Source of the DNA: Planctomycetota bacterium
GTDB lineage: Bacteria > Planctomycetota > Planctomycetia > Pirellulales > Pirellulaceae
Assembly: GCA_016872775.1 (NCBI GenBank)
Contig: VGZA01000012.1
Location: 1 to 64,000 of the forward strand
Direction: 5' to 3'
DNA: 64,000 bases
Shown here in pieces: positions 1 to 64,000 of the stretch (the first letter of the stretch is position 1; the number at the start of each line of letters is the position of its first letter). The position numbers and the translations under genes were made by a program. The notes beneath the pieces were generated by a model, which did not search any database, was not told the origin of the DNA, and was given only the letters and a program-made list of their open reading frames with translations.

Positions 1-41
1 TTCTCCATTCTCCATTCCCCGTTCCCCGTTCCCCGTTCCCC
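1..41. repeat. TTCCCC-rich short tandem repeat
   Basis: The left edge is built of degenerate heptamers of the type CCCGTTC and CCATTCT. The same pyrimidine-rich vocabulary returns in other intergenic gaps (28,541-28,580 on the other strand, 39,101-39,141, 48,520-48,576). No gene overlaps it. It may continue left of the window. Confidence 0.6.
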
Positions 42-53
42 AACCGCCCGCGC

Positions 54-85
54 AAAAAAACCCGCAGGCAAAAAATGCCTGCGGG
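54..85 (-). terminator. Intrinsic terminator of the fasciclin gene
   Basis: Read on the minus strand, a perfect 10-bp stem CCCGCAGGCA / TGCCTGCGGG with a 5-nt T loop is followed directly by seven T residues. It lies about 75 nt past the stop of the fasciclin gene, in the right orientation to end its transcript. Confidence 0.9.
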
Positions 86-158
86 CAAGGTGGAATTGCC
101 GGAGCGGTATCCAATCTTTCCGCTTTTCGGGTATGCGGAAAGCGTGGCACTCAGCACC

Positions 159-1223
159 TTAGTTGATCTTGGCCGTTCGGACGGAGGCTCGATTCAGTCC
201 GCGTCGCAGCGTCAAGGATCGCTCCGTCGTGCAGTGCGTGTTCTCGGCGTGGGTCTTCGTCCCTTTCACGACGACCTGTTCGATCGTCTTACTCGCTTCA
301 TGGGCGCTGACCTTCTTCTTTTCGGGAGGCAGGATGACGCTGTCGATCACATGGATCACGCCATTCGAGGCATTGATGTCGGTCGCGACCAGATTCGCGT
401 CGTTGACCTTCGCCTTGCCACCGATGACATTGATCTTGATCATGTCCCCCTGGAGTGTCTCGGCCTTCTGCGCGGCCACTGCCTGCTCAGAGAATACCCG
501 GCCCGATACCACGTGATACTTGAGGATCGCGGCCAGCTTCGCCTTATTCTCCGGCTTTAGCAGCGATTCCACGGTGCCCGCGGGCAACTTCGCGAACGCC
601 TCGTCGGTCGGAGCGAAGACTGTGAACGGACCCTTGCCGGACAGTGCCTCGGCAAGGCCTGCAGCCTGGGCGGCGGCCAGGAGTGTCTTGAAGGAGCCCG
701 CGTTAGACGCGACCGTAACGATATTATCGTTCACCGGCAGGATCACACTGTCGATGACGTGGATGATCCCGTTCGTGCATTCGATATCGGTTTTCACCAC
801 CTTGGCCTTATCCACCGATACGGCACCGTTCTCGACGCTGATGCTCACTCGCTGACCGTTCAGCGTCGGAGCGCCCTTCAGACCGACAACTTTCTTGGCA
901 GGTGTCGAGCCAGCGACAACGTGATATTTCAGGACCGCGGCGAGCTGTTCCTTGTTCTCCGGCTTCAATAACGTTTCCACGGTGCCTGCGGGCAGTTTGG
1001 CAAACGCATCATCGGTGGGTGCGAACACCGTGAAGGGACCTGCGCCTTTCAAGGCGTTGACCAGATCCGCGGCTCCAAGTGCGGCAGCCAGTGTCTTGAA
1101 TGAACCAGCCTCTACCGCCGTTTCGACAATGTTCTTCTTGTCTGCCGCTGACGCGACCGCAGTCGCCAGTAACAGAATCGATGCGGCGAGTGCCGTCATC
1201 AGTTGGTGCATGGACGTTTTCAT
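159..1223 (-). CDS. Secreted protein with two fasciclin (FAS1) domains
   Basis: 354 residues. An N-terminal Sec signal peptide (about residues 1-27, hydrophobic core then ASA-A) precedes two FAS1 domains, about 30-165 and 165-300. Both contain the FAS1 signatures [10 protein letters not shown] and [11 protein letters not shown] and end in a VIDSVILP strand. The two halves are so alike that a tandem duplication is likely. FAS1 domains mediate adhesion and matrix contacts, so an envelope or extracellular role is inferred. The last 50 or so residues are basic, not FAS1-like, and may be a recent extension of the frame. The start is supported by AAGGAG 7 nt upstream, and the gene ends before a strong terminator. 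Confidence 0.93.
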
Positions 1224-1606
1224 CTACAGACTCCTTGAAAAGCCGTGAAATGGCTTGCCTGGCAGACTTACCAGCAAGTTCGGAAGAGGGCGGAACACCG
1301 CGATTTACCCCGTCGGTTTCCCTTTGGACTTCCCTTGTTGCAGGCACTCTAGTGCGAAGCGGATTGATGCCAACTGTTAACCAGAAAAAATGTCGCAGGA
1401 TGGCTCAAGCTGTACCGGAATAGTCCGAAACCGACCTTCGTTGGTCGCCGGACACCTTCACTTGCCGCACCCGGCAGTGCACGGTACGTTGGGGTCCACA
1501 ATCCGGGCGAGCCCCGTTGCACACAACTTCAAGCGTGTCAACGTATTGCGGGTGATGCTACGTTGCACAAGGGCTGAGCAAGGCGTCGGGAAACGGAGTC
1601 GATCGT
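1224..1606. other. Divergent intergenic region
   Basis: About 380 bases separate the fasciclin gene from the arylsulfotransferase-like gene, so both promoters should lie here. I see no convincing small gene and no clear sigma-70 hexamer pair. Confidence 0.4.
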
Positions 1607-3325
1607 ATGACAACACACTTCCGGTGGATCGTTTTCGCACTGGTGGCTGCCGCTCTGGTTGCTGGCTGCGATTCAAGTCGATCGCCGGTGAGTAATGCGC
1701 CGAAGGTGAAACCGACCGTCGGCGATGAACGGACGGGGTCCTCGGTCGCTGCGGCCGACGCCGATCGGACGCCGACGACGTCGCCCGAAGTCGAACGCAC
1801 GGCGGACTCGGTCCCGCTGGCTCCAGCGACAGAGCCGCTCGACGGATATGTGCTGATCGCGCCGCTGCGATCGCGCGAAACCTACCTGTTGAATAACGAC
1901 AGGCAGATCGTGCATCGCTGGACGAGCAACTATCCGCCTGGCGCGTCGGTATATCTACTGAAGAATGGCGACCTGCTGCGTTGTGGCCGCGATCCCGATT
2001 ACAAGAAATTCCAGGCCGGGGGCGTGGGCGGAATCGTCGAACGATTCAGTTGGGACGGCGAACTGCTCTGGTCGTTCCGTCACCAGAGCGACGACTACTG
2101 CAGCCACCATGACATTCAGCCACTGCCCAACGGCAATCTGCTGATGATCGCCTGGGAGCGCAAGTCGAACGAAGACGCGATCGCTCAGGGCCGCGATCCC
2201 AAGTTGTTGAAAGACGACTTGTGGCCCGATTATGTGATCGAAGTTCAGCCCGAAGGTAGCCAGGGTGGGAAGATCGTCTGGGAATGGCACATGTGGGATC
2301 ATCTCGTCCAGGATTTCGATCGCGAAAAGCCGAACTTCGGGGTGATTTACGAGCATCCCGAATGGATCGATTTGAACAACACCGGTTCCACACCTCCCGC
2401 GACGCCGGAGGAACTCCGTAAACTGCGTGCCGTCGGATACGCAGGCGGCGGGGATGACACCCAGCATGGCGGGAACCGGCAGCGCGCCGATTGGATGCAC
2501 ACCAATGCGATCAACTACAATCCGGATCTCGATCAGATCGCGCTCAGCGCCAAGAACTTCAGCGAACTCTGGATCATCGATCATTCCACTACCACCCAGG
2601 AAGCCGCCAGCCATCGTGGCGGCGGACGGGGCAAGGGAGGTGATCTGCTCTACCGCTGGGGCAACCCCTGGGCCTACAAATCCGGCACCATCGAAGACAA
2701 GAAGCTGTTTGACCAGCATGACGTGCGCTGGATTCCAAAGAGGTTGCCGGGTGCGGGGCGAATGACGATTTTCAACAATGGCCAGGGCCGGCAATTCAGT
2801 TCGGTTGTTGAAATCGCGCTTCCGCTCGATCGCAACGGCGATTACGTTCTCGGCGAAGATGGTCGCTTCGGTCCTCAAGAGCTTGCCTGGGAATACGCCG
2901 CCGAGAACAAGAAGGAGTTCTACTCCAGTTTTATCTCCGGCGCGACGCGGCTTGCGAACGGAAACACGATGATCTGCGAAGGAGCTACGGGCCGATTCTT
3001 CGAAGTGAACACGCGCGGTGAAACGCTCTGGCAGCTCGTCAACCCCTATGGTGGTGAACTGGATATGGACGGCCACCCCAACGATGTCCAACAAGAAGCC
3101 CGCAAGTTGCTCAGCGGCGAGAAGCAGCCGTTTGTGAGCAACAATGCGCTGTTTCGCGCCACTAAGTTCGCAAAGGACTATCCAGGCTTCCAGGGACGAA
3201 CCTTGGAGCCACTGAGCGAGCAACCCGTGCCTTTCAGCCAACTCGTCAACGAGGCACTGGAGAAAGTGAAAGCCGAAGAAGCCAGCAAGCCGGCGGCCGA
3301 GAGCAAGCCTGGCGAGGAGCCGTGA
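1607..3325 (+). CDS. Arylsulfotransferase-family lipoprotein
   Basis: 572 residues. The N-terminus carries a lipobox (LVAGC, Cys at about residue 22), so it should be lipid-anchored outside the cytoplasmic membrane. The body resembles the arylsulfotransferase/ASST beta-propeller family, with repeated blades such as HHDIQPLPNGNLLMIAW and WMHTNAINYNPDLDQIALS and several His residues of the kind that carry the sulfuryl group in ASST. A charged, Ala/Pro-rich linker follows the lipobox and an acidic low-complexity tail ends the protein. Family members move sulfate between phenolic compounds; the substrate here is unknown. GGAG about 9 nt before the ATG supports the start. Remnants of a sulfotransferase and a sulfatase lie just downstream, which hints at a former sulfate-ester locus. 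Confidence 0.8.
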   Translation: MTTHFRWIVFALVAAALVAGCDSSRSPVSNAPKVKPTVGDERTGSSVAAADADRTPTTSPEVERTADSVPLAPATEPLDGYVLIAPLRSRETYLLNNDRQIVHRWTSNYPPGASVYLLKNGDLLRCGRDPDYKKFQAGGVGGIVERFSWDGELLWSFRHQSDDYCSHHDIQPLPNGNLLMIAWERKSNEDAIAQGRDPKLLKDDLWPDYVIEVQPEGSQGGKIVWEWHMWDHLVQDFDREKPNFGVIYEHPEWIDLNNTGSTPPATPEELRKLRAVGYAGGGDDTQHGGNRQRADWMHTNAINYNPDLDQIALSAKNFSELWIIDHSTTTQEAASHRGGGRGKGGDLLYRWGNPWAYKSGTIEDKKLFDQHDVRWIPKRLPGAGRMTIFNNGQGRQFSSVVEIALPLDRNGDYVLGEDGRFGPQELAWEYAAENKKEFYSSFISGATRLANGNTMICEGATGRFFEVNTRGETLWQLVNPYGGELDMDGHPNDVQQEARKLLSGEKQPFVSNNALFRATKFAKDYPGFQGRTLEPLSEQPVPFSQLVNEALEKVKAEEASKPAAESKPGEEP

Positions 3326-3425
3326 CGCGGCGTGCGGCCACGACGAACAGCAGGTAGTAAGCGGCCTTGCTCGGGCATTGCGGGTCCCGGAAGGCCAATC
3401 CGAAGTCGCGAAAGAGGATTTTCAA

Positions 3426-3998
<573 letters not shown>

Positions 3999-4150
3999 TC
4001 ACGGCGCGGAGCCTGGGGCTGTGACCCGGTTGCTATTCACGATCACCACCTGCTCGATCACCACCTGCATGAACAGCCTCTGACTGCGAACCGACACCGG
4101 AATCTACCCAACTCCCCCCGGCCCCACCGGACAATTTGCCCCTGCAATGT

Positions 4151-4170
4151 AACAAACGGTCACGTTTGTT
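4151..4170. promoter_or_regulatory. Perfect dyad, possible operator
   Basis: AACAAACG and CGTTTGTT flank a 4-nt GTCA spacer, a perfect 8-bp inverted repeat. It lies about 60 nt upstream of a good promoter for the HEAT-repeat gene. It lacks a T tract, so an operator is more likely than a terminator. Confidence 0.4.
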
Positions 4171-4231
4171 TCGAGCGAAAAGCAGGGTCGGCGCACTCCA
4201 CGACATTATTCCACGACATTGCGGTACTTGG

Positions 4232-4260
4232 TTGAAAGCCCCCGGTCAGAATGCTAATTT
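4232..4260 (+). promoter_or_regulatory. Sigma-70-like promoter of the HEAT/CotH/PhoD run
   Basis: TTGAAA (5 of 6 to the -35 consensus) is followed, after exactly 17 nt, by TAATTT. The ATG of the HEAT-repeat gene is 38 nt past the -10 box, with GAGAGG as ribosome site. Confidence 0.5.
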
Positions 4261-4297
4261 GCGGGCGGCGACGCTCCTTCTGTGTGAGAGGTTTTCT

Positions 4298-5860
4298 ATG
4301 AATTTTCAACAACGGGTCTGGATTCCGCATCCGCGTTGGGCCGTTTGGGCATTGGTCTTTTGTCTGATGGCGGTAGCTCCGGTTCGTGCCACGGCCGACG
4401 AACTCGACGCGTTAATCCAACAGTTGCAATCACCCGAGCCGTTCGCGCGACTCGGTGCCGCAGCCAAGATCAGTGAACTCGGCCCGAAAGCGGTCGCCGC
4501 CGTTCCGGTGTTGATCGAGGCGCTGAAGTGCGAGCGTATGGATATCCTGTTTGAGATGCCACAGATCGCCGCGGGGCGATCGCAATTCGCCAACGCGCTG
4601 GTCAAGATTGGCGATCAGGCCGCGGCAGACCTGTTGCGATCGTTGGAGCACGAAAATGGACTGGTGCGCGTCTGGTCGGCGCAGGCTTTGTACCAGTTGG
4701 ACGGTGCGCGTCATCGAGCGAAGGTCCTTCCGGTCTTGACCGAGGCACTTCAACAGGAGACGGAAGTGGCAACCGACGCCGCTGTGGTGCTCGAGCGATT
4801 CGGGGAGGACGCCACGTCTGCGATCCCGGCGCTGATCCAGCAGCTTGGCCATCGTGAGTTTTCCGTACGCTGCAATGTTGCCCACGCGCTGGCGGCCGTC
4901 GTCAAACCCGCGCAGGCGCACTCCCTGGCCGCGAAACTTGAAGATGCGAACCCGATCGCGCGGGTCGGCGCTGCCTATGCGCTGCAACGCGTCGATGCGG
5001 CATCCGAATCCAGGACGCATCCGGTGATCGCAGCCGCGCTTCAAGGGGATTCACGCGAAGCGCGACGCCAGGCAGTCTGGGCGATCGGGCAGCTCGGGGT
5101 CGCCGCGCAGTCTTTGGCGCCGACGCTGATTGCCGAGTTGGGGAAGCTCGAGCCGGATCCGATCGAGTACTTCTTTGGTGGCCGAGGCATCGGCCGGCTG
5201 ACCGTCGATCCATCGCTGGTTCTGGTGGCCACGGGCCCGGCCTGCAAACCTGCGCTGATCGCTGCGCTGGAATCGGGCGAAGTGCGCGCACGAGTCATGT
5301 CCGCCGTGGCCCTGATGCGAATGGACAAGGAATTGGCTGAACGAATCGCTCCGATATTGAAAGACGCCCGCACCGAATCCGATCAGGGAGTTTCATTTCT
5401 TGTCGAGATGAATCAGATACCCGCACCGAATGCGGATGGCCAGGGGATTGATGGCTTGATCGAGTCGGTATTGGCGACGGACGGATTTGGCCCTCCCTCG
5501 CCCGCCGCGGGACAGTTGATCCAACGCGGGGCCGAAGCCGTCGCACCGCTGATGGCGGTGCTCCATCGGGGTGACGCCCTCGCGGCGCGCAAAGCGGGAA
5601 ATGTGCTGGCACGGATCGGCGCTCCCGCGATGCCCGCGTTGGCGGAAGCAATGAAAAGTGGAGACGACCGCCTGCGTGTCTTTGCCGTGGGCGCGCTGGC
5701 GCAAATGCGCGAACCGGCCGTGCCGCTGCTGGTGGAGGCTTTGAACGACGACCTCTATCCCGTCCGCCGTACGGCGCGTTACTCACTGCGGGCGATCGGT
5801 ACCAACGAAGCCCTGGAAGCACTGCGAACATCGATCGACAACCCCAAGGGGAGATCGTGA
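4298..5860 (+). CDS. Secreted HEAT-repeat protein
   Basis: 520 residues from the ATG behind GAGAGG; the frame is open further upstream, but the signal peptide (WAVWALVFCLMAVAPVRATA) fixes the start. The mature part is made of HEAT/PBS-lyase-type helical repeats, recognisable in units such as ARLGAAAKISELGPKAVAA, SAIPALIQQLGHREFSVRCN and DRLRVFAVGALAQMREPAV, which run nearly to the C-terminus. Such solenoids act as binding platforms; no catalytic motif is visible. It ends 1 nt before the CotH gene, so the two are almost certainly co-transcribed, and it may scaffold or recognise a target of that kinase-like protein (inference). Confidence 0.85.
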   Translation: MNFQQRVWIPHPRWAVWALVFCLMAVAPVRATADELDALIQQLQSPEPFARLGAAAKISELGPKAVAAVPVLIEALKCERMDILFEMPQIAAGRSQFANALVKIGDQAAADLLRSLEHENGLVRVWSAQALYQLDGARHRAKVLPVLTEALQQETEVATDAAVVLERFGEDATSAIPALIQQLGHREFSVRCNVAHALAAVVKPAQAHSLAAKLEDANPIARVGAAYALQRVDAASESRTHPVIAAALQGDSREARRQAVWAIGQLGVAAQSLAPTLIAELGKLEPDPIEYFFGGRGIGRLTVDPSLVLVATGPACKPALIAALESGEVRARVMSAVALMRMDKELAERIAPILKDARTESDQGVSFLVEMNQIPAPNADGQGIDGLIESVLATDGFGPPSPAAGQLIQRGAEAVAPLMAVLHRGDALAARKAGNVLARIGAPAMPALAEAMKSGDDRLRVFAVGALAQMREPAVPLLVEALNDDLYPVRRTARYSLRAIGTNEALEALRTSIDNPKGRS

Positions 5861-5861
5861 T

Positions 5862-7271
5862 ATGCACCGTACCGTTGGCACCGTTTGGCTTTACCTGGCA
5901 CTCCTCACTCTGCCGGCGGCCGCGGAAGAACCGTATCGGTTTCGCGGCATCTCGAATCTGCCGTTGATCATCATCGATACGGCAAACCGGCCAATTCCCA
6001 ACGACCCGAAAATCGGCGCCACCATGTCGGTGATCGATCATGGCGATGGAAAGCCAAATTCGCCGGACGATCCGCCAACAACTTCGACACGGATCAGGAT
6101 CGAAGTCCGAGGTTCCTCATCGCAGATGTTTGACAAGAAGCCATATGGGTTCGAAACAGTCGACGATAACGACGCGGACAAAAAACTGCCACTGCTCGGC
6201 CTGCCGGCGGAGTCGGATTGGATCCTGTATGGACCCTATTCCGACAAATCGCTGATGCGCAATTACCTGGTTTATGGACTGAGCAACAAGATCGGCCGCT
6301 ATGCGCCGCGTGCCCGTTTCGCCGAACTGTTCCTGCGCGATTCCTCGGCGGCATTGGAGGAGCAATACGCTGGCGTCTATTTGTTGATCGAGACGATCAA
6401 ACGCGGCACCGATCGCGTCGACGTTTCGCGATTGAGGCCGACGGAAGGGAACGAGTTCTCGGGTGGATACATTGTCAAAGTCGACCGGGTGGGAGGCCCG
6501 GAAACCTACTTCACCTCGGAACTCGGAAGCGTATTGGGATTCGTATCTCCACGCGGCGATCGATTAAACGACGAACAGCGAGCCTGGATCAAGCAGGACT
6601 TCAGCCGCATGGAACGAGCACTGGCAGGGCCCGATTTTCTCGACCCGCAAAACGGTTATCACCGCTATCTCGATGCCGACTCATTCGTGGATTGCTTCCT
6701 GCTCAACGAACTTTTCAAAAACGTCGATTCCTACTTCCTGAGCACCTTCCTGCACAAACGGGACGACGGCAAGCTCGCCATGGGCCCGATCTGGGACTTT
6801 GACCTCAGTTCGGGTAACGCATCGTACGGCGGCGTCTGGAAATCCGAAGGCTGGATGTTGTTTCCGCAGGACCCCCAGCGCGCCGGCGGGGCGCCGTTCT
6901 GGTGGGATCGCCTGTTCGAGGACCCGGCCTTCCGCGATCGCATCGCACGACGCTGGCGCGAATTGCGGCTCGAGCCTTTCTCGGAAAGCGCACTCTTCTC
7001 GACGATCGACGAGACCGCCGGGCAGATCGAATCGGCCCAACGCAGGAACTTCGAACGATGGCCGACCTGGGGAACCTACGTCTGGCCCAACCCCAGACCG
7101 TATGCCATAAGTTACGCGCAAGAAATACGCAATCTAAAGACCTGGTTCACGCGGCGGATCGAATGGGTCGACGCAAATATCGATCGCCTGCCCTCCTCGA
7201 TTTCCCCCCTTGCCGCTACCGAGGCCCCCACTGCGCCTGCCGCAAACGCCACGACAGATTCTGAAAAGTAA
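5862..7271 (+). CDS. CotH kinase family protein, secreted
   Basis: 469 residues with a short signal peptide (LYLALLTLPAAAEE). CotH-type atypical kinase features are clear: VRGSSSQMFDKKPYGFE at about 85-100, DWILYGPYSDKSLMRNYL, LIETIKRGTDRVD, the FLLNELFKNVDSYFLS helix and the catalytic IWDFDLSSGN. Known CotH kinases phosphorylate protein serines, at the spore surface or outside the cell; in planctomycetes they are probably extracellular, with unknown substrates. The tail (PLAATEAPTAPAANATTDSE) is low complexity. It follows the HEAT gene with a 1-nt gap and precedes a PhoD-like phosphatase by 9 nt, a suggestive kinase/phosphatase pairing. Confidence 0.88.
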   Translation: MHRTVGTVWLYLALLTLPAAAEEPYRFRGISNLPLIIIDTANRPIPNDPKIGATMSVIDHGDGKPNSPDDPPTTSTRIRIEVRGSSSQMFDKKPYGFETVDDNDADKKLPLLGLPAESDWILYGPYSDKSLMRNYLVYGLSNKIGRYAPRARFAELFLRDSSAALEEQYAGVYLLIETIKRGTDRVDVSRLRPTEGNEFSGGYIVKVDRVGGPETYFTSELGSVLGFVSPRGDRLNDEQRAWIKQDFSRMERALAGPDFLDPQNGYHRYLDADSFVDCFLLNELFKNVDSYFLSTFLHKRDDGKLAMGPIWDFDLSSGNASYGGVWKSEGWMLFPQDPQRAGGAPFWWDRLFEDPAFRDRIARRWRELRLEPFSESALFSTIDETAGQIESAQRRNFERWPTWGTYVWPNPRPYAISYAQEIRNLKTWFTRRIEWVDANIDRLPSSISPLAATEAPTAPAANATTDSEK

Positions 7272-7280
7272 GGCAGCCCG

Positions 7281-8450
7281 ATGCAATTCATGCCAATGGC
7301 CGCTCGACTCGCCGCTCGCACCGCGGTCTCACACGCCGTGAACCAGACTCTCGCAATGCTGATTGCGGCGTTTACCGCTGGAATCGTGGCCGGCCTGGGT
7401 GGCAGTGCTGTGACAGGCGAAGAACCGGTCGTTTCCCGAATTGCGTTTGGTTCCTGCATCAAGCAGGATCAACCGACGCCGATCTGGGACGCTGTGATCG
7501 AAACCAATCCCCAGCTGTTCGTCTTTCTGGGGGATAACATCTACGGCGATACTCTCGATATTCAACTGCTGCGTCAAAAGTACTCTCAACTTGCCGACCA
7601 GCCAGGACTGCGCCGATTGAAACAAACTTGTCGCATCCTCGGTACCTGGGACGACCACGACTATGGACAGGACGACGTCGGTGCCGAATATCCACGGAAG
7701 CGGGAATCGCAACAGGCATTTCTCGACTTCTTTGCCGTTCCGCCGGATGATCCGCGCCGAACGCAAGAGGGCGTCTATTCATCCCAGGTCGTTGGGCCGC
7801 CAGGCAAGCGCATTCAGCTCATTCTGCTCGACGGCCGCTACTTCCGCTCACCGCTCAAGACGGGATTCAAACCCGGCGAGCCCGGCGATGGGTACCGGGG
7901 AAAATATATGCCGAACCTCGATCCCGATTCGACGTTGCTCGGCGCGGCGCAGTGGCGCTGGCTGGAGGGGCAGCTGCGAGTGCCGGCTGAGTTGCGGATC
8001 ATCGGCTCGGGGATTCAAATTCTGGCGGACGAGCACGGTTCGGAGAAATGGGAAAATTTTCCGCATGAACGGCAACGGCTGCTCGATCTTATCCGGACCA
8101 GCGGTGCGTCCGGCGTCGTGCTGCTCTCGGGTGACCGGCACCTTGCCGAGATCGCTCGGCTGCCCACCGCCTCCCCGGGCACGGTGGGGTACCCGCTGTA
8201 TGAAGTTACCAGCAGCAGCATGAATGCCCCCAGCGGTAACATCACCAAAGCTGGCGCGCGGTTCGCGAACGAAATCAATGCGTACCGCATCGGTCTGACA
8301 TTTTTTGAGGTCAACTTCGGCGCGGTGTTGGTCGACTGGAAAGCGGCCGATCCGGTGGTGCGGCTGCAGGTCCGCGACGAGAAAGGGGCCGTGGTGTTAC
8401 AGCAGCGGTTTCCGCTGAGCCAATTGCGATCGCCGCAGGCGAAACCGTAG
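7281..8450 (+). CDS. PhoD-like metallophosphatase, secreted
   Basis: 389 residues. A long N-terminal hydrophobic segment (about 24-45) directs export. The PhoD/metallophosphatase core shows GSCIKQDQPTPIWDA, GDNIYGDTLD, TWDDHDYGQDD and LLSGDRHLAEIARL in the family order, so all metal ligands appear present. PhoD-type enzymes hydrolyse phosphomonoesters or diesters with Fe/Ca. At about 390 residues it is close to the short planctomycete variant. It is the third gene of the HEAT-CotH run (9-nt gap) and likely shares its promoter. Confidence 0.88.
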   Translation: MQFMPMAARLAARTAVSHAVNQTLAMLIAAFTAGIVAGLGGSAVTGEEPVVSRIAFGSCIKQDQPTPIWDAVIETNPQLFVFLGDNIYGDTLDIQLLRQKYSQLADQPGLRRLKQTCRILGTWDDHDYGQDDVGAEYPRKRESQQAFLDFFAVPPDDPRRTQEGVYSSQVVGPPGKRIQLILLDGRYFRSPLKTGFKPGEPGDGYRGKYMPNLDPDSTLLGAAQWRWLEGQLRVPAELRIIGSGIQILADEHGSEKWENFPHERQRLLDLIRTSGASGVVLLSGDRHLAEIARLPTASPGTVGYPLYEVTSSSMNAPSGNITKAGARFANEINAYRIGLTFFEVNFGAVLVDWKAADPVVRLQVRDEKGAVVLQQRFPLSQLRSPQAKP

Positions 8451-8465
8451 AACTGCTCCGCCCAC

Positions 8466-8825
8466 TCAGCGTCTCGCTCTGTTTTGTTCCCTGCGCCATC
8501 CATTGGCGGTCTCCGTGGGTCGCGCCAATCGCGCGACGTCGTCGACAGGATCGCCGTTTTCAGGGATCGGGATGGAACGCAGGCGGTCGAGCGTCAATTC
8601 GCAAGCGACACGAGTAAGCAGCGATGCCAGCTGGCCATCGCGAACCATTTCGAAGGCGTGTAATCCGATCGCCCGCTCGTCGCCCGCCGGGCGGCAACCG
8701 CCGGCGATTGCTCCGCAGACGCTGGCGAGCAGACCCTTGGCCAGCAGATACAGGGCGACTTGGAGGTTGCCCCCCGTCGCCAGGGGGCCGGTCGACGTAT
8801 CGTTCAAGTTTCTCCGGCTTTTCAT
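8466..8825 (-). pseudogene. Possible remnant of a helical secreted protein
   Basis: This minus-strand frame of 119 codons has the codon bias of neighbouring genes (mostly C or G in third position) and reads as amphipathic helix: LQVALYLLAKGLLASV, then LHAFEMVRDGQLASLLTRVA and ELTLDRLRSIPIPENGD. The style recalls long planctomycete lipoproteins with repeats of this kind, but it lacks a signal and its N-terminus is poor. I read it as the 3' end of a lost gene, or a small gene of unknown function. Confidence 0.35.
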
Positions 8826-8921
8826 CGGCCGTTTTCGGAATCAGCCCGGTTCCGCTCCAGTTTTGGCCTGCATGCGAGGGGTAACGGTGCTTAATCACGC
8901 GGGCACCGCAGGGGCGTAATT

Positions 8922-8961
8922 CGACCTTTTCAGGTCGTCTCGTCGACCCGAAAGGGTTGAC
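8922..8961. repeat. Two adjacent small hairpins
   Basis: CGACCT/AGGTCG (8,922-8,937) is followed 4 nt later by GTCGACCC/GGGTTGAC with a GAAA loop (8,942-8,961). Neither has a T tract. They sit in the 320-base gap before the GYF_2 gene; their role is unknown. Confidence 0.4.
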
Positions 8962-9061
8962 GCAGGCCCGAATCAAGAGTCGGTCAGGCGCGGATAATGC
9001 GGTTTCTGGCAGTCCGCCGGTGCGGACATGTAGCGATCTGGCACGACTTGTACAAGCGGAA

Positions 9062-9090
9062 CTTTCATTCGCGGAAGCGGAAAGTATAAT
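9062..9090 (+). promoter_or_regulatory. Promoter of the GYF_2 gene
   Basis: A perfect TATAAT (9,085-9,090) lies 17 nt after a weaker CTTTCA. The ATG at 9,106 would start almost at the transcription start, which favours the ATG at 9,145. Confidence 0.5.
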
Positions 9091-9144
9091 GAAATCCGCG
9101 TCCGCATGGCCTGCACAAACTGCGCTCGTAACAGCACTTCCGTC

Positions 9145-10077
9145 ATGGGAATTCGGTTCTATTGTCCGCAGGGACACAAACTGCACGTCAAGACTTTCCA
9201 AGCGGGTAAGAAAGGAGTTTGTCCCCACTGTGGTAGTCGGTTCGTGATTCCGCTGGAGAGCCAGCGGCAGTCGTCGAAGTCATATCGCGACGATTCGCGC
9301 GCAGGTGCGGGCGGTAGCCAAGGAAAAGATGGTACGGGGGAACGCAATGGACAGGGGGACGATGACGACCATGAAGCCGAGGAAATTCAGGTAGCGGAGG
9401 AATCCTCGATTGGTGCAGCTTCTTCCGCGACGGCCCCTCTGCACTCCGGCCATCGCGAGTCCGGAGTCAACGACCCGATCGAAGAGTTGCCCAACGCCGT
9501 CTGGTATGTCCGTCCGCCCTCCGGCGGACAATACGGTCCCGCGCGTGGCGATGTCATGAAGAAATGGATTGCCGAGGGACGCGTCGGCCCCGATTCTCTT
9601 GTTTGGCGCGAAGGATGGAGCGATTGGAGGTCGGCCCAATCGGCGCTGCCCACGGTCGCTCGTCCTAATCCTGGACGTGCGGCCGAGCGAGTCGTTCCAC
9701 CGACTCCCCAAGCCGCTCCCGCCGCCGCTCCTCCATCGACGCAGCCATCGGAAAAAACGGAAGCTGCGGAATCGGTGCCAGTCGCGGCGAGCGGCACGGT
9801 GGCGTCCGTTCTGCCGGCCACGCAGGCACCATCAAGCCCCGTAGCGGGCCCCGTTATTCAGGGATCGGCGTCGAACGTACACCCTGAGTCCGTCATGACG
9901 GCAGCTTCGGTAGCTCCGATCGGAGTCCCGGGCCCCGTGAGTCTGCGATCGAATCCTGCTTCTTCAGGCAGCAGTGCCGATTCGAGCACAAAGTGGGCGA
10001 TTGCGGCTGTGATCGCCTTGGCGATAGTTGCGGTCGGACTATCGGTTGCGTTAGTCTACGTTCTGTGGATTCGCTGA
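9145..10077 (+). CDS. Zinc-ribbon GYF_2 protein with C-terminal membrane anchor
   Basis: 310 residues from the ATG at 9,145; an upstream in-frame ATG at 9,106 would add 13 residues. The start MGIRFYCPQGHKLHVK opens a zinc-ribbon-like module with FYCPQGH and VCPHCG. An acidic, glycine-rich linker follows, then a GYF_2 domain (AVWYVRPPSGGQYGP to LVWREGWSDWRSA), a Pro/Ala/Ser-rich linker and one C-terminal transmembrane helix (AIAAVIALAIVAVGLSVALV). GYF_2 domains bind proline-rich peptides. Orientation suggests a cytoplasmic sensor or adaptor tethered to a membrane; the ligand is unknown. Confidence 0.82.
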   Translation: MGIRFYCPQGHKLHVKTFQAGKKGVCPHCGSRFVIPLESQRQSSKSYRDDSRAGAGGSQGKDGTGERNGQGDDDDHEAEEIQVAEESSIGAASSATAPLHSGHRESGVNDPIEELPNAVWYVRPPSGGQYGPARGDVMKKWIAEGRVGPDSLVWREGWSDWRSAQSALPTVARPNPGRAAERVVPPTPQAAPAAAPPSTQPSEKTEAAESVPVAASGTVASVLPATQAPSSPVAGPVIQGSASNVHPESVMTAASVAPIGVPGPVSLRSNPASSGSSADSSTKWAIAAVIALAIVAVGLSVALVYVLWIR

Positions 10078-10155
10078 TTCTGTGATCTTTGTCCGGATTG
10101 GAGTGATCCGGCGCATCGGGATCCACGGGACTCACTATTCCGGGAGGAAACTGCA

Positions 10156-10725
10156 ATGACGATACGCACTCGCAATCTATTGGGAATGGCACTGCTCGGT
10201 TGGTTGGGACTTGTCGCCCCCCGGCTTGCCGCAGACGACGCGGAGGGCAGCGCCTTTGTGATCGCTGACGGAAAGCTGACGATGTCGGCGCCGAAAGGTT
10301 GGGTCCGCAAGCAGCCGTCGGTGCGGATCATCGAGCATGAGTTTGCCGCCCCCAAGGCGGAGGGTGACGATGCCGATGGGCGATTCACGGTCATGGCAGC
10401 CGGAGGCAGCATCGAAGCCAATATCGATCGTTGGATCGGCCAATTTTCCCAACCCGACGGCAGCTCCACCAAGGAAAAGACCAGGCAGGAACAGCTGACG
10501 GTCGGCAAGAACAAGATCCAGGTCGTCGACATCTCCGGCAGTTATAAAGATCAGCGCGGGCCGATGACTCCGGCGGTCACACGGGAAGATTACCGGATGC
10601 TCGGTGCGATCATCTCGACCGAGAATTCCGGTCTGATTTTCCTCAAATTCTACGGACCGAAGAAGACGATCGCGGCCAATGAAAAGGGATTTCAGGAAAT
10701 GCTGAAATCGATCAAGGCGAAATGA
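10156..10725 (+). CDS. Secreted protein of unknown function
   Basis: 189 residues with a signal peptide (LLGMALLGWLGLVAPRLAADD) and a strong GGGAGGAAA ribosome site. The mature part alternates strands and turns, with LTMSAPKGWVRKQPS near its start and YRMLGAIISTENSGLIFLKF near its end, ending in a helix FQEMLKSIKAK. The pattern resembles small planctomycete periplasmic proteins of the PsbP/Mog1-like fold, but I cannot assign a function. Its stop overlaps the start of the CPBP gene by 4 nt, so the two are translationally coupled. Confidence 0.75.
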   Translation: MTIRTRNLLGMALLGWLGLVAPRLAADDAEGSAFVIADGKLTMSAPKGWVRKQPSVRIIEHEFAAPKAEGDDADGRFTVMAAGGSIEANIDRWIGQFSQPDGSSTKEKTRQEQLTVGKNKIQVVDISGSYKDQRGPMTPAVTREDYRMLGAIISTENSGLIFLKFYGPKKTIAANEKGFQEMLKSIKAK

Positions 10726-11465
10726 ACGGCGCGTCGGCCCACGAGCAGGTCGGTCGGCCGCCGCCGCGGCACGGGGGCGCGCTTCTGTTCGCCCTCGCCT
10801 TCCCGACGCTGGTGGCCTGGATCTATTTCATCTTGCTGGCGGAAGCGCCAGCGGGTCTGCAGCGCGTCACCTATGCCGTGGGCAAGATCATTCAATTTGC
10901 TTTCCCTGTTCTTTGGGTTTGGCGGGTGGAACGGCGCCGTCTCTTCCGACCGATCAGTGTGCGGGGAACAGGCGTCGGAATCGCGGCCGGCGTGGCCGTG
11001 GTCGCCGCCATGTTCGCGCTCTATTTCCTCTGGTTGCAGTCAAGCTCGGTCTTCCAGATCGCCGGCGACCAAATCCGAAAACGAATCGCCAGCATCGGCA
11101 TCGACAGTGGCGCATCGTTCGCTGTCGTGGGACTGTTTTATGTGTTGATGCACAGCGGTTTTGAAGAATACTACTGGCGCTGGTTTGTGTTCCGCGGCCT
11201 GCGCGAGCGATTCGGGTTCCCCGCTTCCGCGCTCGTCTCCAGCCTCGGCTTCATGTCCCATCATGTGCTCGTGCTGGGACTCTACTTCGGCGCTATATCG
11301 CCCGCCACCGCCCTGTTCTCCGCGGCGGTCGCGATTGGCGGAGCAATCTGGGCCTGGGTCTACGAAAAATGTGATTCGCTTGTCGGTCCCTGGATCAGCC
11401 ATGCGCTGGTCGACGCCGGAATCTTCATCGTTGGCTACGACATCGCGCGCGAGGTGCTGCAATGA
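10722..11465 (+). CDS. CPBP family intramembrane protease-like protein
   Basis: 247 residues with about six to eight hydrophobic helices. The CPBP (Abi) motifs are present: EEYYWRWFVFRG (EExxxR), a SHHVLVLG helix, and SHALVDAGIF near the end (HxxxD instead of the common HxxxN). Family members are membrane glutamic endopeptidases that process CAAX-type or bacterial peptides. It overlaps the previous gene (ATGA) and the next small zinc-ribbon gene by 4 nt each, so a three-gene operon is clear. Confidence 0.85.
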   Translation: MNGASAHEQVGRPPPRHGGALLFALAFPTLVAWIYFILLAEAPAGLQRVTYAVGKIIQFAFPVLWVWRVERRRLFRPISVRGTGVGIAAGVAVVAAMFALYFLWLQSSSVFQIAGDQIRKRIASIGIDSGASFAVVGLFYVLMHSGFEEYYWRWFVFRGLRERFGFPASALVSSLGFMSHHVLVLGLYFGAISPATALFSAAVAIGGAIWAWVYEKCDSLVGPWISHALVDAGIFIVGYDIAREVLQ

Positions 11466-11758
11466 AAGGACCGTACGAACGGCTAAAATATGACGGACGA
11501 CGCGTCTGGGAATGTCCGGCCTGCCAGCATCGCGAACGAACGCTGGGCTCCGTCACTTTCCAGTTCTGCAAGTGCCAGGCCAATGAGCCAGCGGCACAAC
11601 GCCGGCCGATGCATCTGCTGGAGGAGGGATTCAAACAGTATGCTCCCCGAGCGCTACCCTTGGGTCCGAACCACCCCAAGAACCCGGAAGCCACGGAGCT
11701 CGTCCCCGCCGACCCGGCGCCGCCGACCAATCCAGAAAACCCCGAGGATAGCGGGTAG
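11462..11758 (+). CDS. Small zinc-ribbon protein
   Basis: 98 residues. WECPACQHRERT and FQFCKC supply the pairs of Cys ligands for a zinc ribbon in the first half; the second half is proline-rich and likely disordered. It starts inside the stop of the CPBP gene and is the last gene of the operon. Similar short proteins bind nucleic acid or ribosomes, but nothing here fixes the role. Confidence 0.65.
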   Translation: MKGPYERLKYDGRRVWECPACQHRERTLGSVTFQFCKCQANEPAAQRRPMHLLEEGFKQYAPRALPLGPNHPKNPEATELVPADPAPPTNPENPEDSG

Positions 11759-11773
11759 TACCTGAGCCCGTGT

Positions 11774-11792
11774 CTGGGGCATCCTGCCCCAG
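11774..11792. repeat. GGGGCA palindrome between convergent genes
   Basis: CTGGGGCA and TGCCCCAG form a perfect 8-bp stem around TCC, right next to the stop of the ArsC-like gene and 15 nt past the end of the zinc-ribbon gene. It could end transcription from both sides. A near-copy lies at 60,373-60,393. Confidence 0.6.
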
Positions 11793-12149
11793 CTATTGCT
11801 TGGACTTGAGCAGCACCTCCGAGTACATCTCAGCGTCAAATCCGACCAGAAGCGTGTTGCCGACGCGCAAGGCCGGGGCACGCAAGTTGCCTGACGGACC
11901 GACCAGCAGCGACTGCAACGTTGCTTCGTCCGGCTGGACGGTCTTCAGTTCAAGGCGGATGACTTTCTTCCCTTTGGTTGCGTATAGCAATTTGACGCCT
12001 TGCAGCACGATGGAGATTTCATCAGCGGGAATCGTCGCTTTACGTGCGTCCACCTGTTCGTCGGGCTTCAGCCCATGCTTCGCAAGAAACTCTTGCGTAC
12101 GACCGCACGTCGTTCAGTTCGCGCGGTGATAACTCCATTTCGGATTCAT
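11793..12149 (-). CDS. ArsC/Spx-like redox protein, candidate selenoprotein
   Basis: Read through the in-frame TGA at 12,116-12,114, the gene encodes 118 residues starting MNPKWSYHRAN-U-TTCGRT. AGGGAG sits 9 nt before this ATG. The TGA falls where ArsC/Spx proteins have the first Cys of CxxC, giving U12-T-T-C15, followed by the helix QEFLAKHG, a VDARK turn, and the late segment LRAPALRVGNTLLVGFD with the cis-Pro typical of thioredoxin folds. A perfect hairpin begins 16 nt past the TGA. Without readthrough only an 86-residue fragment lacking the active site would remain. The fold points to a thiol/selenol oxidoreductase; the substrate is unknown. It is the last gene of DUF1080-tadA-this gene. 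A Cys-to-stop mutation or base-call error is the alternative. No Sec machinery gene is in the window. Confidence 0.78.
12081..12097 (-). promoter_or_regulatory. SECIS-like hairpin downstream of the TGA
   Basis: On the minus strand CGCAAGA and TCTTGCG form a perfect 7-bp stem with loop GTT. The loop begins 24 nt after the TGA and its first base is G, which fits the usual bacterial SECIS rules (loop some 16-37 nt from UGA, a G in the first loop positions). A smaller stem, ACGAC/GTCGT, lies at 12,099-12,113 between it and the TGA. Confidence 0.6.
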
Positions 12150-12201
12150 TTCGGTTAGCTCCCTGAGGGTCAGGATAAATCGGTCGCAAACGCAAAGACG
12201 G

Positions 12202-12666
12202 CTATTTCTTACCCGATCGACGCTGCGCTTGAAAGAACCCGCTGAGGATCGCGCCGCACCGATCGGCCAGTACGTCCGGAATGACTTCGCACTGGTGATT
12301 AAGTCGAGCGTCTTCGAGCAGTCGGAACAGGCTGCGTACGGCGCCCGCCTTCGGGTCGCTGGCGCCGTACACGACAACGGGCAGGCGCGCCTGGACAATC
12401 GCACCGGCGCACATGGAGCACGGCTCGAGCGTCACGCAAAGAACACATTGTTCCAATCGCCAGTCACCGATCGCGGCCGCGGCCTGGGTGATGGCAATCA
12501 TTTCCGCGTGGGCGGTCGGATCCTTGAGCTGTTCGCGCTGGTTGTGCGCCGATGCAATCAATTGCCCATCACGAAATATCGCCGCGCCGACAGGCACTTC
12601 GTCTTCCTGTAGCGCTTGCTCCGCCTCGCGCAACGCCTGCAGCATCCATTCGTCGTAGGGTGTCAC
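12202..12666 (-). CDS. tadA: tRNA-specific adenosine deaminase
   Basis: 154 residues, the normal TadA length. The zinc-deaminase motifs are complete: TAHAEM with the catalytic Glu at about residue 55, and EPCSMCAGA with the two zinc Cys. TadA converts A34 of tRNA-Arg(ACG) to inosine so it can read CGU, CGC and CGA. The matching tRNA-Arg(ACG) is at 57,250-57,323. It is 11 nt downstream of the DUF1080 gene and 52 nt upstream of the ArsC-like gene, so the three probably form an operon. Confidence 0.95.
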
Positions 12667-12677
12667 CAGGTTGCCGC

Positions 12678-13382
12678 CTACTCTTTCAAGTCGAGCAGTC
12701 GGTATTTGAAATCACGGATCGCCGCGCGCGTGAGATACGTCGAAATCCCCAGTGGCTTAGATGGATTCACTTCCGACCGTGTGCTGATCCGCCGTCCCTT
12801 GATATCCTGATCGACCATCTGTTTGTCGTCGATCCAGGCTTCCAGCTTCTCCGGGCGGACCCGCACGCGGATCTTATACCATTTCTTGTTTTCGAACCGC
12901 ATCACCTGCGTCGTTTCGTTTTCCGAGGCATCCTGTCCGTCAATTGACGAAATGCCAACGACGCTGCCGGCCCAGCCACCCACAATGAAACTGCAGTGCG
13001 ACTCCTTTACCGGAAAAGTCAACCCGCAGAAAAAATCGCCTCCATCCACACGCATCGCTTCCAGGCTGATTTCATAATCGGACTTCGGAAAATCTTTCTT
13101 TTTCGAGGTGATCCCTGACATCGGTTGCCCGAAATCGATCAGCAACCTGCCGTCCTCGACCGTGACTTCGCCCTGCCCTCCAAAATCGGTGATCAACCAG
13201 CCGTCGAGTGACTTGCCGTCGAATAGCGGAATCCACTTCTGCTTGCGTTCCGCCGCGGTTTCGTCCGCCTCAACGCGAGCGGCCGTGCCCGCGGTCCAAG
13301 GGAACCTGACAAGAGGCAGTGAAAGCACGATCACGGCGACGGGCAATAATGTGATTTGCGCTCGATTCAAACGGAATCTCAT
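12678..13382 (-). CDS. DUF1080 (3-keto-disaccharide hydrolase-like) secreted protein
   Basis: 234 residues from the ATG behind GGGAG; a longer upstream frame has no signal. After an N-terminal hydrophobic anchor ([17 protein letters not shown]) comes the DUF1080 concanavalin-like sandwich, opening with [15 protein letters not shown] and closing with [14 protein letters not shown]1080 proteins include hydrolases that cleave 3-keto-glycosides and related sugar-binding proteins. This one is a single-domain form. It heads the operon with tadA and the putative selenoprotein; a functional link is not obvious. Confidence 0.83.
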
Positions 13383-13552
13383 GGCAGCAGCTCCCTGGTC
13401 GGTTCCGGGCGAGTTCCTCTCGGCTTCCAAGTCGCATTCGCAAAAACGGCGATTGCTACTATACTGGTTCACTCGCTGCACTTCTTGTACACCGTCTATC
13501 CCTCAGGCACAAGCTTATCCAACCCGAAATCAATTCGAGGGAATCTCCCGCC

Positions 13553-13957
13553 ATGAGCAATCGATGGCGCTGGCTGGACTTCATCCTGGCCGGTTACTGG
13601 ACGTTGATCTTCGTGGGAACTCATCTTCCGATGGCGCCGTCGCAGCATTTCAATCTCTCGCCGATCCCACTGGACAAGATCGCTCATTTCAGTGCGTTCG
13701 GCCTGCTGGGGCTGCTGCTGATTGCCTCGATCCGCGACATTCGTCGGCCGATCCAGGTGCTGCTTTTCCTGACAGCCGTGATCGCGGCGTACGGCGTGCT
13801 GGACGAATTAACCCAGAAGCTGGTCCCCTCGCGATCGGCCGATTTCTGGGATTGGGTCGCCGATATGCTCGGGGGCTGCACCGGGCTGCTGGTCGGCCTG
13901 GCGATCCGCCTCAATGCCCCACGCGCACGCATTCCCGAGCGACCACACAGTACGTAG
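13553..13957 (+). CDS. VanZ-like membrane protein
   Basis: 134 residues with four predicted membrane helices. The pattern THLPMAPSQ, DKIAHFSAFGLLGLLL and DELTQKLVPSRSADFWDWVAD followed by a last helix is that of VanZ-like proteins: a DK-H-F motif near the second helix and a DxxxD loop before the fourth. VanZ-like proteins are tied to envelope or glycopeptide phenotypes without a known mechanism. GAGGGA about 11 nt upstream supports the start. It is divergent from the DUF1080 operon and upstream of an M28 peptidase. Confidence 0.85.
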   Translation: MSNRWRWLDFILAGYWTLIFVGTHLPMAPSQHFNLSPIPLDKIAHFSAFGLLGLLLIASIRDIRRPIQVLLFLTAVIAAYGVLDELTQKLVPSRSADFWDWVADMLGGCTGLLVGLAIRLNAPRARIPERPHST

Positions 13958-14074
13958 GATGGGACGAGGCAACTTCGAGACCGACGCTCCAACTGGCCGA
14001 GCGCAGCGGCGGCACCCTGTTCCCTAACGCGGCGGCAAACGCCACAATGGTCTGGCACCAGGAGAATTCGATCG

Positions 14075-15760
14075 ATGAACCGTTGTTATTTGGCCGGAAT
14101 GCTTGTGGTGACTTTGACCTTGAACAGGTCGGGCGATGCCCAGCAAGTGTACGCGCCCACCGAGGCACAGATCAGAGCGGCCGAGTCGTCGATCCATGAG
14201 CAGGCTTTGCGGGGCCATATCCGCTTCCTCGCCGACGATTTGCTGGAGGGACGCGGTCCCGGTTCGCGCGGCGATCGATTGGCCCAATGCTATCTGGCGG
14301 CCCAGTTTCAGTCGTTCGGATGCCGCCCGGCTGGCAAGGATGGCAGCTGGTTCCAGCCGGTGCCGTTGGTGGGCGTGACCGCGCACCCGCCGGAGACGGT
14401 GCAATTCACATCGGGCGGTAACAGCCTTTCCCTGCGGCGGCACGATGATTGGGTTTTGGCTGCCGGGCGGCCGCAGCCCAACCATGCGATCCGAAATGCC
14501 GAAGTGGTCTTCGTGGGATACGGTATCGAGGCCCCGGAGTACGATTGGAACGACTACAAGGGAGTCGACCTGAAGGGAAAAGTCCTGTTGATGATGAACA
14601 ACGATCCGGCCGACGATCCACAGTTGTTCGCCGGTAAACGCCGACTGTACTACGGACGCTGGGATTACAAGTACGCCAGTGCCGCCCGGCAAGGGGCGGT
14701 CGGTGCCTTGATTATTCACACCGAAGCGTCCGCAGGCTATCCGTTTCAGGTCGTGCAGACATCGTGGAGCGGCGAGGAATTCGAATTAGCGGAATCGGAA
14801 GGTCCGCGCGTCGATGTCCGCGGCTGGCTGACAGAAGATGCGTCGAAAAAGCTCGTCGCACTTGCGGGCAAAGATCTAGATGCCTTGCGCGCCTCGGCGG
14901 AGAAACGCGACTTCCACCCGGTGCCGCTCGACGTGCGCGTGTCGCTGTCGTTTCCCTGCGACGTCAGGCCACAAGAAACCGCGAATGTGTTGGGACTGCT
15001 GCCGGGCAGCGATCCGAAGTTGGCCGACCAGGCCGTCGTCTTCATGGCCCATCACGATCATCTGGGGATGGCGGCGACGCGTAATGCAGACGGCGACAAT
15101 ATCTATAACGGAGCGATCGACAACGCTTCGGGCACCGGTGCGCTGGTCACGATCGCGCGCGCGATTTCCAGTCTTCCTCAGCGACCGGCGCGATCGATCC
15201 TTTTCGCAGCGGTTGGGGCCGAAGAACAAGGACTGCTCGGTTCGCTCTATCTCGCTCAGAACTCGCCGCTGCCGGTCGGCAACCTGGCTGCCGTCATCAA
15301 CATCGACGGACTCAACATCATCGGGCCAACACGCGACGTGAATGTGATCGGAATCGGCAAGTCCAGCCTCGATCTGCTGGTGGAAGGCGCCGCACGCTGG
15401 CAAAAGCGGATCGTGACCCCCGATCATTTTCCGGACCGCGGATACTATTACCGGTCCGATCAGTTCAGCCTGGCAAAAGTAGGCGTACCCGGCGTCTACC
15501 TGCACTCGGGCATCGAAGTAATTGACAAACCGGAAGGCTGGGGCAAACAACAGCTCGAAGAATGGACGAAGACCCGGTACCATCAACCGAGCGATGAATA
15601 CCGCGACGATTGGGACCTGCGCGGCGCGGTCGACGATACTCGCCTGCTGTACTACGTCGGTTTGCAGGCGGCCCAGCAGGCCGAATTGCCGGCCTGGAAC
15701 CCGGGTGATGAATTTGAAGCGGCGAGAAAATCCGCGCTCTCCGCCCTCAAAAAGAACTGA
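14075..15760 (+). CDS. M28 family zinc aminopeptidase with PA domain
   Basis: 561 residues with a weak signal peptide. The N-terminal half carries a PA-like insert (VVFVGYGIEAPEYDWNDYKG, GAVGALIIHTEASAGYP). The M28 metal site is complete and in order: MAHHDHLG, IDNASGTGALV with the bridging Asp, GAEEQGLLGS with catalytic Glu, NIDGLN, and a final YHQPSDEY His. It should be a secreted or periplasmic di-zinc exopeptidase that frees amino acids from peptides. The gene stands alone, followed by an inverted pair of intergenic repeats. Confidence 0.9.
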   Translation: MNRCYLAGMLVVTLTLNRSGDAQQVYAPTEAQIRAAESSIHEQALRGHIRFLADDLLEGRGPGSRGDRLAQCYLAAQFQSFGCRPAGKDGSWFQPVPLVGVTAHPPETVQFTSGGNSLSLRRHDDWVLAAGRPQPNHAIRNAEVVFVGYGIEAPEYDWNDYKGVDLKGKVLLMMNNDPADDPQLFAGKRRLYYGRWDYKYASAARQGAVGALIIHTEASAGYPFQVVQTSWSGEEFELAESEGPRVDVRGWLTEDASKKLVALAGKDLDALRASAEKRDFHPVPLDVRVSLSFPCDVRPQETANVLGLLPGSDPKLADQAVVFMAHHDHLGMAATRNADGDNIYNGAIDNASGTGALVTIARAISSLPQRPARSILFAAVGAEEQGLLGSLYLAQNSPLPVGNLAAVINIDGLNIIGPTRDVNVIGIGKSSLDLLVEGAARWQKRIVTPDHFPDRGYYYRSDQFSLAKVGVPGVYLHSGIEVIDKPEGWGKQQLEEWTKTRYHQPSDEYRDDWDLRGAVDDTRLLYYVGLQAAQQAELPAWNPGDEFEAARKSALSALKKN

Positions 15761-15764
15761 CGTT

Positions 15765-16001
15765 GTTCACCGCGGAGGAATTCTTTCACCGCCGAGGGCA
15801 CAGAGGAACGCGGAGACAGACGAAAATAGTTTCAATAGGAATTCAAGCAGTCGGGCTTGAACGCCGTTGACCAAACATTGTTATGCCTACGACTGCAAAC
15901 AACCGGAACTATTCGGCATACAACTCTCTGCCTATCTATCCAGTCCTCCCCCTCCGCGTTCCTCCGTGCCCACCGCGGTAAAAAATCTCTTCACCGCGGT
16001 A
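15765..16001. repeat. Inverted pair of ACCGCGGAGGG-type repeats
   Basis: The left copy (15,765-15,820) contains CACAGAGGAACGCGGAG; the right copy (15,945-16,001) carries nearly the reverse complement, CTCCGCGTTCCTCCGTG, plus two ACCGCGGT cores. About 125 nt without a visible gene separate them. A third copy is at 30,475-30,514. The pair lies between convergent genes. Confidence 0.65.
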
Positions 16002-16002
16002 A

Positions 16003-17406
16003 TCAGAACGCGCAGAGTTCGGGAATCGGCTTGCCGTCGTGGAGAATTGGAATCGGGCGGCCGGCGAAGTCGGGGATGGCGATCTGATCGGCCGGGATTC
16101 CCAGGTGGCGGTAGATTGTGGCGAGGAAGTCCTGGACGCCGACGCGTCGATCGACGGCATATTCCCCGCGACGATCGGTGGCACCGATGATCTGTCCGGT
16201 CCGCATTCCGCCGCCGCTGAACAGAAATGACATGGCGCTGGGCCAGTGATCCCGGCCGGGCTGCACCACGCCCTGCTCGGCGCTGGCGACGCCCCCGCCG
16301 GTACTTGGCGCGTAGCTGATCTTGGGAGTGCGGCCGAAGTCGCCGCCCACGATCAACATTACGCGGCGGTCGAGTCCACGCTCGTAGAGTTCCTCGACCA
16401 GCGCGGCGACGGCCTGGTCGGCGAAAGGAGCTCGGTACTTCATTCCCTCGAAGACGTTGTGGTTGACGGCATGGTCGTCCCAGTTGCCGACGCGGCCGCA
16501 GAGTTCACCGTTGAAGGTCACCGTCAGCAGATCGACGCCTGCCTCGACCAATCGTCGCGCCAAGAGGCATTGCTGGCCCCAGGAGTTTCGTCCATAGCGG
16601 TCGCGGACCTTTTTTGGCTCCCTGGTTAGATCGAACGCCTCGGCCGTTTCGGGACGGGTCATGAGATTCCAGGCCTGCCGTTCAAAAGCATCCATGGCCT
16701 GCATATTGCCTTCGCGATCGAGTTCTCGCCGCAGACGGTCGAAGCCTTTGCGCAAGTCGATGCGATCGCCGATCCGACCGCGGGCCTTTTCATCGGCCAA
16801 GCCGATGTTCGGGATGCGGAAGTCGGGCGCGTTGGGGTTGCCGTGGATGGCGAACACACCGTAGGTCGGACCGAGATAAGCGGAGCCCAGGTAGGGTATC
16901 GGGTTCACGCCAATATAGTTCGGCAGGTGGCGTCGTGGATCGCGCCGCACGAAATTAGCGATCGAGAAAAGATCGGGGTGGTCGGGGGCAAGTCGTCGAC
17001 CTTGCAGCGGGTGCCCCGTGAAGATCTGTTGCGGCCCGTCGTCGTGGCAGAAACCGGTATGCACCATCGATCGGAGAACATTCCAGCGCTGCGCCACCGC
17101 CGCTTGACGAGGGAACAGTTCGCAGAACTGCAGACCGGGTAGCGCGGTATCGATCGGTGCGAACGGGCCCCGGTATTCGCTGGTGGCGAGCGGCTTTGGA
17201 TCATACGACTCCAAATGACTTGCGCCGCCATGGTACCAGACCACGATAATGGCGGTCCGTTCGCCCGTCGCCGGTGATTCGGCCAGCGCTCGGCGCCGCA
17301 GCAACTCCGCAAGCGGCAACGAGGCAACGCCGGCCAGCCCGATCCGAAAAAACTCCCGGCGACCGATCTGCTGCTCGCGAGCCAAGTTCTGAGTGATGCT
17401 GTTCAC
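16003..17406 (-). CDS. DUF1501 family protein, Tat-exported
   Basis: 467 residues. The N-terminus has a twin-arginine motif (IGRREFFRIGLAGVA). The DUF1501 body belongs to the alkaline-phosphatase-like/sulfatase-like superfamily, with IIVVWYHGGASHLESYDPKP near the start, SMVHTGFCHDDGPQQ, and VGGDFGRTPKI with GRDHWPSAMSFLFSGGGM towards the end. In planctomycetes DUF1501 genes usually pair with DUF1549/DUF1553 cytochrome-like genes; that partner is absent here, and the next gene upstream is a secreted protein of unknown function 33 nt away. The substrate is unknown. Confidence 0.88.
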   Translation of the reverse strand: MNSITQNLAREQQIGRREFFRIGLAGVASLPLAELLRRRALAESPATGERTAIIVVWYHGGASHLESYDPKPLATSEYRGPFAPIDTALPGLQFCELFPRQAAVAQRWNVLRSMVHTGFCHDDGPQQIFTGHPLQGRRLAPDHPDLFSIANFVRRDPRRHLPNYIGVNPIPYLGSAYLGPTYGVFAIHGNPNAPDFRIPNIGLADEKARGRIGDRIDLRKGFDRLRRELDREGNMQAMDAFERQAWNLMTRPETAEAFDLTREPKKVRDRYGRNSWGQQCLLARRLVEAGVDLLTVTFNGELCGRVGNWDDHAVNHNVFEGMKYRAPFADQAVAALVEELYERGLDRRVMLIVGGDFGRTPKISYAPSTGGGVASAEQGVVQPGRDHWPSAMSFLFSGGGMRTGQIIGATDRRGEYAVDRRVGVQDFLATIYRHLGIPADQIAIPDFAGRPIPILHDGKPIPELCAF

Positions 17407-17439
17407 TTGGAAATCGGCCTCGCAATTATTAGGCGTCGA

Positions 17440-18273
17440 TCAAGGCTTCGGCTCTGGCTTCGTTTCAGGAGCCGGTTTGCCGCGCTTCTCTTCGGCAATC
17501 TTGATTACGTTCAGGAGCCAAGCCCGAGCCCGATCTTTGAGCATCGGATCTTTTTCGCATTCCTTGAGGATCTCCAGCACACGGTCATGTTGAATGGCCA
17601 GCGAAACGGCAGAAATGATCGCGGGCCGCGCAATCCGAAAATTGGCCATCGCGGCGCGGTTGGTGGTGTCCTCGGGGGGGCTGGGCATTTCGCCAGGCTG
17701 CGGGTCGCTCGGCGCAATCTGAAAGAAGTCGACGATCCTCCGCACCGGTTTGTCGTCCCCGGTCGCGAAGAACCATTCCCAGAGTTGATCCAGGTGGTAG
17801 GGCTCGAAAGCCATCGGTCCGCCGGCCACGATCGGTGGAGGAGCACGGCGGGACAACTCAACCTTGCCGTGATCCAACAGCCATTTCTTCGCTTCGTCGG
17901 TCTGCGAAACCCAGGCGGCGCGGTGGACGACAGCCCGGTCGACCACCGGCAGATCATTCAACTCGTCCAGCCAGTCCGCGATCTTATCGGGATTCGCCCG
18001 CATCACCTGGCCCAGGAACATTTCGTACGCTTCCGGCCGGTTGCCGCGCAACAATTTCAACTCGGCCATCTGCCGTACGCGTCGCGTAATCTGGTCCGGT
18101 TCGGGGTGCCGGTAAAAGGACATGACCCAGCGTCCCAATTCGGCCGGCGTGGGCAAATCGTCCAGGCCGAGTGCCCGGTTACCCCCGAGGAGAAGCCCGT
18201 CGAGGCACGACAGGAGTGCCACCAGAACGAATACGGACGATCGCAAACGGAGAGGCTGCAAAGTGTGGATCAT
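17440..18273 (-). CDS. Secreted protein of unknown function
   Basis: 277 residues with a signal peptide (VFVLVALLSCLDGLLLGG). The mature part is mostly helical, with LPTPAELGRWVMSFYRHPEP at its start, YEMFLGQVMRANPDKIADWL and WLLDHGKVELSRRAPPPIVA in the middle, and a Lys/Pro-rich tail. No catalytic motif is visible. It precedes the DUF1501 gene by 33 nt on the same strand, so it may belong to the same transcript. Confidence 0.72.
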   Translation of the reverse strand: MIHTLQPLRLRSSVFVLVALLSCLDGLLLGGNRALGLDDLPTPAELGRWVMSFYRHPEPDQITRRVRQMAELKLLRGNRPEAYEMFLGQVMRANPDKIADWLDELNDLPVVDRAVVHRAAWVSQTDEAKKWLLDHGKVELSRRAPPPIVAGGPMAFEPYHLDQLWEWFFATGDDKPVRRIVDFFQIAPSDPQPGEMPSPPEDTTNRAAMANFRIARPAIISAVSLAIQHDRVLEILKECEKDPMLKDRARAWLLNVIKIAEEKRGKPAPETKPEPKP

Positions 18274-18437
18274 GCTTGAAGCATACTCGATTTTCCACTG
18301 TTTCCAAGAGCTTTTGTCACCCCCTTTTTCCCGACGGAGCCCAGGGGTACTCTACAAGCGGTTGCGGCGCGCCAAGCGACGGGCAGGGCACCGTATTCCC
18401 GCGAACGCCTTTTGTCGACGGAAGGTAAGTCAGGCCG

Positions 18438-19673
18438 ATGAGCGATCCCTATTTCCAGCAGTTGTTTGCCGAACGAATTGGCGGTGTGAATTACGGTAAA
18501 GGCACGGAAATCTATAAATTCGAGAAGATCAAGCGGGCGAAACGCAAAGCATTGACGGACTACCCCCAACGGGCCCTGGTCGATTTCGGTATTGGCGAGA
18601 ACGACGCGATGGCGCCCGAATCCGTGCGGCGGGTGATGGTCGAGGAGATCAACCGTCCGGAGAACCGCGGTTATGCCGACAATGGGATCGCACTCTACAA
18701 AGAAGCGGTGGCGCGGTTCATGCAGCGTACGTTCCAAGTGACGCTCGATCCGCAGAAAGAGATCAATCACTGCATCGGTTCGAAGACCGCCCTGGCGATG
18801 CTGCCCGCCTGCTTCATCGATCCGGGCGACGTGACGCTGATGACCGTACCCGGCTATCCCGTCGCCGGAACGCATACCCGCTACTATGGCGGCAGCGTGC
18901 ATCGGCTGCCGCTTCTGGCCGAGAACGGTTTTCTTCCCGACCTGGCTTCGATCCCGGCCGACGTTCGGGAGCGCGCCAAGCTGTTGGTGATCAACTATCC
19001 GAACAGTCCCACGGGCGTGGTGGCGACGCGTCGGTTCTACGAACAGGTCATCCAATGGGCACTCGACAATAAGGTCGTGGTCGTGCAGGACGCGGCGCAT
19101 ATCATATTGAGTTACGACGGCGAACCGCTGAGCTTCCTGTCGGTGCCCGGCGCCAAGGACGTTGGCGTCGAAATCCATTCGATGTCCAAAGGCTATGATA
19201 TGATCGGCTGGCGGATCGGCTGGGTCTGCGGCAACGAACGGATCGTCCAGGCGTTGGCTGACGTCAAGGACAATTCCGATTCCGGCCAGTTCATCGCCAT
19301 CCAACGGGCCGCGGCCGCCGCGCTGGACGATACGTCGATTCCTGATCGCACACGGGAAAAATACCGGCGGCGTCTGCAAAAGCTGGTGACCATGCTCTCC
19401 AGCGCCGGGTTCCAGTGCAAAATGCCGGGCGGTACCTATTTCCTTTACGCGCGCGCGCCGAGCGCCGCGCGGGATGGAGCCTTGTTCGCCAACGCCGAAT
19501 CGGCCAGCCAGTACCTGATTACCCAGCACTCGATCGTCACCGTGCCCTGGGACGACGCCGGGCCGTTTCTGCGTTTTTCGGTAACCTACGAAGCCGACGA
19601 CGAGCGCGCGGAGGATGCTCTGATGGCGGAGGCTTTACAGCGATTGACGTCGGCCGAACTCAAGTTCAATTGA
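18438..19673 (+). CDS. dapL: LL-diaminopimelate aminotransferase
   Basis: 411 residues, the expected length. It is a fold-type I PLP aminotransferase with the PLP lysine in HSMSKGYDMIGWRIG, the YPNSPTG loop, and N-terminal features of DapL (FAERIGGVNYGKGTEIYKFE, DFGIGENDAMAPE, RGYADNGI). DapL makes LL-diaminopimelate from tetrahydrodipicolinate in one step, feeding lysine and peptidoglycan synthesis. Some planctomycete genomes lack the succinylase route and rely on it. GGAAGG lies about 15 nt before the ATG. Confidence 0.92.
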   Translation: MSDPYFQQLFAERIGGVNYGKGTEIYKFEKIKRAKRKALTDYPQRALVDFGIGENDAMAPESVRRVMVEEINRPENRGYADNGIALYKEAVARFMQRTFQVTLDPQKEINHCIGSKTALAMLPACFIDPGDVTLMTVPGYPVAGTHTRYYGGSVHRLPLLAENGFLPDLASIPADVRERAKLLVINYPNSPTGVVATRRFYEQVIQWALDNKVVVVQDAAHIILSYDGEPLSFLSVPGAKDVGVEIHSMSKGYDMIGWRIGWVCGNERIVQALADVKDNSDSGQFIAIQRAAAAALDDTSIPDRTREKYRRRLQKLVTMLSSAGFQCKMPGGTYFLYARAPSAARDGALFANAESASQYLITQHSIVTVPWDDAGPFLRFSVTYEADDERAEDALMAEALQRLTSAELKFN

Positions 19674-19706
19674 ATCGTTCCCGACTGAACCAGCCGGCCA
19701 ACCCCC

Positions 19707-20357
19707 ATGACCGAACCGCTGCTCCCTTCTTCGTTCCTCTTCAACTTCGCCGTCCCCTGCCGGTCGAAGGACCATCTCTGGTCGACGGCGGGAGCGAAGC
19801 TCGACGAGTCCTATCGCCTGCCGCACCTGGGGACCATGGACGGAAAGTCGACTTGGGCCGATCTGCGGATGGCATGGAGCTCGGAGGGGTTCGGGATCAC
19901 GTTGATCGTGAGTGGCAAACGGCAGCCGCCCTGGTGCCGCGGAACGCGGATCGAGGACAGCGACGGATTGCAGATCTGGATCGACACGCGCAACACTGCA
20001 AACATCCATCGCGCCAATCGATTCTGTCATCGCTTCGCCTTCCTGCCCACCGGCGGCGGTCGCAACCTGGAAAGTCCTTTTGCCGTGATGCTGGGGATCA
20101 ATCGGGCTCGCGAGAGCCCCAAACCGGTTCCCCACGGAACCCTGCCCGTGCTCTGCGCGCGCCGCATCGACGGCTATCGGCTCGAAGCGCACATTCCCGC
20201 CGCGGCGCTCACCGGCTTCGACCCCGTGGAACAACCCCGGGTGGGATTCATGTACGCGGTGATCGATCGCGAGTTAGGCTGGCAAACGTTGCGGCTGGGT
20301 CCGGAATTCCCGATCGACGAGGATCCGGAAATGTGGAGTTCCATGGAGCTGCGGTGA
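19707..20357 (+). CDS. CBM9-like carbohydrate-binding domain protein
   Basis: 216 residues, no signal peptide. The sequence fits a DOMON/CBM9-like sandwich: WADLRMAWSSEGFGITLIV, then EDSDGLQIWIDTRN, FCHRFAFLP, and EAHIPAAALTGFDP with a closing RVGFMYAVIDRELG. Such domains bind sugar ends; planctomycetes often carry them as stand-alone cytoplasmic proteins of unknown role. It starts 33 nt after dapL and ends 23 nt before the convergent rsfS gene. Confidence 0.8.
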   Translation: MTEPLLPSSFLFNFAVPCRSKDHLWSTAGAKLDESYRLPHLGTMDGKSTWADLRMAWSSEGFGITLIVSGKRQPPWCRGTRIEDSDGLQIWIDTRNTANIHRANRFCHRFAFLPTGGGRNLESPFAVMLGINRARESPKPVPHGTLPVLCARRIDGYRLEAHIPAAALTGFDPVEQPRVGFMYAVIDRELGWQTLRLGPEFPIDEDPEMWSSMELR

Positions 20358-20380
20358 GCGGTGCGACTTGTGGCGACCGT

Positions 20381-20770
20381 TCAGGCGGTGATCCGCTGCG
20401 CGTCGGCCCACAGGTCCTCCAGGCGGTAGAACGCCCGCGCTTCCTCTGTGAACAACTGCACAACGACGTCACCGTGGTCGAGCACAATCCAGCGGCTCTC
20501 GGCATAGCCTTCCATGTTGCGACGCCGATCGCCCATCTCGATGCGCAGCACGCGGTCGATCTCATCGGCGATCGCTCGCAACTGCCGCCCGCTGCGTCCG
20601 CTCACCAGGACAAAGTAGTCGAAGATCGACGTCAGCTTGCGCACATCCAGGATCAGAATCTCCTGGCCATTGTTTTCCGCCGCCGTGCGGGCCGCCGCCA
20701 ATGCGAGTTCCCGTCCACGGGTTGAATTCGTTGCTTGCGACTTCTGGACGTCCACCGCGCTACTTGCCAC
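20381..20770 (-). CDS. rsfS: Ribosomal silencing factor RsfS
   Basis: 129 residues from a GTG with GGAGG about 8 nt upstream; a longer ATG start at 20,821 lacks this support. The RsfS/Iojap signature is clear: DVRKLTSIFDYFVLVSGRS, then NMEGYAESRWIVLDHGDVVV and LFTEEARAFYRLEDLWADA. RsfS binds ribosomal protein L14 and blocks subunit joining when nutrients are scarce. The usual partner nadD is not adjacent. Confidence 0.93.
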   Translation of the reverse strand: MASSAVDVQKSQATNSTRGRELALAAARTAAENNGQEILILDVRKLTSIFDYFVLVSGRSGRQLRAIADEIDRVLRIEMGDRRRNMEGYAESRWIVLDHGDVVVQLFTEEARAFYRLEDLWADAQRITA

Positions 20771-20961
20771 TCTTACTCCTCCCGTCCCTGGGGGACGGCA
20801 CAAACTCGAATCCAACCCCAACCTCTGCTTTCCATTCTACACCGGTCCGCCAGGAAGGGTAGTGCGACGAATCCGCGGCGGCCGACGACGATATAATCGC
20901 ACATGGCCCCCGCCATCAGAGATTTCAGCGTACGAGTCAAAACGGCCACCTTGATAAAAAT

Positions 20962-22020
20962 ATGGACGCCATGCGACAGACAAGGACCATAACACGGCGG
21001 CCAGCGCTGCAAATCGTGGGTTGGATCGCCATCGCGACAAACCTCTTACCAGCCTCGACCGCCAGCCTTGCCCTACCCTGTTTCGACGGCGGCAGCAAGA
21101 CATCGGACCGAGTGCCCGTAAACGGCGACTCCGTCATTCGAGCCAGGTCGGGATCGTCGGAGATTGTGATTACGACCACGAATCGGCTGGCGGGAGCGAT
21201 CCATTCGCTGACCTGGAACGGCAAGGAATTCATCGACAGCCATGATCACGGCCGGCAACTGCAATCGGCGGCCAGTTTCGATCGAGCTGCTTCCGGGGAA
21301 TTCTGGGCGGAGTGTTACAATCCCACCGAGGCAGGCTCCCGCGCCGACGGCAGCGGCGGGAGATCGACGAGCCAACTTCTGCAAATCAGCGCCGAGGGAC
21401 GCGAACTGCGGACAAGCACACGGATGGCGTTCTGGCTTGCGCCCGGCGAGAGATCCTCGGGCAGGCCGGCACTGAACAGCACGATCTTGTCGAATCACCT
21501 GGTGACAAAACGCGTTCAGATCGGAGGCAGCTCGGAATTTGTTGCGCGTGCCAGGAAGGCGCTGGAGAATATCGTTGAATACGATGTCACATTTATCGTG
21601 CCGAAGGAGGAAGCGCACACCTACGCGCAGTTCGAAGCAGTGACGGGGTACATGCCGTCCGAATTCAGTCGATTCTGGAAATTGCCACGGAGTACCAGAA
21701 AGCTCGAACCGCTGGACGATGGACCTGGGGAACAGCCGCATCCCGTGATCTTCTCCAATCCGAGCGGCAGTCACGCGATGGGCGTATTTTCGCCGGACCA
21801 GCCCTCGCCCGGATTCGAAGATGCCGGTTATGGGCGGTTCCGATTCGAGCAGGAAAAAGTCGTGAAATGGAACTGTGTTTTTCGCCTGCGAGACAAACAA
21901 GGCATCGCAGCCGGCGAGTATCGCTTCCGCCAGTTCGTCGCTGTCGGCACATTGCAGGACGTCACGCGGGTGCTCGAAACACTATTCGACCTGTTCCCCA
22001 AGGAGCAGCCAGACAAATGA
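20962..22020 (+). CDS. Secreted galactose-mutarotase-like protein
   Basis: 352 residues with an N-terminal membrane/export segment (LQIVGWIAIATNLLPASTAS). The region NRLAGAIHSLTWNGKEFIDS followed by HGRQLQSAASFD is typical of the galactose-mutarotase-like beta-sandwich superfamily, in which the second segment lines the sugar site. Beyond this I do not recognise a family. The gene is divergent from rsfS; no Shine-Dalgarno is evident before its ATG. Confidence 0.68.
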   Translation: MDAMRQTRTITRRPALQIVGWIAIATNLLPASTASLALPCFDGGSKTSDRVPVNGDSVIRARSGSSEIVITTTNRLAGAIHSLTWNGKEFIDSHDHGRQLQSAASFDRAASGEFWAECYNPTEAGSRADGSGGRSTSQLLQISAEGRELRTSTRMAFWLAPGERSSGRPALNSTILSNHLVTKRVQIGGSSEFVARARKALENIVEYDVTFIVPKEEAHTYAQFEAVTGYMPSEFSRFWKLPRSTRKLEPLDDGPGEQPHPVIFSNPSGSHAMGVFSPDQPSPGFEDAGYGRFRFEQEKVVKWNCVFRLRDKQGIAAGEYRFRQFVAVGTLQDVTRVLETLFDLFPKEQPDK

Positions 22021-22107
22021 CCAACCAGGAATGACCGCAGCCGATCCTTCGCGGCAATAACTTACACGCGTGTCGCGACCGCAGTTTGGTAGCGGGCGAG
22101 TGACCCG

Positions 22108-23388
22108 TCATTCCCGGCGGCGGGGGGCCATGCTTGGAACGCGTTGATTGGCGGCGTACCAGGTGCGCCAGGCGCGTTGGTCGTAGCCGTAGCCGTAGTT
22201 GCCGGTGATGCGGTGCAAGGCTGTCAGGACCTCCTCGTTCTGCATCGGCACGATAACCACGTTCGATCCCTTGCCGACCGACAATGCGGCATTGTCCTGG
22301 CCGGCGCCCGGCCCGGAAACCGCTCGCGAAATCGTCGCCGTGTGCGTGCCCGCTTCGGAGCCGTCGGAAATCACCACTCGGTGCCGCGTGATCAACGCCT
22401 CGATCAGCGGCGGCACCGACGCCGGATCACTCAGGTGGCCCAGGGCGAACGCCGCCCGATTGACCTGGTCGTTCCGTACCGCGCGCAGCGCCAGCACATA
22501 CGCATCCACCACACCCGGCGCGCGCAAATCGACCAGGCAATCGATGCATTTGTAAAACAGGTCGCTATCGTTCGATTCCAGCGAAGTGTTGATCAGCGCT
22601 TCCAGTGCCGTCACGTGCTCGATTCGCGCAATCACGTCGACATAAAACAGCCGCAGCCAGGGAAGCGGCTCGGCATTCAGAAGCTGCAGCAGTCCCTTGA
22701 TCGCCAGTGGATCGCGGATCGCCGCCAGTTCGCCCCTGAAGCGATTCAAGCGATCTTGATCCTGCACCGACCGGCGCAGATTCTTCAGTCGCAACGTCCA
22801 ATCGCGGATCGCCTGCCGCGTCTGCAATTTTTCCTCGATCGCCTCGATCTCCTGCGGCAACCGCCAGCGGCCCTGGAAATACTCCATGCCCCGCTCGCGC
22901 GGAATCTCGCCCGGGAGCACCCAACGACCGTCGACATGCGTATAACCCAGCCCGTGACGCGCCTCGACGCAGTCCGGATCAAGTTCGATAATCCGCCGCA
23001 AATGGTGCGTTCGGAATTCCGGCAGCCGATTTTCACGGCACCATTCCGCCAGCTCCCATTGGGCGGGGACGCTGTTTTGCGTTCGAGGAGCGCGGCGCAC
23101 GTACTCCTGCTCCCGCGGCCGCTCCGATTCGATCCGCAGCAGGTCTTCACGAAACAATCGGATCTCGCCTCCCGACGTCGTGACGATGGTGAGCCACTCG
23201 GACCCGGCCGCCTGCCCGGGAGGAATCGTTCCCTCGATCGTACCTCCGTTGCGCAAATGCAACGTCTCCGCGCCGCAAGGCCGGAGCGGGAACAGCGCCA
23301 CAAACGCCAGCACCGCGACCCCAGGCGCGGAAGCCCGCCCGTCGGCCCGCAAGACAGCCTTTCCGCGATATTGACCGAACGGTGCCAC
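22108..23388 (-). CDS. Secreted HEAT-repeat/TPR-like protein
   Basis: 426 residues from a GTG at 23,388 preceded by AAGGAGAGG; another GTG 6 codons upstream is possible. A signal peptide (GVAVLAFVALFPLRPCGA) is followed by a small beta domain (LHLRNGGTIEGTI, EIRLFREDLLRIE), then a conserved planctomycete stretch (LDPDCVEARHGLGYTHVDGR) and HEAT-like repeats (DPLAIKGLLQLLNAEPLPWL, DPASVPPLIEALITRHRVV). The tail YGYDQRAWRTWYAANQR is typical of planctomycete HEAT proteins. No enzymatic motif is present. It follows lptB and the signal peptidase gene on the same strand. Confidence 0.78.
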   Translation of the reverse strand: MAPFGQYRGKAVLRADGRASAPGVAVLAFVALFPLRPCGAETLHLRNGGTIEGTIPPGQAAGSEWLTIVTTSGGEIRLFREDLLRIESERPREQEYVRRAPRTQNSVPAQWELAEWCRENRLPEFRTHHLRRIIELDPDCVEARHGLGYTHVDGRWVLPGEIPRERGMEYFQGRWRLPQEIEAIEEKLQTRQAIRDWTLRLKNLRRSVQDQDRLNRFRGELAAIRDPLAIKGLLQLLNAEPLPWLRLFYVDVIARIEHVTALEALINTSLESNDSDLFYKCIDCLVDLRAPGVVDAYVLALRAVRNDQVNRAAFALGHLSDPASVPPLIEALITRHRVVISDGSEAGTHTATISRAVSGPGAGQDNAALSVGKGSNVVIVPMQNEEVLTALHRITGNYGYGYDQRAWRTWYAANQRVPSMAPRRRE

Positions 23389-23447
23389 GCCATCCTCTCC
23401 TTCCACTCATTTGAGTATAGGAAGGCGGCGCAAGCAAATTCAATCGG

Positions 23448-24176
23448 TCAGGCGGCGGCCAGGTCATCCCCCAGATATTTGCGTTTGACTTCCGGGTGCA
23501 CGCGCACTTCCGCCGGCGTGCCGTGGAACAGCACATGCCCTTCATCGATCACATAGCAATGATCGACAATCTGCAGGATTTCCCGGGCCGCATGGTCGGT
23601 GATCAGGATCGCGATCCCCTGACGACTGAGTCCGCGGATGATCCCTTGAATGCTCTGGACCGTCACCGGGTCGATCCCGGCGAACGGTTCGTCCAGCAGG
23701 ATGATCTCGGGGTCGGAAATCAGGCAGCGGGCGATTTCCAGTCGCCGTCGCTCGCCACCGGAGAGAGCGTGGGCTCGCGACTTGCGCAGGTCGAGGATAT
23801 CGAACTGCTGCAGCAGTTCGCGGCAGCGGGCCTTTCGTGCGGAACGGCTCATGCCCAGCAATTCCATCATGCCCAGCAGATTCTGTTCCACCGTAAGCTT
23901 GCGGAAGATACTCGACTCCTGCGCCAGGTATCCCATCCCTCCATCGCGCGCCCGTCGGTACAGCGGCCAGCTTGTCACGTCCTGGCCATTCAGCATCACC
24001 GTTCCCGCGTCGGGTTCAATCAATCCGCAGGTCATGCGGAAGCTGGTGGTCTTGCCCGCTCCGTTGGGCCCCAACAGTCCGACGATTTCACCGCGGTCGA
24101 CCTCGAAACTGACGCCGTCGACCACACGTCGAGCGCCGAATGACTTCACTAATCCCTGCACCGACAGCACTGGCAT
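23448..24176 (-). CDS. lptB: LPS export ABC transporter ATPase LptB
   Basis: 242 residues, the normal LptB length. Walker A is GPNGAGKTTS, the ABC signature LSGGERRRLEIARCL and Walker B IILLDEPFAGIDP; the H-loop His is in ITDHAAREIL. GMGYLAQESSIFRKLTVEQN is characteristic of LptB rather than of other ABC ATPases. It powers lipopolysaccharide transport by LptFG from the inner membrane. Its presence supports an LPS-containing outer membrane. It lies 35 nt downstream of the signal peptidase gene. Confidence 0.92.
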   Translation of the reverse strand: MPVLSVQGLVKSFGARRVVDGVSFEVDRGEIVGLLGPNGAGKTTSFRMTCGLIEPDAGTVMLNGQDVTSWPLYRRARDGGMGYLAQESSIFRKLTVEQNLLGMMELLGMSRSARKARCRELLQQFDILDLRKSRAHALSGGERRRLEIARCLISDPEIILLDEPFAGIDPVTVQSIQGIIRGLSRQGIAILITDHAAREILQIVDHCYVIDEGHVLFHGTPAEVRVHPEVKRKYLGDDLAAA

Positions 24177-24211
24177 CGCTCAACCCTCCATGGTTCATGA
24201 GCCTGGGGCGA

Positions 24212-25957
24212 TTAATGGATCAGTCGCATCTTCTTCACATTGGGCAACAGGGGCACCGGCCGATTCCAGGAGTGCGGCCAATAGACCACCGCCGCCTTGC
24301 CGATCAACAGCTCGCGTTCCACGTACTTTTCCGACCAGCCGCGTGCATCCGCGCTGTGGGCGCTGTTGTCACCCATCGGAAAGTATTGGTCTGGTCCTAG
24401 CGGAAAATCCCGCTCGTGCCGCGCCCGGAACAAGCGGTCTGTCTTCCAGGTCGCCGGATTACGGAATACCACCGGGATCGACTGATCGATTCCCGGAAAA
24501 TGGTCGTAGTCGGACTCATAAGCCGAGGTGGAAGCGATGTAGTAGATGTCGCGCCACACGCGCATGCCTTGCGCGGTCACGCGCGCGCCGCGCGCCGCGA
24601 TGCCGACCGGTTGCAAGTCGCCAGAATCGTCCGGGCTCCAGACGGGAACCACGACGCGGTCGGGTGTCCCCGCGTAGGTTGTCGGTTTCGCGAAGGGCAC
24701 CAGTTCGTCGTTCACCCACAAGCGAATTTCATCGTCGAAATTGGAATACCTCACCGCGTATTTTCCTGGGCCGCGAATCGCCGTCTCCGCGGTCGGTTCG
24801 CCGTCGTCAAACACGATTTGTTCGCTGGATGTCGAGAGAGTCGCCTTCCCCGTCGCCAGTTCGATGGTGCAGTAGAAGTGCACTCCGCCCTCGACCAGGT
24901 CGAGCACCAGTTGCCCCTGCTTGTCCGCAACCACCAGCTCCGCTTCGATCGCCAGATCACCGACCCAGTTCTTGCCCAGCTGGCTCGGTTCAGGCTGGTA
25001 TCGAGCCGTGGAATCGACCTTGAAACTCGACGGCAATACCGACGGCACTTTGGGCACCGCATTGTACGCGCCGAAATCGGATACCAGCTCGCCGGCGAAC
25101 TCGTGCGGCAGCCCGAAGTCGTTCCCGCTCTCTACCGCCCGCTCGATACTCGACCAGGTCGGCCCATCAGGAACAACGTGGCGATAGCGCAACCACTGTT
25201 CGCCATCGTGCCCGTCGATCTCCACACCTTGCAGATCCGATTCCAACAAGCGCAGGCCTTGCGAATCGGGAAAAAACTGCCAGCGCGAAGGCCAGGAAAC
25301 TTTGTGCAGATCCGCGATCGCCGCGGTATGCGAAATATCATCGACCAGCTGCATCATCGCGATCTGCTTGTGGGGCGGCTTGCGAGCGATGCGGAACTCG
25401 GACTCACCTTCCTTGCGGATAAACACATCGCCGTATTTCAGCTTGATCGTCTCGTTGGGCAGGCCGATCAGCCGCTTGATATAGTTCACTTTCCCGTTTC
25501 CGGGAAACTTGAATACGATCACGTCCCAGCGTTCGGGTTCCGAAAGATCGTAGCTGAATTTGCTGACCAGAATCCGATCGCCCGTGAACGTTCCCTGATT
25601 GGCGTCCTCGTTCCAATCGAGCGTCATCGTATACCGGCACAGCGGACAGGTCGTGGCAACCGCGGTGCCCCAATCGTTGCCGGCCTGCCGGTCGTCGTTC
25701 TCGCAGCTGGCGCCCCCCTGATATGCGTGACCGCACTTCGAGCAGGTGACATCCTTATGGTTGCCCATCAACGTGGGTGCCATCGACCCTGTCGGGATCA
25801 CGAACGCTTCGGCCACGAATGTACGAAACAGGAACGCCAGCATGACCGCCACCACGATCGATTCCACCGTTTCCCGGTTGCTCTGGGGCGGGGCCGTTTT
25901 CTGGCCATCTTTCGGCTCATTTTTCGAGCCATCTTTGGCAGATTTCTTGTCGGTCAT
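24212..25957 (-). CDS. lepB: Signal peptidase I with zinc-ribbon and large beta insert
   Basis: 581 residues, more than twice the common bacterial form. One membrane helix (about 32-52) precedes the S26 catalytic core: Ser58 in IPTGSMAPTL and Lys161 in VNYIKRLIGLPNE, with the terminal box FPMGDNSAHSADARGW near 545. Between the Ser and Lys boxes lies a zinc-ribbon-like loop (CSKCGHAYQGG at 72-82, CPLC at 104-107). Between the Lys box and the last box about 350 residues are inserted, part of which (VGDLAIEAELVV, IRLWVNDELVPFA, VWRDIYYIAS) resembles a LamG/DUF1080-type sandwich. It should cleave signal peptides of exported proteins; the inserts may bind substrate or envelope. It precedes lptB. 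Confidence 0.9.
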   Translation of the reverse strand: MTDKKSAKDGSKNEPKDGQKTAPPQSNRETVESIVVAVMLAFLFRTFVAEAFVIPTGSMAPTLMGNHKDVTCSKCGHAYQGGASCENDDRQAGNDWGTAVATTCPLCRYTMTLDWNEDANQGTFTGDRILVSKFSYDLSEPERWDVIVFKFPGNGKVNYIKRLIGLPNETIKLKYGDVFIRKEGESEFRIARKPPHKQIAMMQLVDDISHTAAIADLHKVSWPSRWQFFPDSQGLRLLESDLQGVEIDGHDGEQWLRYRHVVPDGPTWSSIERAVESGNDFGLPHEFAGELVSDFGAYNAVPKVPSVLPSSFKVDSTARYQPEPSQLGKNWVGDLAIEAELVVADKQGQLVLDLVEGGVHFYCTIELATGKATLSTSSEQIVFDDGEPTAETAIRGPGKYAVRYSNFDDEIRLWVNDELVPFAKPTTYAGTPDRVVVPVWSPDDSGDLQPVGIAARGARVTAQGMRVWRDIYYIASTSAYESDYDHFPGIDQSIPVVFRNPATWKTDRLFRARHERDFPLGPDQYFPMGDNSAHSADARGWSEKYVERELLIGKAAVVYWPHSWNRPVPLLPNVKKMRLIH

Positions 25958-26162
25958 GAGTTCCCCGTTCCAGGTTTCGCATTCGTGGCAGGTTCGGCGG
26001 CGGCGGTCGTCGCGGCCACGTCCACCGTCATCCGATTCGTGTGGATGGCCCGATTATTGTCGATGGGCCTGCGCGCATCGGGAACGGAATATAGCGAATA
26101 ATCCGTTCGGCCGGTACGCGAAGTTGCCGGTGAAATGCCATCAGCCGGCAAAAACCGGCGGC

Positions 26163-28526
26163 TCAGGAACCGCCCTGATTTGCGGCACCCGCTGCAATCT
26201 TGCCGGCATTCCCGGCATTCGGAGTGGGGACCTGCCGCAGCAGCCTGCGGGCCTCGCCCAGCAGGAATTTCGGGTCATTGAACGGGTCAAAGCCGATGTC
26301 CTGCCAGCGGACCAGGCCGTCGCTATCGATGAGGAAAGTGCCGTGCAAAGGCAATTTTTCGAAGTCGTCGTGACAGCGATATGCTTTGAACGCCGAGAGG
26401 TCGGGATTGGCCAGAAGCTGGATCGGCATCGGCCCATCCTTGTAGTTTTCGATCGACTTGCGCAGGCCGTCGAGGTCATCCGAACTGATCGCCACCAGCG
26501 AGATGTTTAACTCGGCGAACTCTTTAGCCATCGGTCCGAACGCTTGCAGCTGTTCGGCGCAATGCAGACAGCCAGAGCCGAGATAGTAGATCAGGATCAA
26601 GTTGCGGCCGCGGTATTCGGCCAGGGAATGGGCCTGACCTTGCGCGTCCGGTAACGTCCAGGATTGGGCCGGCTGCGGCGTCCAGCGGAACGGTCCCAGG
26701 CTGTCCAGATTCGGCCGGTTGCCGATGTCCGATTTGGGCTGCGCCGGCATGCGCCAGTCGTCGGGCCATTGCAATTCGCGGGCGATCGGCAACAGTCGAG
26801 CGAACGTCGGCACGGAAAGATCGTCGATCTCCGCCGAGATCGCACGCAGCTTCTGGAACGCCTCGGTCGCCTCCTGTTTCTTGTCCAAGGCCCAGAGCAC
26901 CTCCACCTGGCGCGCCAACGGCTGAATCTCGTTGACATTTCCATTGACGAAATTCCGTGCCTGGTTTTCCGCCTCCTGCTTCTCGCCTGCCATCAGGTAG
27001 ATCCAGGCAAGGTAACCGTTCTTGGAAGTCTCCGCGATCTTGAACTGAGTCAGGGCTCCTGCATAGTCGGTGCGATAGACGGCTTCATGGCCTTCCAACT
27101 CGGCGACTACTTTTTCCAGGTCTTTGACAGGCCCTTCCTGGCCTTTGCGAGCGTCCTCTTTGGCTTTGTCGATTTCGGGCTGAGGCTTATTCTCGGTCTT
27201 GGCTTTGTTCTCCGCCTCCAATCCGGCTTTGTCCATCGCTTCGCGCTTGGCGTTGAGGCGCTGCCTTACCTCGGCCATGACGGTCTGGGCTTTTTCCGCT
27301 TTTCCGGTTCGGAACAGCGCGATGCCAAGAAACCGCAGCCGCTTCAGCTGCTCATTTTCGTTGTCGGTCGGCTCCAGGTAGGGCGTGTCGCAGAGTTCCA
27401 CGAGCTGATCCCAGAGCTCGAAGGTGTTCAGGACTTCGAACAGCCGCATCCGTCCGTAATGAGAGCTGCCGTTGGAGATCGAGTTATAGCGGGGATGGCG
27501 CGGCAGTTCGCACATGTTCTTGGCCATGTCCATTGCGGCCCGCACGCGTCCGATATGGACGAGGTCGCGAATCAGCCATTCATTATTGTGAGCAAAATTG
27601 TGGATTTGATCGGGGAGAATTCGATCGCGGATCATATGCGCGTGGTCGACGCGGGCGGACGCTTCCTGTTGCCAGGCGGCATCGTCATACCGTTTGAGTC
27701 CGGCGAAGATATGGCCGCCCATATGCCACATATGGGCGACGCCGGGCGAACTCTGACCGCTCAGCGCGGCCGAGGCCAATGCGCGTTCCGTCTTCTCGTT
27801 GTCCCAGAGATGGATCCGGTAGTGGTGGGCCGGGTGCATCGGATCGACGGCGAAAATCTCGCTCAGCAAAGCGTCGATACTCAGGTAACTGGAAATCGGG
27901 ATGCCGACGTCACGATCGCGCCAGAGTCGCAGCGTCAGCAGTGCTTTGGCTTCGATATCCTGCGGGTATTTGTAGAGGATTTTTTCGAGCGACCGCGTGA
28001 ATTTTTCGTGGCGTTCTTTGTTCTTGGAGCTGCCGGCCTCGAAGTAGGCATGTAAACCGTCGATATACATCTTTTCGCGTTCGTCGGCTTTTTCCCGCCG
28101 TTTGTGCGCTTCGGCGATGAATCCTTTGCCGCGATTTTCGTTGTCAAAATTGGCCATCGCCATTCCCCAGTAGGCCATGGCACAGTCCGGGTCGATGGCG
28201 GCGACCTGGCGGAACGAACGCTCGGATTCAAAATTCCAGAATCCGTGCAACTGTCCCACCCCCTGGTTGAAGAATGCCTGGGCCTGTGGATCCTTGCAGG
28301 TGATTCGGAAGTCGATTTTCGGCATCTCTGACATCAGATAGGCGGCTTGCCGCGGCCCTTCGTTAAAGACCTCGCCGTGGAACGAGTGCCCTGGCCGCTT
28401 CATGGTGTCGGCGGCGGCCGGCGCGCCTTCCTGCTTCGCTTCGGGTTTTGCCTCCTGACCGATGAGTAAGCAAGGCAGCGACGTGAAAACGGTCACAGCC
28501 AGCGTGCGGAAAAGAACGCGTGTCAT
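26163..28526 (-). CDS. TPR protein fused to a C-terminal redoxin domain
   Basis: 787 residues from the ATG at 28,526 (the upstream frame runs through a tandem repeat and is not credible). A signal peptide (VLFRTLAVTVFTSLPCLLIG) leads into a long TPR-like helical region (SERSFRQVAAIDPDCAMAYW, HMWHMGGHIFAGLKRYDDAA) with a Lys/Glu-rich linker near 440-470. The last 170 residues are an AhpC/TSA-like thioredoxin fold with YLGSGCLHCAEQLQAF; GSGCLHC supplies the CxxC pair. I infer an exported thiol peroxidase or disulfide reductase tethered to a protein-binding solenoid. Confidence 0.85.
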   Translation of the reverse strand: MTRVLFRTLAVTVFTSLPCLLIGQEAKPEAKQEGAPAAADTMKRPGHSFHGEVFNEGPRQAAYLMSEMPKIDFRITCKDPQAQAFFNQGVGQLHGFWNFESERSFRQVAAIDPDCAMAYWGMAMANFDNENRGKGFIAEAHKRREKADEREKMYIDGLHAYFEAGSSKNKERHEKFTRSLEKILYKYPQDIEAKALLTLRLWRDRDVGIPISSYLSIDALLSEIFAVDPMHPAHHYRIHLWDNEKTERALASAALSGQSSPGVAHMWHMGGHIFAGLKRYDDAAWQQEASARVDHAHMIRDRILPDQIHNFAHNNEWLIRDLVHIGRVRAAMDMAKNMCELPRHPRYNSISNGSSHYGRMRLFEVLNTFELWDQLVELCDTPYLEPTDNENEQLKRLRFLGIALFRTGKAEKAQTVMAEVRQRLNAKREAMDKAGLEAENKAKTENKPQPEIDKAKEDARKGQEGPVKDLEKVVAELEGHEAVYRTDYAGALTQFKIAETSKNGYLAWIYLMAGEKQEAENQARNFVNGNVNEIQPLARQVEVLWALDKKQEATEAFQKLRAISAEIDDLSVPTFARLLPIARELQWPDDWRMPAQPKSDIGNRPNLDSLGPFRWTPQPAQSWTLPDAQGQAHSLAEYRGRNLILIYYLGSGCLHCAEQLQAFGPMAKEFAELNISLVAISSDDLDGLRKSIENYKDGPMPIQLLANPDLSAFKAYRCHDDFEKLPLHGTFLIDSDGLVRWQDIGFDPFNDPKFLLGEARRLLRQVPTPNAGNAGKIAAGAANQGGS

Positions 28527-28540
28527 CGATGAGTCTCGTG

Positions 28541-28580
28541 CAAGGGGAACTCGGGGCAAGGGGAACTCGGGGCAAGGGGA
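28541..28580. repeat. 16-bp tandem repeat between divergent genes
   Basis: CAAGGGGAACTCGGGG is repeated twice plus an 8-nt partial copy. The array lies in the 150-base gap between the TPR-redoxin gene and the nitrilase gene, so it overlaps the region where both promoters should be. Its complement is of the TTCCCC type seen elsewhere in the window. Confidence 0.75.
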
Positions 28581-28676
28581 AATGGTGCAGCAGGAGTTGG
28601 TTCCTCGGCAGGGCACCGACTTTGTTATATTCTAGTCCACCGGTTTCGCCGATTGCTAGCCACGCGAGGAAGTTCC

Positions 28677-29522
28677 ATGCCGATGCTGTACAAGATCGCC
28701 GGCGTCCAGATGGACGTCGAACTGGGGAATAGGGAGCGAAATTGCGAGCGGATGATCGCGGCACTTCGCGATTCGTGCCGGGCCGGGAACATGTTGACCG
28801 TTTTTCCGGAGTGTGCATTGACCGGATACTGTTTCGACAGCCTGGAGGAAGCTCGGCAGTACGCCGAACCGATCCCCGGTCCCTCCACGCAGCGGATCTG
28901 CGCCGCGGCGTGGGAATGCGGCGGACATATCGCCTTCGGAATGCTGGAGCGCGAGGGCGACCGAGTGTTCAATGCGTGCGTGCTGGCGGGACCCGCCGGT
29001 GTCGTGGCCAGTTATCGTAAAGTCCATCTGCCTTACCTGGGCGTCGATCGCTTTACCACGCCCGGTGATCGCCCGTTCGCTGTCCATGAAATCAGCGGCC
29101 TGCGCGTGGGCATGACGATCTGCTACGACGCCGCATTCCCCGAAGCGGCGCGCTGCCTGGCACTGGAAGGCGCGGACTTGATCATCCTGCCAACCAACTG
29201 GCCGCCCGGCGCGCAGTGCACCGCCGCCTGCGTGATCAACACCCGCGCATTGGAAAATGCCGTCTACTATATGGCCGTGGATCGTGTCGGCGAGGAGCGC
29301 GGGTTTCGCTTCATCGGCAAAAGTCGTATTTGTAACACCAGCGGCGAGACGATCGCCATCGCCGATCACGCCGACCCGGCGATAATCCAAGCCGAAATCG
29401 ACGTCGAAAAGGCGCGCAACAAACGCATTGTTCGAGTCCCCGGACTGCATGTGATCGATCGCTTCAACGATCGCCGCCCCGAGTTCTACCAGCCCGTCAC
29501 GGCACCCAAACCACCCCGTTGA
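28677..29522 (+). CDS. Nitrilase-family carbon-nitrogen hydrolase
   Basis: 281 residues from the ATG with GAGGAAG upstream. The Glu-Lys-Cys triad is intact: FPECALTGYCF (Glu45), YRKVHLP and ICYDAAFPEAAR. Members cleave amides or nitriles (for example omega-amidase, carbamoylputrescine amidase). A polyamine role is conceivable because an agmatine deiminase lies 3 kb away, but the sequence does not decide it. The gene is divergent from the TPR-redoxin gene. Confidence 0.87.
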   Translation: MPMLYKIAGVQMDVELGNRERNCERMIAALRDSCRAGNMLTVFPECALTGYCFDSLEEARQYAEPIPGPSTQRICAAAWECGGHIAFGMLEREGDRVFNACVLAGPAGVVASYRKVHLPYLGVDRFTTPGDRPFAVHEISGLRVGMTICYDAAFPEAARCLALEGADLIILPTNWPPGAQCTAACVINTRALENAVYYMAVDRVGEERGFRFIGKSRICNTSGETIAIADHADPAIIQAEIDVEKARNKRIVRVPGLHVIDRFNDRRPEFYQPVTAPKPPR

Positions 29523-29574
29523 CCCGCAATCACCTCCCCCATACCACATCCTTAACCGCGCCCAGGAGCAACTC

Positions 29575-29889
29575 ATGGTTCGACTGCTCGTGCTCTACGG
29601 ACATCCCCAGGATCCCGCCGCATTCGACAAGTACTACCACGAAGTCCATATCCCGATCGCGCGACGAATGAAAGGGCTGAAGAAATGGACGATCGGAAAA
29701 GCAATCGATACGCCGACGGGAGCGCCGTCGCCGTACTACCTCGTCGCCGAATTGTATATGGACACGCGGGAAGACTTTGATCGGCTGCTGGCGTCACCGG
29801 AAGGCCAAGACGCTGTCGCCGACGTTCCCAAGTTCGCGACAGGGGGCGTAACGTTTCTATTTACCGAAGTCGTGAACGTGGACTACTGA
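29575..29889 (+). CDS. EthD-like dimeric alpha/beta barrel protein
   Basis: 104 residues. The EthD pattern is plain: RLLVLYGHPQDPAAFDKYYH followed by HIPIARRMKG, a central PYYLVAELYMDTREDFDRLL and FATGGVTFLFTEV. EthD-type ferredoxin-like dimers assist in the breakdown or handling of small hydrophobic molecules. It has CAGGAG ahead of the ATG and its stop overlaps the start of the mog gene by one base, so the two are coupled. Confidence 0.85.
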   Translation: MVRLLVLYGHPQDPAAFDKYYHEVHIPIARRMKGLKKWTIGKAIDTPTGAPSPYYLVAELYMDTREDFDRLLASPEGQDAVADVPKFATGGVTFLFTEVVNVDY

Positions 29890-30458
29890 TGAACGCCAAC
29901 ATTGCGGCCAGCGAAACAGCCGGGGCCAAAACAACTGCCCGCATCGGAATCGTGACGGTCTCGGATCGGGCCAGCCGCGGCGAGTATCAGGATCGCGGTG
30001 GGCCGGCGATCGGTGACTATCTTCGCGAGACGTTGAATAGCGCCTGGAGCGCCATCGAGCGGGTCATCCCCGACGAGCGTCCCACCATCGAAGCGACGCT
30101 GCGCGCCCTGGCCGATGACGAGCATTGTTGCCTGATCGTGACCACCGGCGGCACCGGTCCGGCACCACGCGACGTCACCCCCGAAGCGACACTCGCCGTC
30201 TGCGAAAAACCGCTCCCCGGATTCGGCGAACTGATGCGCAAAGTCTCGCTGGAAAAAGTACCCACCGCCATCCTCTCCCGACAAACGGCCGGAATACGAG
30301 GCCGCTGCCTGATCGTGAATCTGCCCGGTCAGCCCAAAGCGATCCGCGAATGCCTGGACGCCGTTATGCCGGCGATTCCGTACTGCATCGATCTGATCGG
30401 CGGTCCGTTTCTGACCACCGTCCCGGAGCGGGTCCAGGCGTTCCGCCCCGCGAAATGA
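29889..30458 (+). CDS. mog: Molybdopterin adenylyltransferase (MogA/MoaB family)
   Basis: 189 residues. The MoCF motif TTGGTGPAPRDVTPEAT is intact, with the upstream IVTVSDRASRGEYQDRGGP and a late LPGQPKAIRECLD. Mog adenylates molybdopterin before molybdenum insertion by MoeA. It starts at the last base of the EthD stop (TGATG). No other molybdenum cofactor gene is nearby. Confidence 0.92.
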   Translation: MNANIAASETAGAKTTARIGIVTVSDRASRGEYQDRGGPAIGDYLRETLNSAWSAIERVIPDERPTIEATLRALADDEHCCLIVTTGGTGPAPRDVTPEATLAVCEKPLPGFGELMRKVSLEKVPTAILSRQTAGIRGRCLIVNLPGQPKAIRECLDAVMPAIPYCIDLIGGPFLTTVPERVQAFRPAK

Positions 30459-30474
30459 CCGCGGTGGGCGGGAA

Positions 30475-30514
30475 AAGAATTACCGCGGAGGGCGCGGGGG
30501 AACGCGGAGAAGAG
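30475..30514. repeat. ACCGCGGAGGG-type repeat, third copy
   Basis: ATTACCGCGGAGGGCGCGG then GGAACGCGGAGAAGAGG matches the copies at 15,765-15,820 and (inverted) 15,945-16,001. It sits in the gap between the mog gene and the convergent beta-propeller gene. Confidence 0.6.
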
Positions 30515-30623
30515 GAGTTGCGGGATTTTCGATCGTCGGTTCGAGCGTGGGCGGCGGTGGACCTTGACACACCCGACCCGCCCTGGGCTGCCTAGAATTG
30601 ATGATCTTCTGATTGTCGGGGCA

Positions 30624-31943
30624 CTAAGGCTGGGGCGGGACGCGGAGCACGCTGTAGGGATGTAGCGCCAGGATGTTGACGCTTCCGTCTTTGGTTTCGC
30701 ACACGCCCAAAATGACGTAGCGCGTCGTCATCTTGCCATTTTCCAATTTGAAGAACCCGGCGTGAAACGGCAGCGGCTTGCCGCTGGCATCGGTGAATTC
30801 GGTGAAGCTGGGGTTGAGGACTTCGACCACGCCCAGGTCGATGGGAGCCGCTTCACCCGGCCGGTAGCGCACCAGGTGCAGATAATTGACCCCTTGCACC
30901 ACCTCGGTGATCGCGCACCAGGCGGTGCCGCTCGGCCCCACGCACATTGCGCGGCAATCGACCGTTTTTGCATTCGGGATCAGCGTACCGACGGTGCGGC
31001 CCGGCAGCATGTTGCCTTCGGCTGTCAGGTCGTAGGCATACAGGGCGTTTCCGGACATCGGCTGCGCATAGAGCGTTTTTCCGTCGGGCGAAATGTCCCA
31101 GTTAATCGGATCGGGACTTGGGTCGGTCAGCGCCAGTCGCGTGGCGGCGGTGGGGGGCTGCCCGTCGATCGTCTGTTTCAGACGGTCCAATCGCCCGCTG
31201 TTCGGATCGTAGCGCGCGATGTCGCCGCCCAGGATCGGATGGTAAGCGCGCCCCAGGTAATCGACGACGATGAAGCCGTAAAAGTGTTCGGTATCGATCA
31301 GTTCCTTGTACTTGCCGGTTTTCAAGTCGAGTACCAGGAAAATTGCGTTCTCGCCGGGACCGGGCCGGTGATCGGAACAGGTGGAAATGTAAGCCAACCC
31401 GCGCGATTCGTCGGGGGTGATGCTGTTGATGCCATGGTGCGGCACGGGGATCGGGAAGACTTTGGTCTTTCCGGTCTGGGGATCGTAGACCATCGGATAG
31501 CCGCCGGGGTAGTCCTCGCGTTTTTCCGTCGCCGTCGGATAGCCTTGCTTGGTGCCGAAGTAGATCTGTCCGGTCAACTGCCCAACATTGTTGCGGGTGT
31601 GGATCTTCGATTGCGCGGCAAAGCCCTTGGCATCGGTGCCGATCGCCTGGTGGGCATCGACGACCACGCGCATTTTTTCGGCGGCCGGATCGAACTCCAC
31701 CAGCCACGAATTCACGGCGTTGGCGTGCGTACCGATATACAGACGCCGGTTGTGGCCTTCGATAATCGCAAAGTAGCCTTCGCCCTCCGTTGCCGTTTCC
31801 TTCGGTATCACATAGGCCTTCGCGGCCACCCAACGGCTCGGAAGCGGTTCCGCCGACCACAGACAGGTTGGGCCAAGGTGCGTTGAAATCAGCTGCACTA
31901 CGCAGGCCAGCGTGCAATACAGGTACGTCCAACTCGCTTTCAT
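30624..31943 (-). CDS. Secreted beta-propeller protein
   Basis: 439 residues from the ATG with GAGGAG 7 nt upstream; the frame is open further but without a signal. After an export segment (YLYCTLACVVQLISTHLG) come repeated YVTN/SMP-30-like blades: FAIIEGHNRRLYIGTHA, INSITPDESRGLAYISTCSD, INWDISPDGKTLYAQPMSGN and MCVGPSGTAWCAITEV. I see no metal-site motif that proves lactonase activity. It could bind or hydrolyse a sugar-like ligand in the periplasm. Confidence 0.78.
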   Translation of the reverse strand: MKASWTYLYCTLACVVQLISTHLGPTCLWSAEPLPSRWVAAKAYVIPKETATEGEGYFAIIEGHNRRLYIGTHANAVNSWLVEFDPAAEKMRVVVDAHQAIGTDAKGFAAQSKIHTRNNVGQLTGQIYFGTKQGYPTATEKREDYPGGYPMVYDPQTGKTKVFPIPVPHHGINSITPDESRGLAYISTCSDHRPGPGENAIFLVLDLKTGKYKELIDTEHFYGFIVVDYLGRAYHPILGGDIARYDPNSGRLDRLKQTIDGQPPTAATRLALTDPSPDPINWDISPDGKTLYAQPMSGNALYAYDLTAEGNMLPGRTVGTLIPNAKTVDCRAMCVGPSGTAWCAITEVVQGVNYLHLVRYRPGEAAPIDLGVVEVLNPSFTEFTDASGKPLPFHAGFFKLENGKMTTRYVILGVCETKDGSVNILALHPYSVLRVPPQP

Positions 31944-32180
31944 GGCGCGTCTCCTCAATCCGGTGTTCAAAACAAGGTTCCATGTTTGACGCCGCCGCGC
32001 GAAAAAGCAAGTCCCGCAGTCACGGCTCGATGACGATGCGCTGGTCCGCGGCAACCGCGCGACGGGGCTGGAGAAGCAACCTCGTTGTGGGCACAATACA
32101 GCTCCAGAAACTCAACCCAACTCCAACCCTGTTCATCCCATAGGTTCGGCGTGGAACACTCGTCCACCACGGAGCCGAAA

Positions 32181-33233
32181 ATGACGCTTCCGTTGCGACC
32201 TTCCCCAGGCAGTCCGGCCGAGCGTGGCTATCGCTGGCCGGCGGAATGGGAGCCGCAGTCGCGTCTGTGGCTGTCCTGGCCGCATAACCGGCGTACCTGG
32301 CCGGGACGCTTCGAAGGCATTCCGGAAATCATGGCCCGGTACGTACGCGAGGTGGCTCAGTTTCAGCCGGTCGATATTCTGGCGGGTGGCGATGACGTGA
32401 TGCGGGAGGCGACCGACGCGGTCGGGGGTCTGGCGAATGTCACGCTGCACGACATTCTGACAAATGACGCCTGGTGTCGGGACCATGGCCCCACGTTCCT
32501 GGCTGGTAGTTCTTCCTTGCCGCCGGCGTTGGTCGATTGGGGCTATAACGCCTGGGGTGGAAAATACCCGCCGTACGATCTCGATGACGCGGTGCCCCAG
32601 CGCATTGCCGAAGGAATGGGACGCATCGCTTTTACTCCCGGAGTCATCCTGGAAGGGGGCGCGATCGACGGGAACGGCCGTGGCACAATTCTGACCACGG
32701 AGAGCTGCCTGTTGAATCCGAACCGCAACGGTCCGATCGGCAAGAGCCGGCTGGAGCAACTGCTGGCTGATTTTGTGGGGGCCCGCTTGGTGATCTGGTT
32801 GACCGGCGGCGATCTGGCCGGTGACGACACCGATGGCCATGTCGATCAGCTGGCTCGGTTCGTCGATCCGTGCACGGTGGTCGTAGCGCACGAACCCGAT
32901 CCGGCGGACATCAATCACCAACCGCTGGCTCGAAACCTGAAGCTGCTGCGGAACCTCACTAACGAAACCGGAACACCTTTGCGCGTCGTGACGCTGGAGA
33001 TGCCACGGCCCGTGCTAGTGGATGGACAGAGATTGCCGGCCAGTTACTGCAATTTTCAGATCGGCAACCGGTTTGTGATCGTGCCGCAGTTCGACGATCC
33101 CAACGACGCACCGGCGATCACAACCTTGCGGGACTGTTTTCCGGATCGGCGAGTGATCGGGCTGCCGGCTCGGGACCTGGTGTGGGGGCTCGGCGCGTAC
33201 CATTGCCTGTCGCAGCAGGAAGCGGTCATTTGA
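32181..33233 (+). CDS. aguA: Agmatine deiminase
   Basis: 350 residues from the ATG at 32,181. It belongs to the pentein/Porph_ang PAD family: GYRWPAEWEPQSRLWLSWPH at the start, the substrate motif NDAWCRDHGPTF, DTDGHVDQLARFVDP, and the catalytic Cys near the end in LGAYHCLSQQ. It converts agmatine to N-carbamoylputrescine and ammonia in putrescine synthesis. The matching amidase could be the nitrilase-like protein at 28,677-29,522, though they are not in one operon. Confidence 0.9.
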   Translation: MTLPLRPSPGSPAERGYRWPAEWEPQSRLWLSWPHNRRTWPGRFEGIPEIMARYVREVAQFQPVDILAGGDDVMREATDAVGGLANVTLHDILTNDAWCRDHGPTFLAGSSSLPPALVDWGYNAWGGKYPPYDLDDAVPQRIAEGMGRIAFTPGVILEGGAIDGNGRGTILTTESCLLNPNRNGPIGKSRLEQLLADFVGARLVIWLTGGDLAGDDTDGHVDQLARFVDPCTVVVAHEPDPADINHQPLARNLKLLRNLTNETGTPLRVVTLEMPRPVLVDGQRLPASYCNFQIGNRFVIVPQFDDPNDAPAITTLRDCFPDRRVIGLPARDLVWGLGAYHCLSQQEAVI

Positions 33234-33263
33234 AATTGATGGAAGCGGCGCAAGCCAGCCCGA

Positions 33264-34391
33264 TCATGACGCGCGTGCGGCGCGCTGGTGCAGCGGAGTC
33301 GAACGTAACAGGATGCAACCTTCCGATATTTCGGCCTTTCCGGGTGCGCCAACCGCCGCCGTGGGGCAGGCGATCCAACCGTGCAGCGCGTGCCAGGAAT
33401 GCCGGAGTGCGAACGGAATCGAGCAGGAACTCACGTTACCGACCTGGCCGGTGACATCGTTTATCACCGTGGCCTGAATTCCCAGCTGTTCAAATTTCAT
33501 TCCTGCCAGCCGTACGATTGCCGAACCTGCCTGATGGGGAACCACAAAATGCACGTCGGTCGCGGGGAGTCCTCGGGAACGCAGGCAGGACTGGAGCGCG
33601 CTGGCCATCGCCCGCGGCGCGAGTTCGGCGATGTTCATGCCGTCCAGTTGGAAAACGATCCGGCTTCCGACCCGCGTGCGGCCGGCGGAAGCGTCGGGGG
33701 AAAGCACGTTTTCTTTGCGTGCAAAATCAAAATAGGCCGCTGGCGCGGGTCGCCGTAAAGCGAATGCGTCGTGGATCTCAAAATGCACGGGAAACAGGGC
33801 GCTATCGTAGCGTGCAATGACGGTCGCCGACGCCAGATCGCCGAACAAGGGGCCCGTTGATGCGCACTCGTAATCCGTAATCCGGCTAATTCGGCTGGCG
33901 ACGGCCACCAACACGAACTGCTCACGCCCCAACCCCAACATGGGCACGACGATTCGCCGCACGATTTCCAGCGCCTTGGAGTAGCCGCTGCAAAACCAAT
34001 TCATGCCATAGACGGGGCAGGCTGGAATACCTAACCGGCGCGCGAGCCGACGGGCCGAGCAGAACAGATCCTCGCGGCGCACCCGATCGGGATCGGCCCA
34101 CCGGCGGGCGACCGCACGCGGGAGATGCGATGGCGACACATAGACGATCGCCGCGCAATGCCGCAAATCGACACCCCATTCATGCTGCAGATTGCGCACC
34201 GCTCCGCATGCCAGATCGACCTCGGAACGGTCCGAAATCCGACGGGACCGCGTGCCCGTATGTTTCACGAATTTCCGCGGCAACGATTCGGCAAACCAGG
34301 CATTGTCCAGCGATCGATTCGGCTCGTAGACCGAAATTGCGGCAATGCCAAGCGCGGAAGGGCCGATTTTGGATGGAAGGACGGTATTCAT
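33264..34391 (-). CDS. 3-oxoacyl-ACP synthase III-like enzyme
   Basis: 375 residues from the ATG at 34,391; a longer frame upstream is not convincing. The thiolase-fold triad of KAS III is present: the active Cys in NWFCSGYSKALEIV, His in VVPHQAGSAIV, and Asn in GQVGNVSSCSIPFAL. The spacing is longer and several boxes differ from housekeeping FabH, so this is a specialised condensing enzyme, perhaps for secondary lipids or a polyketide. No acyl carrier protein gene is adjacent. The gene upstream on this strand survives only as a C-terminal relic at 34,559-34,740. Confidence 0.82.
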   Translation of the reverse strand: MNTVLPSKIGPSALGIAAISVYEPNRSLDNAWFAESLPRKFVKHTGTRSRRISDRSEVDLACGAVRNLQHEWGVDLRHCAAIVYVSPSHLPRAVARRWADPDRVRREDLFCSARRLARRLGIPACPVYGMNWFCSGYSKALEIVRRIVVPMLGLGREQFVLVAVASRISRITDYECASTGPLFGDLASATVIARYDSALFPVHFEIHDAFALRRPAPAAYFDFARKENVLSPDASAGRTRVGSRIVFQLDGMNIAELAPRAMASALQSCLRSRGLPATDVHFVVPHQAGSAIVRLAGMKFEQLGIQATVINDVTGQVGNVSSCSIPFALRHSWHALHGWIACPTAAVGAPGKAEISEGCILLRSTPLHQRAARAS

Positions 34392-34558
34392 ACAGGTCGG
34401 CGTCGAAGAGTTCCCCAAATCCTTGTTTCGACAACGGGCGCCACGGACTGAACTCGATATCTCGCGACCTGGGAAAAAGGGACAGGCAAATCGCGAAGTC
34501 TGTGGAATCTCTGCGGGTCCGGCAAACGGGCCGATCACGTCGGTTGGCGTCGGCCGAT

Positions 34559-34740
34559 TCAAGGTTCGACGACGACGCAAAAGCTGGTGGCATTGTCACG
34601 TTCGCCGGGCGGCTGCTGCGGACGCGAAGGCGCCGAAGGATCGAGGTCCTCGTAGAGCAGCGGCGAATCTTTCTCGTAACTTCGCCCGCGAAGCAACAGA
34701 TGGAAGTCCGGATCGGGCTGCTCGTCGAACGTGCATTGTC
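34559..34740 (-). pseudogene. C-terminal relic of an unknown gene
   Basis: The minus strand reads FDEQPDPDFHLLL, RGRSYEKDSPLLYEDLDPSA, PSRPQQPPGERD and NATSFCVVVEP, then TGA. Codon choice is like the neighbours, and no plus-strand frame here looks protein-like. The frame stays open to about 34,910, but there it is the antisense of a convincing plus-strand protein. I therefore place the break near 34,740 and treat this as a fragment that lost its N-terminus. I do not recognise the family. Confidence 0.4.
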
Positions 34741-35408
34741 CACCCGCGTCGACTACCAGGACTTCGCCGCCTATCTGGAAATGGCGCGAAGTGACTGTTT
34801 CTCCTGGTTCGCGGAAGTTCCGTTTCGAATGTTGAACCCGGACCTGCTGGACAACACCGCCGGTCTCTCGGACGTCAATTTCGGAATCAAATACGCTGAT
34901 CGCGACACCTGATCAGTACCTCACCTTTCAATTTCGTGTCTATGCACCGTCCGGTGACGCCGATCGTGGTCTCGGTACGGCCCACTTCAGCCTGGAACCG
35001 TCGCTGCTGTACTGGAGCCGCTGGAGCGACCGCGTGACCTTGCAGGCGGAACTGCGTAAATGGGCCTCGCTGTCCGACTCGATCAATCCACAGAACGGGG
35101 AGAAATTCTCCGGTAATGTCATTCGCTACGGTGTCGGATTAGGCTACGACTTGATTCCTTCCGACGATGTAAGCTGCTGCCGTCGGTTGACCGCGGTCAC
35201 CGAATTCGTTGGCTGGGCCATTCGAGGCGGCTACGTGACAACCGCCGGCGGCCCGGTGAGCACTTCGGGCGATTCGATACTTAACGTCAAGGTTGGAGCC
35301 CGGTATACTTTGGGCGTGAGCAGCCTGTACGCCGGTTATGGACACGCCCTGACCAGCGATGTCTGGTACCAGGACATTTTCCGGCTCGAATGGCGTCGCT
35401 CGTTCTGA
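34741..35408 (+). pseudogene. Outer-membrane-like protein, 5'-truncated and frameshifted
   Basis: The plus strand gives RVDYQDFAAYLEMA, FAEVPFRMLNPDLL, LSDVNFGIKYA, then after a +1 shift at about 34,898 ATPDQYLTFQFRVYAPSGDA, LGTAHFSLEPSLLYWSR, VGLGYDL and SLYAGYGHALTSDVW, ending in RLEWRRSF. This is the alternating pattern of a planctomycete beta-barrel or transporter-like outer-membrane protein. It lacks a signal peptide and start codon, and its first frame stops at TGA 34,910-34,912. Both defects mark a pseudogene. Confidence 0.7.
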
Positions 35409-35578
35409 CATCAATTCGATCCGAGATCAACGTGACCATGGTCGATGCACCGACGAGGCTCAGGGGTTGCTGCGAAACTGCGCCTCGAGATCATCGGCCA
35501 CCAACCAGCGCTGCTTGGCGCGTAATGCGAACAAACTCGAATTGGTCCTCGGGTTGTTCTTCGAGCAAGGCCGGCATG

Positions 35579-36718
35579 ATGCTGCGAATGGCAGCCCTGT
35601 TTCTTGTGTCCACGCTGCTCGAAGCCACCTCCGTCACGGCGGTGGAACCAGCGGCCACCGCCGGTTCGGACGGCCTGTCGAAGCGTATTCAAGAATGCAT
35701 CGACCGCCATCCGGGAGTCGCCGCCATCGCGCTGCGGCACGTTGAATCGGGGTTCGCCTTTTCCCACCGAGGCGATGAACCAATGCCGACCGCCAGCCTG
35801 ATCAAACTTGCCGTGATGATTGAGGCGTACCGTCAGGCGGAAGAGAAGAAGCTCGATCTGCAGACAATGATTCGCCTGCGCGACGAAGATAGGGTGCCAG
35901 GCTCGGGAATCCTCACTGCCCATTTTTCCGAAGGGGCGACGTTTTCCTTGCGCGATTATCTACATTTGATGATCGCTTTTTCCGACAACACGGCAACGAA
36001 TGTCGTGATCGATGCGATCGGATTGAACAGCACCGCCGAGACGATGCATTCCCTGGGCTGGCCGAATACGAAGCTGCACTCCAAAGTTTTCCGCCGCGAC
36101 ACGACGTTGTTTCCGGAACGCAGCAGGCAGTTCGGGTTGGGCAGCACGACGGCACACGAAATGCGCGAGATCCTGCAGCGACTTCACAATCGCGAACTGG
36201 TATCGCCCGTGGCCAGCGAAGCGATGCTGGCCCACCTGCACAAGTGCGAGGATCGCTCCACATTCCGTCGCGATATTCCTCGTTCGACGACTGTCGCCCA
36301 TAAGACCGGCGCTGTCACCGGTGTGCGAACCGATGCCGGATTGATCGAGTTGCCCGGCAGCCACATCATTCTGTGCGTATTGACGAAGGACAATCCACCG
36401 CCCGCTGCGGGACTGCCGGACGCAGGAGAATCGCTTTGCGCCGAGATCGCCAGACTCGCGGTCGATGCCTTCCCCGCCTCAACCGATAAGTCCGACAGGA
36501 CTGTCCCCCGGCTGCAGGAAGGCGATTCGGGCGAAGAAGTCCGGCGTGTCCAGCAACGCTTGAACAAGGTGCTGAATCCGCGTCCGGAATTGGCGGTGGA
36601 CGGCGAGTTCGGACCGATGACCCGCGCGGCGGTCGAACGATTTCAGAAACAAGCCGGCCTGCCGGCGACGGGCGCCGTGGATGGGCCAACACGGGAGAAG
36701 CTGTTGGAGAACCGCTGA
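35579..36718 (+). CDS. Class A beta-lactamase-like serine hydrolase with peptidoglycan-binding domain
   Basis: 379 residues from the ATG at 35,579 (35,576 is equally possible), giving a signal peptide (MAALFLVSTLLEATSVTA). The penicillin-recognising fold is complete: Ser73 in TASLIKLAVM (SxxK), SDN in MIAFSDNTATN, and KTG in VAHKTGAVTG. The last 70 residues form a PG_binding_1 domain (LQEGDSGEEVRRVQQRLNK, VDGEFGPMTRAAVERFQKQA). It could be a beta-lactamase anchored to the wall or, as likely, an endogenous cell-wall hydrolase; the Glu166 region was not resolved by eye. Confidence 0.85.
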   Translation: MLRMAALFLVSTLLEATSVTAVEPAATAGSDGLSKRIQECIDRHPGVAAIALRHVESGFAFSHRGDEPMPTASLIKLAVMIEAYRQAEEKKLDLQTMIRLRDEDRVPGSGILTAHFSEGATFSLRDYLHLMIAFSDNTATNVVIDAIGLNSTAETMHSLGWPNTKLHSKVFRRDTTLFPERSRQFGLGSTTAHEMREILQRLHNRELVSPVASEAMLAHLHKCEDRSTFRRDIPRSTTVAHKTGAVTGVRTDAGLIELPGSHIILCVLTKDNPPPAAGLPDAGESLCAEIARLAVDAFPASTDKSDRTVPRLQEGDSGEEVRRVQQRLNKVLNPRPELAVDGEFGPMTRAAVERFQKQAGLPATGAVDGPTREKLLENR

Positions 36719-36797
36719 AGCTTACTGCATACTGGCACGATCCGCTTGAAGGCAGCATAATGCACCAGACAAATCCCCAGAAATTGGAGACTCAACG

Positions 36798-37703
36798 GTG
36801 TCACTGCCTCATTCCCTTTCGCGTTGTGTCTTCTGCCTGACCGCCTGTTTGACTTTGACGATCGCTGGTGTTTTTTCGATCGCGCGGGCCCAAGATCCCA
36901 AAGCACAGGATTCCAAGAGACAACGATCCACCGAGCAGAATGCCAGGCCGATCCGCGCGCTCCTGGTCCTGGGCGGCTGTTGCCACGATTACAAAGAACA
37001 GCAGACGCTGCTCACCAAAGGCATCTCGGCCCGCATCAACGTCCAATGGACGATCGCCTACGACCCAGACACCGGCACCAGGCACCTCAACCCTTGGTAC
37101 GAAAAAGAGAACTGGGCGAAGGGCTTCGATGTGGTCGTGCACGACGAATGTTGTTCCGACGTGAACGACCTGAAAACGGTCGAGAAAATCTTGAAGCCGC
37201 ATCGCGACGGGCTGCCGGCGGTGTTGCTGCATTGTGGAATTCACAGTTATCGCACCGAAGGATACCCGGACCGCACCCTTTGGTTTGATTTCACCGGCCT
37301 CGCCAGCACCGGCCATGGACCGCAAGTTCCGATCCAGATCACGTACCTGGATGACGGCCATCCGATCACGCACGGGTTGAAAGGCTGGAAGACGCAGAAC
37401 GAGGAACTTTACAACAACTTCGCCGGCCGGTTGATGGACACCGCCCAGCCCCTGGCGACCGGCAAGCAAGTCTACAAGGACAAAAACGGTACCGACGTTA
37501 CGGCCGAGGCGATCTGCGTCTGGACCAATAAATACAACGACAAGACCAAAGTGTTCGCCACGACACTCGGCCATAACAACGCCACAGTCGCCGATGACCG
37601 TTATCTCGATCTGGTCGCCCGCGGCCTGCTGTGGTCCGTCGGTAAACTCGATGATGACGCCTATTTTCGACCGGCGGACCGAGTGCTGATCGATGGAAAA
37701 TGA
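36798..37703 (+). CDS. ThuA domain protein, secreted
   Basis: 301 residues from a GTG with GGAGA upstream. A signal peptide (CLTACLTLTIAGVFSIARA) precedes a ThuA-like glutamine-amidotransferase-fold domain: RALLVLGGCCHDYKEQQTLL, FDVVVHDECCSDVNDL, AVLLHCGIHSYR and VFATTLGHNNATV. ThuA proteins act in trehalose or related disaccharide use; in planctomycetes they cluster with sugar dehydrogenases and isomerases. Its last codons overlap the reading frame of the next gene, which is an isomerase-like protein. Confidence 0.86.
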   Translation: MSLPHSLSRCVFCLTACLTLTIAGVFSIARAQDPKAQDSKRQRSTEQNARPIRALLVLGGCCHDYKEQQTLLTKGISARINVQWTIAYDPDTGTRHLNPWYEKENWAKGFDVVVHDECCSDVNDLKTVEKILKPHRDGLPAVLLHCGIHSYRTEGYPDRTLWFDFTGLASTGHGPQVPIQITYLDDGHPITHGLKGWKTQNEELYNNFAGRLMDTAQPLATGKQVYKDKNGTDVTAEAICVWTNKYNDKTKVFATTLGHNNATVADDRYLDLVARGLLWSVGKLDDDAYFRPADRVLIDGK

Positions 37704-37737
37704 GCGCAACAGCTCGAACGATTTGCGGAGCAATGAC

Positions 37738-38667
37738 ATGTCGTTGACTCGCCGGGAGATTCTCAAGTCCGCTGTTGTCGCCGGATCTGCGGCAACTGTT
37801 CTGCCAACAGGAACCAGTCTCATGCATGCCGAAGAAAGCAAGCTCAAAGGTCGCATCAAACATTCGGTCGTTTTCTGGTGCTTCAATATCGCCGGCGAGA
37901 AATGGGACATCGATCGAACCTGTTCGGTTGCCCGAAGCCTGGGCTGCAAGTCGGTGGAGATTTGCGGGCCGGCCGAGTGGCCGACGCTGAAGAAGTACGG
38001 ACTGACGTGCGCCCTGGCATCCAACGGCATGCCGGGCGCACCGTTCATGAAGGGCCTGAACAACCTTCGCTATCACGATGAAGTGATCGCGACGACGACG
38101 AAAATGGTCGACGACTGCCATGCCGCCGGCTTCCCCGCGGTGATCGCGTTCACGGGCTATAAGTGGCGGGACGCCGAGGACCCGAAAAGCGGCGAGATCA
38201 GCCTGGAAGAAGGCGCCGCCAACTGCGTCGCCGGATTGAAGAAACTCGCGCTGAACGCCGAAAAGAAAAACGTCACCATCTGCCTGGAACACCTCAACAC
38301 GCGCGACGACAGCCATCCGATGAAGGGCCATCCCGGATACCAGGGTGATGACATCGATTATGTCGCGGACATTGTCCGCAAGGTCGGTTCACCGCGCATC
38401 AAGCTGCTGTTTGACATCTACCATGTGCAGATCATGAACGGCGACATCATTCGACGGATCGAGGCATGCAAAGACGTGATCGGTCACATTCACACGGCCG
38501 GGAATCCCGGCCGCGCGGAAATGGACGACAAACAGGAGATCAACTACCCGCCGATCATGCGCAAGCTGGCCGAAATCGGGTACGGAGGCTACGTGGGCCA
38601 CGAGTTCATTCCGACCCGTAACCCGCTCGCCGGGTTGCGCGAAGCCGTGCAGCTCTGCGACGTCTGA
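37738..38667 (+). CDS. Hydroxypyruvate isomerase-like TIM-barrel protein, Tat-exported
   Basis: 309 residues from the ATG with GGAG 8 nt upstream. A Tat signal (LTRREILKSAVVAGSAATVL) precedes an AP-endonuclease-2/xylose-isomerase-like barrel: CSVARSLGCKSVEICGP, NVTICLEHLNTRDDSHPMKG with a metal Glu, LLFDIYHVQIMNGD with metal Asp and His, and GYVGHEFIP. These signatures match the hydroxypyruvate isomerase family, though export to the periplasm suggests a different sugar. It follows ThuA by 34 nt and is probably co-transcribed. Confidence 0.87.
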   Translation: MSLTRREILKSAVVAGSAATVLPTGTSLMHAEESKLKGRIKHSVVFWCFNIAGEKWDIDRTCSVARSLGCKSVEICGPAEWPTLKKYGLTCALASNGMPGAPFMKGLNNLRYHDEVIATTTKMVDDCHAAGFPAVIAFTGYKWRDAEDPKSGEISLEEGAANCVAGLKKLALNAEKKNVTICLEHLNTRDDSHPMKGHPGYQGDDIDYVADIVRKVGSPRIKLLFDIYHVQIMNGDIIRRIEACKDVIGHIHTAGNPGRAEMDDKQEINYPPIMRKLAEIGYGGYVGHEFIPTRNPLAGLREAVQLCDV

Positions 38668-38704
38668 TTGGCAGGTTGTTGGTCGCCGTCGTCCACGGAA
38701 GCGT

Positions 38705-39046
38705 TCAGCCCTTCACGCGGTAACCGCGGCTGCTGAGGATTTCGCGGATGCGATCCAGCTGTTCGCCTTGAATTTCCAGGCAATCGTCTTTAATCGTTCC
38801 GCCCGCGCCGCAATCGGACTTGAGGCGACTCAACAATTCGAGCAGGTCGTTCGCTTCCGGTGCCAACCCGCGGATGACAGTCACAATTTTTCCCTTTTTA
38901 CGTTTCTCGACCGACAACTTCGCCAGTTGCTTTTCGGGCGGAATCCAACTGGCTGCGGGAGGCGTACAGGTGCATTGCGATTCCAGCTCTCCGCATCGTT
39001 CGCATCGCGGAGGTCGATCAAAAGGCGTACCAGCAAATAATCGCAT
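38705..39046 (-). CDS. SUI1/YciH-type translation factor
   Basis: 113 residues. The eIF1/SUI1 fold is clear: KRKKGKIVTVIRGLAPEAND, then LKSDCGAGGTIKDDCLEIQG and IREILSSRGYRVKG. A Cys-rich N-terminal zinc-like knuckle (CERCGELESQCTC) precedes it, as in many bacterial YciH proteins. YciH modulates start-codon selection and initiation, mostly under stress. It is a single gene facing the isomerase gene. Confidence 0.88.
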   Translation of the reverse strand: MRLFAGTPFDRPPRCERCGELESQCTCTPPAASWIPPEKQLAKLSVEKRKKGKIVTVIRGLAPEANDLLELLSRLKSDCGAGGTIKDDCLEIQGEQLDRIREILSSRGYRVKG

Positions 39047-39100
39047 TGAAGTACTTACTCCCGCTCAACCATAAGCAGCTCCCATCGCCCCCCCCGGTTC

Positions 39101-39141
39101 CCGCATTTTCCATTTTCCATTTTCCATAACCCGTAACCCAT
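39101..39141. repeat. TTCCAT/CCGTAACCCA repeat
   Basis: Three ATTTTCC units are followed by CATAACCCGTAACCCATTC. The 10-mer CCGTAACCCA recurs at 48,541-48,550. It lies between the SUI1 gene and the gene downstream of 39,142, both on the minus strand. Confidence 0.55.
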
Positions 39142-39525
39142 TCACTCCTCTTTCCGCAGCGCGTCGCGCACGAATTCGCGGCGTGCGACAAGGTGCTGCC
39201 GCAGTGCATCGCAGACTTGCAGTAGCTGTGCCGACGCCGCCTGCTCGTCACCGCCACGCAGCCTGGCTCGCAAACGGACTTCCGGTTCCAATGCGACTTG
39301 CATCTGTTCGATCTTGGGAAACATCGCCTCTTCCGTGAAAAACGGATCGGTCATTTCTGTCAGTCGTTTTTTGAATCGGGCGTAGAATTCCCGGTGCGCC
39401 AGCAGCGGGCGGGACAAGTCGCCGCCATCCCGCCACCAGAACGGGCGTCCAATGCCGAACCGGGGAAACCCATCGCCGACCCAGTGTTGCCCGACGTTGC
39501 GAATGACGCGTCGGATCGATTTCAT
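39142..39525 (-). CDS. Short protein resembling a CotH C-terminus
   Basis: 127 residues. It reads as helix throughout: LSRPLLAHREFYARFKKRLT, EMTDPFFTEEAMFPKIEQMQ, ALEPEVRLRARLRGG. This is the style of the C-terminal lobe of CotH-family kinases (compare the full copy at 5,862-7,271), without any of the catalytic part. It may be a remnant of a larger gene or a distinct small protein. There is no signal peptide. Confidence 0.5.
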   Translation of the reverse strand: MKSIRRVIRNVGQHWVGDGFPRFGIGRPFWWRDGGDLSRPLLAHREFYARFKKRLTEMTDPFFTEEAMFPKIEQMQVALEPEVRLRARLRGGDEQAASAQLLQVCDALRQHLVARREFVRDALRKEE

Positions 39526-39805
39526 ACGTTAACTCCCTGCGGCGCCCGCCTTGGAGGAATCCAAGGGAGCATTTGTTTTCCAATGAGATTTAGTTCCGCT
39601 GATCATGACCGCTTCGAGACGATTCGTCGAGCAGCAAGCCGCTGAGGGCCTTTTCGATCATCTCTTTTCGTGCCAGACCGGTGCGCCACAAGCACTTCGT
39701 GGTGGAAAATTCCTTGCATCAGCCCAGATGATTGCCGCTGGCTCGACGGGTGTGTATCCTGGCAGTGCGTTGAATTCCCAGAAATTGGCGATCCGGAGCG
39801 GGACC

Positions 39806-41113
39806 ATGACGGCAAGCAGAAACCACTTTCTCATTGCGATCGTGGCTGCGTTATCTCTGAACAGCAGCGATCGATTGGCTTATGGAGAGCGGCCCAGCAA
39901 CTGGACGTCGTGGCGGGGGCAACGAGCGACGGGCAGCACCGAGGCTGGCAGTTACCCGCACAAGTTTGACGCGACGGATTATCAATGGCGGGCGGAACTG
40001 CCCGGCAAGGGTTGCTCGACACCGATCGTGCTCGACGAACAGATCTATCTCACGGCATCCGCCGACGGAAACGATGCCTTGCTCTGCTTCGATTTTTCGG
40101 GCGCCGAAAAATGGCGCACCGTGTTCGGCAAGGAAGACCCGGGAAAACACCGCAACGGCTCGGGCAGCAATGCTTCACCGGTGACCGACGGCAAGGCGGT
40201 GTTCGTCTATTACAAGAGTGGCACGCTGGCCGCGGTGGAACTCGACGGCAAAACGCGCTGGAAGACCGACCTCGTCGAACGATTTGGCCGCGATACGTTG
40301 TTCTGGGACCATGGCACATCGCCGGTACTCACCGAACGACACGTCATCATGGCCCGCATGCATGCCGGCGAATCATGGCTGGCGGCGTTCGACAAGGAAT
40401 CGGGGGAGATCGCCTGGAAGGTGCCCCGCAACTATAAGACACCCACCGAGTGCGATCATGGTTATTCCACGCCGCTGGTGATCGAATATCAGGGCCAGAG
40501 CGCAATCCTGATCTGGGGTGCCGAACACCTGACGATTCACAATGCGCGGGATGGCCAGGTCGTCTGGTCCTGCGGCAACTTCAATCCCGACGCCAACAAG
40601 CTCTGGCCCGCGATCGCGACACCCGTCATCGTCGGCGATACCGCCGTGATTGCCTACGGACGCAACGATCGTGGAGTTCCACGCCTGCACGGGATACGAT
40701 TGAGTGGAACTGGCGATGTCACGGCCACCAACCATATCTGGATGCGCGACGACGTCGGCACCTTCGTCCCTTCGCCCGCCGTCTATAACGGAAATGTGAT
40801 CCTGGTGCGCGACCGCGGTGAAGTCGAGTGTATCGATCCGGCCAGCGGCAAGAATGTCTGGCAGGGCGCGTTTCCCAAACATCGCACCAACTTCTATGCC
40901 TCGCCGCTGATCGCCGGAGGAAAGCTGTACGCCGCACGGGAAGATGGCACGGTGTTCGTGGCCCGAATTGCCGGCGACAAAATGGAACTGCTCGCGGAAA
41001 ACGACATGCAGGAACCGGTCATCGGCTCTCCCGTGCCGGCCGGCAATCGAATTCTCATCCGCGGCGAAAAACACCTGTTTTGCATCGCGTCCGCCAGCGG
41101 CAGCGGCAGCTGA
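39806..41113 (+). CDS. Secreted PQQ-like beta-propeller protein
   Basis: 435 residues from the ATG with GGAGCGGG just upstream; the 280 bases before it hold no gene I can support. A signal peptide (HFLIAIVAALSLNSSDRLAYG) leads into WxxWRG (WTSWRGQRATGS) and PQQ/WD40-like blades: DYQWRAELPGKGCSTPIVLD, GALECFDF-type strands, GESWLAAFDKESGEIAWKVP, GEVECIDPASGKNVWQG, and ASPLIAGGKLYAAREDGTVF. Such planctomycete proteins are thought to be periplasmic; no PQQ-binding residues are proven here, so it may be a structural propeller. Confidence 0.85.
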   Translation: MTASRNHFLIAIVAALSLNSSDRLAYGERPSNWTSWRGQRATGSTEAGSYPHKFDATDYQWRAELPGKGCSTPIVLDEQIYLTASADGNDALLCFDFSGAEKWRTVFGKEDPGKHRNGSGSNASPVTDGKAVFVYYKSGTLAAVELDGKTRWKTDLVERFGRDTLFWDHGTSPVLTERHVIMARMHAGESWLAAFDKESGEIAWKVPRNYKTPTECDHGYSTPLVIEYQGQSAILIWGAEHLTIHNARDGQVVWSCGNFNPDANKLWPAIATPVIVGDTAVIAYGRNDRGVPRLHGIRLSGTGDVTATNHIWMRDDVGTFVPSPAVYNGNVILVRDRGEVECIDPASGKNVWQGAFPKHRTNFYASPLIAGGKLYAAREDGTVFVARIAGDKMELLAENDMQEPVIGSPVPAGNRILIRGEKHLFCIASASGSGS

Positions 41114-41275
41114 CCGTCGCCGCGAGCCCGACACACGGTACCAGTTATCGCATCGTTTTACGTTGTTGCCGCCCACCCGCGCCACGAGGGAAACGAACTG
41201 GTGCTCCAACAGCTTCAAGAACAGCCGCCCAAAGAATTCAAGAAGCCGCCGTTCCCAATCCGCGTCCGCAAGTAA
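41114..41275 (+). other. Open frame after the propeller stop, possible gene remnant
   Basis: In the same frame as the propeller and directly after its TGA, 53 codons remain open. They end in RHEGNELVLQQLQEQPPKEF then KKPPFPIRVRK and TAA. That tail looks protein-like, but no ATG start lies in it; a GTG (VLQQLQEQ) is the only candidate. It may be the end of a lost gene or a very small gene. Confidence 0.25.
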
Positions 41276-41372
41276 TCGCGTCGAGACACGCAACGCGGGG
41301 CGAAGCCCATCGGTGGGCCCCCGCGATCGTGGCCATCCGACGGCAGCCACTGGTCAGATCCTGCGATATTCT

Positions 41373-41687
41373 TTATTCCGCGATCGTCAACGCCGACGCC
41401 GTCGGCAGCACAAAGATCTTGCCGTCGCCCATACGGCCCGTTCGCGCCACTTCGACGATCTTTCGCAGAATCTCCTCCACGCGTTCGTCGTCCACCCACA
41501 TCGCGATCTCTACCTTGGGCAGAAAGATCTGGGAGTACTCGTTCTCACCGTATTGATCCAGGTAGTCCTTCTGCCGGCCGAAGCCTTTGACTTCTCGAAC
41601 GCTGAGCGCCTCCAGCGGCGCCAACTTGAGGCCCTCGAGGACCTTCTCCGCCAGATACGGTTTGACGACCGCGATGATTTCTCTCAT
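41373..41687 (-). CDS. P-II family nitrogen regulator
   Basis: 104 residues. It is P-II-like from MREIIAVVKPYLAEKVLEGL through LSVREVKGFGRQKDYLDQYG and ENEYSQIFLPKVEIAMWV to RTGRMGDGKIFV. The T-loop Tyr equivalent to the GlnB uridylylation site appears present (NEYSQIF), though the loop differs from the usual YRGAEY. P-II proteins sense ATP/ADP and 2-oxoglutarate. No amtB or glnA is adjacent. The ferredoxin gene is 37 nt upstream on the same strand. Confidence 0.9.
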   Translation of the reverse strand: MREIIAVVKPYLAEKVLEGLKLAPLEALSVREVKGFGRQKDYLDQYGENEYSQIFLPKVEIAMWVDDERVEEILRKIVEVARTGRMGDGKIFVLPTASALTIAE

Positions 41688-41724
41688 GCCATCCCGGCCG
41701 TTTGCTGAAACCGTGTAGCCGTTC

Positions 41725-42117
41725 TTAACTGAAGAAGTTCTCGCCGAACAGATTCACTTCCGGGCCGCTCTCGACTTCAATGTCGCCATTGACCTGAGTC
41801 ATGCAGGCCAGCCGCATCGTTGCTTCGTTGCCGAGATACATCAGGCAACAAGGAACCGGGTCAGGGAAAGGCAGCTTGAATTTCATTTTCTCGCGAACGG
41901 TCATCGGGTTGGTGTTTTCCATTCCCTTGACGATATTGACGCGGCAGGTTCCACACATGCCGAACCCGTGGCAATTGACGAACTTGTTCAGCGTTTCGCC
42001 AAAACCGTTAACGCCGCAATTCAGATTAATTCCGGCCTTGGCCGCCTCCGCCCGCAGCCAGGCGCCCTGAGGGACTTCGATTTCCTTCTTCTCTTTGACG
42101 AATTTGACGATCGGCAT
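41725..42117 (-). CDS. 2Fe-2S ferredoxin
   Basis: 130 residues. A plant-type [2Fe-2S] fold is indicated by NCHGFGMCGTCRVNIVKGM and the last cluster Cys in MRLACMTQVNGDIEV; the start MPIVKFVKEKKEIEVPQG gives the first strands. An insert with PDPVPCCLMYLGNEA is unusual between the cluster Cys pairs. It is an electron carrier of unknown partner. The P-II gene follows 37 nt downstream; whether they share a promoter is not certain. Confidence 0.88.
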   Translation of the reverse strand: MPIVKFVKEKKEIEVPQGAWLRAEAAKAGINLNCGVNGFGETLNKFVNCHGFGMCGTCRVNIVKGMENTNPMTVREKMKFKLPFPDPVPCCLMYLGNEATMRLACMTQVNGDIEVESGPEVNLFGENFFS

Positions 42118-42283
42118 GGTTCAGGCACCTTGGGGGAACTCGGCAAATACGGGCCGCGGCAAAGTAAAAAATCTACCGCGCTTTCGATCAACCGATAAGG
42201 GGGTGGCGGATTCCGCGGGCTTTCGCCCGCCAGCCATCTCCCCCCTCGCCGCAAGCGACCCCAAGACCTGCTTTGACAAGGCA

Positions 42284-42733
42284 CTAGCGGGCCGCGGGGA
42301 AAATCACGTCGTCCTGCAAGTGCTTTCGCTGCCGCTTCATAACGTCCAGAAACTTCTCCAGGTTCACCGGTTTGGTGACATAATCGTCCACCCGTAACAC
42401 CTGGCATTTTTCCCGATCGGTGGCGGCGTCCGACGACGTCATGACAATCACCGGGATCGTCGCCAGATCGGGTGTCGACTTCAGTTCCCGTAAGACCTCA
42501 AAACCGTCCTTCGTAGGCAGCAAAAGGTCGAGCAAAATAATGTCGGGCCGAGGGGCGCGGGCAAACACCCCGCTGCGCTTGACAAATTGCAGCGCCTCCT
42601 CCCCATCGAATACCAGTGTCAGGCGGTGCTGCGTCAGTCCCTTCCGCAATGCCGTAATCGTCAGTCGAGCGTCGATCAGACTGTCCTCGATCAACAGGAT
42701 CTCCAGCGGACGCCCTACGGCCGCGATGCTCAT
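42284..42733 (-). CDS. Single-domain response regulator
   Basis: 149 residues from the ATG at 42,733; the frame is open upstream but overlaps the previous gene. It is a stand-alone receiver domain: acidic pocket EDSLIDARL, phospho-acceptor Asp in PDIILLDLLLP, Thr/Ser in VMTSSD and Lys in YVTKPVN. The style matches Rcp1-like response regulators of phytochrome systems and other stand-alone regulators. It lies 44 nt after the hemerythrin-like gene, so an oxygen- or redox-linked signalling pair is plausible. Confidence 0.88.
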   Translation of the reverse strand: MSIAAVGRPLEILLIEDSLIDARLTITALRKGLTQHRLTLVFDGEEALQFVKRSGVFARAPRPDIILLDLLLPTKDGFEVLRELKSTPDLATIPVIVMTSSDAATDREKCQVLRVDDYVTKPVNLEKFLDVMKRQRKHLQDDVIFPAAR

Positions 42734-42777
42734 ATCGGCCTCGATTTCGAAAACTCCGCCGGAACGTGCGACACGGT

Positions 42778-43260
42778 CTATTCGCTGCCACCCAGATCGT
42801 CGTCGTACGCCTGCTGGATCAGTTCGTTCTCGCGAGACTCGTGCTGCCCGAACCGATGGTGAAATCGCATGAACGCTCCCGCCAGCACCACAGTCCAACT
42901 CGGCAACTGCCCCCGATACTGATGCCGTTCCGCCTGCTCCACAATCTGCGAGATCTCCAAATATAATTCCCGATGCTGCGCTCGCAATGACTCCGCCACC
43001 CGTCCAAGCTGCGGCGCGACGAATACCGGATCGTCAAAGTAACCGTACGCCTCCTCCAAAGCGAAATGCAGCGCCAATTGATCCCGCAACTCCGCTAACT
43101 TCGCCACAAACGAAACACCGTCCATCGTGAACGGCACCGGACGCGACAAGATCTGTCGTACCTCCGACAACCGATGGAATAACTCCTGGTTGACTTCTTT
43201 GATCTCCTGCAGAAACGCCGCGTTCACCGTGACCGTCAATGTGGCTGTCGTCGTCGCCAT
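42778..43260 (-). CDS. Hemerythrin-like protein
   Basis: 160 residues from the ATG with GGGAG 9 nt upstream. The helices carry His/Glu in hemerythrin-like spacing: LRDQLALHFALEEAYGYF, SLRAQHRELYLEI, and FMRFHHRFGQHESRENELI. A di-iron site that binds O2 or NO is therefore plausible. It precedes a stand-alone response regulator by 44 nt, and the pair probably forms one operon. Confidence 0.7.
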   Translation of the reverse strand: MATTTATLTVTVNAAFLQEIKEVNQELFHRLSEVRQILSRPVPFTMDGVSFVAKLAELRDQLALHFALEEAYGYFDDPVFVAPQLGRVAESLRAQHRELYLEISQIVEQAERHQYRGQLPSWTVVLAGAFMRFHHRFGQHESRENELIQQAYDDDLGGSE

Positions 43261-43632
43261 GACAATGTCTCCCGTTTCCTCGCCGCGAGTGATCACGTCT
43301 GAGCATGATCGGTTACCCCAACCAGCCATCCAAGCTATGCCAGCCCAGTCAGAGTGTCAAACGGAATGGGTTGCGGGTGCGAATTACGGGGAACGGAGCG
43401 TGTGCCACGGGTGAGGGCCGTCCCGAACCCGTGCCTAAGGGACAGAGCAAACGTTGAGCATTCAGGGCATCGTAGGGTCGGAGAAGCTGAGGCAGAACTC
43501 GTAAACAGCACGGGCTCCGGAGAAGCCCTCAACCGTGGCACTTATAAGCCGGCTCAACACGTCGACAACGACAGCCGCTTCGCTGCCTTCGAATTCGACA
43601 ATTTCCCTGCGGCAACGCCCTGCCACACGGGC
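43261..43632. other. Gene-free gap with repeat cores
   Basis: About 370 bases between the hemerythrin-like gene and the DinB gene. It holds ATTACGGGGAACGG (the reverse complement of the CCGTTCCCCGTAA-type repeat) near 43,383 and an inverted pair GTGCCACGG (about 43,401) / CCGTGGCAC (about 43,533). No coding frame is convincing. Confidence 0.4.
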
Positions 43633-44127
43633 CTAACGAATCTTGAAGAGATTGAATGTCAGGTGAGCCTGGCCCTGGTGGTGGGCTTCGTGGAAGCCGA
43701 TGATATGCAGCACCTCCAGTAAAGTCAGCCCCCGCTCCTTGAAGGCCTCCGGAATCGTCCCCAGCTGATCTTCGCGCAAACCAAGCAGTGTATCGCGCAG
43801 GTGCTCCCGCGAATCGGCCAGAACTTGGCGGATTTCCGCGGGGGTCGGAATCCGATCGTCGGGCGTGCTTCCGCCTCGAAAACGCGGCCAAAGGTCCTTG
43901 AACGCACCCGGCTTGGTCGGACAAAGTCGCTCCGTAGCGAAAATCTCCTCCGTGATCCCCACATGCATCAATTGCCAGCCGATATGGGCTCGACCCGACC
44001 CGGGCCGCCATCCCAAAGCCGTCGACGCATCCGATTCCTTTTCGATTCTCTCCAGCAGTCCCAACGTGCGAACCCGCTGGAAGTCGAAATGCCGAATTAA
44101 AATTCCGATCGTACTCAACGGTCCCAC
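43633..44127 (-). CDS. DinB family protein
   Basis: 164 residues from a GTG start. The four-helix DinB fold carries its three metal His: HIGWQLMHVGITEEIF near 50, and GFHEAHHQGQAHLTFNLFK near the end. DinB-like proteins are metal-binding thiol transferase relatives of unknown target. The gene lies 5 nt after a DUF4919-like gene on the same strand, an operon. Confidence 0.88.
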   Translation of the reverse strand: MGPLSTIGILIRHFDFQRVRTLGLLERIEKESDASTALGWRPGSGRAHIGWQLMHVGITEEIFATERLCPTKPGAFKDLWPRFRGGSTPDDRIPTPAEIRQVLADSREHLRDTLLGLREDQLGTIPEAFKERGLTLLEVLHIIGFHEAHHQGQAHLTFNLFKIR

Positions 44128-44132
44128 GCCTG

Positions 44133-44855
44133 CTAATTATTGATGACAGGTTTGCCCTTCGATGCGGAGCGCGACTTCGACCTCCGCCGACCATTCGCGG
44201 ATCCGCCCGACGCCAACGTGTTGGGAGCGGGCTGCCGTGTCGCCGTTCGTCGAGTCGCGCGTCCTGCCACTCGACTCGCCGCCCGCGTTGGCGTTCTTTT
44301 CGCCAAGTTTTGCCCGATCGCAGCGTCCATCGCAGTTGAATCCTCGCGGGCAATCACCGCATCGAGCTGCAGTAAGTGGAAGTACAACTTGCTGCCATCG
44401 TCGCATTCCAATTCGTCGAGCGTTGACCCGCGAAAATCGATGACCCGCTGGCGGACTGCCTCTCGCCCCATGACAGCGGCAATCATCCGAGCGTCCGTCA
44501 GATAGGTCGACTGAAACGGCGATTTTCTGTCGCCAGTTCCTGTGGCTCCGATCCCACCGATACAGCACTGCGCTCGCGAGCGATAAAAACCCATGCGGGT
44601 TGGATCGCCAACCTCCTCCGCCGCGACCCCTGCCAGAAAATAGAGGCGAGGACTCAGCGGATACCGGTCCACAAGCTCTTCGGCCTGCTCGAGAACCTGG
44701 TCAAACCGCCGCAACTGGAACAGAACTTCCAGTGCCTGAAAATCAAACACGTCGACCGGCGGCGATCCGCCCAATCGAGCAACAGCAACGCGACGAGCCG
44801 CTAAATAGGTTCGCTTGGACGGTCGGCGGAAAAACTGCTCAATTGCGTTCGGCAT
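44133..44855 (-). CDS. DUF4919-like protein
   Basis: 240 residues. A TPR-like start (VFDFQALEVLFQLRRFDQVL, EQAEELVDRYPLSPRLYFLA) is followed by a small beta domain with REAVRQRVIDFRGSTLDELE and LYFHLLQLDAVI, recalling DUF4919. The last 60 residues are Arg/Ser-rich and probably disordered, with a nucleic-acid-binding look. It precedes the DinB gene by 5 nt. Confidence 0.65.
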   Translation of the reverse strand: MPNAIEQFFRRPSKRTYLAARRVAVARLGGSPPVDVFDFQALEVLFQLRRFDQVLEQAEELVDRYPLSPRLYFLAGVAAEEVGDPTRMGFYRSRAQCCIGGIGATGTGDRKSPFQSTYLTDARMIAAVMGREAVRQRVIDFRGSTLDELECDDGSKLYFHLLQLDAVIAREDSTAMDAAIGQNLAKRTPTRAASRVAGRATRRTATRQPAPNTLASGGSANGRRRSKSRSASKGKPVINN

Positions 44856-45112
44856 GCGGCTTAGTTACCACGCCACGGCATCGCACGGAGGCTCACGCTG
44901 CCCTTAGGTTAACCAAGTTTCAATTACTTACAAGTGTCTTTGATCAAGCGTGCGATAAATCGCGGCGGTCATCCCCAGGAGGTCGTACCACCTGTGACAT
45001 CGCGTTCGTAGTGATGACACCCGGTCTGAAATCGCAGTAACGCGCTCGAAGGCGAATCCGATTTCGGTCCCTACTTCGCCCGCGAATTCCGTCACCCAGC
45101 GCCGTCTCTCGT

Positions 45113-45192
45113 ACTCAGCGAAGCGGTACTCCTACTCGGACTCGGACTCGTACATGGGTCGTCGATCGAGTACGAGTACCGCTTCGCTGAGT
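45113..45192. repeat. 19-bp inverted repeat with GAGTAC satellites
   Basis: ACTCAGCGAAGCGGTACTC (45,113-45,131) returns as its exact reverse complement at 45,174-45,192, 42 nt apart. Both the spacer and the flank are filled with shorter ACTCGGACTCG and GAGTACGAGTA blocks. Confidence 0.8.
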
Positions 45193-45441
45193 AGGAGTAC
45201 GAGTAGGGATAGGAGTACGAAAAAAGCACGTCTACCCTACGCTCTTGGTGGGCTGCGGGGCGCCTCGAACCACTCCGCGGTGCTCGTCCGGGCCAAGTAC
45301 GATAAGGAAACTACCGAAAATCGGACGATATTAGCGAATCGGGCGGCCCCAGATAGTTCCGGTCAGCTTTAGGAGCAGCCAAGCGAGGTCTCCAGCTTCC
45401 CCAGCTTGCCGAACTATCGCTTTTCCTTGGCCGTATTACTC

Positions 45442-45453
45442 AACTGATCAGTT
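45442..45453. promoter_or_regulatory. 12-bp palindrome upstream of the His-rich gene
   Basis: AACTGATCAGTT is a perfect palindrome 46 nt before the ATG of the His-rich secreted protein. Its position suits an operator, but no regulator is identified. Confidence 0.3.
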
Positions 45454-45498
45454 CAATTCACTTGACGCGGTGCGGTCGCCAGGAAACAATTGCAACAT

Positions 45499-45972
45499 AT
45501 GAAATGTCTGGACCGTATTGTTGCCGGAATCCTCGCCGCGGTGTTGGCGCTGAATGCTGCGCTGGTGCCGTTGGCGCACGGACCTGGCTGCCATCTGGCC
45601 AGCGGTTCCGCGTCGGGTTGTACGGTCGATTGTGGCTCCAGTCATGGGCATCACGGCCATCGGCATCACCCGCACGCCACCGGAACAAACGGCAGTCGCG
45701 GTTTCGGGGCCCACGATACGTTCGCGACACCGCGCGGCCGTGCCGGAGTCCCGATCATCCAGGGTGGCGGCCGCCACGGCGTGGGTGTCCACGACCATCA
45801 TCTCTGCTTGGCATGCCAGTATCTATCGGAGTTTCAAGCAGCGGTTGCGGCCCCGGCCGGTGCAATGTCGGCCGATGTTGTTTGTGCCTGGATCGGTTTT
45901 CCAGTCCGAGTCGACTCGATTCAGACGTTCTCTCCGTTTTCCGCGCGAGCGCCCCCCGGCAATTTGGCTTAG
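45499..45972 (+). CDS. Small secreted histidine-rich protein
   Basis: 157 residues from the ATG at 45,499. After a signal peptide (IVAGILAAVLALNAALVPLA) come a Cys/His-rich patch (CTVDCGSSHGHHGHRHHPHA) and a second one (VHDHHLCLACQYLSEF). The layout, a hydrophobic leader, clustered His, and HxxCxxC near the middle, resembles DUF2946-like proteins, which are associated with copper or other metals. A metal-binding periplasmic role is inferred. It lies upstream of a DUF1559 gene. Confidence 0.6.
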   Translation: MKCLDRIVAGILAAVLALNAALVPLAHGPGCHLASGSASGCTVDCGSSHGHHGHRHHPHATGTNGSRGFGAHDTFATPRGRAGVPIIQGGGRHGVGVHDHHLCLACQYLSEFQAAVAAPAGAMSADVVCAWIGFPVRVDSIQTFSPFSARAPPGNLA

Positions 45973-46079
45973 TTGCTGCCAATTGTCGCTGAAGCTGGAC
46001 TTCGGGTTCCGGTTTCGTTTTTAATCGCTCGCAGGCCGCATTTGGGAATCGCGGCAGTCTTACTTCGGGAGTCGGGACG

Positions 46080-46973
46080 ATGCATCGTCGCAAGAACACA
46101 GGTTTTACGCTCGTTGAACTACTGGTGGTCATCGCCATTATCGGCATTTTGACCGCCCTTTTACTGCCGGCAGTACAGGCCGCGCGCGAGGCGGCTCGAC
46201 GCACTTCCTGCGTCAATAATCTCAAGCAGATCGGTCTGGCACTGCACCATTACCACGATATCCATCAGTCCTTGCCACCTGGCTGGATGGCGTGGGACGC
46301 CGCCAGCAACCTGCCGCACGTGGAAGACCAACCGGGCTGGGGTTGGGCATCCAGGATCCTACCGGTGATGGAACAAGGCAAATTGCGAGACAACTTGATC
46401 GTTGACACCCTGCCGATCACCGACCCCCGCAATGACGCGGCCAGGGTCTATCTCCTGCCGAATTTTCGCTGCCTCTCGGATGTCGGCAGGCCGACGTTCA
46501 CGCTGCCATTGGAGTCCGATCCGAGCCAAGGTCTGACCGAACTGGCAACCAGTAACTACATCGGCGTTTTCGGGACGATGGAACTCGACGACGTCCTCGG
46601 TTCACCCATCGGCGTGGTGGGGCGCGGGGATGGTTCGTTCTGGCACCACGAGGCATGCCGCTTCGCCGACATTCTGGATGGACTGAGCAACACGTTGGTT
46701 GTTGGTGAACGATCGGCAAGGTACGGGTATTCGACCTGGACCGGCGCTGTGCCGGGTGGCGAAGAATTTCTGCAACGGGTATTGGGCATTACCGATCACC
46801 CGCCGAACCATCCCGGTGCGCACCTGGACGATTTCACCAGCGAACATCCCGCGGGAGTCAATTTCCTGTTAGGGGACGGTTCGGTACGATTGTTCACACC
46901 GTTGATCAATCTCGATGTCTACAAATCGATGGCGACGCGCGCCGGCGGCGAGTCGATTCTGACCGACGATTGA
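46080..46973 (+). CDS. DUF1559 pseudopilin-like protein
   Basis: 297 residues. It starts with a type IV prepilin-like leader and helix (GFTLVELLVVIAIIGILTAL, cleavage after Gly), then AAREAARRTSCVNNLKQIGL and the DUF1559 body, ending with the H-x9-DG motif SEHPAGVNFLLGDGSVRLF. These proteins are numerous in planctomycetes and are thought to be exported and assembled like type II secretion pseudopilins. GGGAG sits 9 nt before the ATG. No secretion genes are adjacent. Confidence 0.94.
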   Translation: MHRRKNTGFTLVELLVVIAIIGILTALLLPAVQAAREAARRTSCVNNLKQIGLALHHYHDIHQSLPPGWMAWDAASNLPHVEDQPGWGWASRILPVMEQGKLRDNLIVDTLPITDPRNDAARVYLLPNFRCLSDVGRPTFTLPLESDPSQGLTELATSNYIGVFGTMELDDVLGSPIGVVGRGDGSFWHHEACRFADILDGLSNTLVVGERSARYGYSTWTGAVPGGEEFLQRVLGITDHPPNHPGAHLDDFTSEHPAGVNFLLGDGSVRLFTPLINLDVYKSMATRAGGESILTDD

Positions 46974-47029
46974 GCGTTTGACCGAATTGCAGGCCGCCGG
47001 CCTGGGCGACGAGGAGGGGCGAGGACGAG

Positions 47030-47962
47030 GTGAGCGGGATGGAGACGTGCCGGCGGGTTGGCGTCATCGGACTTGGTTTGATGGGAACGGCCATCGCCGA
47101 GCGACTACTGGGGGCCGGCTTTGAGGTCGTCGCCTGGAATCGGACGCCCGACAAAATCCTGCCGCTAAGGGACGCGGGAGCGAAGTGGAGCGACAATCCG
47201 TTTCGCGAATGCTCGCGGATCATCCTGAGCCTCTACAACAGCGATGTGGTGGCGGAGGTCCTGTCGCGGTTTGAGGATGCGATGCGTCCAGGCCAGCTGA
47301 TCATCGACACGACCACGGGGGCGCCCAGTGACGCGGAAGCGATGGCCAGGCGCTGCCGTGAACAGAAGGTCTCCTACCTGGAAGCGCCGGTATCGGGTTC
47401 GAGTGCACAACTGCGACGCGGGGAGGCAACGGTGATTGTCGGCGGCGACCTGGCCGCCTATCAAGCCTGTGCCGACTTATGGCCCCTATTCGGCGCCAAG
47501 GTGTTTCACGTCGGAGAAAGCGGCGCCGCGTCGCGAATGAAACTCGTTACAAACCTCGTGCTGGGGTTGAATCGCGCCGCGCTCGCCGAAGGACTGGTAT
47601 TCGCCGAAGCGATCGGCGTGGACGGCGCGCAGGCATTGCAGGTTCTGAAACAGAGCGCCGCCTATTCGACCGTGATGGACATCAAAGGCGGTAAGATGCT
47701 GCAGCATGACTTTGCGCCGCAGGCCAAACTGTCGCAGCATCTGAAGGACGTGCGACTGATCCTGGACGCCGCCAAGGAACACAACGCTGCGCTCTGTCTG
47801 GCGGAGCTCCATCGTGAGTTGCTGGAAGCGGCCGAAACGGCCGGACTGGGCGAACTCGATAATTGCGCCATCATTGAAGCAATCAGGTTGCGCGCGCGAT
47901 CCGCAAACGGATCCTGTTCTCCCTTCTCCACCGGCACTCCGGGAGAAACGGGGCGGGGATGA
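47030..47962 (+). CDS. 3-hydroxyisobutyrate dehydrogenase-family oxidoreductase
   Basis: 310 residues from a GTG (an ATG 3 codons later is an alternative). The Rossmann motif GVIGLGLMGTAIAERLL, the substrate motif EAPVSGSSAQLRRGE, and the Lys motif KLVTNLVLGLNRAALAEGL place it in the beta-hydroxyacid dehydrogenase family (glyoxylate/3-hydroxyisobutyrate/tartronate semialdehyde reductases). It acts in the cytoplasm on a small hydroxy-acid. The C-terminal 20 residues run into a low-complexity stretch. The next frame downstream is an ankyrin protein. Confidence 0.88.
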   Translation: MSGMETCRRVGVIGLGLMGTAIAERLLGAGFEVVAWNRTPDKILPLRDAGAKWSDNPFRECSRIILSLYNSDVVAEVLSRFEDAMRPGQLIIDTTTGAPSDAEAMARRCREQKVSYLEAPVSGSSAQLRRGEATVIVGGDLAAYQACADLWPLFGAKVFHVGESGAASRMKLVTNLVLGLNRAALAEGLVFAEAIGVDGAQALQVLKQSAAYSTVMDIKGGKMLQHDFAPQAKLSQHLKDVRLILDAAKEHNAALCLAELHRELLEAAETAGLGELDNCAIIEAIRLRARSANGSCSPFSTGTPGETGRG

Positions 47963-47998
47963 GCGGCCGGGCAAGACGGGGCGCTACGTTACCGGCCG

Positions 47999-48469
47999 TT
48001 GCTCGATAAAACGACGGGCCGTCGTCGAGCTTCCGCGGAACAATCGACCAGACCAACCCGATGCCTCGATGCAACGCCACTGCATGCCGCGGCGCGCGGA
48101 GATCGAGCGGATCTGATCAAGATTCTGGTGAATTGCGGGATGTCGGCCGATGTTCGCGGAGGATGCGATCAGGCCACCCCCCTGCACCTGGCGGCCTGGA
48201 ACGATTGCCTGGAAGCCGCAAAAGCCCTTGTCGACTCTGGCGCCGACAAGGACGCCAAGTCGGGTAACTTGCATAACAACTCGCCGGCCGGCTGGGCCAT
48301 CGTTGCCGGTTCTGCAAAAGTCTTTGATTACTTGATCGCCACCGGGGCGAAGCACTTCCCCTGGTTTGGCGACGACGCACGCGAAGCCTGCAACGGTCGT
48401 TTCGATGCCATCAGCGCTGCATCGAAGGAACGAAGACGCGAAATTCTGGCGCGACTGAACGCCGAATGA
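47999..48469 (+). CDS. Ankyrin-repeat protein, start uncertain
   Basis: Up to 156 residues if the TTG at 47,999 is the start. ATPLHAAARGDRADLIKILV and ATPLHLAAWNDCLEAAKALV are two clear ankyrin units, followed by a third with SPAGWAIVAGSAKVFDYLIA. No ATG precedes the first repeat, so the 5' end may be missing, and the first 25 residues are poorly conserved in style. It is 36 nt downstream of the dehydrogenase. Confidence 0.65.
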   Translation: MLDKTTGRRRASAEQSTRPTRCLDATPLHAAARGDRADLIKILVNCGMSADVRGGCDQATPLHLAAWNDCLEAAKALVDSGADKDAKSGNLHNNSPAGWAIVAGSAKVFDYLIATGAKHFPWFGDDAREACNGRFDAISAASKERRREILARLNAE

Positions 48470-48519
48470 TTCCGCATTTGCCTTGAGCGAACAAAACGGC
48501 GGACGACATTCCTGGCCGT

Positions 48520-48576
48520 CCATTCTCCGTTCCCCATTCCCCGTAACCCATAACCCTCTGCCCCCGTTCCCCCACG
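48520..48576. repeat. TTCCCC / CCGTAACCCA repeat
   Basis: CATTCTCCGTTCCCCATTCC runs into CCGTAACCCATAACCCTC and CCCCCGTTCCCCCACG. The units match those at 1-41 and 39,101-39,141. It sits 115 bases before the CehA-type gene. Confidence 0.6.
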
Positions 48577-48690
48577 CCCTGCGGTATATTGTTTCGGATG
48601 CCGACGCGACCCTTTACCCTGAACAGCAGCCACACGTAGCCGCCGACGGCGGATCACCGTTCCTCTTCCTTTTGGATGGAGTATGAACTC

Positions 48691-50961
48691 ATGCGCCACG
48701 CGATTGCTTCCGTCGTACCGCTGATTGTTATCCTCTGGAGCGTCGCTCAGGCCGCGGAACCGCCCCGACTGTCACTCGTCGAGCACGTGGAACGGCAGCC
48801 GCTGGTCGCGCAGGTCCAGCGATTGATCGACGCATTGGAGTTCCTCGGCACGCCGCTGAGTAAGTCAGATCGCGCAGCGCTGCAGGCCGCGATGGACGAC
48901 ACCAATGACAAGGCGGCGGTGGCCGGTATTCAAACGGTGTTGGATCCGCTCTGCCTGCTCGCCGTTGAACTCAAGTCCGAGAAGGAACTCGTGGCTCAAA
49001 CCGGCCCAACGAAAAAACAGCTTGTCGAACAGGGCTGGAGCCAGTTTCTGGTGAAGATCCGTAACTCGTCTGACTTGAAGGGAGTCCTTCGCGCTGCCAG
49101 CCCGAACGCGCAACGCCTCGCCGGTTCACCGGCGTCGGAGGTCGAGAATCGCTGGCTCGATCTGCAGATGTTTGACCAGCAGCCGCTGCTGCCGCATTTG
49201 AGTGGCTTGGAGCTGGAATATCGGATCATCCAGCTTTACAGCCGCGACACCGGGCCTCGTGAGGCGGCACTGTCGCTGGAATACGTGGTCCGCGCCGCAA
49301 CGCCCGCGGTTCGCGATACACCTCGACGTCCCGAGGAGGTCACCCGCAGCAATCCGTTGAAAATCCCGTTCGATTGCGCTGCCTCGCACGAAGTGACCTT
49401 TCACGTCGCTGACGAAAACGGCAAGCCAACCACGGCCGCGTTCCTGATTCGCGATCCGCAGGGACGAGTCTACCCTTCCCAGGCCAAGCGTCTCGCTCCG
49501 GACTTCGCCTTCCATCCGCAAATCTACCGCGCGGATGGCGAAAAAGTGAAATTGCCCGTCGGGAACTACTCCATCGATTGCCTGCGCGGTCCGGAATCCA
49601 TTCCCGAATCGAAATCGCTGACGGTCGCCGGACAACCCACCGAGTTTTCCTATCAGGTCCGTCGTTGGGTCGACCCGACGAAGCTGGGATGGTATTCCGG
49701 CGACCATCACATTCACGCGGCCGGCTGCGCCCATTATTCCAATCCGACAGAAGGAGTCCATGCGGACGACATGATGCGACATTGCCTGGGCGAAGATCTG
49801 AAGGTTGGCTGCAATCTGACATGGGGACCGTGCTTCGACTACCAGTTGCAGTTCTTCACCGGCAAAGACGATGCGGTCTCGCAATTTCCCTATCTATTGC
49901 GCTACGATATCGAAGTCTCGGGTTTCGGCTCACACAATTCGGGGCATCTTTGCCTGCTGCGGCTTACGGAACGCAACTATCCCGGCGGTGATTCCAACAA
50001 GCATTGGCCAACGCTGGGATTGAACACGCTCAAATGGGCGAAGCGTCAAGATGCGATTACCGGTCCAGCGCATTCCGCGTCCGGCTTGGCTCCCTCGGCC
50101 GAGCGAATCGAGGGGCCCGACGGTCCCAACAGTCTGCCGAGCTACGCGATTCCACAGTACAACGGCATCGGCGCGAATGAGTACATCGTCGACATCACGC
50201 ACAATGTCCCCGGCAGGGATGGCACGCTGGTCCCCGCCATCGACTTCATCTCCACCATGGATACGAACCGGCAACAAGAATTTAACATGTGGTATCACAC
50301 GCTCAACTGCGGTTTCCGTGTCCGAGCCAGCGGGGAGACCGACTTTCCCTGTATTTCCGGTCAACGGGTTGGTATGGGGCGAGTTTATGTCAAAGTGAAC
50401 GGCAACTTGAACTACGAGGATTGGTGCGAAGGCATCCGGGAAGGACGCAGTTACGTCAGTGATGGGACGAGCCACTTGATGGAGTTTACGGTTCAACCCA
50501 AGGGGAAAGCGAAAGCGTCGGTCCCGGTTGGCTCGCAAGGAAGTGAATTGAAGCTCGACAAACCTTCGACGATTCAGATTACGGCGAAGGGCGCGGCGCG
50601 TTCGGACGGCCGCAAAGTGCCGCTCGAAGTCATCGTCAACGGCTACCCCGTCGCGAAACAAGAGATCATCGCGGACGGTTCGACCCAAGATGTCTCACTG
50701 GAAGTCACGATCGACCATAGCAGTTGGGTCGCATTACGACACTTCCCGTCAGCGCATACGAATCCGGTTTTCGTGCTGGTCGGCGACAAGCCGATCCGAG
50801 CCTCGCGGCGAAGTGCGGAATGGTGCCTGCGTGGCGTCGACCAATGTTGGGCGCAGAAACAACAGTTCTACGCCGCGGCGGAAAAAGACGAAGCAGCGGC
50901 AGCCTACGAACACGCCCGCCGCGCCTACCGAAAAATCCTCGACGAAAGCGAGACCAACTAA
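48691..50961 (+). CDS. CehA/McbA-type metallohydrolase, secreted
   Basis: 756 residues from the ATG with GGATGGAG upstream. A signal peptide (AIASVVPLIVILWSVAQA) is followed by about 300 residues of helical and beta-sandwich sequence without recognised motifs. The PHP-like metal core begins with WYSGDHHIHAAGCAH; a second His pair appears in SHNSGHLCLL. C-terminal parts (FVLVGDKPIRASRRSAEWCL, QKQQFYAAAEKDEAAAAYE) are conserved in planctomycete relatives. CehA-type proteins split esters or amides; the substrate is unknown. The next gene starts 58 nt downstream. Confidence 0.82.
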   Translation: MRHAIASVVPLIVILWSVAQAAEPPRLSLVEHVERQPLVAQVQRLIDALEFLGTPLSKSDRAALQAAMDDTNDKAAVAGIQTVLDPLCLLAVELKSEKELVAQTGPTKKQLVEQGWSQFLVKIRNSSDLKGVLRAASPNAQRLAGSPASEVENRWLDLQMFDQQPLLPHLSGLELEYRIIQLYSRDTGPREAALSLEYVVRAATPAVRDTPRRPEEVTRSNPLKIPFDCAASHEVTFHVADENGKPTTAAFLIRDPQGRVYPSQAKRLAPDFAFHPQIYRADGEKVKLPVGNYSIDCLRGPESIPESKSLTVAGQPTEFSYQVRRWVDPTKLGWYSGDHHIHAAGCAHYSNPTEGVHADDMMRHCLGEDLKVGCNLTWGPCFDYQLQFFTGKDDAVSQFPYLLRYDIEVSGFGSHNSGHLCLLRLTERNYPGGDSNKHWPTLGLNTLKWAKRQDAITGPAHSASGLAPSAERIEGPDGPNSLPSYAIPQYNGIGANEYIVDITHNVPGRDGTLVPAIDFISTMDTNRQQEFNMWYHTLNCGFRVRASGETDFPCISGQRVGMGRVYVKVNGNLNYEDWCEGIREGRSYVSDGTSHLMEFTVQPKGKAKASVPVGSQGSELKLDKPSTIQITAKGAARSDGRKVPLEVIVNGYPVAKQEIIADGSTQDVSLEVTIDHSSWVALRHFPSAHTNPVFVLVGDKPIRASRRSAEWCLRGVDQCWAQKQQFYAAAEKDEAAAAYEHARRAYRKILDESETN

Positions 50962-51019
50962 TCACGAAAGCAGAGTGGGTCCCTACGAACTCCCTTCTAA
51001 CTTTAAACTTCCCAAATAT

Positions 51020-54000
51020 ATGCATGCAAAGATTACTCTGTTGGTTCTGGTTTGTTGCGTGGCCGCGGCCATGCCGGCGATCGCCGCCGACGAAACGACG
51101 ACGACGCGCGTGCCGTGGCGCTCGTCACGTCTGACCGGGTCACCCGACCCGCCGCCGCCCTTCGTGGCGACACACGCCTTTTCTGAAGTCCAGCTCAAAG
51201 AGCCTGTGTTCATTGTCTGGTCGCCGGATTTGAAACGGTACTTCGTCGGCGAAAAGCGCGGTGTCATTTCGTCGCTCGTGAATCGGCCTGATGCGAAACC
51301 GGAACTTGCATTCGACATCACCATGCAGCTCGACAAGTCCACCTGGCCCCAGCATGCCGGTGGCATCGATTCACTTTACGCCATCGCGTTCCATCCAAAA
51401 TTCGCCGAGAATCGCACCTGTTACGTCTGCTACACCTTGGCCCACAAGAACAACAAGGTGCCTAATCTGGCGGACGGTTCACGGGTCTCGCGCTTTCGCG
51501 TGCTCGACGAAAACCCGCCACGCCTCGATCCCGAGAGCGAAGAGGTCATGCTGACCTGGGAACAGGGCGGTCACAACGGGTGTGAGCTGAAATTCGGACC
51601 GGAGGGCTATCTCTACATTTCGACCGGCGATGCTCGACCACCCAATCCGCCGGATGAGCTTCACACCGGCCAGGACATCACCGACCTGTTGTCGTCGGTG
51701 TTGCGTATCGACGTCGATCGGCGCGAAGCTGGCAAACAATATGCCATCCCGTCCGATAACCCGTTTATCGGAATGTCGGTTGGCGAAAAATCGGCGCGGC
51801 CCGAAGTTTGGGCCTACGGCTTTCGAAACCCCTGGCGGATGAGCTTTGACCGCCAGACCGGCCAACTCTGGCTTGCGGACGTCGGGTGGGAACTCTGGGA
51901 GATGGTCCACAGGGTCGAACGCGGCGGCAACTATGGTTGGAGCGTCGTCGAGGGGCGACAGCTCATTCACGCCGACGATCTTCCGGGTCCGACACCCATT
52001 CAGACACCGCTGCTTGAATTGCCTCACACGATCGCCGCGAGCATTACCGGCGGATATGTTTATCGAGGCAAGCGGTTTCCGGAACTTGCCGGCGCCTACA
52101 TCTTCGGCGATTGGGAGTTCCGCCGCCTGTGGGCCGCGCAGTTTGAAAGTGACCGCCTGGCGTCGCTGACGGAACTCACGCGGCCAACCGTTCGTGTGGT
52201 GTCGTTTGGCGAGGACCCCGAGGGAGAATTGCTTTTCCTGGACTACGACACCGGGTTCGTGCACACACTCGAACGAAACGACGGGCGAGGCCGGAACGAG
52301 GATTTTCCGGTCAAGCTTTCCGACACGGGGCTATTCGCGCTCGAATCCGAACCGCGGCGCGGCGCGGAGTCGCCGGCCGCCGGCGTCATCCCCTTCGAAA
52401 TCAATGCGCCCCAATGGCAGGACGGTGCCCAGGCCCAGCGATGGCTGGCTCTGCCCGGGACATCGAGCATCACCGTCTACGGCGGCGAAGGCAAGCCGAT
52501 GCCGAGCCAGGTGTTCTGGCATAACTTCCGCTTGCATTTTCCCCAGGACGCGGTGCTCGTCAAAACCCTGTCGCTCGAGACGACTCCCGGCGATCCGGCA
52601 TCGCGACGCAAGATCGAGACGCAGCTGCTGCACTTTGACGGCGCCGACTGGCGCGCTTACTCGTACGCGTGGCGCGACGACCAGACCGACGCCGATCTGG
52701 TTCCCGCCGCCGGCGACGAGAAAACCATTGTTCTCCGGGATGACACTCAGCCGTCGGGGCAGCGTCCCTACGTGTGGCAATTCCAGGACCGCACCCAGTG
52801 CCTGCAATGCCACAGTCAGTGGCCACAGTACGCCATTGCGTTTAACCTGGCTCAGCTGAACCGTGATGTCGCATCGGACTCCGGCAGCCACGTCAATCAA
52901 CTCGTGCAGCTCAGCCGAACGGGGCACCTGGTTCGCCACGCGCTCGATGACAGCGTGCAACCACCGTATGACGCCCGGTCGGCAGCGGACGAGGATCGTT
53001 TACCCGACCCGTTGGATGCTGCCGCGGCGCCGATCGCGGCGCGCGCGCGTTCGTATCTGCACGCGAATTGCTCGCACTGCCACCGCTTCAATGGCGGCGG
53101 TATTGTCGGTCTCGATTTGTTATTCCAAAAGACCGTCGCCGAGGCCCGCATTCTTGAATCGCCGATCCGCGGCGATTTCGGGCTCCCTGAAGCGCGAATT
53201 GTCGCGCCCGGGCACCCCGAACGAAGCACGCTCTATTTCCGCATGGCCAAATTCGGTCGGGATCGAATGCCCCACGTCGGCTCCGAACGACCGGACGAGG
53301 CCGGGCTGCGGCTGATCGGCGACTGGATCGCTTCGTTGGATGCGAATGCCCAGCGAATCGACGATTCCCCAGCGGCGTCCGGTATCGAGCAACAATTGAC
53401 GCAACCACAGCTCGCCCAGCGCTGGGCGCGGCGGCTCGGCCGCGGCGAACTGCCGGCGGTCGAGCGAACGAGCCTGATTCGGGCCGCCATGTCGCTCGAA
53501 CCGGGTGCGGTGCGCGACCTGTTCGATGGCTACCTTCCCGTCGACGGTCACGAGCCCAAACTGGGCCCGCGACCAAGGCCAGCGTCGATCGCTGCGCACG
53601 CCGGAGACCTCGAGCGCGGCAAGAAACTGTTCTGGGACAAGTCGTCGAATTGCGCAACGTGCCACAAGATCGGCAACGAAGGCGTCAACCTGGGACCCGA
53701 GCTGACACGGATCGGGCAGAAGCGGACGCGCGACGAGCTGCTCGACAGCTTGCTGAACCCCTCGCGAACCGTCGACCCGGCTTTTGCCGCCTACCTGGCC
53801 GTCACCAAGGACGGCCGCCCGATCTCCGGACTGCTGGTGCGTCGTACCTCAACCGAAGTCGTCGTGCGCGACGCCAAGAACAAAGAATTTGCCATCCCCG
53901 TCGACGAACTCGAACGGCTCGCCGTTTCGCGCGTTTCGCTGATGCCGGACGGCTTGCTGGCCGGCTTCACCGCGCAACAGGCGGCGGACCTGGTGGCGTA

Positions 54001-54022
54001 TCTCGCCAGTCTGCGCGAGTAG
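51020..54022 (+). CDS. Sugar-dehydrogenase propeller with three haem c sites
   Basis: 1000 residues from the ATG at 51,020, where a signal peptide begins (ITLLVLVCCVAAAMPAIAA). No Shine-Dalgarno is visible; the leader is AT-rich. Residues 50-420 form a glucose/sorbosone-dehydrogenase (GSDH) propeller (HAGGIDSLYAIAFHPKFAEN, NGCELKFGPEGYLYISTGD, YGFRNPWRMSFDRQTG, LWLADVGWELWEMV). The remainder carries three haem c sites, CLQCH (about 593), CSHCH (about 684) and CATCH (about 876). A quinone-dependent sugar oxidation wired to a cytochrome chain is likely. Planctomycetes have many of these. Confidence 0.9.
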   Translation: MHAKITLLVLVCCVAAAMPAIAADETTTTRVPWRSSRLTGSPDPPPPFVATHAFSEVQLKEPVFIVWSPDLKRYFVGEKRGVISSLVNRPDAKPELAFDITMQLDKSTWPQHAGGIDSLYAIAFHPKFAENRTCYVCYTLAHKNNKVPNLADGSRVSRFRVLDENPPRLDPESEEVMLTWEQGGHNGCELKFGPEGYLYISTGDARPPNPPDELHTGQDITDLLSSVLRIDVDRREAGKQYAIPSDNPFIGMSVGEKSARPEVWAYGFRNPWRMSFDRQTGQLWLADVGWELWEMVHRVERGGNYGWSVVEGRQLIHADDLPGPTPIQTPLLELPHTIAASITGGYVYRGKRFPELAGAYIFGDWEFRRLWAAQFESDRLASLTELTRPTVRVVSFGEDPEGELLFLDYDTGFVHTLERNDGRGRNEDFPVKLSDTGLFALESEPRRGAESPAAGVIPFEINAPQWQDGAQAQRWLALPGTSSITVYGGEGKPMPSQVFWHNFRLHFPQDAVLVKTLSLETTPGDPASRRKIETQLLHFDGADWRAYSYAWRDDQTDADLVPAAGDEKTIVLRDDTQPSGQRPYVWQFQDRTQCLQCHSQWPQYAIAFNLAQLNRDVASDSGSHVNQLVQLSRTGHLVRHALDDSVQPPYDARSAADEDRLPDPLDAAAAPIAARARSYLHANCSHCHRFNGGGIVGLDLLFQKTVAEARILESPIRGDFGLPEARIVAPGHPERSTLYFRMAKFGRDRMPHVGSERPDEAGLRLIGDWIASLDANAQRIDDSPAASGIEQQLTQPQLAQRWARRLGRGELPAVERTSLIRAAMSLEPGAVRDLFDGYLPVDGHEPKLGPRPRPASIAAHAGDLERGKKLFWDKSSNCATCHKIGNEGVNLGPELTRIGQKRTRDELLDSLLNPSRTVDPAFAAYLAVTKDGRPISGLLVRRTSTEVVVRDAKNKEFAIPVDELERLAVSRVSLMPDGLLAGFTAQQAADLVAYLASLRE

Positions 54023-54063
54023 TGTGCCGGGGATAATGGGGCCGGGAGAGCCGTGACGCAACG

Positions 54064-55077
54064 TTACCGAACGAATCTCGCCACGCGACCGCCGGGACCA
54101 ACCGTCCAGCCGTTACCGGTGGGATCGAATCCGACACTGTTGTAATTCTGTTGGTCGATTGCCGTCCACGTCGTACTGCCGTCCAGCGATTCGTCCGAGC
54201 CTGACGTCCCCACCACAACCCAACGGTCCTTTGCCCACGCCGCGCACGAGCGAAATGGGAACGGTTTTTCGAGGAGTACCCAGGTCTTGCCCCCATCCTT
54301 CGTTCGGGCTGCTGTGGTTCCGAGTTCATTCGGTTTGCGATAATCGCCACCGACAATGAGGCCTTGATCTCGATCCCGAAATGCAATGGAAAACGCCCCG
54401 CACGATTCGTTGTTTGAAAAAATCGGCGTCTCAACAACCGTCCAGTGTTGACCCCGATCATGGGAATGAAAGATTCTCGAAGACTTGCCTCCTCCGGTGC
54501 AGAACATGACACCGTTTTCGCCGTGGGTAATCAGGCATGTGCCGCTGGCAGCGAAGGCACTCTCGTTGGCAAGTGCCGGCGGAAGGTCTTTGGCCTCCAG
54601 CCGTTTCCAGTTCGCTCCTCCATCCTCGGTGATGATCAATCGAAATTGTCCTTGGACGGGGTCACTCAACGCAACACCATGGCGGTCGTCCCAAAAGGCG
54701 ATGGCATCAAAGAACGCATCCGGGTCGGAATTTTTGAATTGCAGCACCCAGTTACGGCCGGCATCAACCGTCTTGTAAATCCGCGAATTCTCGCCAGGGC
54801 CGATACTCAGCAGAAAGGCGGTCGACGCGCCAAATGCTTCGACATCGCGGAAATCAAGCTCTTCGGCCCCCGGCACGGTTCCCTCAATCCAGGTCTTCCC
54901 GCCGTCGGTCGTTTGAGCGTACATCGCCTGCTTGCCGCTGATCCAGGCAATCTTCTCGCTGACAACCGACAGGCCACGCAAATCGGCCTGCGACCGGATC
55001 TTCTGCACCTGCCATTCGCCAGCAGCCATTGAATCAGAAAACACGAACATCAAGACAACGAGCAGGTAAAGTCTCAT
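54064..55077 (-). CDS. Secreted Ycf48/BNR-like beta-propeller
   Basis: 337 residues. A signal peptide (LYLLVVLMFVFSDSMAAG) precedes a propeller with repeated Asp-box or BNR units: YAQTTDGGKTWIEG, IYKTVDAGRNWVLQ, IITEDGGANWKRL, IFHSHDRGQHWTVV and ARTKDGGKTWVLL. It resembles the photosystem II assembly factor Ycf48, but in this setting it is simply an extracellular sialidase-like fold without the catalytic residues. It converges with the dehydrogenase gene. Confidence 0.85.
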   Translation of the reverse strand: MRLYLLVVLMFVFSDSMAAGEWQVQKIRSQADLRGLSVVSEKIAWISGKQAMYAQTTDGGKTWIEGTVPGAEELDFRDVEAFGASTAFLLSIGPGENSRIYKTVDAGRNWVLQFKNSDPDAFFDAIAFWDDRHGVALSDPVQGQFRLIITEDGGANWKRLEAKDLPPALANESAFAASGTCLITHGENGVMFCTGGGKSSRIFHSHDRGQHWTVVETPIFSNNESCGAFSIAFRDRDQGLIVGGDYRKPNELGTTAARTKDGGKTWVLLEKPFPFRSCAAWAKDRWVVVGTSGSDESLDGSTTWTAIDQQNYNSVGFDPTGNGWTVGPGGRVARFVR

Positions 55078-55399
55078 GACATTGATCCAACGTTGGAATC
55101 GACACCGGAAGTCGCCACGTAATGCGCGCGATCCTACCCTCTCGGAACAAATTGCACCATGCGCCCTTACGATTCGCTTGACTTCGGTGATCGGAATGCC
55201 CCCGGCTTGCCCGGGGGCATTCGAGGAATGACGTAACGAAATCAGGGTAGCTCGAATCCAATAAGGCGGATCCCCTGCCGACTGGGTGACTCTCCTCCAG
55301 CCGAATGTTACACTGGGCGCCGCAGAGGATCTTTCTGGTTCCGTGAGCCATCATCGAAATAGTCGTTTGTTGTCTTGTGATTTCGTGGAGAAGCCTGCT
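55078..55399. other. Divergent gap with an 11-bp hairpin
   Basis: 320 bases between the Ycf48-like gene and the isomerase gene; the promoters of both should be here. At 55,195-55,221 AATGCCCCCGG and CCGGGGGCATT form a perfect stem around CTTGC. It has no T tract and looks like a REP-type palindrome. Confidence 0.5.
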
Positions 55400-56311
55400 A
55401 TGACCAACCTGCCACATCTATCCCGCCGTTCATTCTTTCGAACCTCCGCTGCCGTTGCGGCGGCTCCTGTGTTTTTGCAGGGAATTCCGCAACTGGTTGC
55501 AGCTCCCGCGCCGCGTCCAATTTTGAAAACGCTCAAGATCGGCATGGTGGGTGTACCTGGTTCGCTTACCGACAAATTGAAGGCGGCGAAACAGGCCGGC
55601 TTCGATGGCATTGAACTCGACGCGCCGGGATTCAATCTGGAGGAAGCGAAAAAAGCGATCGCCGAAACGGGCCTGCCAGTGGATGGCACGGTATGTTCGT
55701 CCCATTGGAACGTGCGACACACGAGTCCGGATGCGGCGACGCGTAAGAAGGCGCTGGAACATTTGGAGACAGCGTTGCGCGACACCCATGCAATTGGTGG
55801 CAATACCGTGTTGTTGGTCGTGGGCAAAGGCGAGGATGGACCGGAATCGGAGATCTGGCCACGGTCGATCGAGAACATTTCGAAAGCAATCCCGCTGGCC
55901 GCATCGCTGGGCGTGTACATTGCGATCGAAAATGTCTGGAATCAATTCCTGTACGATCACGATGGCAGTAACAATCAGACCGCCGATAAGTTCGTGAAAT
56001 ACGTTGACGAACTGAACTCGCCGTGGGTGGGAATGCAGTTCGATATTGGTAATCACTGGAAGTATGGCGATCCAGGGGCGTGGATTCGGCAGCTCGGTCG
56101 TCGTGTCGTGAAGCTCGATATCAAAGGCTTTTCGCGGGCGCAAAACAACTTCACACCGATCAGCAAGTGCGATCTGCCGTGGGACTCCGTACGTTCGGCG
56201 TTGACGGAAATTGGATTCTCGGGCTGGTGCGCAGCCGAAGTCGGTGGCGGCAACGTCGAGTATCTGCGAGGCGTCGCCAACGAGATCAAGGAAGTATTGA
56301 AACTGGCATAG
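55400..56311 (+). CDS. Sugar phosphate isomerase/epimerase, Tat-exported
   Basis: 303 residues from the ATG with GGAG upstream. A Tat signal (LSRRSFFRTSAAVAAAPVF) leads into an AP-endonuclease-2-like TIM barrel: AAKQAGFDGIELDAPGF, GVYIAIENVWNQFLYDHDGS with metal Glu, WVGMQFDIGNHWKYGDPGAW with metal Asp/His, and SGWCAAEVGGGNVEYLRGV. It resembles the isomerase at 37,738-38,667 in build but not closely in sequence. A truncated IS256-like transposase begins 100 nt downstream. Confidence 0.86.
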   Translation: MTNLPHLSRRSFFRTSAAVAAAPVFLQGIPQLVAAPAPRPILKTLKIGMVGVPGSLTDKLKAAKQAGFDGIELDAPGFNLEEAKKAIAETGLPVDGTVCSSHWNVRHTSPDAATRKKALEHLETALRDTHAIGGNTVLLVVGKGEDGPESEIWPRSIENISKAIPLAASLGVYIAIENVWNQFLYDHDGSNNQTADKFVKYVDELNSPWVGMQFDIGNHWKYGDPGAWIRQLGRRVVKLDIKGFSRAQNNFTPISKCDLPWDSVRSALTEIGFSGWCAAEVGGGNVEYLRGVANEIKEVLKLA

Positions 56312-56413
56312 TCGGCGAAATTGTCCCCGTCTTAGTTGAAAAGGTGGCGGCTCCTGTGTCCGGGGTTTAGATTCCGGACAAGCCATTTTCCTCAAGAACA
56401 GGAGTACACCACC

Positions 56414-56950
56414 ATGTCGCGGAAGTACCAGAAGTCGAAGGTCATTCGCAACTCTTTTACCGAGCGGACGAAAATCCGAGGTCAGGCGAAAGCTCAAGCT
56501 CGCGAAGTTCAGCTTCCGTTGGACGTGGAGAGCCTCGTTGAGATGTCACGCACGGCGCTATCCAGTTTTGCCGCGGAAGTGGGCCTCATTGTCGCGCAGC
56601 GGCTGTTGGAGGACGAAGCGACACAGTTCTGCGGCGAACGGCACGAAAGGCAGACGAAACGGGAAATGACGCGTTTTGGGCATTCACGCGGCTATGTGAC
56701 GCTCGCTAGTCAAAAGGGCCGTATCCACAAGCCACGTGTCCGCTATGTGAAAAAGGACGGCGAAGTCGAATTGGAGCGATACCGTTTGCTTCAGTCGCCA
56801 GATGCAATGCCTCAGGCGGCGTTGAACCAACTGGTAAATGGGGTTTCGACGCGTCGCTATGAGCATGTCGTGGAGTTGGTAGAGAAGGTTATGGTGTAAA
56901 GAAATCGAGCGTTAGCCGTGGCTTTATTCGAGCTTCGGCCAGCGTTCCAA
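56414..56950 (+). pseudogene. IS256-family transposase fragment
   Basis: From the ATG at 56,414 the frame reads SSFAAEVGLIVAQRLLEDEA, FCGERHERQTKREMTRFGHS, RVRYVKKDGEVELERYRLLQ and GVSTRRYEHVVELVEK, the N-terminus of a mutator-type (IS256) transposase. It stops at 56,899. In another frame the sequence continues as YGVKKSSVSRGFIRASA, so a small deletion with frameshift occurred near 56,886. The catalytic DDE part is missing. It is a dead relic; no terminal inverted repeats were found. Confidence 0.75.
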
Positions 56951-57249
56951 GGCAAGATCAGAAATCGGGTACTTTCCCCAGTCCCCAGAGCCTGCAGGGG
57001 ACGGACTTTATCGTTAGATCTGGCCTGCTTCGGTCCCGGGCCGACACAACCATCGGCGACGCACGCGGCCCATTGTATTCGACGGTGCAAAGCAAACCGT
57101 TTGTCGCAAGACAATGCGAACGCCCAATGATCGAATGACGAAAAAGTCGATTTGTGGGGGGATTCGTGGGCGGACTTTCGAGGGCGGAACGGTTTGGTGG
57201 AGTTCCGCGAGTCACCGCAATTGCTTGCCAAATCGGAGCTTAAGCAAAG
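56951..57249. other. Gap after the transposase relic
   Basis: Almost 300 bases up to the tRNA gene. I see no convincing gene or repeat. Part may be decayed IS sequence. Confidence 0.35.
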
Positions 57250-57323
<74 letters not shown>

Positions 57324-57440
57324 GGGAAACGGATTACCCGGGGAAGCCCCTGAAATCGTGGTCTCATTCTGACGATTGGACGCGGGAGGTGTCAAGGACG
57401 GGGGCAGAGGGTTACGGGGAACGAAAGGTGTTACACGCGA

Positions 57441-58586
57441 TCAGGGTTTGGCGTACTGCACATGGTGTCCTTTGGCTTTTAGGCGGATGCGGTAGAGACT
57501 CTGGTCGATCGTCACATACAGCGTGTTGATCTCGTCTCCGATCCCGAACTCCACGTTGCTCGGCATGCCGACCGGCGGATGGTCGTCGTCGGTCACCTGG
57601 TTCTCCGGTCCGGTAGGAAGAAACGCCACTTCCTTGCCGGCCGGGTTGAGTACCTGCACGCCAGGTCGCTTCAGGCTTCGCGTGGTCAGGTAGACATTTC
57701 CCGCGGCATCGACGCACATGCCGTCGCAACCGGCTTGATCGCCGTAATCAAGCAACGTCTTGCGCGCACCACTGACTTTACCGTCGGCTCCCAACGGAAA
57801 AGCGTAGATCGCCATCGGTCCATGTTTAGGAGGCGGCGCGGTCGGATCGATCTTGTCGGTGCCGTTGTCGTGGTCGGCCACATAGAGCGTCTTGCCATCG
57901 GGACTCAGCGCGATTCCGTTCGGCTTCGAAACTTCATGCGTGATCTCGATCACCGATCCGTCTTTCTCAATCCGATAGACCGCCCGATGTTCCAGCTCGC
58001 GAGGTTCATCACCCAGGTAGCGGGGGTCCGTGAAATAGACGCGACCCTGACGGTCGAGGCAGCAGTCGTTGGGTGCATTGAATTTTTTGCCTTTGTAGCG
58101 GTCGGCGAGCGTGGTGCGCTGCCCGGTCTTGACGTTCCACTTCGAGACTCTTCGCCCGCCCTGGTCGGACCCTTCGCATGCGATCAGATCGCCCTGGCTG
58201 TCGAAGATCATCCCATTGGCTTTGCCGCTGTCGATCGAGAATGCCGCGGTTTGCCCCGAGACCGGGTCATAACGCATGATGTAGCCTTTGTCATTGCCGA
58301 CCGGAATATCGGTGTAATAAATGCTGCCATCCGGCGCAACGGCTGGACCCTCCGCGAGCCCACCCTGGATCGCCGCCTGGCGTGTGAACAGCAGCTCCAA
58401 TCGAGAGTCCGCGTTCACAATGCTGTCGCCCTGGGGCCGCCCCACGTCGAACGCATGCAGTTGCCGCGCACTGTCGGTCATCCACGGCCCAACGCCGTTC
58501 AGGAGACTGGAAACGGAGGCGAAGAAAGTGATCGCAATCGCGAACTTACGCGACCATCGGTTACACGGTTGATTTGCTCGATGCAT
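57441..58586 (-). CDS. SMP-30/gluconolactonase-family protein, secreted
   Basis: 381 residues from the ATG with GAGGGG 8 nt upstream. An export segment (FAIAITFFASVSSLLNGV) precedes a six-bladed SMP-30 propeller: GGLAEGPAVAPDGSIYYTDI with the first metal Glu, NAPNDCCLDRQGRVYFTDPR, VSKPNGIALSPDGKTLYVAD and GCDGMCVDAAGNVYLTT. These residues fit the Ca/Zn site of gluconolactonases. It should hydrolyse sugar lactones in the periplasm, possibly the products of the sugar dehydrogenases encoded nearby. Confidence 0.88.
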   Translation of the reverse strand: MHRANQPCNRWSRKFAIAITFFASVSSLLNGVGPWMTDSARQLHAFDVGRPQGDSIVNADSRLELLFTRQAAIQGGLAEGPAVAPDGSIYYTDIPVGNDKGYIMRYDPVSGQTAAFSIDSGKANGMIFDSQGDLIACEGSDQGGRRVSKWNVKTGQRTTLADRYKGKKFNAPNDCCLDRQGRVYFTDPRYLGDEPRELEHRAVYRIEKDGSVIEITHEVSKPNGIALSPDGKTLYVADHDNGTDKIDPTAPPPKHGPMAIYAFPLGADGKVSGARKTLLDYGDQAGCDGMCVDAAGNVYLTTRSLKRPGVQVLNPAGKEVAFLPTGPENQVTDDDHPPVGMPSNVEFGIGDEINTLYVTIDQSLYRIRLKAKGHHVQYAKP

Positions 58587-58796
58587 GCCTGACCCCTCGT
58601 GACGATTTACGAATCGATCCTGGAAGTTCGTTGATGCCGGTGCGGCACCGCAAAAAAGTAGTACCGCCAGTGCACGAGAATAGGGCAACCAGATCAGAAT
58701 GCAAGAGTTGCCACGAAAATATTGATCGCGAACGGCGCATACTGCAAAATGACTCCAGGGCTCGGGACGTCACGGCGACGATTGGGAGGTCTTGAT

Positions 58797-59330
58797 TTGG
58801 AAGCGCGGCCTGTACTGGTGATCGCTCGTCGATCCGGATCGGGGCAACGGGTATTCGCCGCCGAGCCAACCTTGGCGGAGCGTCGCCGGCATGCCAATCT
58901 CGTTTCCTTGTTCTTCGTACTGGGCGTACTGCAGGCCGTACCGGCGGTCAAGGAACTGCTGCAGCGACATTTCGCGGCGCGGGGGACGCTCGACCCGCCG
59001 TTCTGGCTGTATGGCCTCTTGCTGATCGCGATCCTGGAATTCGCCTCCGCGTTGAGCCTGATGCGTATTGTCGACCACGCCGCATTGTGGGTGCTTTCCC
59101 TGCTGGCGCTGGCAGTCGCAATGGCCCAGGCCTACCTGCTGGCGCTGATCCTGTTCGCTCGGCAAGGCACACAACTCGCGGCGCTCGACCTGTCCGACGC
59201 CGCCCGCGGGTTCGGTCTGCCATGGACCTGTCTATTCATGCTCTCCGCGCACGCGGTCGTCGCCTGGATACTGGGCCGCGCCGCCACGCAGCAGAAGTCC
59301 GAAACCAGCCGCCGACTGCGCGGTTCGTAA
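58797..59330 (+). CDS. Membrane protein of unknown function
   Basis: About 177 residues from a TTG at 58,797 that has GGGAGG 7 nt upstream; an ATG at 58,749 would be a longer alternative. Four hydrophobic helices (LVSLFFVLGVLQAVPAV, LYGLLLIAILEFASALSL, ALWVLSLLALAVAMAQAYLL, LPWTCLFMLSAHAVVAWILG) make up most of the protein. No family is recognised. It precedes a CPBP gene by 120 nt. Confidence 0.65.
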   Translation: MEARPVLVIARRSGSGQRVFAAEPTLAERRRHANLVSLFFVLGVLQAVPAVKELLQRHFAARGTLDPPFWLYGLLLIAILEFASALSLMRIVDHAALWVLSLLALAVAMAQAYLLALILFARQGTQLAALDLSDAARGFGLPWTCLFMLSAHAVVAWILGRAATQQKSETSRRLRGS

Positions 59331-59450
59331 CGGTCGTACGCTTTCCACGATGCATGCCGGCGTAACCACGCGCAGAACCGGACCGCTCACTGAACCTGAA
59401 GGTATTGCAACGCCGAGTTCTGAGGTAATCTCCGTTGAGCGTGACCTTCG

Positions 59451-60278
59451 ATGAATTCGCACCCACCCTACACAACCCTAACCGATCCGCTTGCGGCCGA
59501 CGCGGCACTCCCCGTCCCGCCGAACCCGGAACCGCCGTTGCCGGACTACTGGCAGGAATCGGCGCGGCCGCTCGTCAGTCTGGCGTTTATTGCGCCGATG
59601 CTGGCGGCCTACGAACTGGGGATGGTGGTGCTTGGCCCGTCCGCAGTGCGCAACGGAGCCGAAGTCTGGCTGCGTCAGTTCCTGGACTGGCTTGGACTTG
59701 GTCAGTACTTTCTGCTTCCGCTGCTGACCTGCGGCCTGCTCTTGGCCTGGCACCATCTGTTGCACGCATGTTGGTCGTTCCGCCCGTCGGTGCTTTTCGG
59801 GATGACGCTCGAATCGGCCACGCTGGCCCTCGGATTGCTAGCGTTCGCCCAGCTCCAGGGCGCGATTTACGACCACCTCGGCAGCGAACTACTGAACACG
59901 CCGAACAGCACCGCAACGGAGACGGATCTGGCTGGCATGCTGGGTTATTTTGGCGCCGGTCTCTATGAGGAATTATTGTTCCGTTTGACGATGTTGCCGC
60001 TGGCGACGATGCTGCTGCGCGGGCTGGGCATGCGCCCGCGTGGGGCACTCGTGCTGGCAGTGCTGGCAGTCAGTCTCTGTTTCTCCCTGGCCCATTATCG
60101 ATGGGACCTGGATCTGTTTGGCTGGCAGTTGCATACGAGCGGCTACGCTTTCGATTGGTTCAGCTTCTCGTTTCGCTTTGCCGCCGGCACGGTTTTTTCC
60201 GCGCTGTTTGTCTGCCGCGGCTTTGGAATTGCCGTCGGTGCGCACGCCCTGTACGACGTTTTCGCGGTGCTGATTTAG
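59451..60278 (+). CDS. CPBP family intramembrane protease-like protein
   Basis: 275 residues with a proline-rich N-terminus and about seven membrane helices. The CPBP motifs are intact: GLYEELLFRLTMLPL (EExxxR), LCFSLAHYRWDL and VGAHALYDVFAVL. It is a second CPBP member in the window (the other is at 10,722-11,465) but not closely similar. Substrate unknown. Confidence 0.88.
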   Translation: MNSHPPYTTLTDPLAADAALPVPPNPEPPLPDYWQESARPLVSLAFIAPMLAAYELGMVVLGPSAVRNGAEVWLRQFLDWLGLGQYFLLPLLTCGLLLAWHHLLHACWSFRPSVLFGMTLESATLALGLLAFAQLQGAIYDHLGSELLNTPNSTATETDLAGMLGYFGAGLYEELLFRLTMLPLATMLLRGLGMRPRGALVLAVLAVSLCFSLAHYRWDLDLFGWQLHTSGYAFDWFSFSFRFAAGTVFSALFVCRGFGIAVGAHALYDVFAVLI

Positions 60279-60683
60279 GCCGCGTGCAAGGGCGAATCGA
60301 CCGGCGGCGCGGTGCTGCTTTTCATGCGCAAACGTGGTGGCAGGATCTGCGTGGTAAGCTCTTTTGCAGGCAGCTGGGGCATGATGCCCCAGCCACGGAG
60401 AATGCCAGGCGGCTGCGACAGCATGACACGGCTACGAAAACTTGTCCGCGAAAAGCGGGGCTCACTCTATGCATGGGCCACTATTTATTGTAAGCGCATC
60501 GATCGGCGCGCCGCGCACCGAGCCCGTCTGGGAAGCGCTCCGCGAACTTTGTCAAGCCCCCTTTTTTTGTTCGTCGACCGATTTGAAAAGTGGCTTTGTT
60601 CGCTGCGCGTCCGGCGCTTATAATGCGACTCGTACGACGAACGCATCTCACGAAACAATCGATTACCTACAAGGAATTTCGCC
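60279..60683. other. Gap with palindrome, followed by promoter
   Basis: 400 bases without a convincing gene. At 60,373-60,393 GCTGGGGCAT and ATGCCCCAGC form a perfect 10-bp palindrome, a near-copy of that at 11,774-11,792. The promoter of the DUF2617 gene follows at the right end. Confidence 0.5.
60596..60624 (+). promoter_or_regulatory. Promoter of the DUF2617 gene
   Basis: TTGTTC, 17 nt, then a perfect TATAAT (60,619-60,624). The ATG of the DUF2617 gene lies 59 nt downstream with AAGGAA as likely ribosome site. Confidence 0.55.
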
Positions 60684-61229
60684 GTGCTAACGGTCCGACC
60701 GAAAGTCGCCGAGTTGGCATTCCAAGTATACGGACGATCGCTCCACCCCGAACTGTTCGACATTCATCGCTCCCGCACCGTGGAACGCGGCGGATACCAG
60801 GCGCGCTTCGATATCACCAGCGCAGGGCACGTCGTAACGTTTCGCTTCCAGGGGCTGACGCTCACCGAAGTTGCAGCTTCGGCCCAGCATCCCCTGCCCC
60901 AGAAGCGACGGATCGTCTCCTATAAATTGCGCGGCCAATGCGACGATCGAGTCGACTGTCGCGGCGGATTACGGTACCAGTTCAATTTCCAGCTCGAACC
61001 GGTTTCGCCCGAAGTTTTCTGGACATTCCAGGAAGAGTTGGCGATTGACGGGCTGCGGAACGGAATCCTGCACCGTTTCGACTCCAGCGGCCGGATCTCC
61101 CTGGGAGCACTCAGCTTTATCAATGTCGAAACTCGTAATCGCAGCCTGCTAGTTCAGGCCTTTCACACCTTCCCGGACGACTACGCGATCGTCAAAACAC
61201 AATCGCTCTTTGAAGTTCCCAAGTCGTAG
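60684..61229 (+). CDS. DUF2617 family protein
   Basis: 181 residues. It matches the DUF2617 layout as I know it in planctomycetes: VAELAFQVYGRSLHPELFDI, RTVERGGYQARFDITSAGHV, GLTLTEVAASAQHPLPQKRR and VQAFHTFPDDYAIVKTQSLF. No catalytic motif is known. It has its own promoter and stands alone, ending before a pair of hairpins. Confidence 0.85.
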   Translation: MLTVRPKVAELAFQVYGRSLHPELFDIHRSRTVERGGYQARFDITSAGHVVTFRFQGLTLTEVAASAQHPLPQKRRIVSYKLRGQCDDRVDCRGGLRYQFNFQLEPVSPEVFWTFQEELAIDGLRNGILHRFDSSGRISLGALSFINVETRNRSLLVQAFHTFPDDYAIVKTQSLFEVPKS

Positions 61230-61262
61230 CGCCGCCGAGTCGCGAACTGGCCGAGTCGCAGT

Positions 61263-61314
61263 GTAGCCGAGTCGCTTCGCGACTCGGCGTCGAGTTGCGT
61301 AGCAACTCGACTAC
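61263..61314. repeat. Two perfect hairpins closed by an outer stem
   Basis: GCCGAGTCGC/GCGACTCGGC with loop TTC (61,266-61,288) is followed by GTCGAGTTGC/GCAACTCGAC with loop GTA (61,289-61,311); GTAG and CTAC at the ends can pair, closing a three-way junction. Two more CCGAGTCGC copies precede it at 61,235 and 61,251. It separates convergent genes and could end both transcripts. Confidence 0.75.
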
Positions 61315-61327
61315 CGAATGCGGCGGT

Positions 61328-62236
61328 TTAGCGCATCCGCATCCAGCGGTTGCGCTGGTTCATGTAATCGATCAGCGATTCGCCCAGGTTACGGGACGTA
61401 TCGAGCGGGATCCACTCGCAACGGTTGCGCAGCGCGATACCTGCCAGCCGTTCGTTGTGCTCCCGCAGCGCTTTCAAGTAGGCCACGCGCAGATCTTCGG
61501 GCTGCACCAGAAACTCGTCGCTCACCTCCAGGCCCATGAACTTCACCGCTCCATTGAACTGGAAAACCAGTTCGTCGTGGTGCAGAACCTGTAACAGCAC
61601 GATCTCGTGCCTCTGGTACCGCAGGCGCTGCAGCGCGTCCTCCAGTCCGTCCAGGCTGCCGAAGAAATCGCTGATGACGAACACGATCTCCCTGCGACCG
61701 ATGCGACCCGTCAATTCGATCAGGCAATCGGCGATGCGCGTCTTGCTGACCGGTTCGATCTGATCCAGATGCTGCGTCATGCGGAGGATCTGCCCCATCG
61801 AATTACTGGGCGTGATGAATCCTCGCAGTTTTTCGTCGAAGGTGGCGAGCGACGCCTTGTCGCTTTGACGGACGACGGAATATCCGAGCGTGGTCGCGGT
61901 GCGGGCTCCGTAGAGCATTTTCTGCTGGGGGCCGTTGCCGTAGCGCATCGAGGCGCTGACATCCAGGACGAAGTGACAGACGAAGTTGGTTTCCAGTTCG
62001 TACTGTTTGACAAAGTACTTTTCGCGCGTGTAGTAGACGCGCCAGTCGATATGTTTCGGGTCGTCGCCCGGCACGTATTCGCGGTGTCCGGCGAATTCGA
62101 CGGCGAAGCCGGCCAGCGGCGATTTGTGAGCGCCGGCCAGGTTGCCGATCACCAGCCCTTGCGGCTCGAAGTGACGGTCGGCGATCTGGCCGAGCGTTTC
62201 GGGGTCGAGGTAACGGGAGAGGATGGAATCGGCCAT
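61328..62236 (-). CDS. DUF58 domain protein
   Basis: 302 residues, soluble. The DUF58 core appears as GFAVEFAGHREYVPGDDPKH followed by DWRVYYTREKYFVKQYE, with a von Willebrand A-like MIDAS in FVLDVSASMRYG and ISDFFGSLDGL. DUF58 proteins team with MoxR ATPases, which precede it here by 8 nt, in envelope or enzyme-maturation complexes. Confidence 0.9.
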   Translation of the reverse strand: MADSILSRYLDPETLGQIADRHFEPQGLVIGNLAGAHKSPLAGFAVEFAGHREYVPGDDPKHIDWRVYYTREKYFVKQYELETNFVCHFVLDVSASMRYGNGPQQKMLYGARTATTLGYSVVRQSDKASLATFDEKLRGFITPSNSMGQILRMTQHLDQIEPVSKTRIADCLIELTGRIGRREIVFVISDFFGSLDGLEDALQRLRYQRHEIVLLQVLHHDELVFQFNGAVKFMGLEVSDEFLVQPEDLRVAYLKALREHNERLAGIALRNRCEWIPLDTSRNLGESLIDYMNQRNRWMRMR

Positions 62237-62244
62237 AGGATTTT

Positions 62245-63270
<1,026 letters not shown>

Positions 63271-63282
63271 CCGGAGTTCTCC

Positions 63283-64000
63283 TCAATCGATGCTTTCAAA
63301 ATAGCGTTTCAATCGTTCCTCGTAGCCGCGCGGCGCTTTGCCGCGCGAACGAGCCTGGATCGCGTTCCGCAGGGACGCCGGCAACTTGGCAAACCACGGT
63401 TCCTTGTCAAAGTTCCGCTGATCGCCTTCTTTGCCGGCGCCGGATTCATCACCGCCGCGGCTGTCGCCTTTCGGGGTCGGGTTCAGTTGCGGAGGCTGCT
63501 CTTCCGGTTTCTCATTCCGTTGTTCGGTCCCACCCTTGGACGCATTACCGGCGTTGGTATTTGCCGTCGACTGTCCTTCGGAGGAAGGTTGATTGTTGGA
63601 AGATGACTGCTGCGCCGAATCGGGAGTTCCGGACTCCGAGGCTCGCTGGCTGCGACTGGCGGCGGCCTGGTCGAGCGCCATTTCCGCGCGGCGCCGCGCG
63701 TTCTCACCCGCGATCTGATCGGCGGTTACTTCCGGCGCGTTCGGCACCAGGCCGGTACCCAGTTCCCGCGACTGCGGATCGGGCGATCCGTGGGGGTTGG
63801 AACCGTCGCCCGAATTCTGCCCAGCGTCGCTCGACCGATCCCCGCTTTCCGACGGCGCACCGTTGGAACTGTTGTTCGCATTGGGCGCCGCATCGGTCGG
63901 CGCGAGCGGCATCGGCGTGGGCTGCGCGAGCGGCATCGGTTTTCCCGAGGACGAAGTTTCGCCTTCGGAGCCGGGCGGCAGCGGGATCGAGTCGGCGCCA
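63283..64000 (-). CDS. Low-complexity protein, 5' end beyond the window
   Basis: Only the last 239 residues are in view. Most of it is Ser/Asn/Gln/Pro-rich and disordered; the end is ordered (NFDKEPWFAKLPASLRNAIQ, GYEERLKRYFESID). That C-terminal box ending in short helices is a feature I associate with long planctomycete proteins encoded beside MoxR/DUF58 genes. Function unknown. The 12-nt gap to moxR indicates one operon. Confidence 0.75.
   Translation of the reverse strand, partial: GADSIPLPPGSEGETSSSGKPMPLAQPTPMPLAPTDAAPNANNSSNGAPSESGDRSSDAGQNSGDGSNPHGSPDPQSRELGTGLVPNAPEVTADQIAGENARRRAEMALDQAAASRSQRASESGTPDSAQQSSSNNQPSSEGQSTANTNAGNASKGGTEQRNEKPEEQPPQLNPTPKGDSRGGDESGAGKEGDQRNFDKEPWFAKLPASLRNAIQARSRGKAPRGYEERLKRYFESID

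Follow-up and report, generated by a model that had tools for sequence, protein, structure and literature searches.

Selenoproteins of the ArsC type have been reported since 2005 (PMC1088965; PMC1794560; PMC2398784, the set including a group with a UxxC motif). A 2026 review entered NF041106, a UxxC family, as an arsenate reductase-like selenoprotein (PMC13188914), and planctomycete selenoproteins and selenocysteine (Sec) genes have already been described (PMC4807772). Since both the family and the Sec genes of the phylum are published, a further planctomycete member is an ordinary finding. The window, that is, the whole 64,000-nt stretch of planctomycete DNA that was analysed, encodes such a candidate on its minus strand, together with the following features.

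11793-12149, minus strand: selenoprotein gene, predicted ArsC family (seleno)protein NF041106, 118 aa, Sec12, U-T-T-C motif, TAG stop
12114-12116, minus strand: in-frame TGA, predicted to encode selenocysteine; 50 homologues have Cys or TGA in the aligned column, Sec machinery in the genome
12081-12097, minus strand: bacterial SECIS apical hairpin CGCAAGA-GUU-UCUUGCG, 7 bp, loop beginning after 23 nt from the UGA
12159-12164, minus strand: Shine-Dalgarno-like AGGGAG, 9 nt before the ATG, from sequence
12202-12666, minus strand: upstream neighbour tadA (tRNA adenosine(34) deaminase), 158.2 bits against a cut-off of 150

Read from the ATG at 12149 down to 11793, the minus strand gives MNPKWSYHRAN-TGA-TTCGRTQEF..., and the rest of the frame is intact. 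The TGA at 12116-12114 is followed by TTCGRTQEFLAKHG, and the frame runs onward to TAG at 11795-11793, so that 118 residues result if the TGA is read through. The original prediction had placed the start, the AGGGAG motif, the TGA and the stop exactly where the sequence has them. It had also anticipated that an automatic call would begin at 12053 and miss the active site; the mechanical open reading frame (table 11) is indeed a GTG start at 12053 running to 11793, with 86 aa and no UxxC motif. Ordinary gene callers would thus report a truncated protein whose active site is lost. The adjacency to tadA is not conserved among the homologous loci compared, and an Rfam scan of the window at gathering thresholds returned a tRNA-Arg as its sole match.

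With TGA translated as Sec, the protein reaches 124.4 bits with NCBIfam NF041106, whose cut-off is 85, over model positions 3-107 of 107, and the TGA is the sole stop inside the matched region. The genome, of 5.85 Mb and 99.9% completeness, has no other NF041106 member. Across the phylum, 79 of 392 genomes have a member that passes the cut-off; in 69 of those 79, a copy contains a single in-frame TGA. A related-locus search with the single sequence recovered one distant relative only; the family search yielded far more. The original prediction held that the TGA replaces the first Cys of the redox motif, leaving UxxC, and this is borne out by the homologue alignment that it had proposed: all homologues examined have either Cys or TGA in this column. 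Among the 51 genes inspected, the first position of [U/C]xxC is TGA in 37, TGC in 12 and TGT in 2, and the TGA is always at that place. The window protein has the motif after YHR (YHRAN-U-TT-C) and agrees with an alignment of 45 sequences at each of its 15 invariant columns. One other genome of the set (G045, on C5 and C12) carries a Sec copy and a TGA-less copy together, a possible selenium-dependent swap pair.

The hairpin that had been noted behind the TGA is real and lies at 12097-12081. The published consensus for bacterial SECIS elements has a loop of 3-9 nt, a stem of 4-16 bp, a G in the first two loop positions, a distance of 16-37 nt from the UGA and a minimum free energy of at most -7.5 kcal/mol (PMC13188914). 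Every element of this consensus is present in the window hairpin, with its GUU loop, 7 bp and 23 nt; its 22-nt core has an energy of -8.5 kcal/mol, and 50 nt have one of -16.8 kcal/mol. Dinucleotide shuffling of the 50-nt stretch gives a z-score of only -1.95, so the SECIS case rests on position and conservation and not on energy alone. A GU occurs 23-24 nt after the UGA in 32 of the 37 TGA genes and falls inside a hairpin loop in 31 of the 37; these 31 hairpins have loops of 3 to 5 nt and stems of 6-8 bp. The exception, L048, has the GU in place and no comparable hairpin. None of the 14 Cys genes has such a hairpin at the SECIS position, though the GU is present there in three.

Stem changes that affect both sides and preserve the pair were seen (A-T to G-C, G-C to A-T and G-C to T-A), as were one-sided changes (A-T to G-T). 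When the same peptide was synonymously recoded in 1000 trials, 0.9% of the recodings matched the window hairpin in stem length and 0.3% matched it in energy; the corresponding medians for the Cys genes were 100% and 43%. Because the stem length and energy of the window hairpin are so rare among synonymous recodings, the result points to selection at the RNA level, beyond the amino-acid sequence. Five TGA-form loci from three other planctomycete families (L032, L040, L041, L042 and L047) have no GU at 23 nt and instead show a Cys-like ADDF/ADAF-type sequence at the SECIS position. Together with the hairpin-less L048, they may use a different type of SECIS. We consider it an evenly balanced proposition that, across much of the NF041106 family in Planctomycetota, a GUU-loop SECIS is almost fixed within the QEFL(A/G) codons, such that the RNA signal dictates part of the first helix, while in the Cys copies the hairpin was lost or never arose and the residues there are mostly other than QEFL. 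This would suggest a lineage-specific rule of SelB recognition, common to the SelW-like gene of the same genome.

The genome encodes SelA, SelB, tRNA-Sec and SelD, all of which were found in the search of the Sec machinery that the original prediction had called for, and a SelW-like gene lies close to two of them.

C26, 54169-56055: selB, 316 bits
C26, 56130-57485: selA, directly after selB, 538 bits
C26, 70311-70406: tRNA-Sec, anticodon TCA
C28: selD, 381 bits
C26, about 51822-52058 (L080:1498-1734): SelW-like gene (PF10262), MRVHLKYCAA-U-GYERQ, ~2 kb before selB-selA

The SelW-like gene has a CAAU motif and, 22 nt after the UGA, the GUU triloop of a GCGGUCA-GUU-UGACCGC hairpin. Its SECIS is of the same kind as that of the window gene, with a GUU triloop in both. 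The planctomycete thereby gains a well-supported selenoprotein, a second, SelW-like one and a complete Sec system. A second SelD-domain match in the same genome (L054; C13:89823-90731) sits in an 808-aa open frame and is possibly a fusion protein.

Other candidates for selenoproteins in this genome were set aside. Near selB-selA on C26, one frame with a single TGA (L079:12640-14235) looks like a spurious upstream extension, the protein beginning well after the TGA, and another (L079:7972-8385) shows no redox motif when read. The formate dehydrogenase matches in the genome are all below cut-off and comprise three large ones without an internal stop and one TGA-containing fragment with a weak match. 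With every match below cut-off and the large ones free of stops, they add no selenoprotein evidence.

SelB, recognised by its wing-3 domain, is encoded in 66 of the 69 TGA-form genomes versus two of the ten Cys-only genomes (Fisher P 2.6e-7, a nominal value that is uncorrected for kinship, as genomes of one phylum are not independent). The three TGA-form genomes without SelB are all assemblies of 79-84% completeness. The two forms of the family, Cys and Sec, thus track SelB. Eight genomes of the same taxonomic family as the window genome, within the 392-genome sample, have neither SelB nor an NF041106 gene. A maximum-likelihood tree of 51 genes needs six Sec/Cys changes. Well-supported branches force three or more of these, which means that the residue has switched repeatedly. 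The longest branch of the tree is that of the window gene, at 1.26 changes per site and with unsure placement, and its protein has a best identity of 54% to another member. Its score is also below that of most relatives in its taxonomic family; this and the long branch leave a small chance of relaxed constraint.

Such divergence would also fit a pseudogene, in which a chance change of a Cys codon to TGA left a decaying gene and at most the 86-aa fragment, and the gene is often missing in relatives of the same taxonomic family. We regard this history as very unlikely: the same TGA recurs in the majority of the genes inspected (37/51), the frame is intact on both sides of it with all invariant residues kept, and the hairpin is specific to TGA copies and accompanied by the full Sec machinery. 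The original prediction had likewise doubted a chance nonsense mutation, for which the shared TGA, the TGA-specific hairpin and the Sec genes leave little room. Decay after the same stop, which it had named as a contrary sign, is not what the homologues display; they keep the TGA and an intact downstream protein.

That the TGA is a wrongly sequenced TGC or TGT is extremely improbable, because a wrong base in the codon would not bring about the hairpin, which is present here and absent at that place in the Cys copies. It is scarcely credible that the code is reassigned genome-wide, with TGA standing for an amino acid other than Sec. No support for reassignment was found: TGA ends six of the 12 neighbouring window frames regarded as genes and hence behaves as an ordinary stop, the aligned residue is otherwise always Cys, and tRNA-Sec and SelB are present.

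We conclude that the locus is almost certainly a functional selenoprotein gene with a product of ArsC/Spx-like thioredoxin fold. An AlphaFold2 model, in which residue 12 was modelled as Cys, has a mean pLDDT of 92 and the strand/helix order of the thioredoxin type, with the Sec12 position just before the first helix. In Foldseek, the top-ranked PDB matches are Spx and ArsC-related proteins, at a TM of about 0.5; searching PDB sequences by profile returned the same neighbours. The predicted fold is thus ArsC/Spx-like. The original assignment to an ArsC/Spx type holds for this fold only, as the protein narrowly misses the gathering cut-off of classical ArsC (PF03960; 23.7 vs 24 bits) and comes nowhere near that of Spx/MgsR (TIGR01617; 28.9 vs 75.05 bits).

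From the computed gene, codon, SECIS, machinery and fold we infer Sec insertion and redox chemistry, in support of the earlier reading as a Sec-dependent redox enzyme. During translation, SelB and tRNA-Sec would decode the UGA at codon 12 as selenocysteine, guided by the GUU-loop hairpin 23 nt downstream. In UxxC redox proteins, Sec attacks and Cys resolves. Here, Sec12 would probably be the attacking selenolate, with a disulfide, peroxide or oxyanion as substrate, and the selenenyl-sulfide would then be resolved by Cys15 of the UxxC motif. Arsenate reduction would be only one possibility for the function, since the Pfam ArsC threshold is just missed; the protein is proven neither as an arsenate reductase nor as an Spx.

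Among known systems, the protein resembles Spx/MgsR (TIGR01617) and the YffB/ArsC-related proteins in fold and in the position of CxxC (PDB: 1z3e, 2m46, 1rw1). It falls far below the Spx/MgsR cut-off and shows no sign of RNA polymerase binding. The UxxS-type arsenate reductase selenoproteins from the Sargasso Sea and the GOS (TIGR00014) also belong to the ArsC superfamily and have Sec at the catalytic Cys, but they are of the classical ArsC subfamily, whereas the window protein is UxxC and below the Pfam ArsC cut-off. In the GOS selenoproteome (PMC2398784), arsenate reductase 2 (cd03032) likewise has an ArsC/Spx-type domain with UxxC; it consists of metagenomic sequences and is likened to the window protein by domain type and motif. 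The closest counterpart is NF041106, the 'arsenate reductase-like protein' of PMC13188914 (Table 1), with which the window protein shares UxxC, a nearly full-length match and a downstream bacterial SECIS. It has HRAN-U where most members have HRKG-U, HRNG-U or HRPG-U, and is more divergent near the N-terminus; its long branch sets it apart without a categorical difference. The window gene is a sound, somewhat divergent addition to this already published selenoprotein family.
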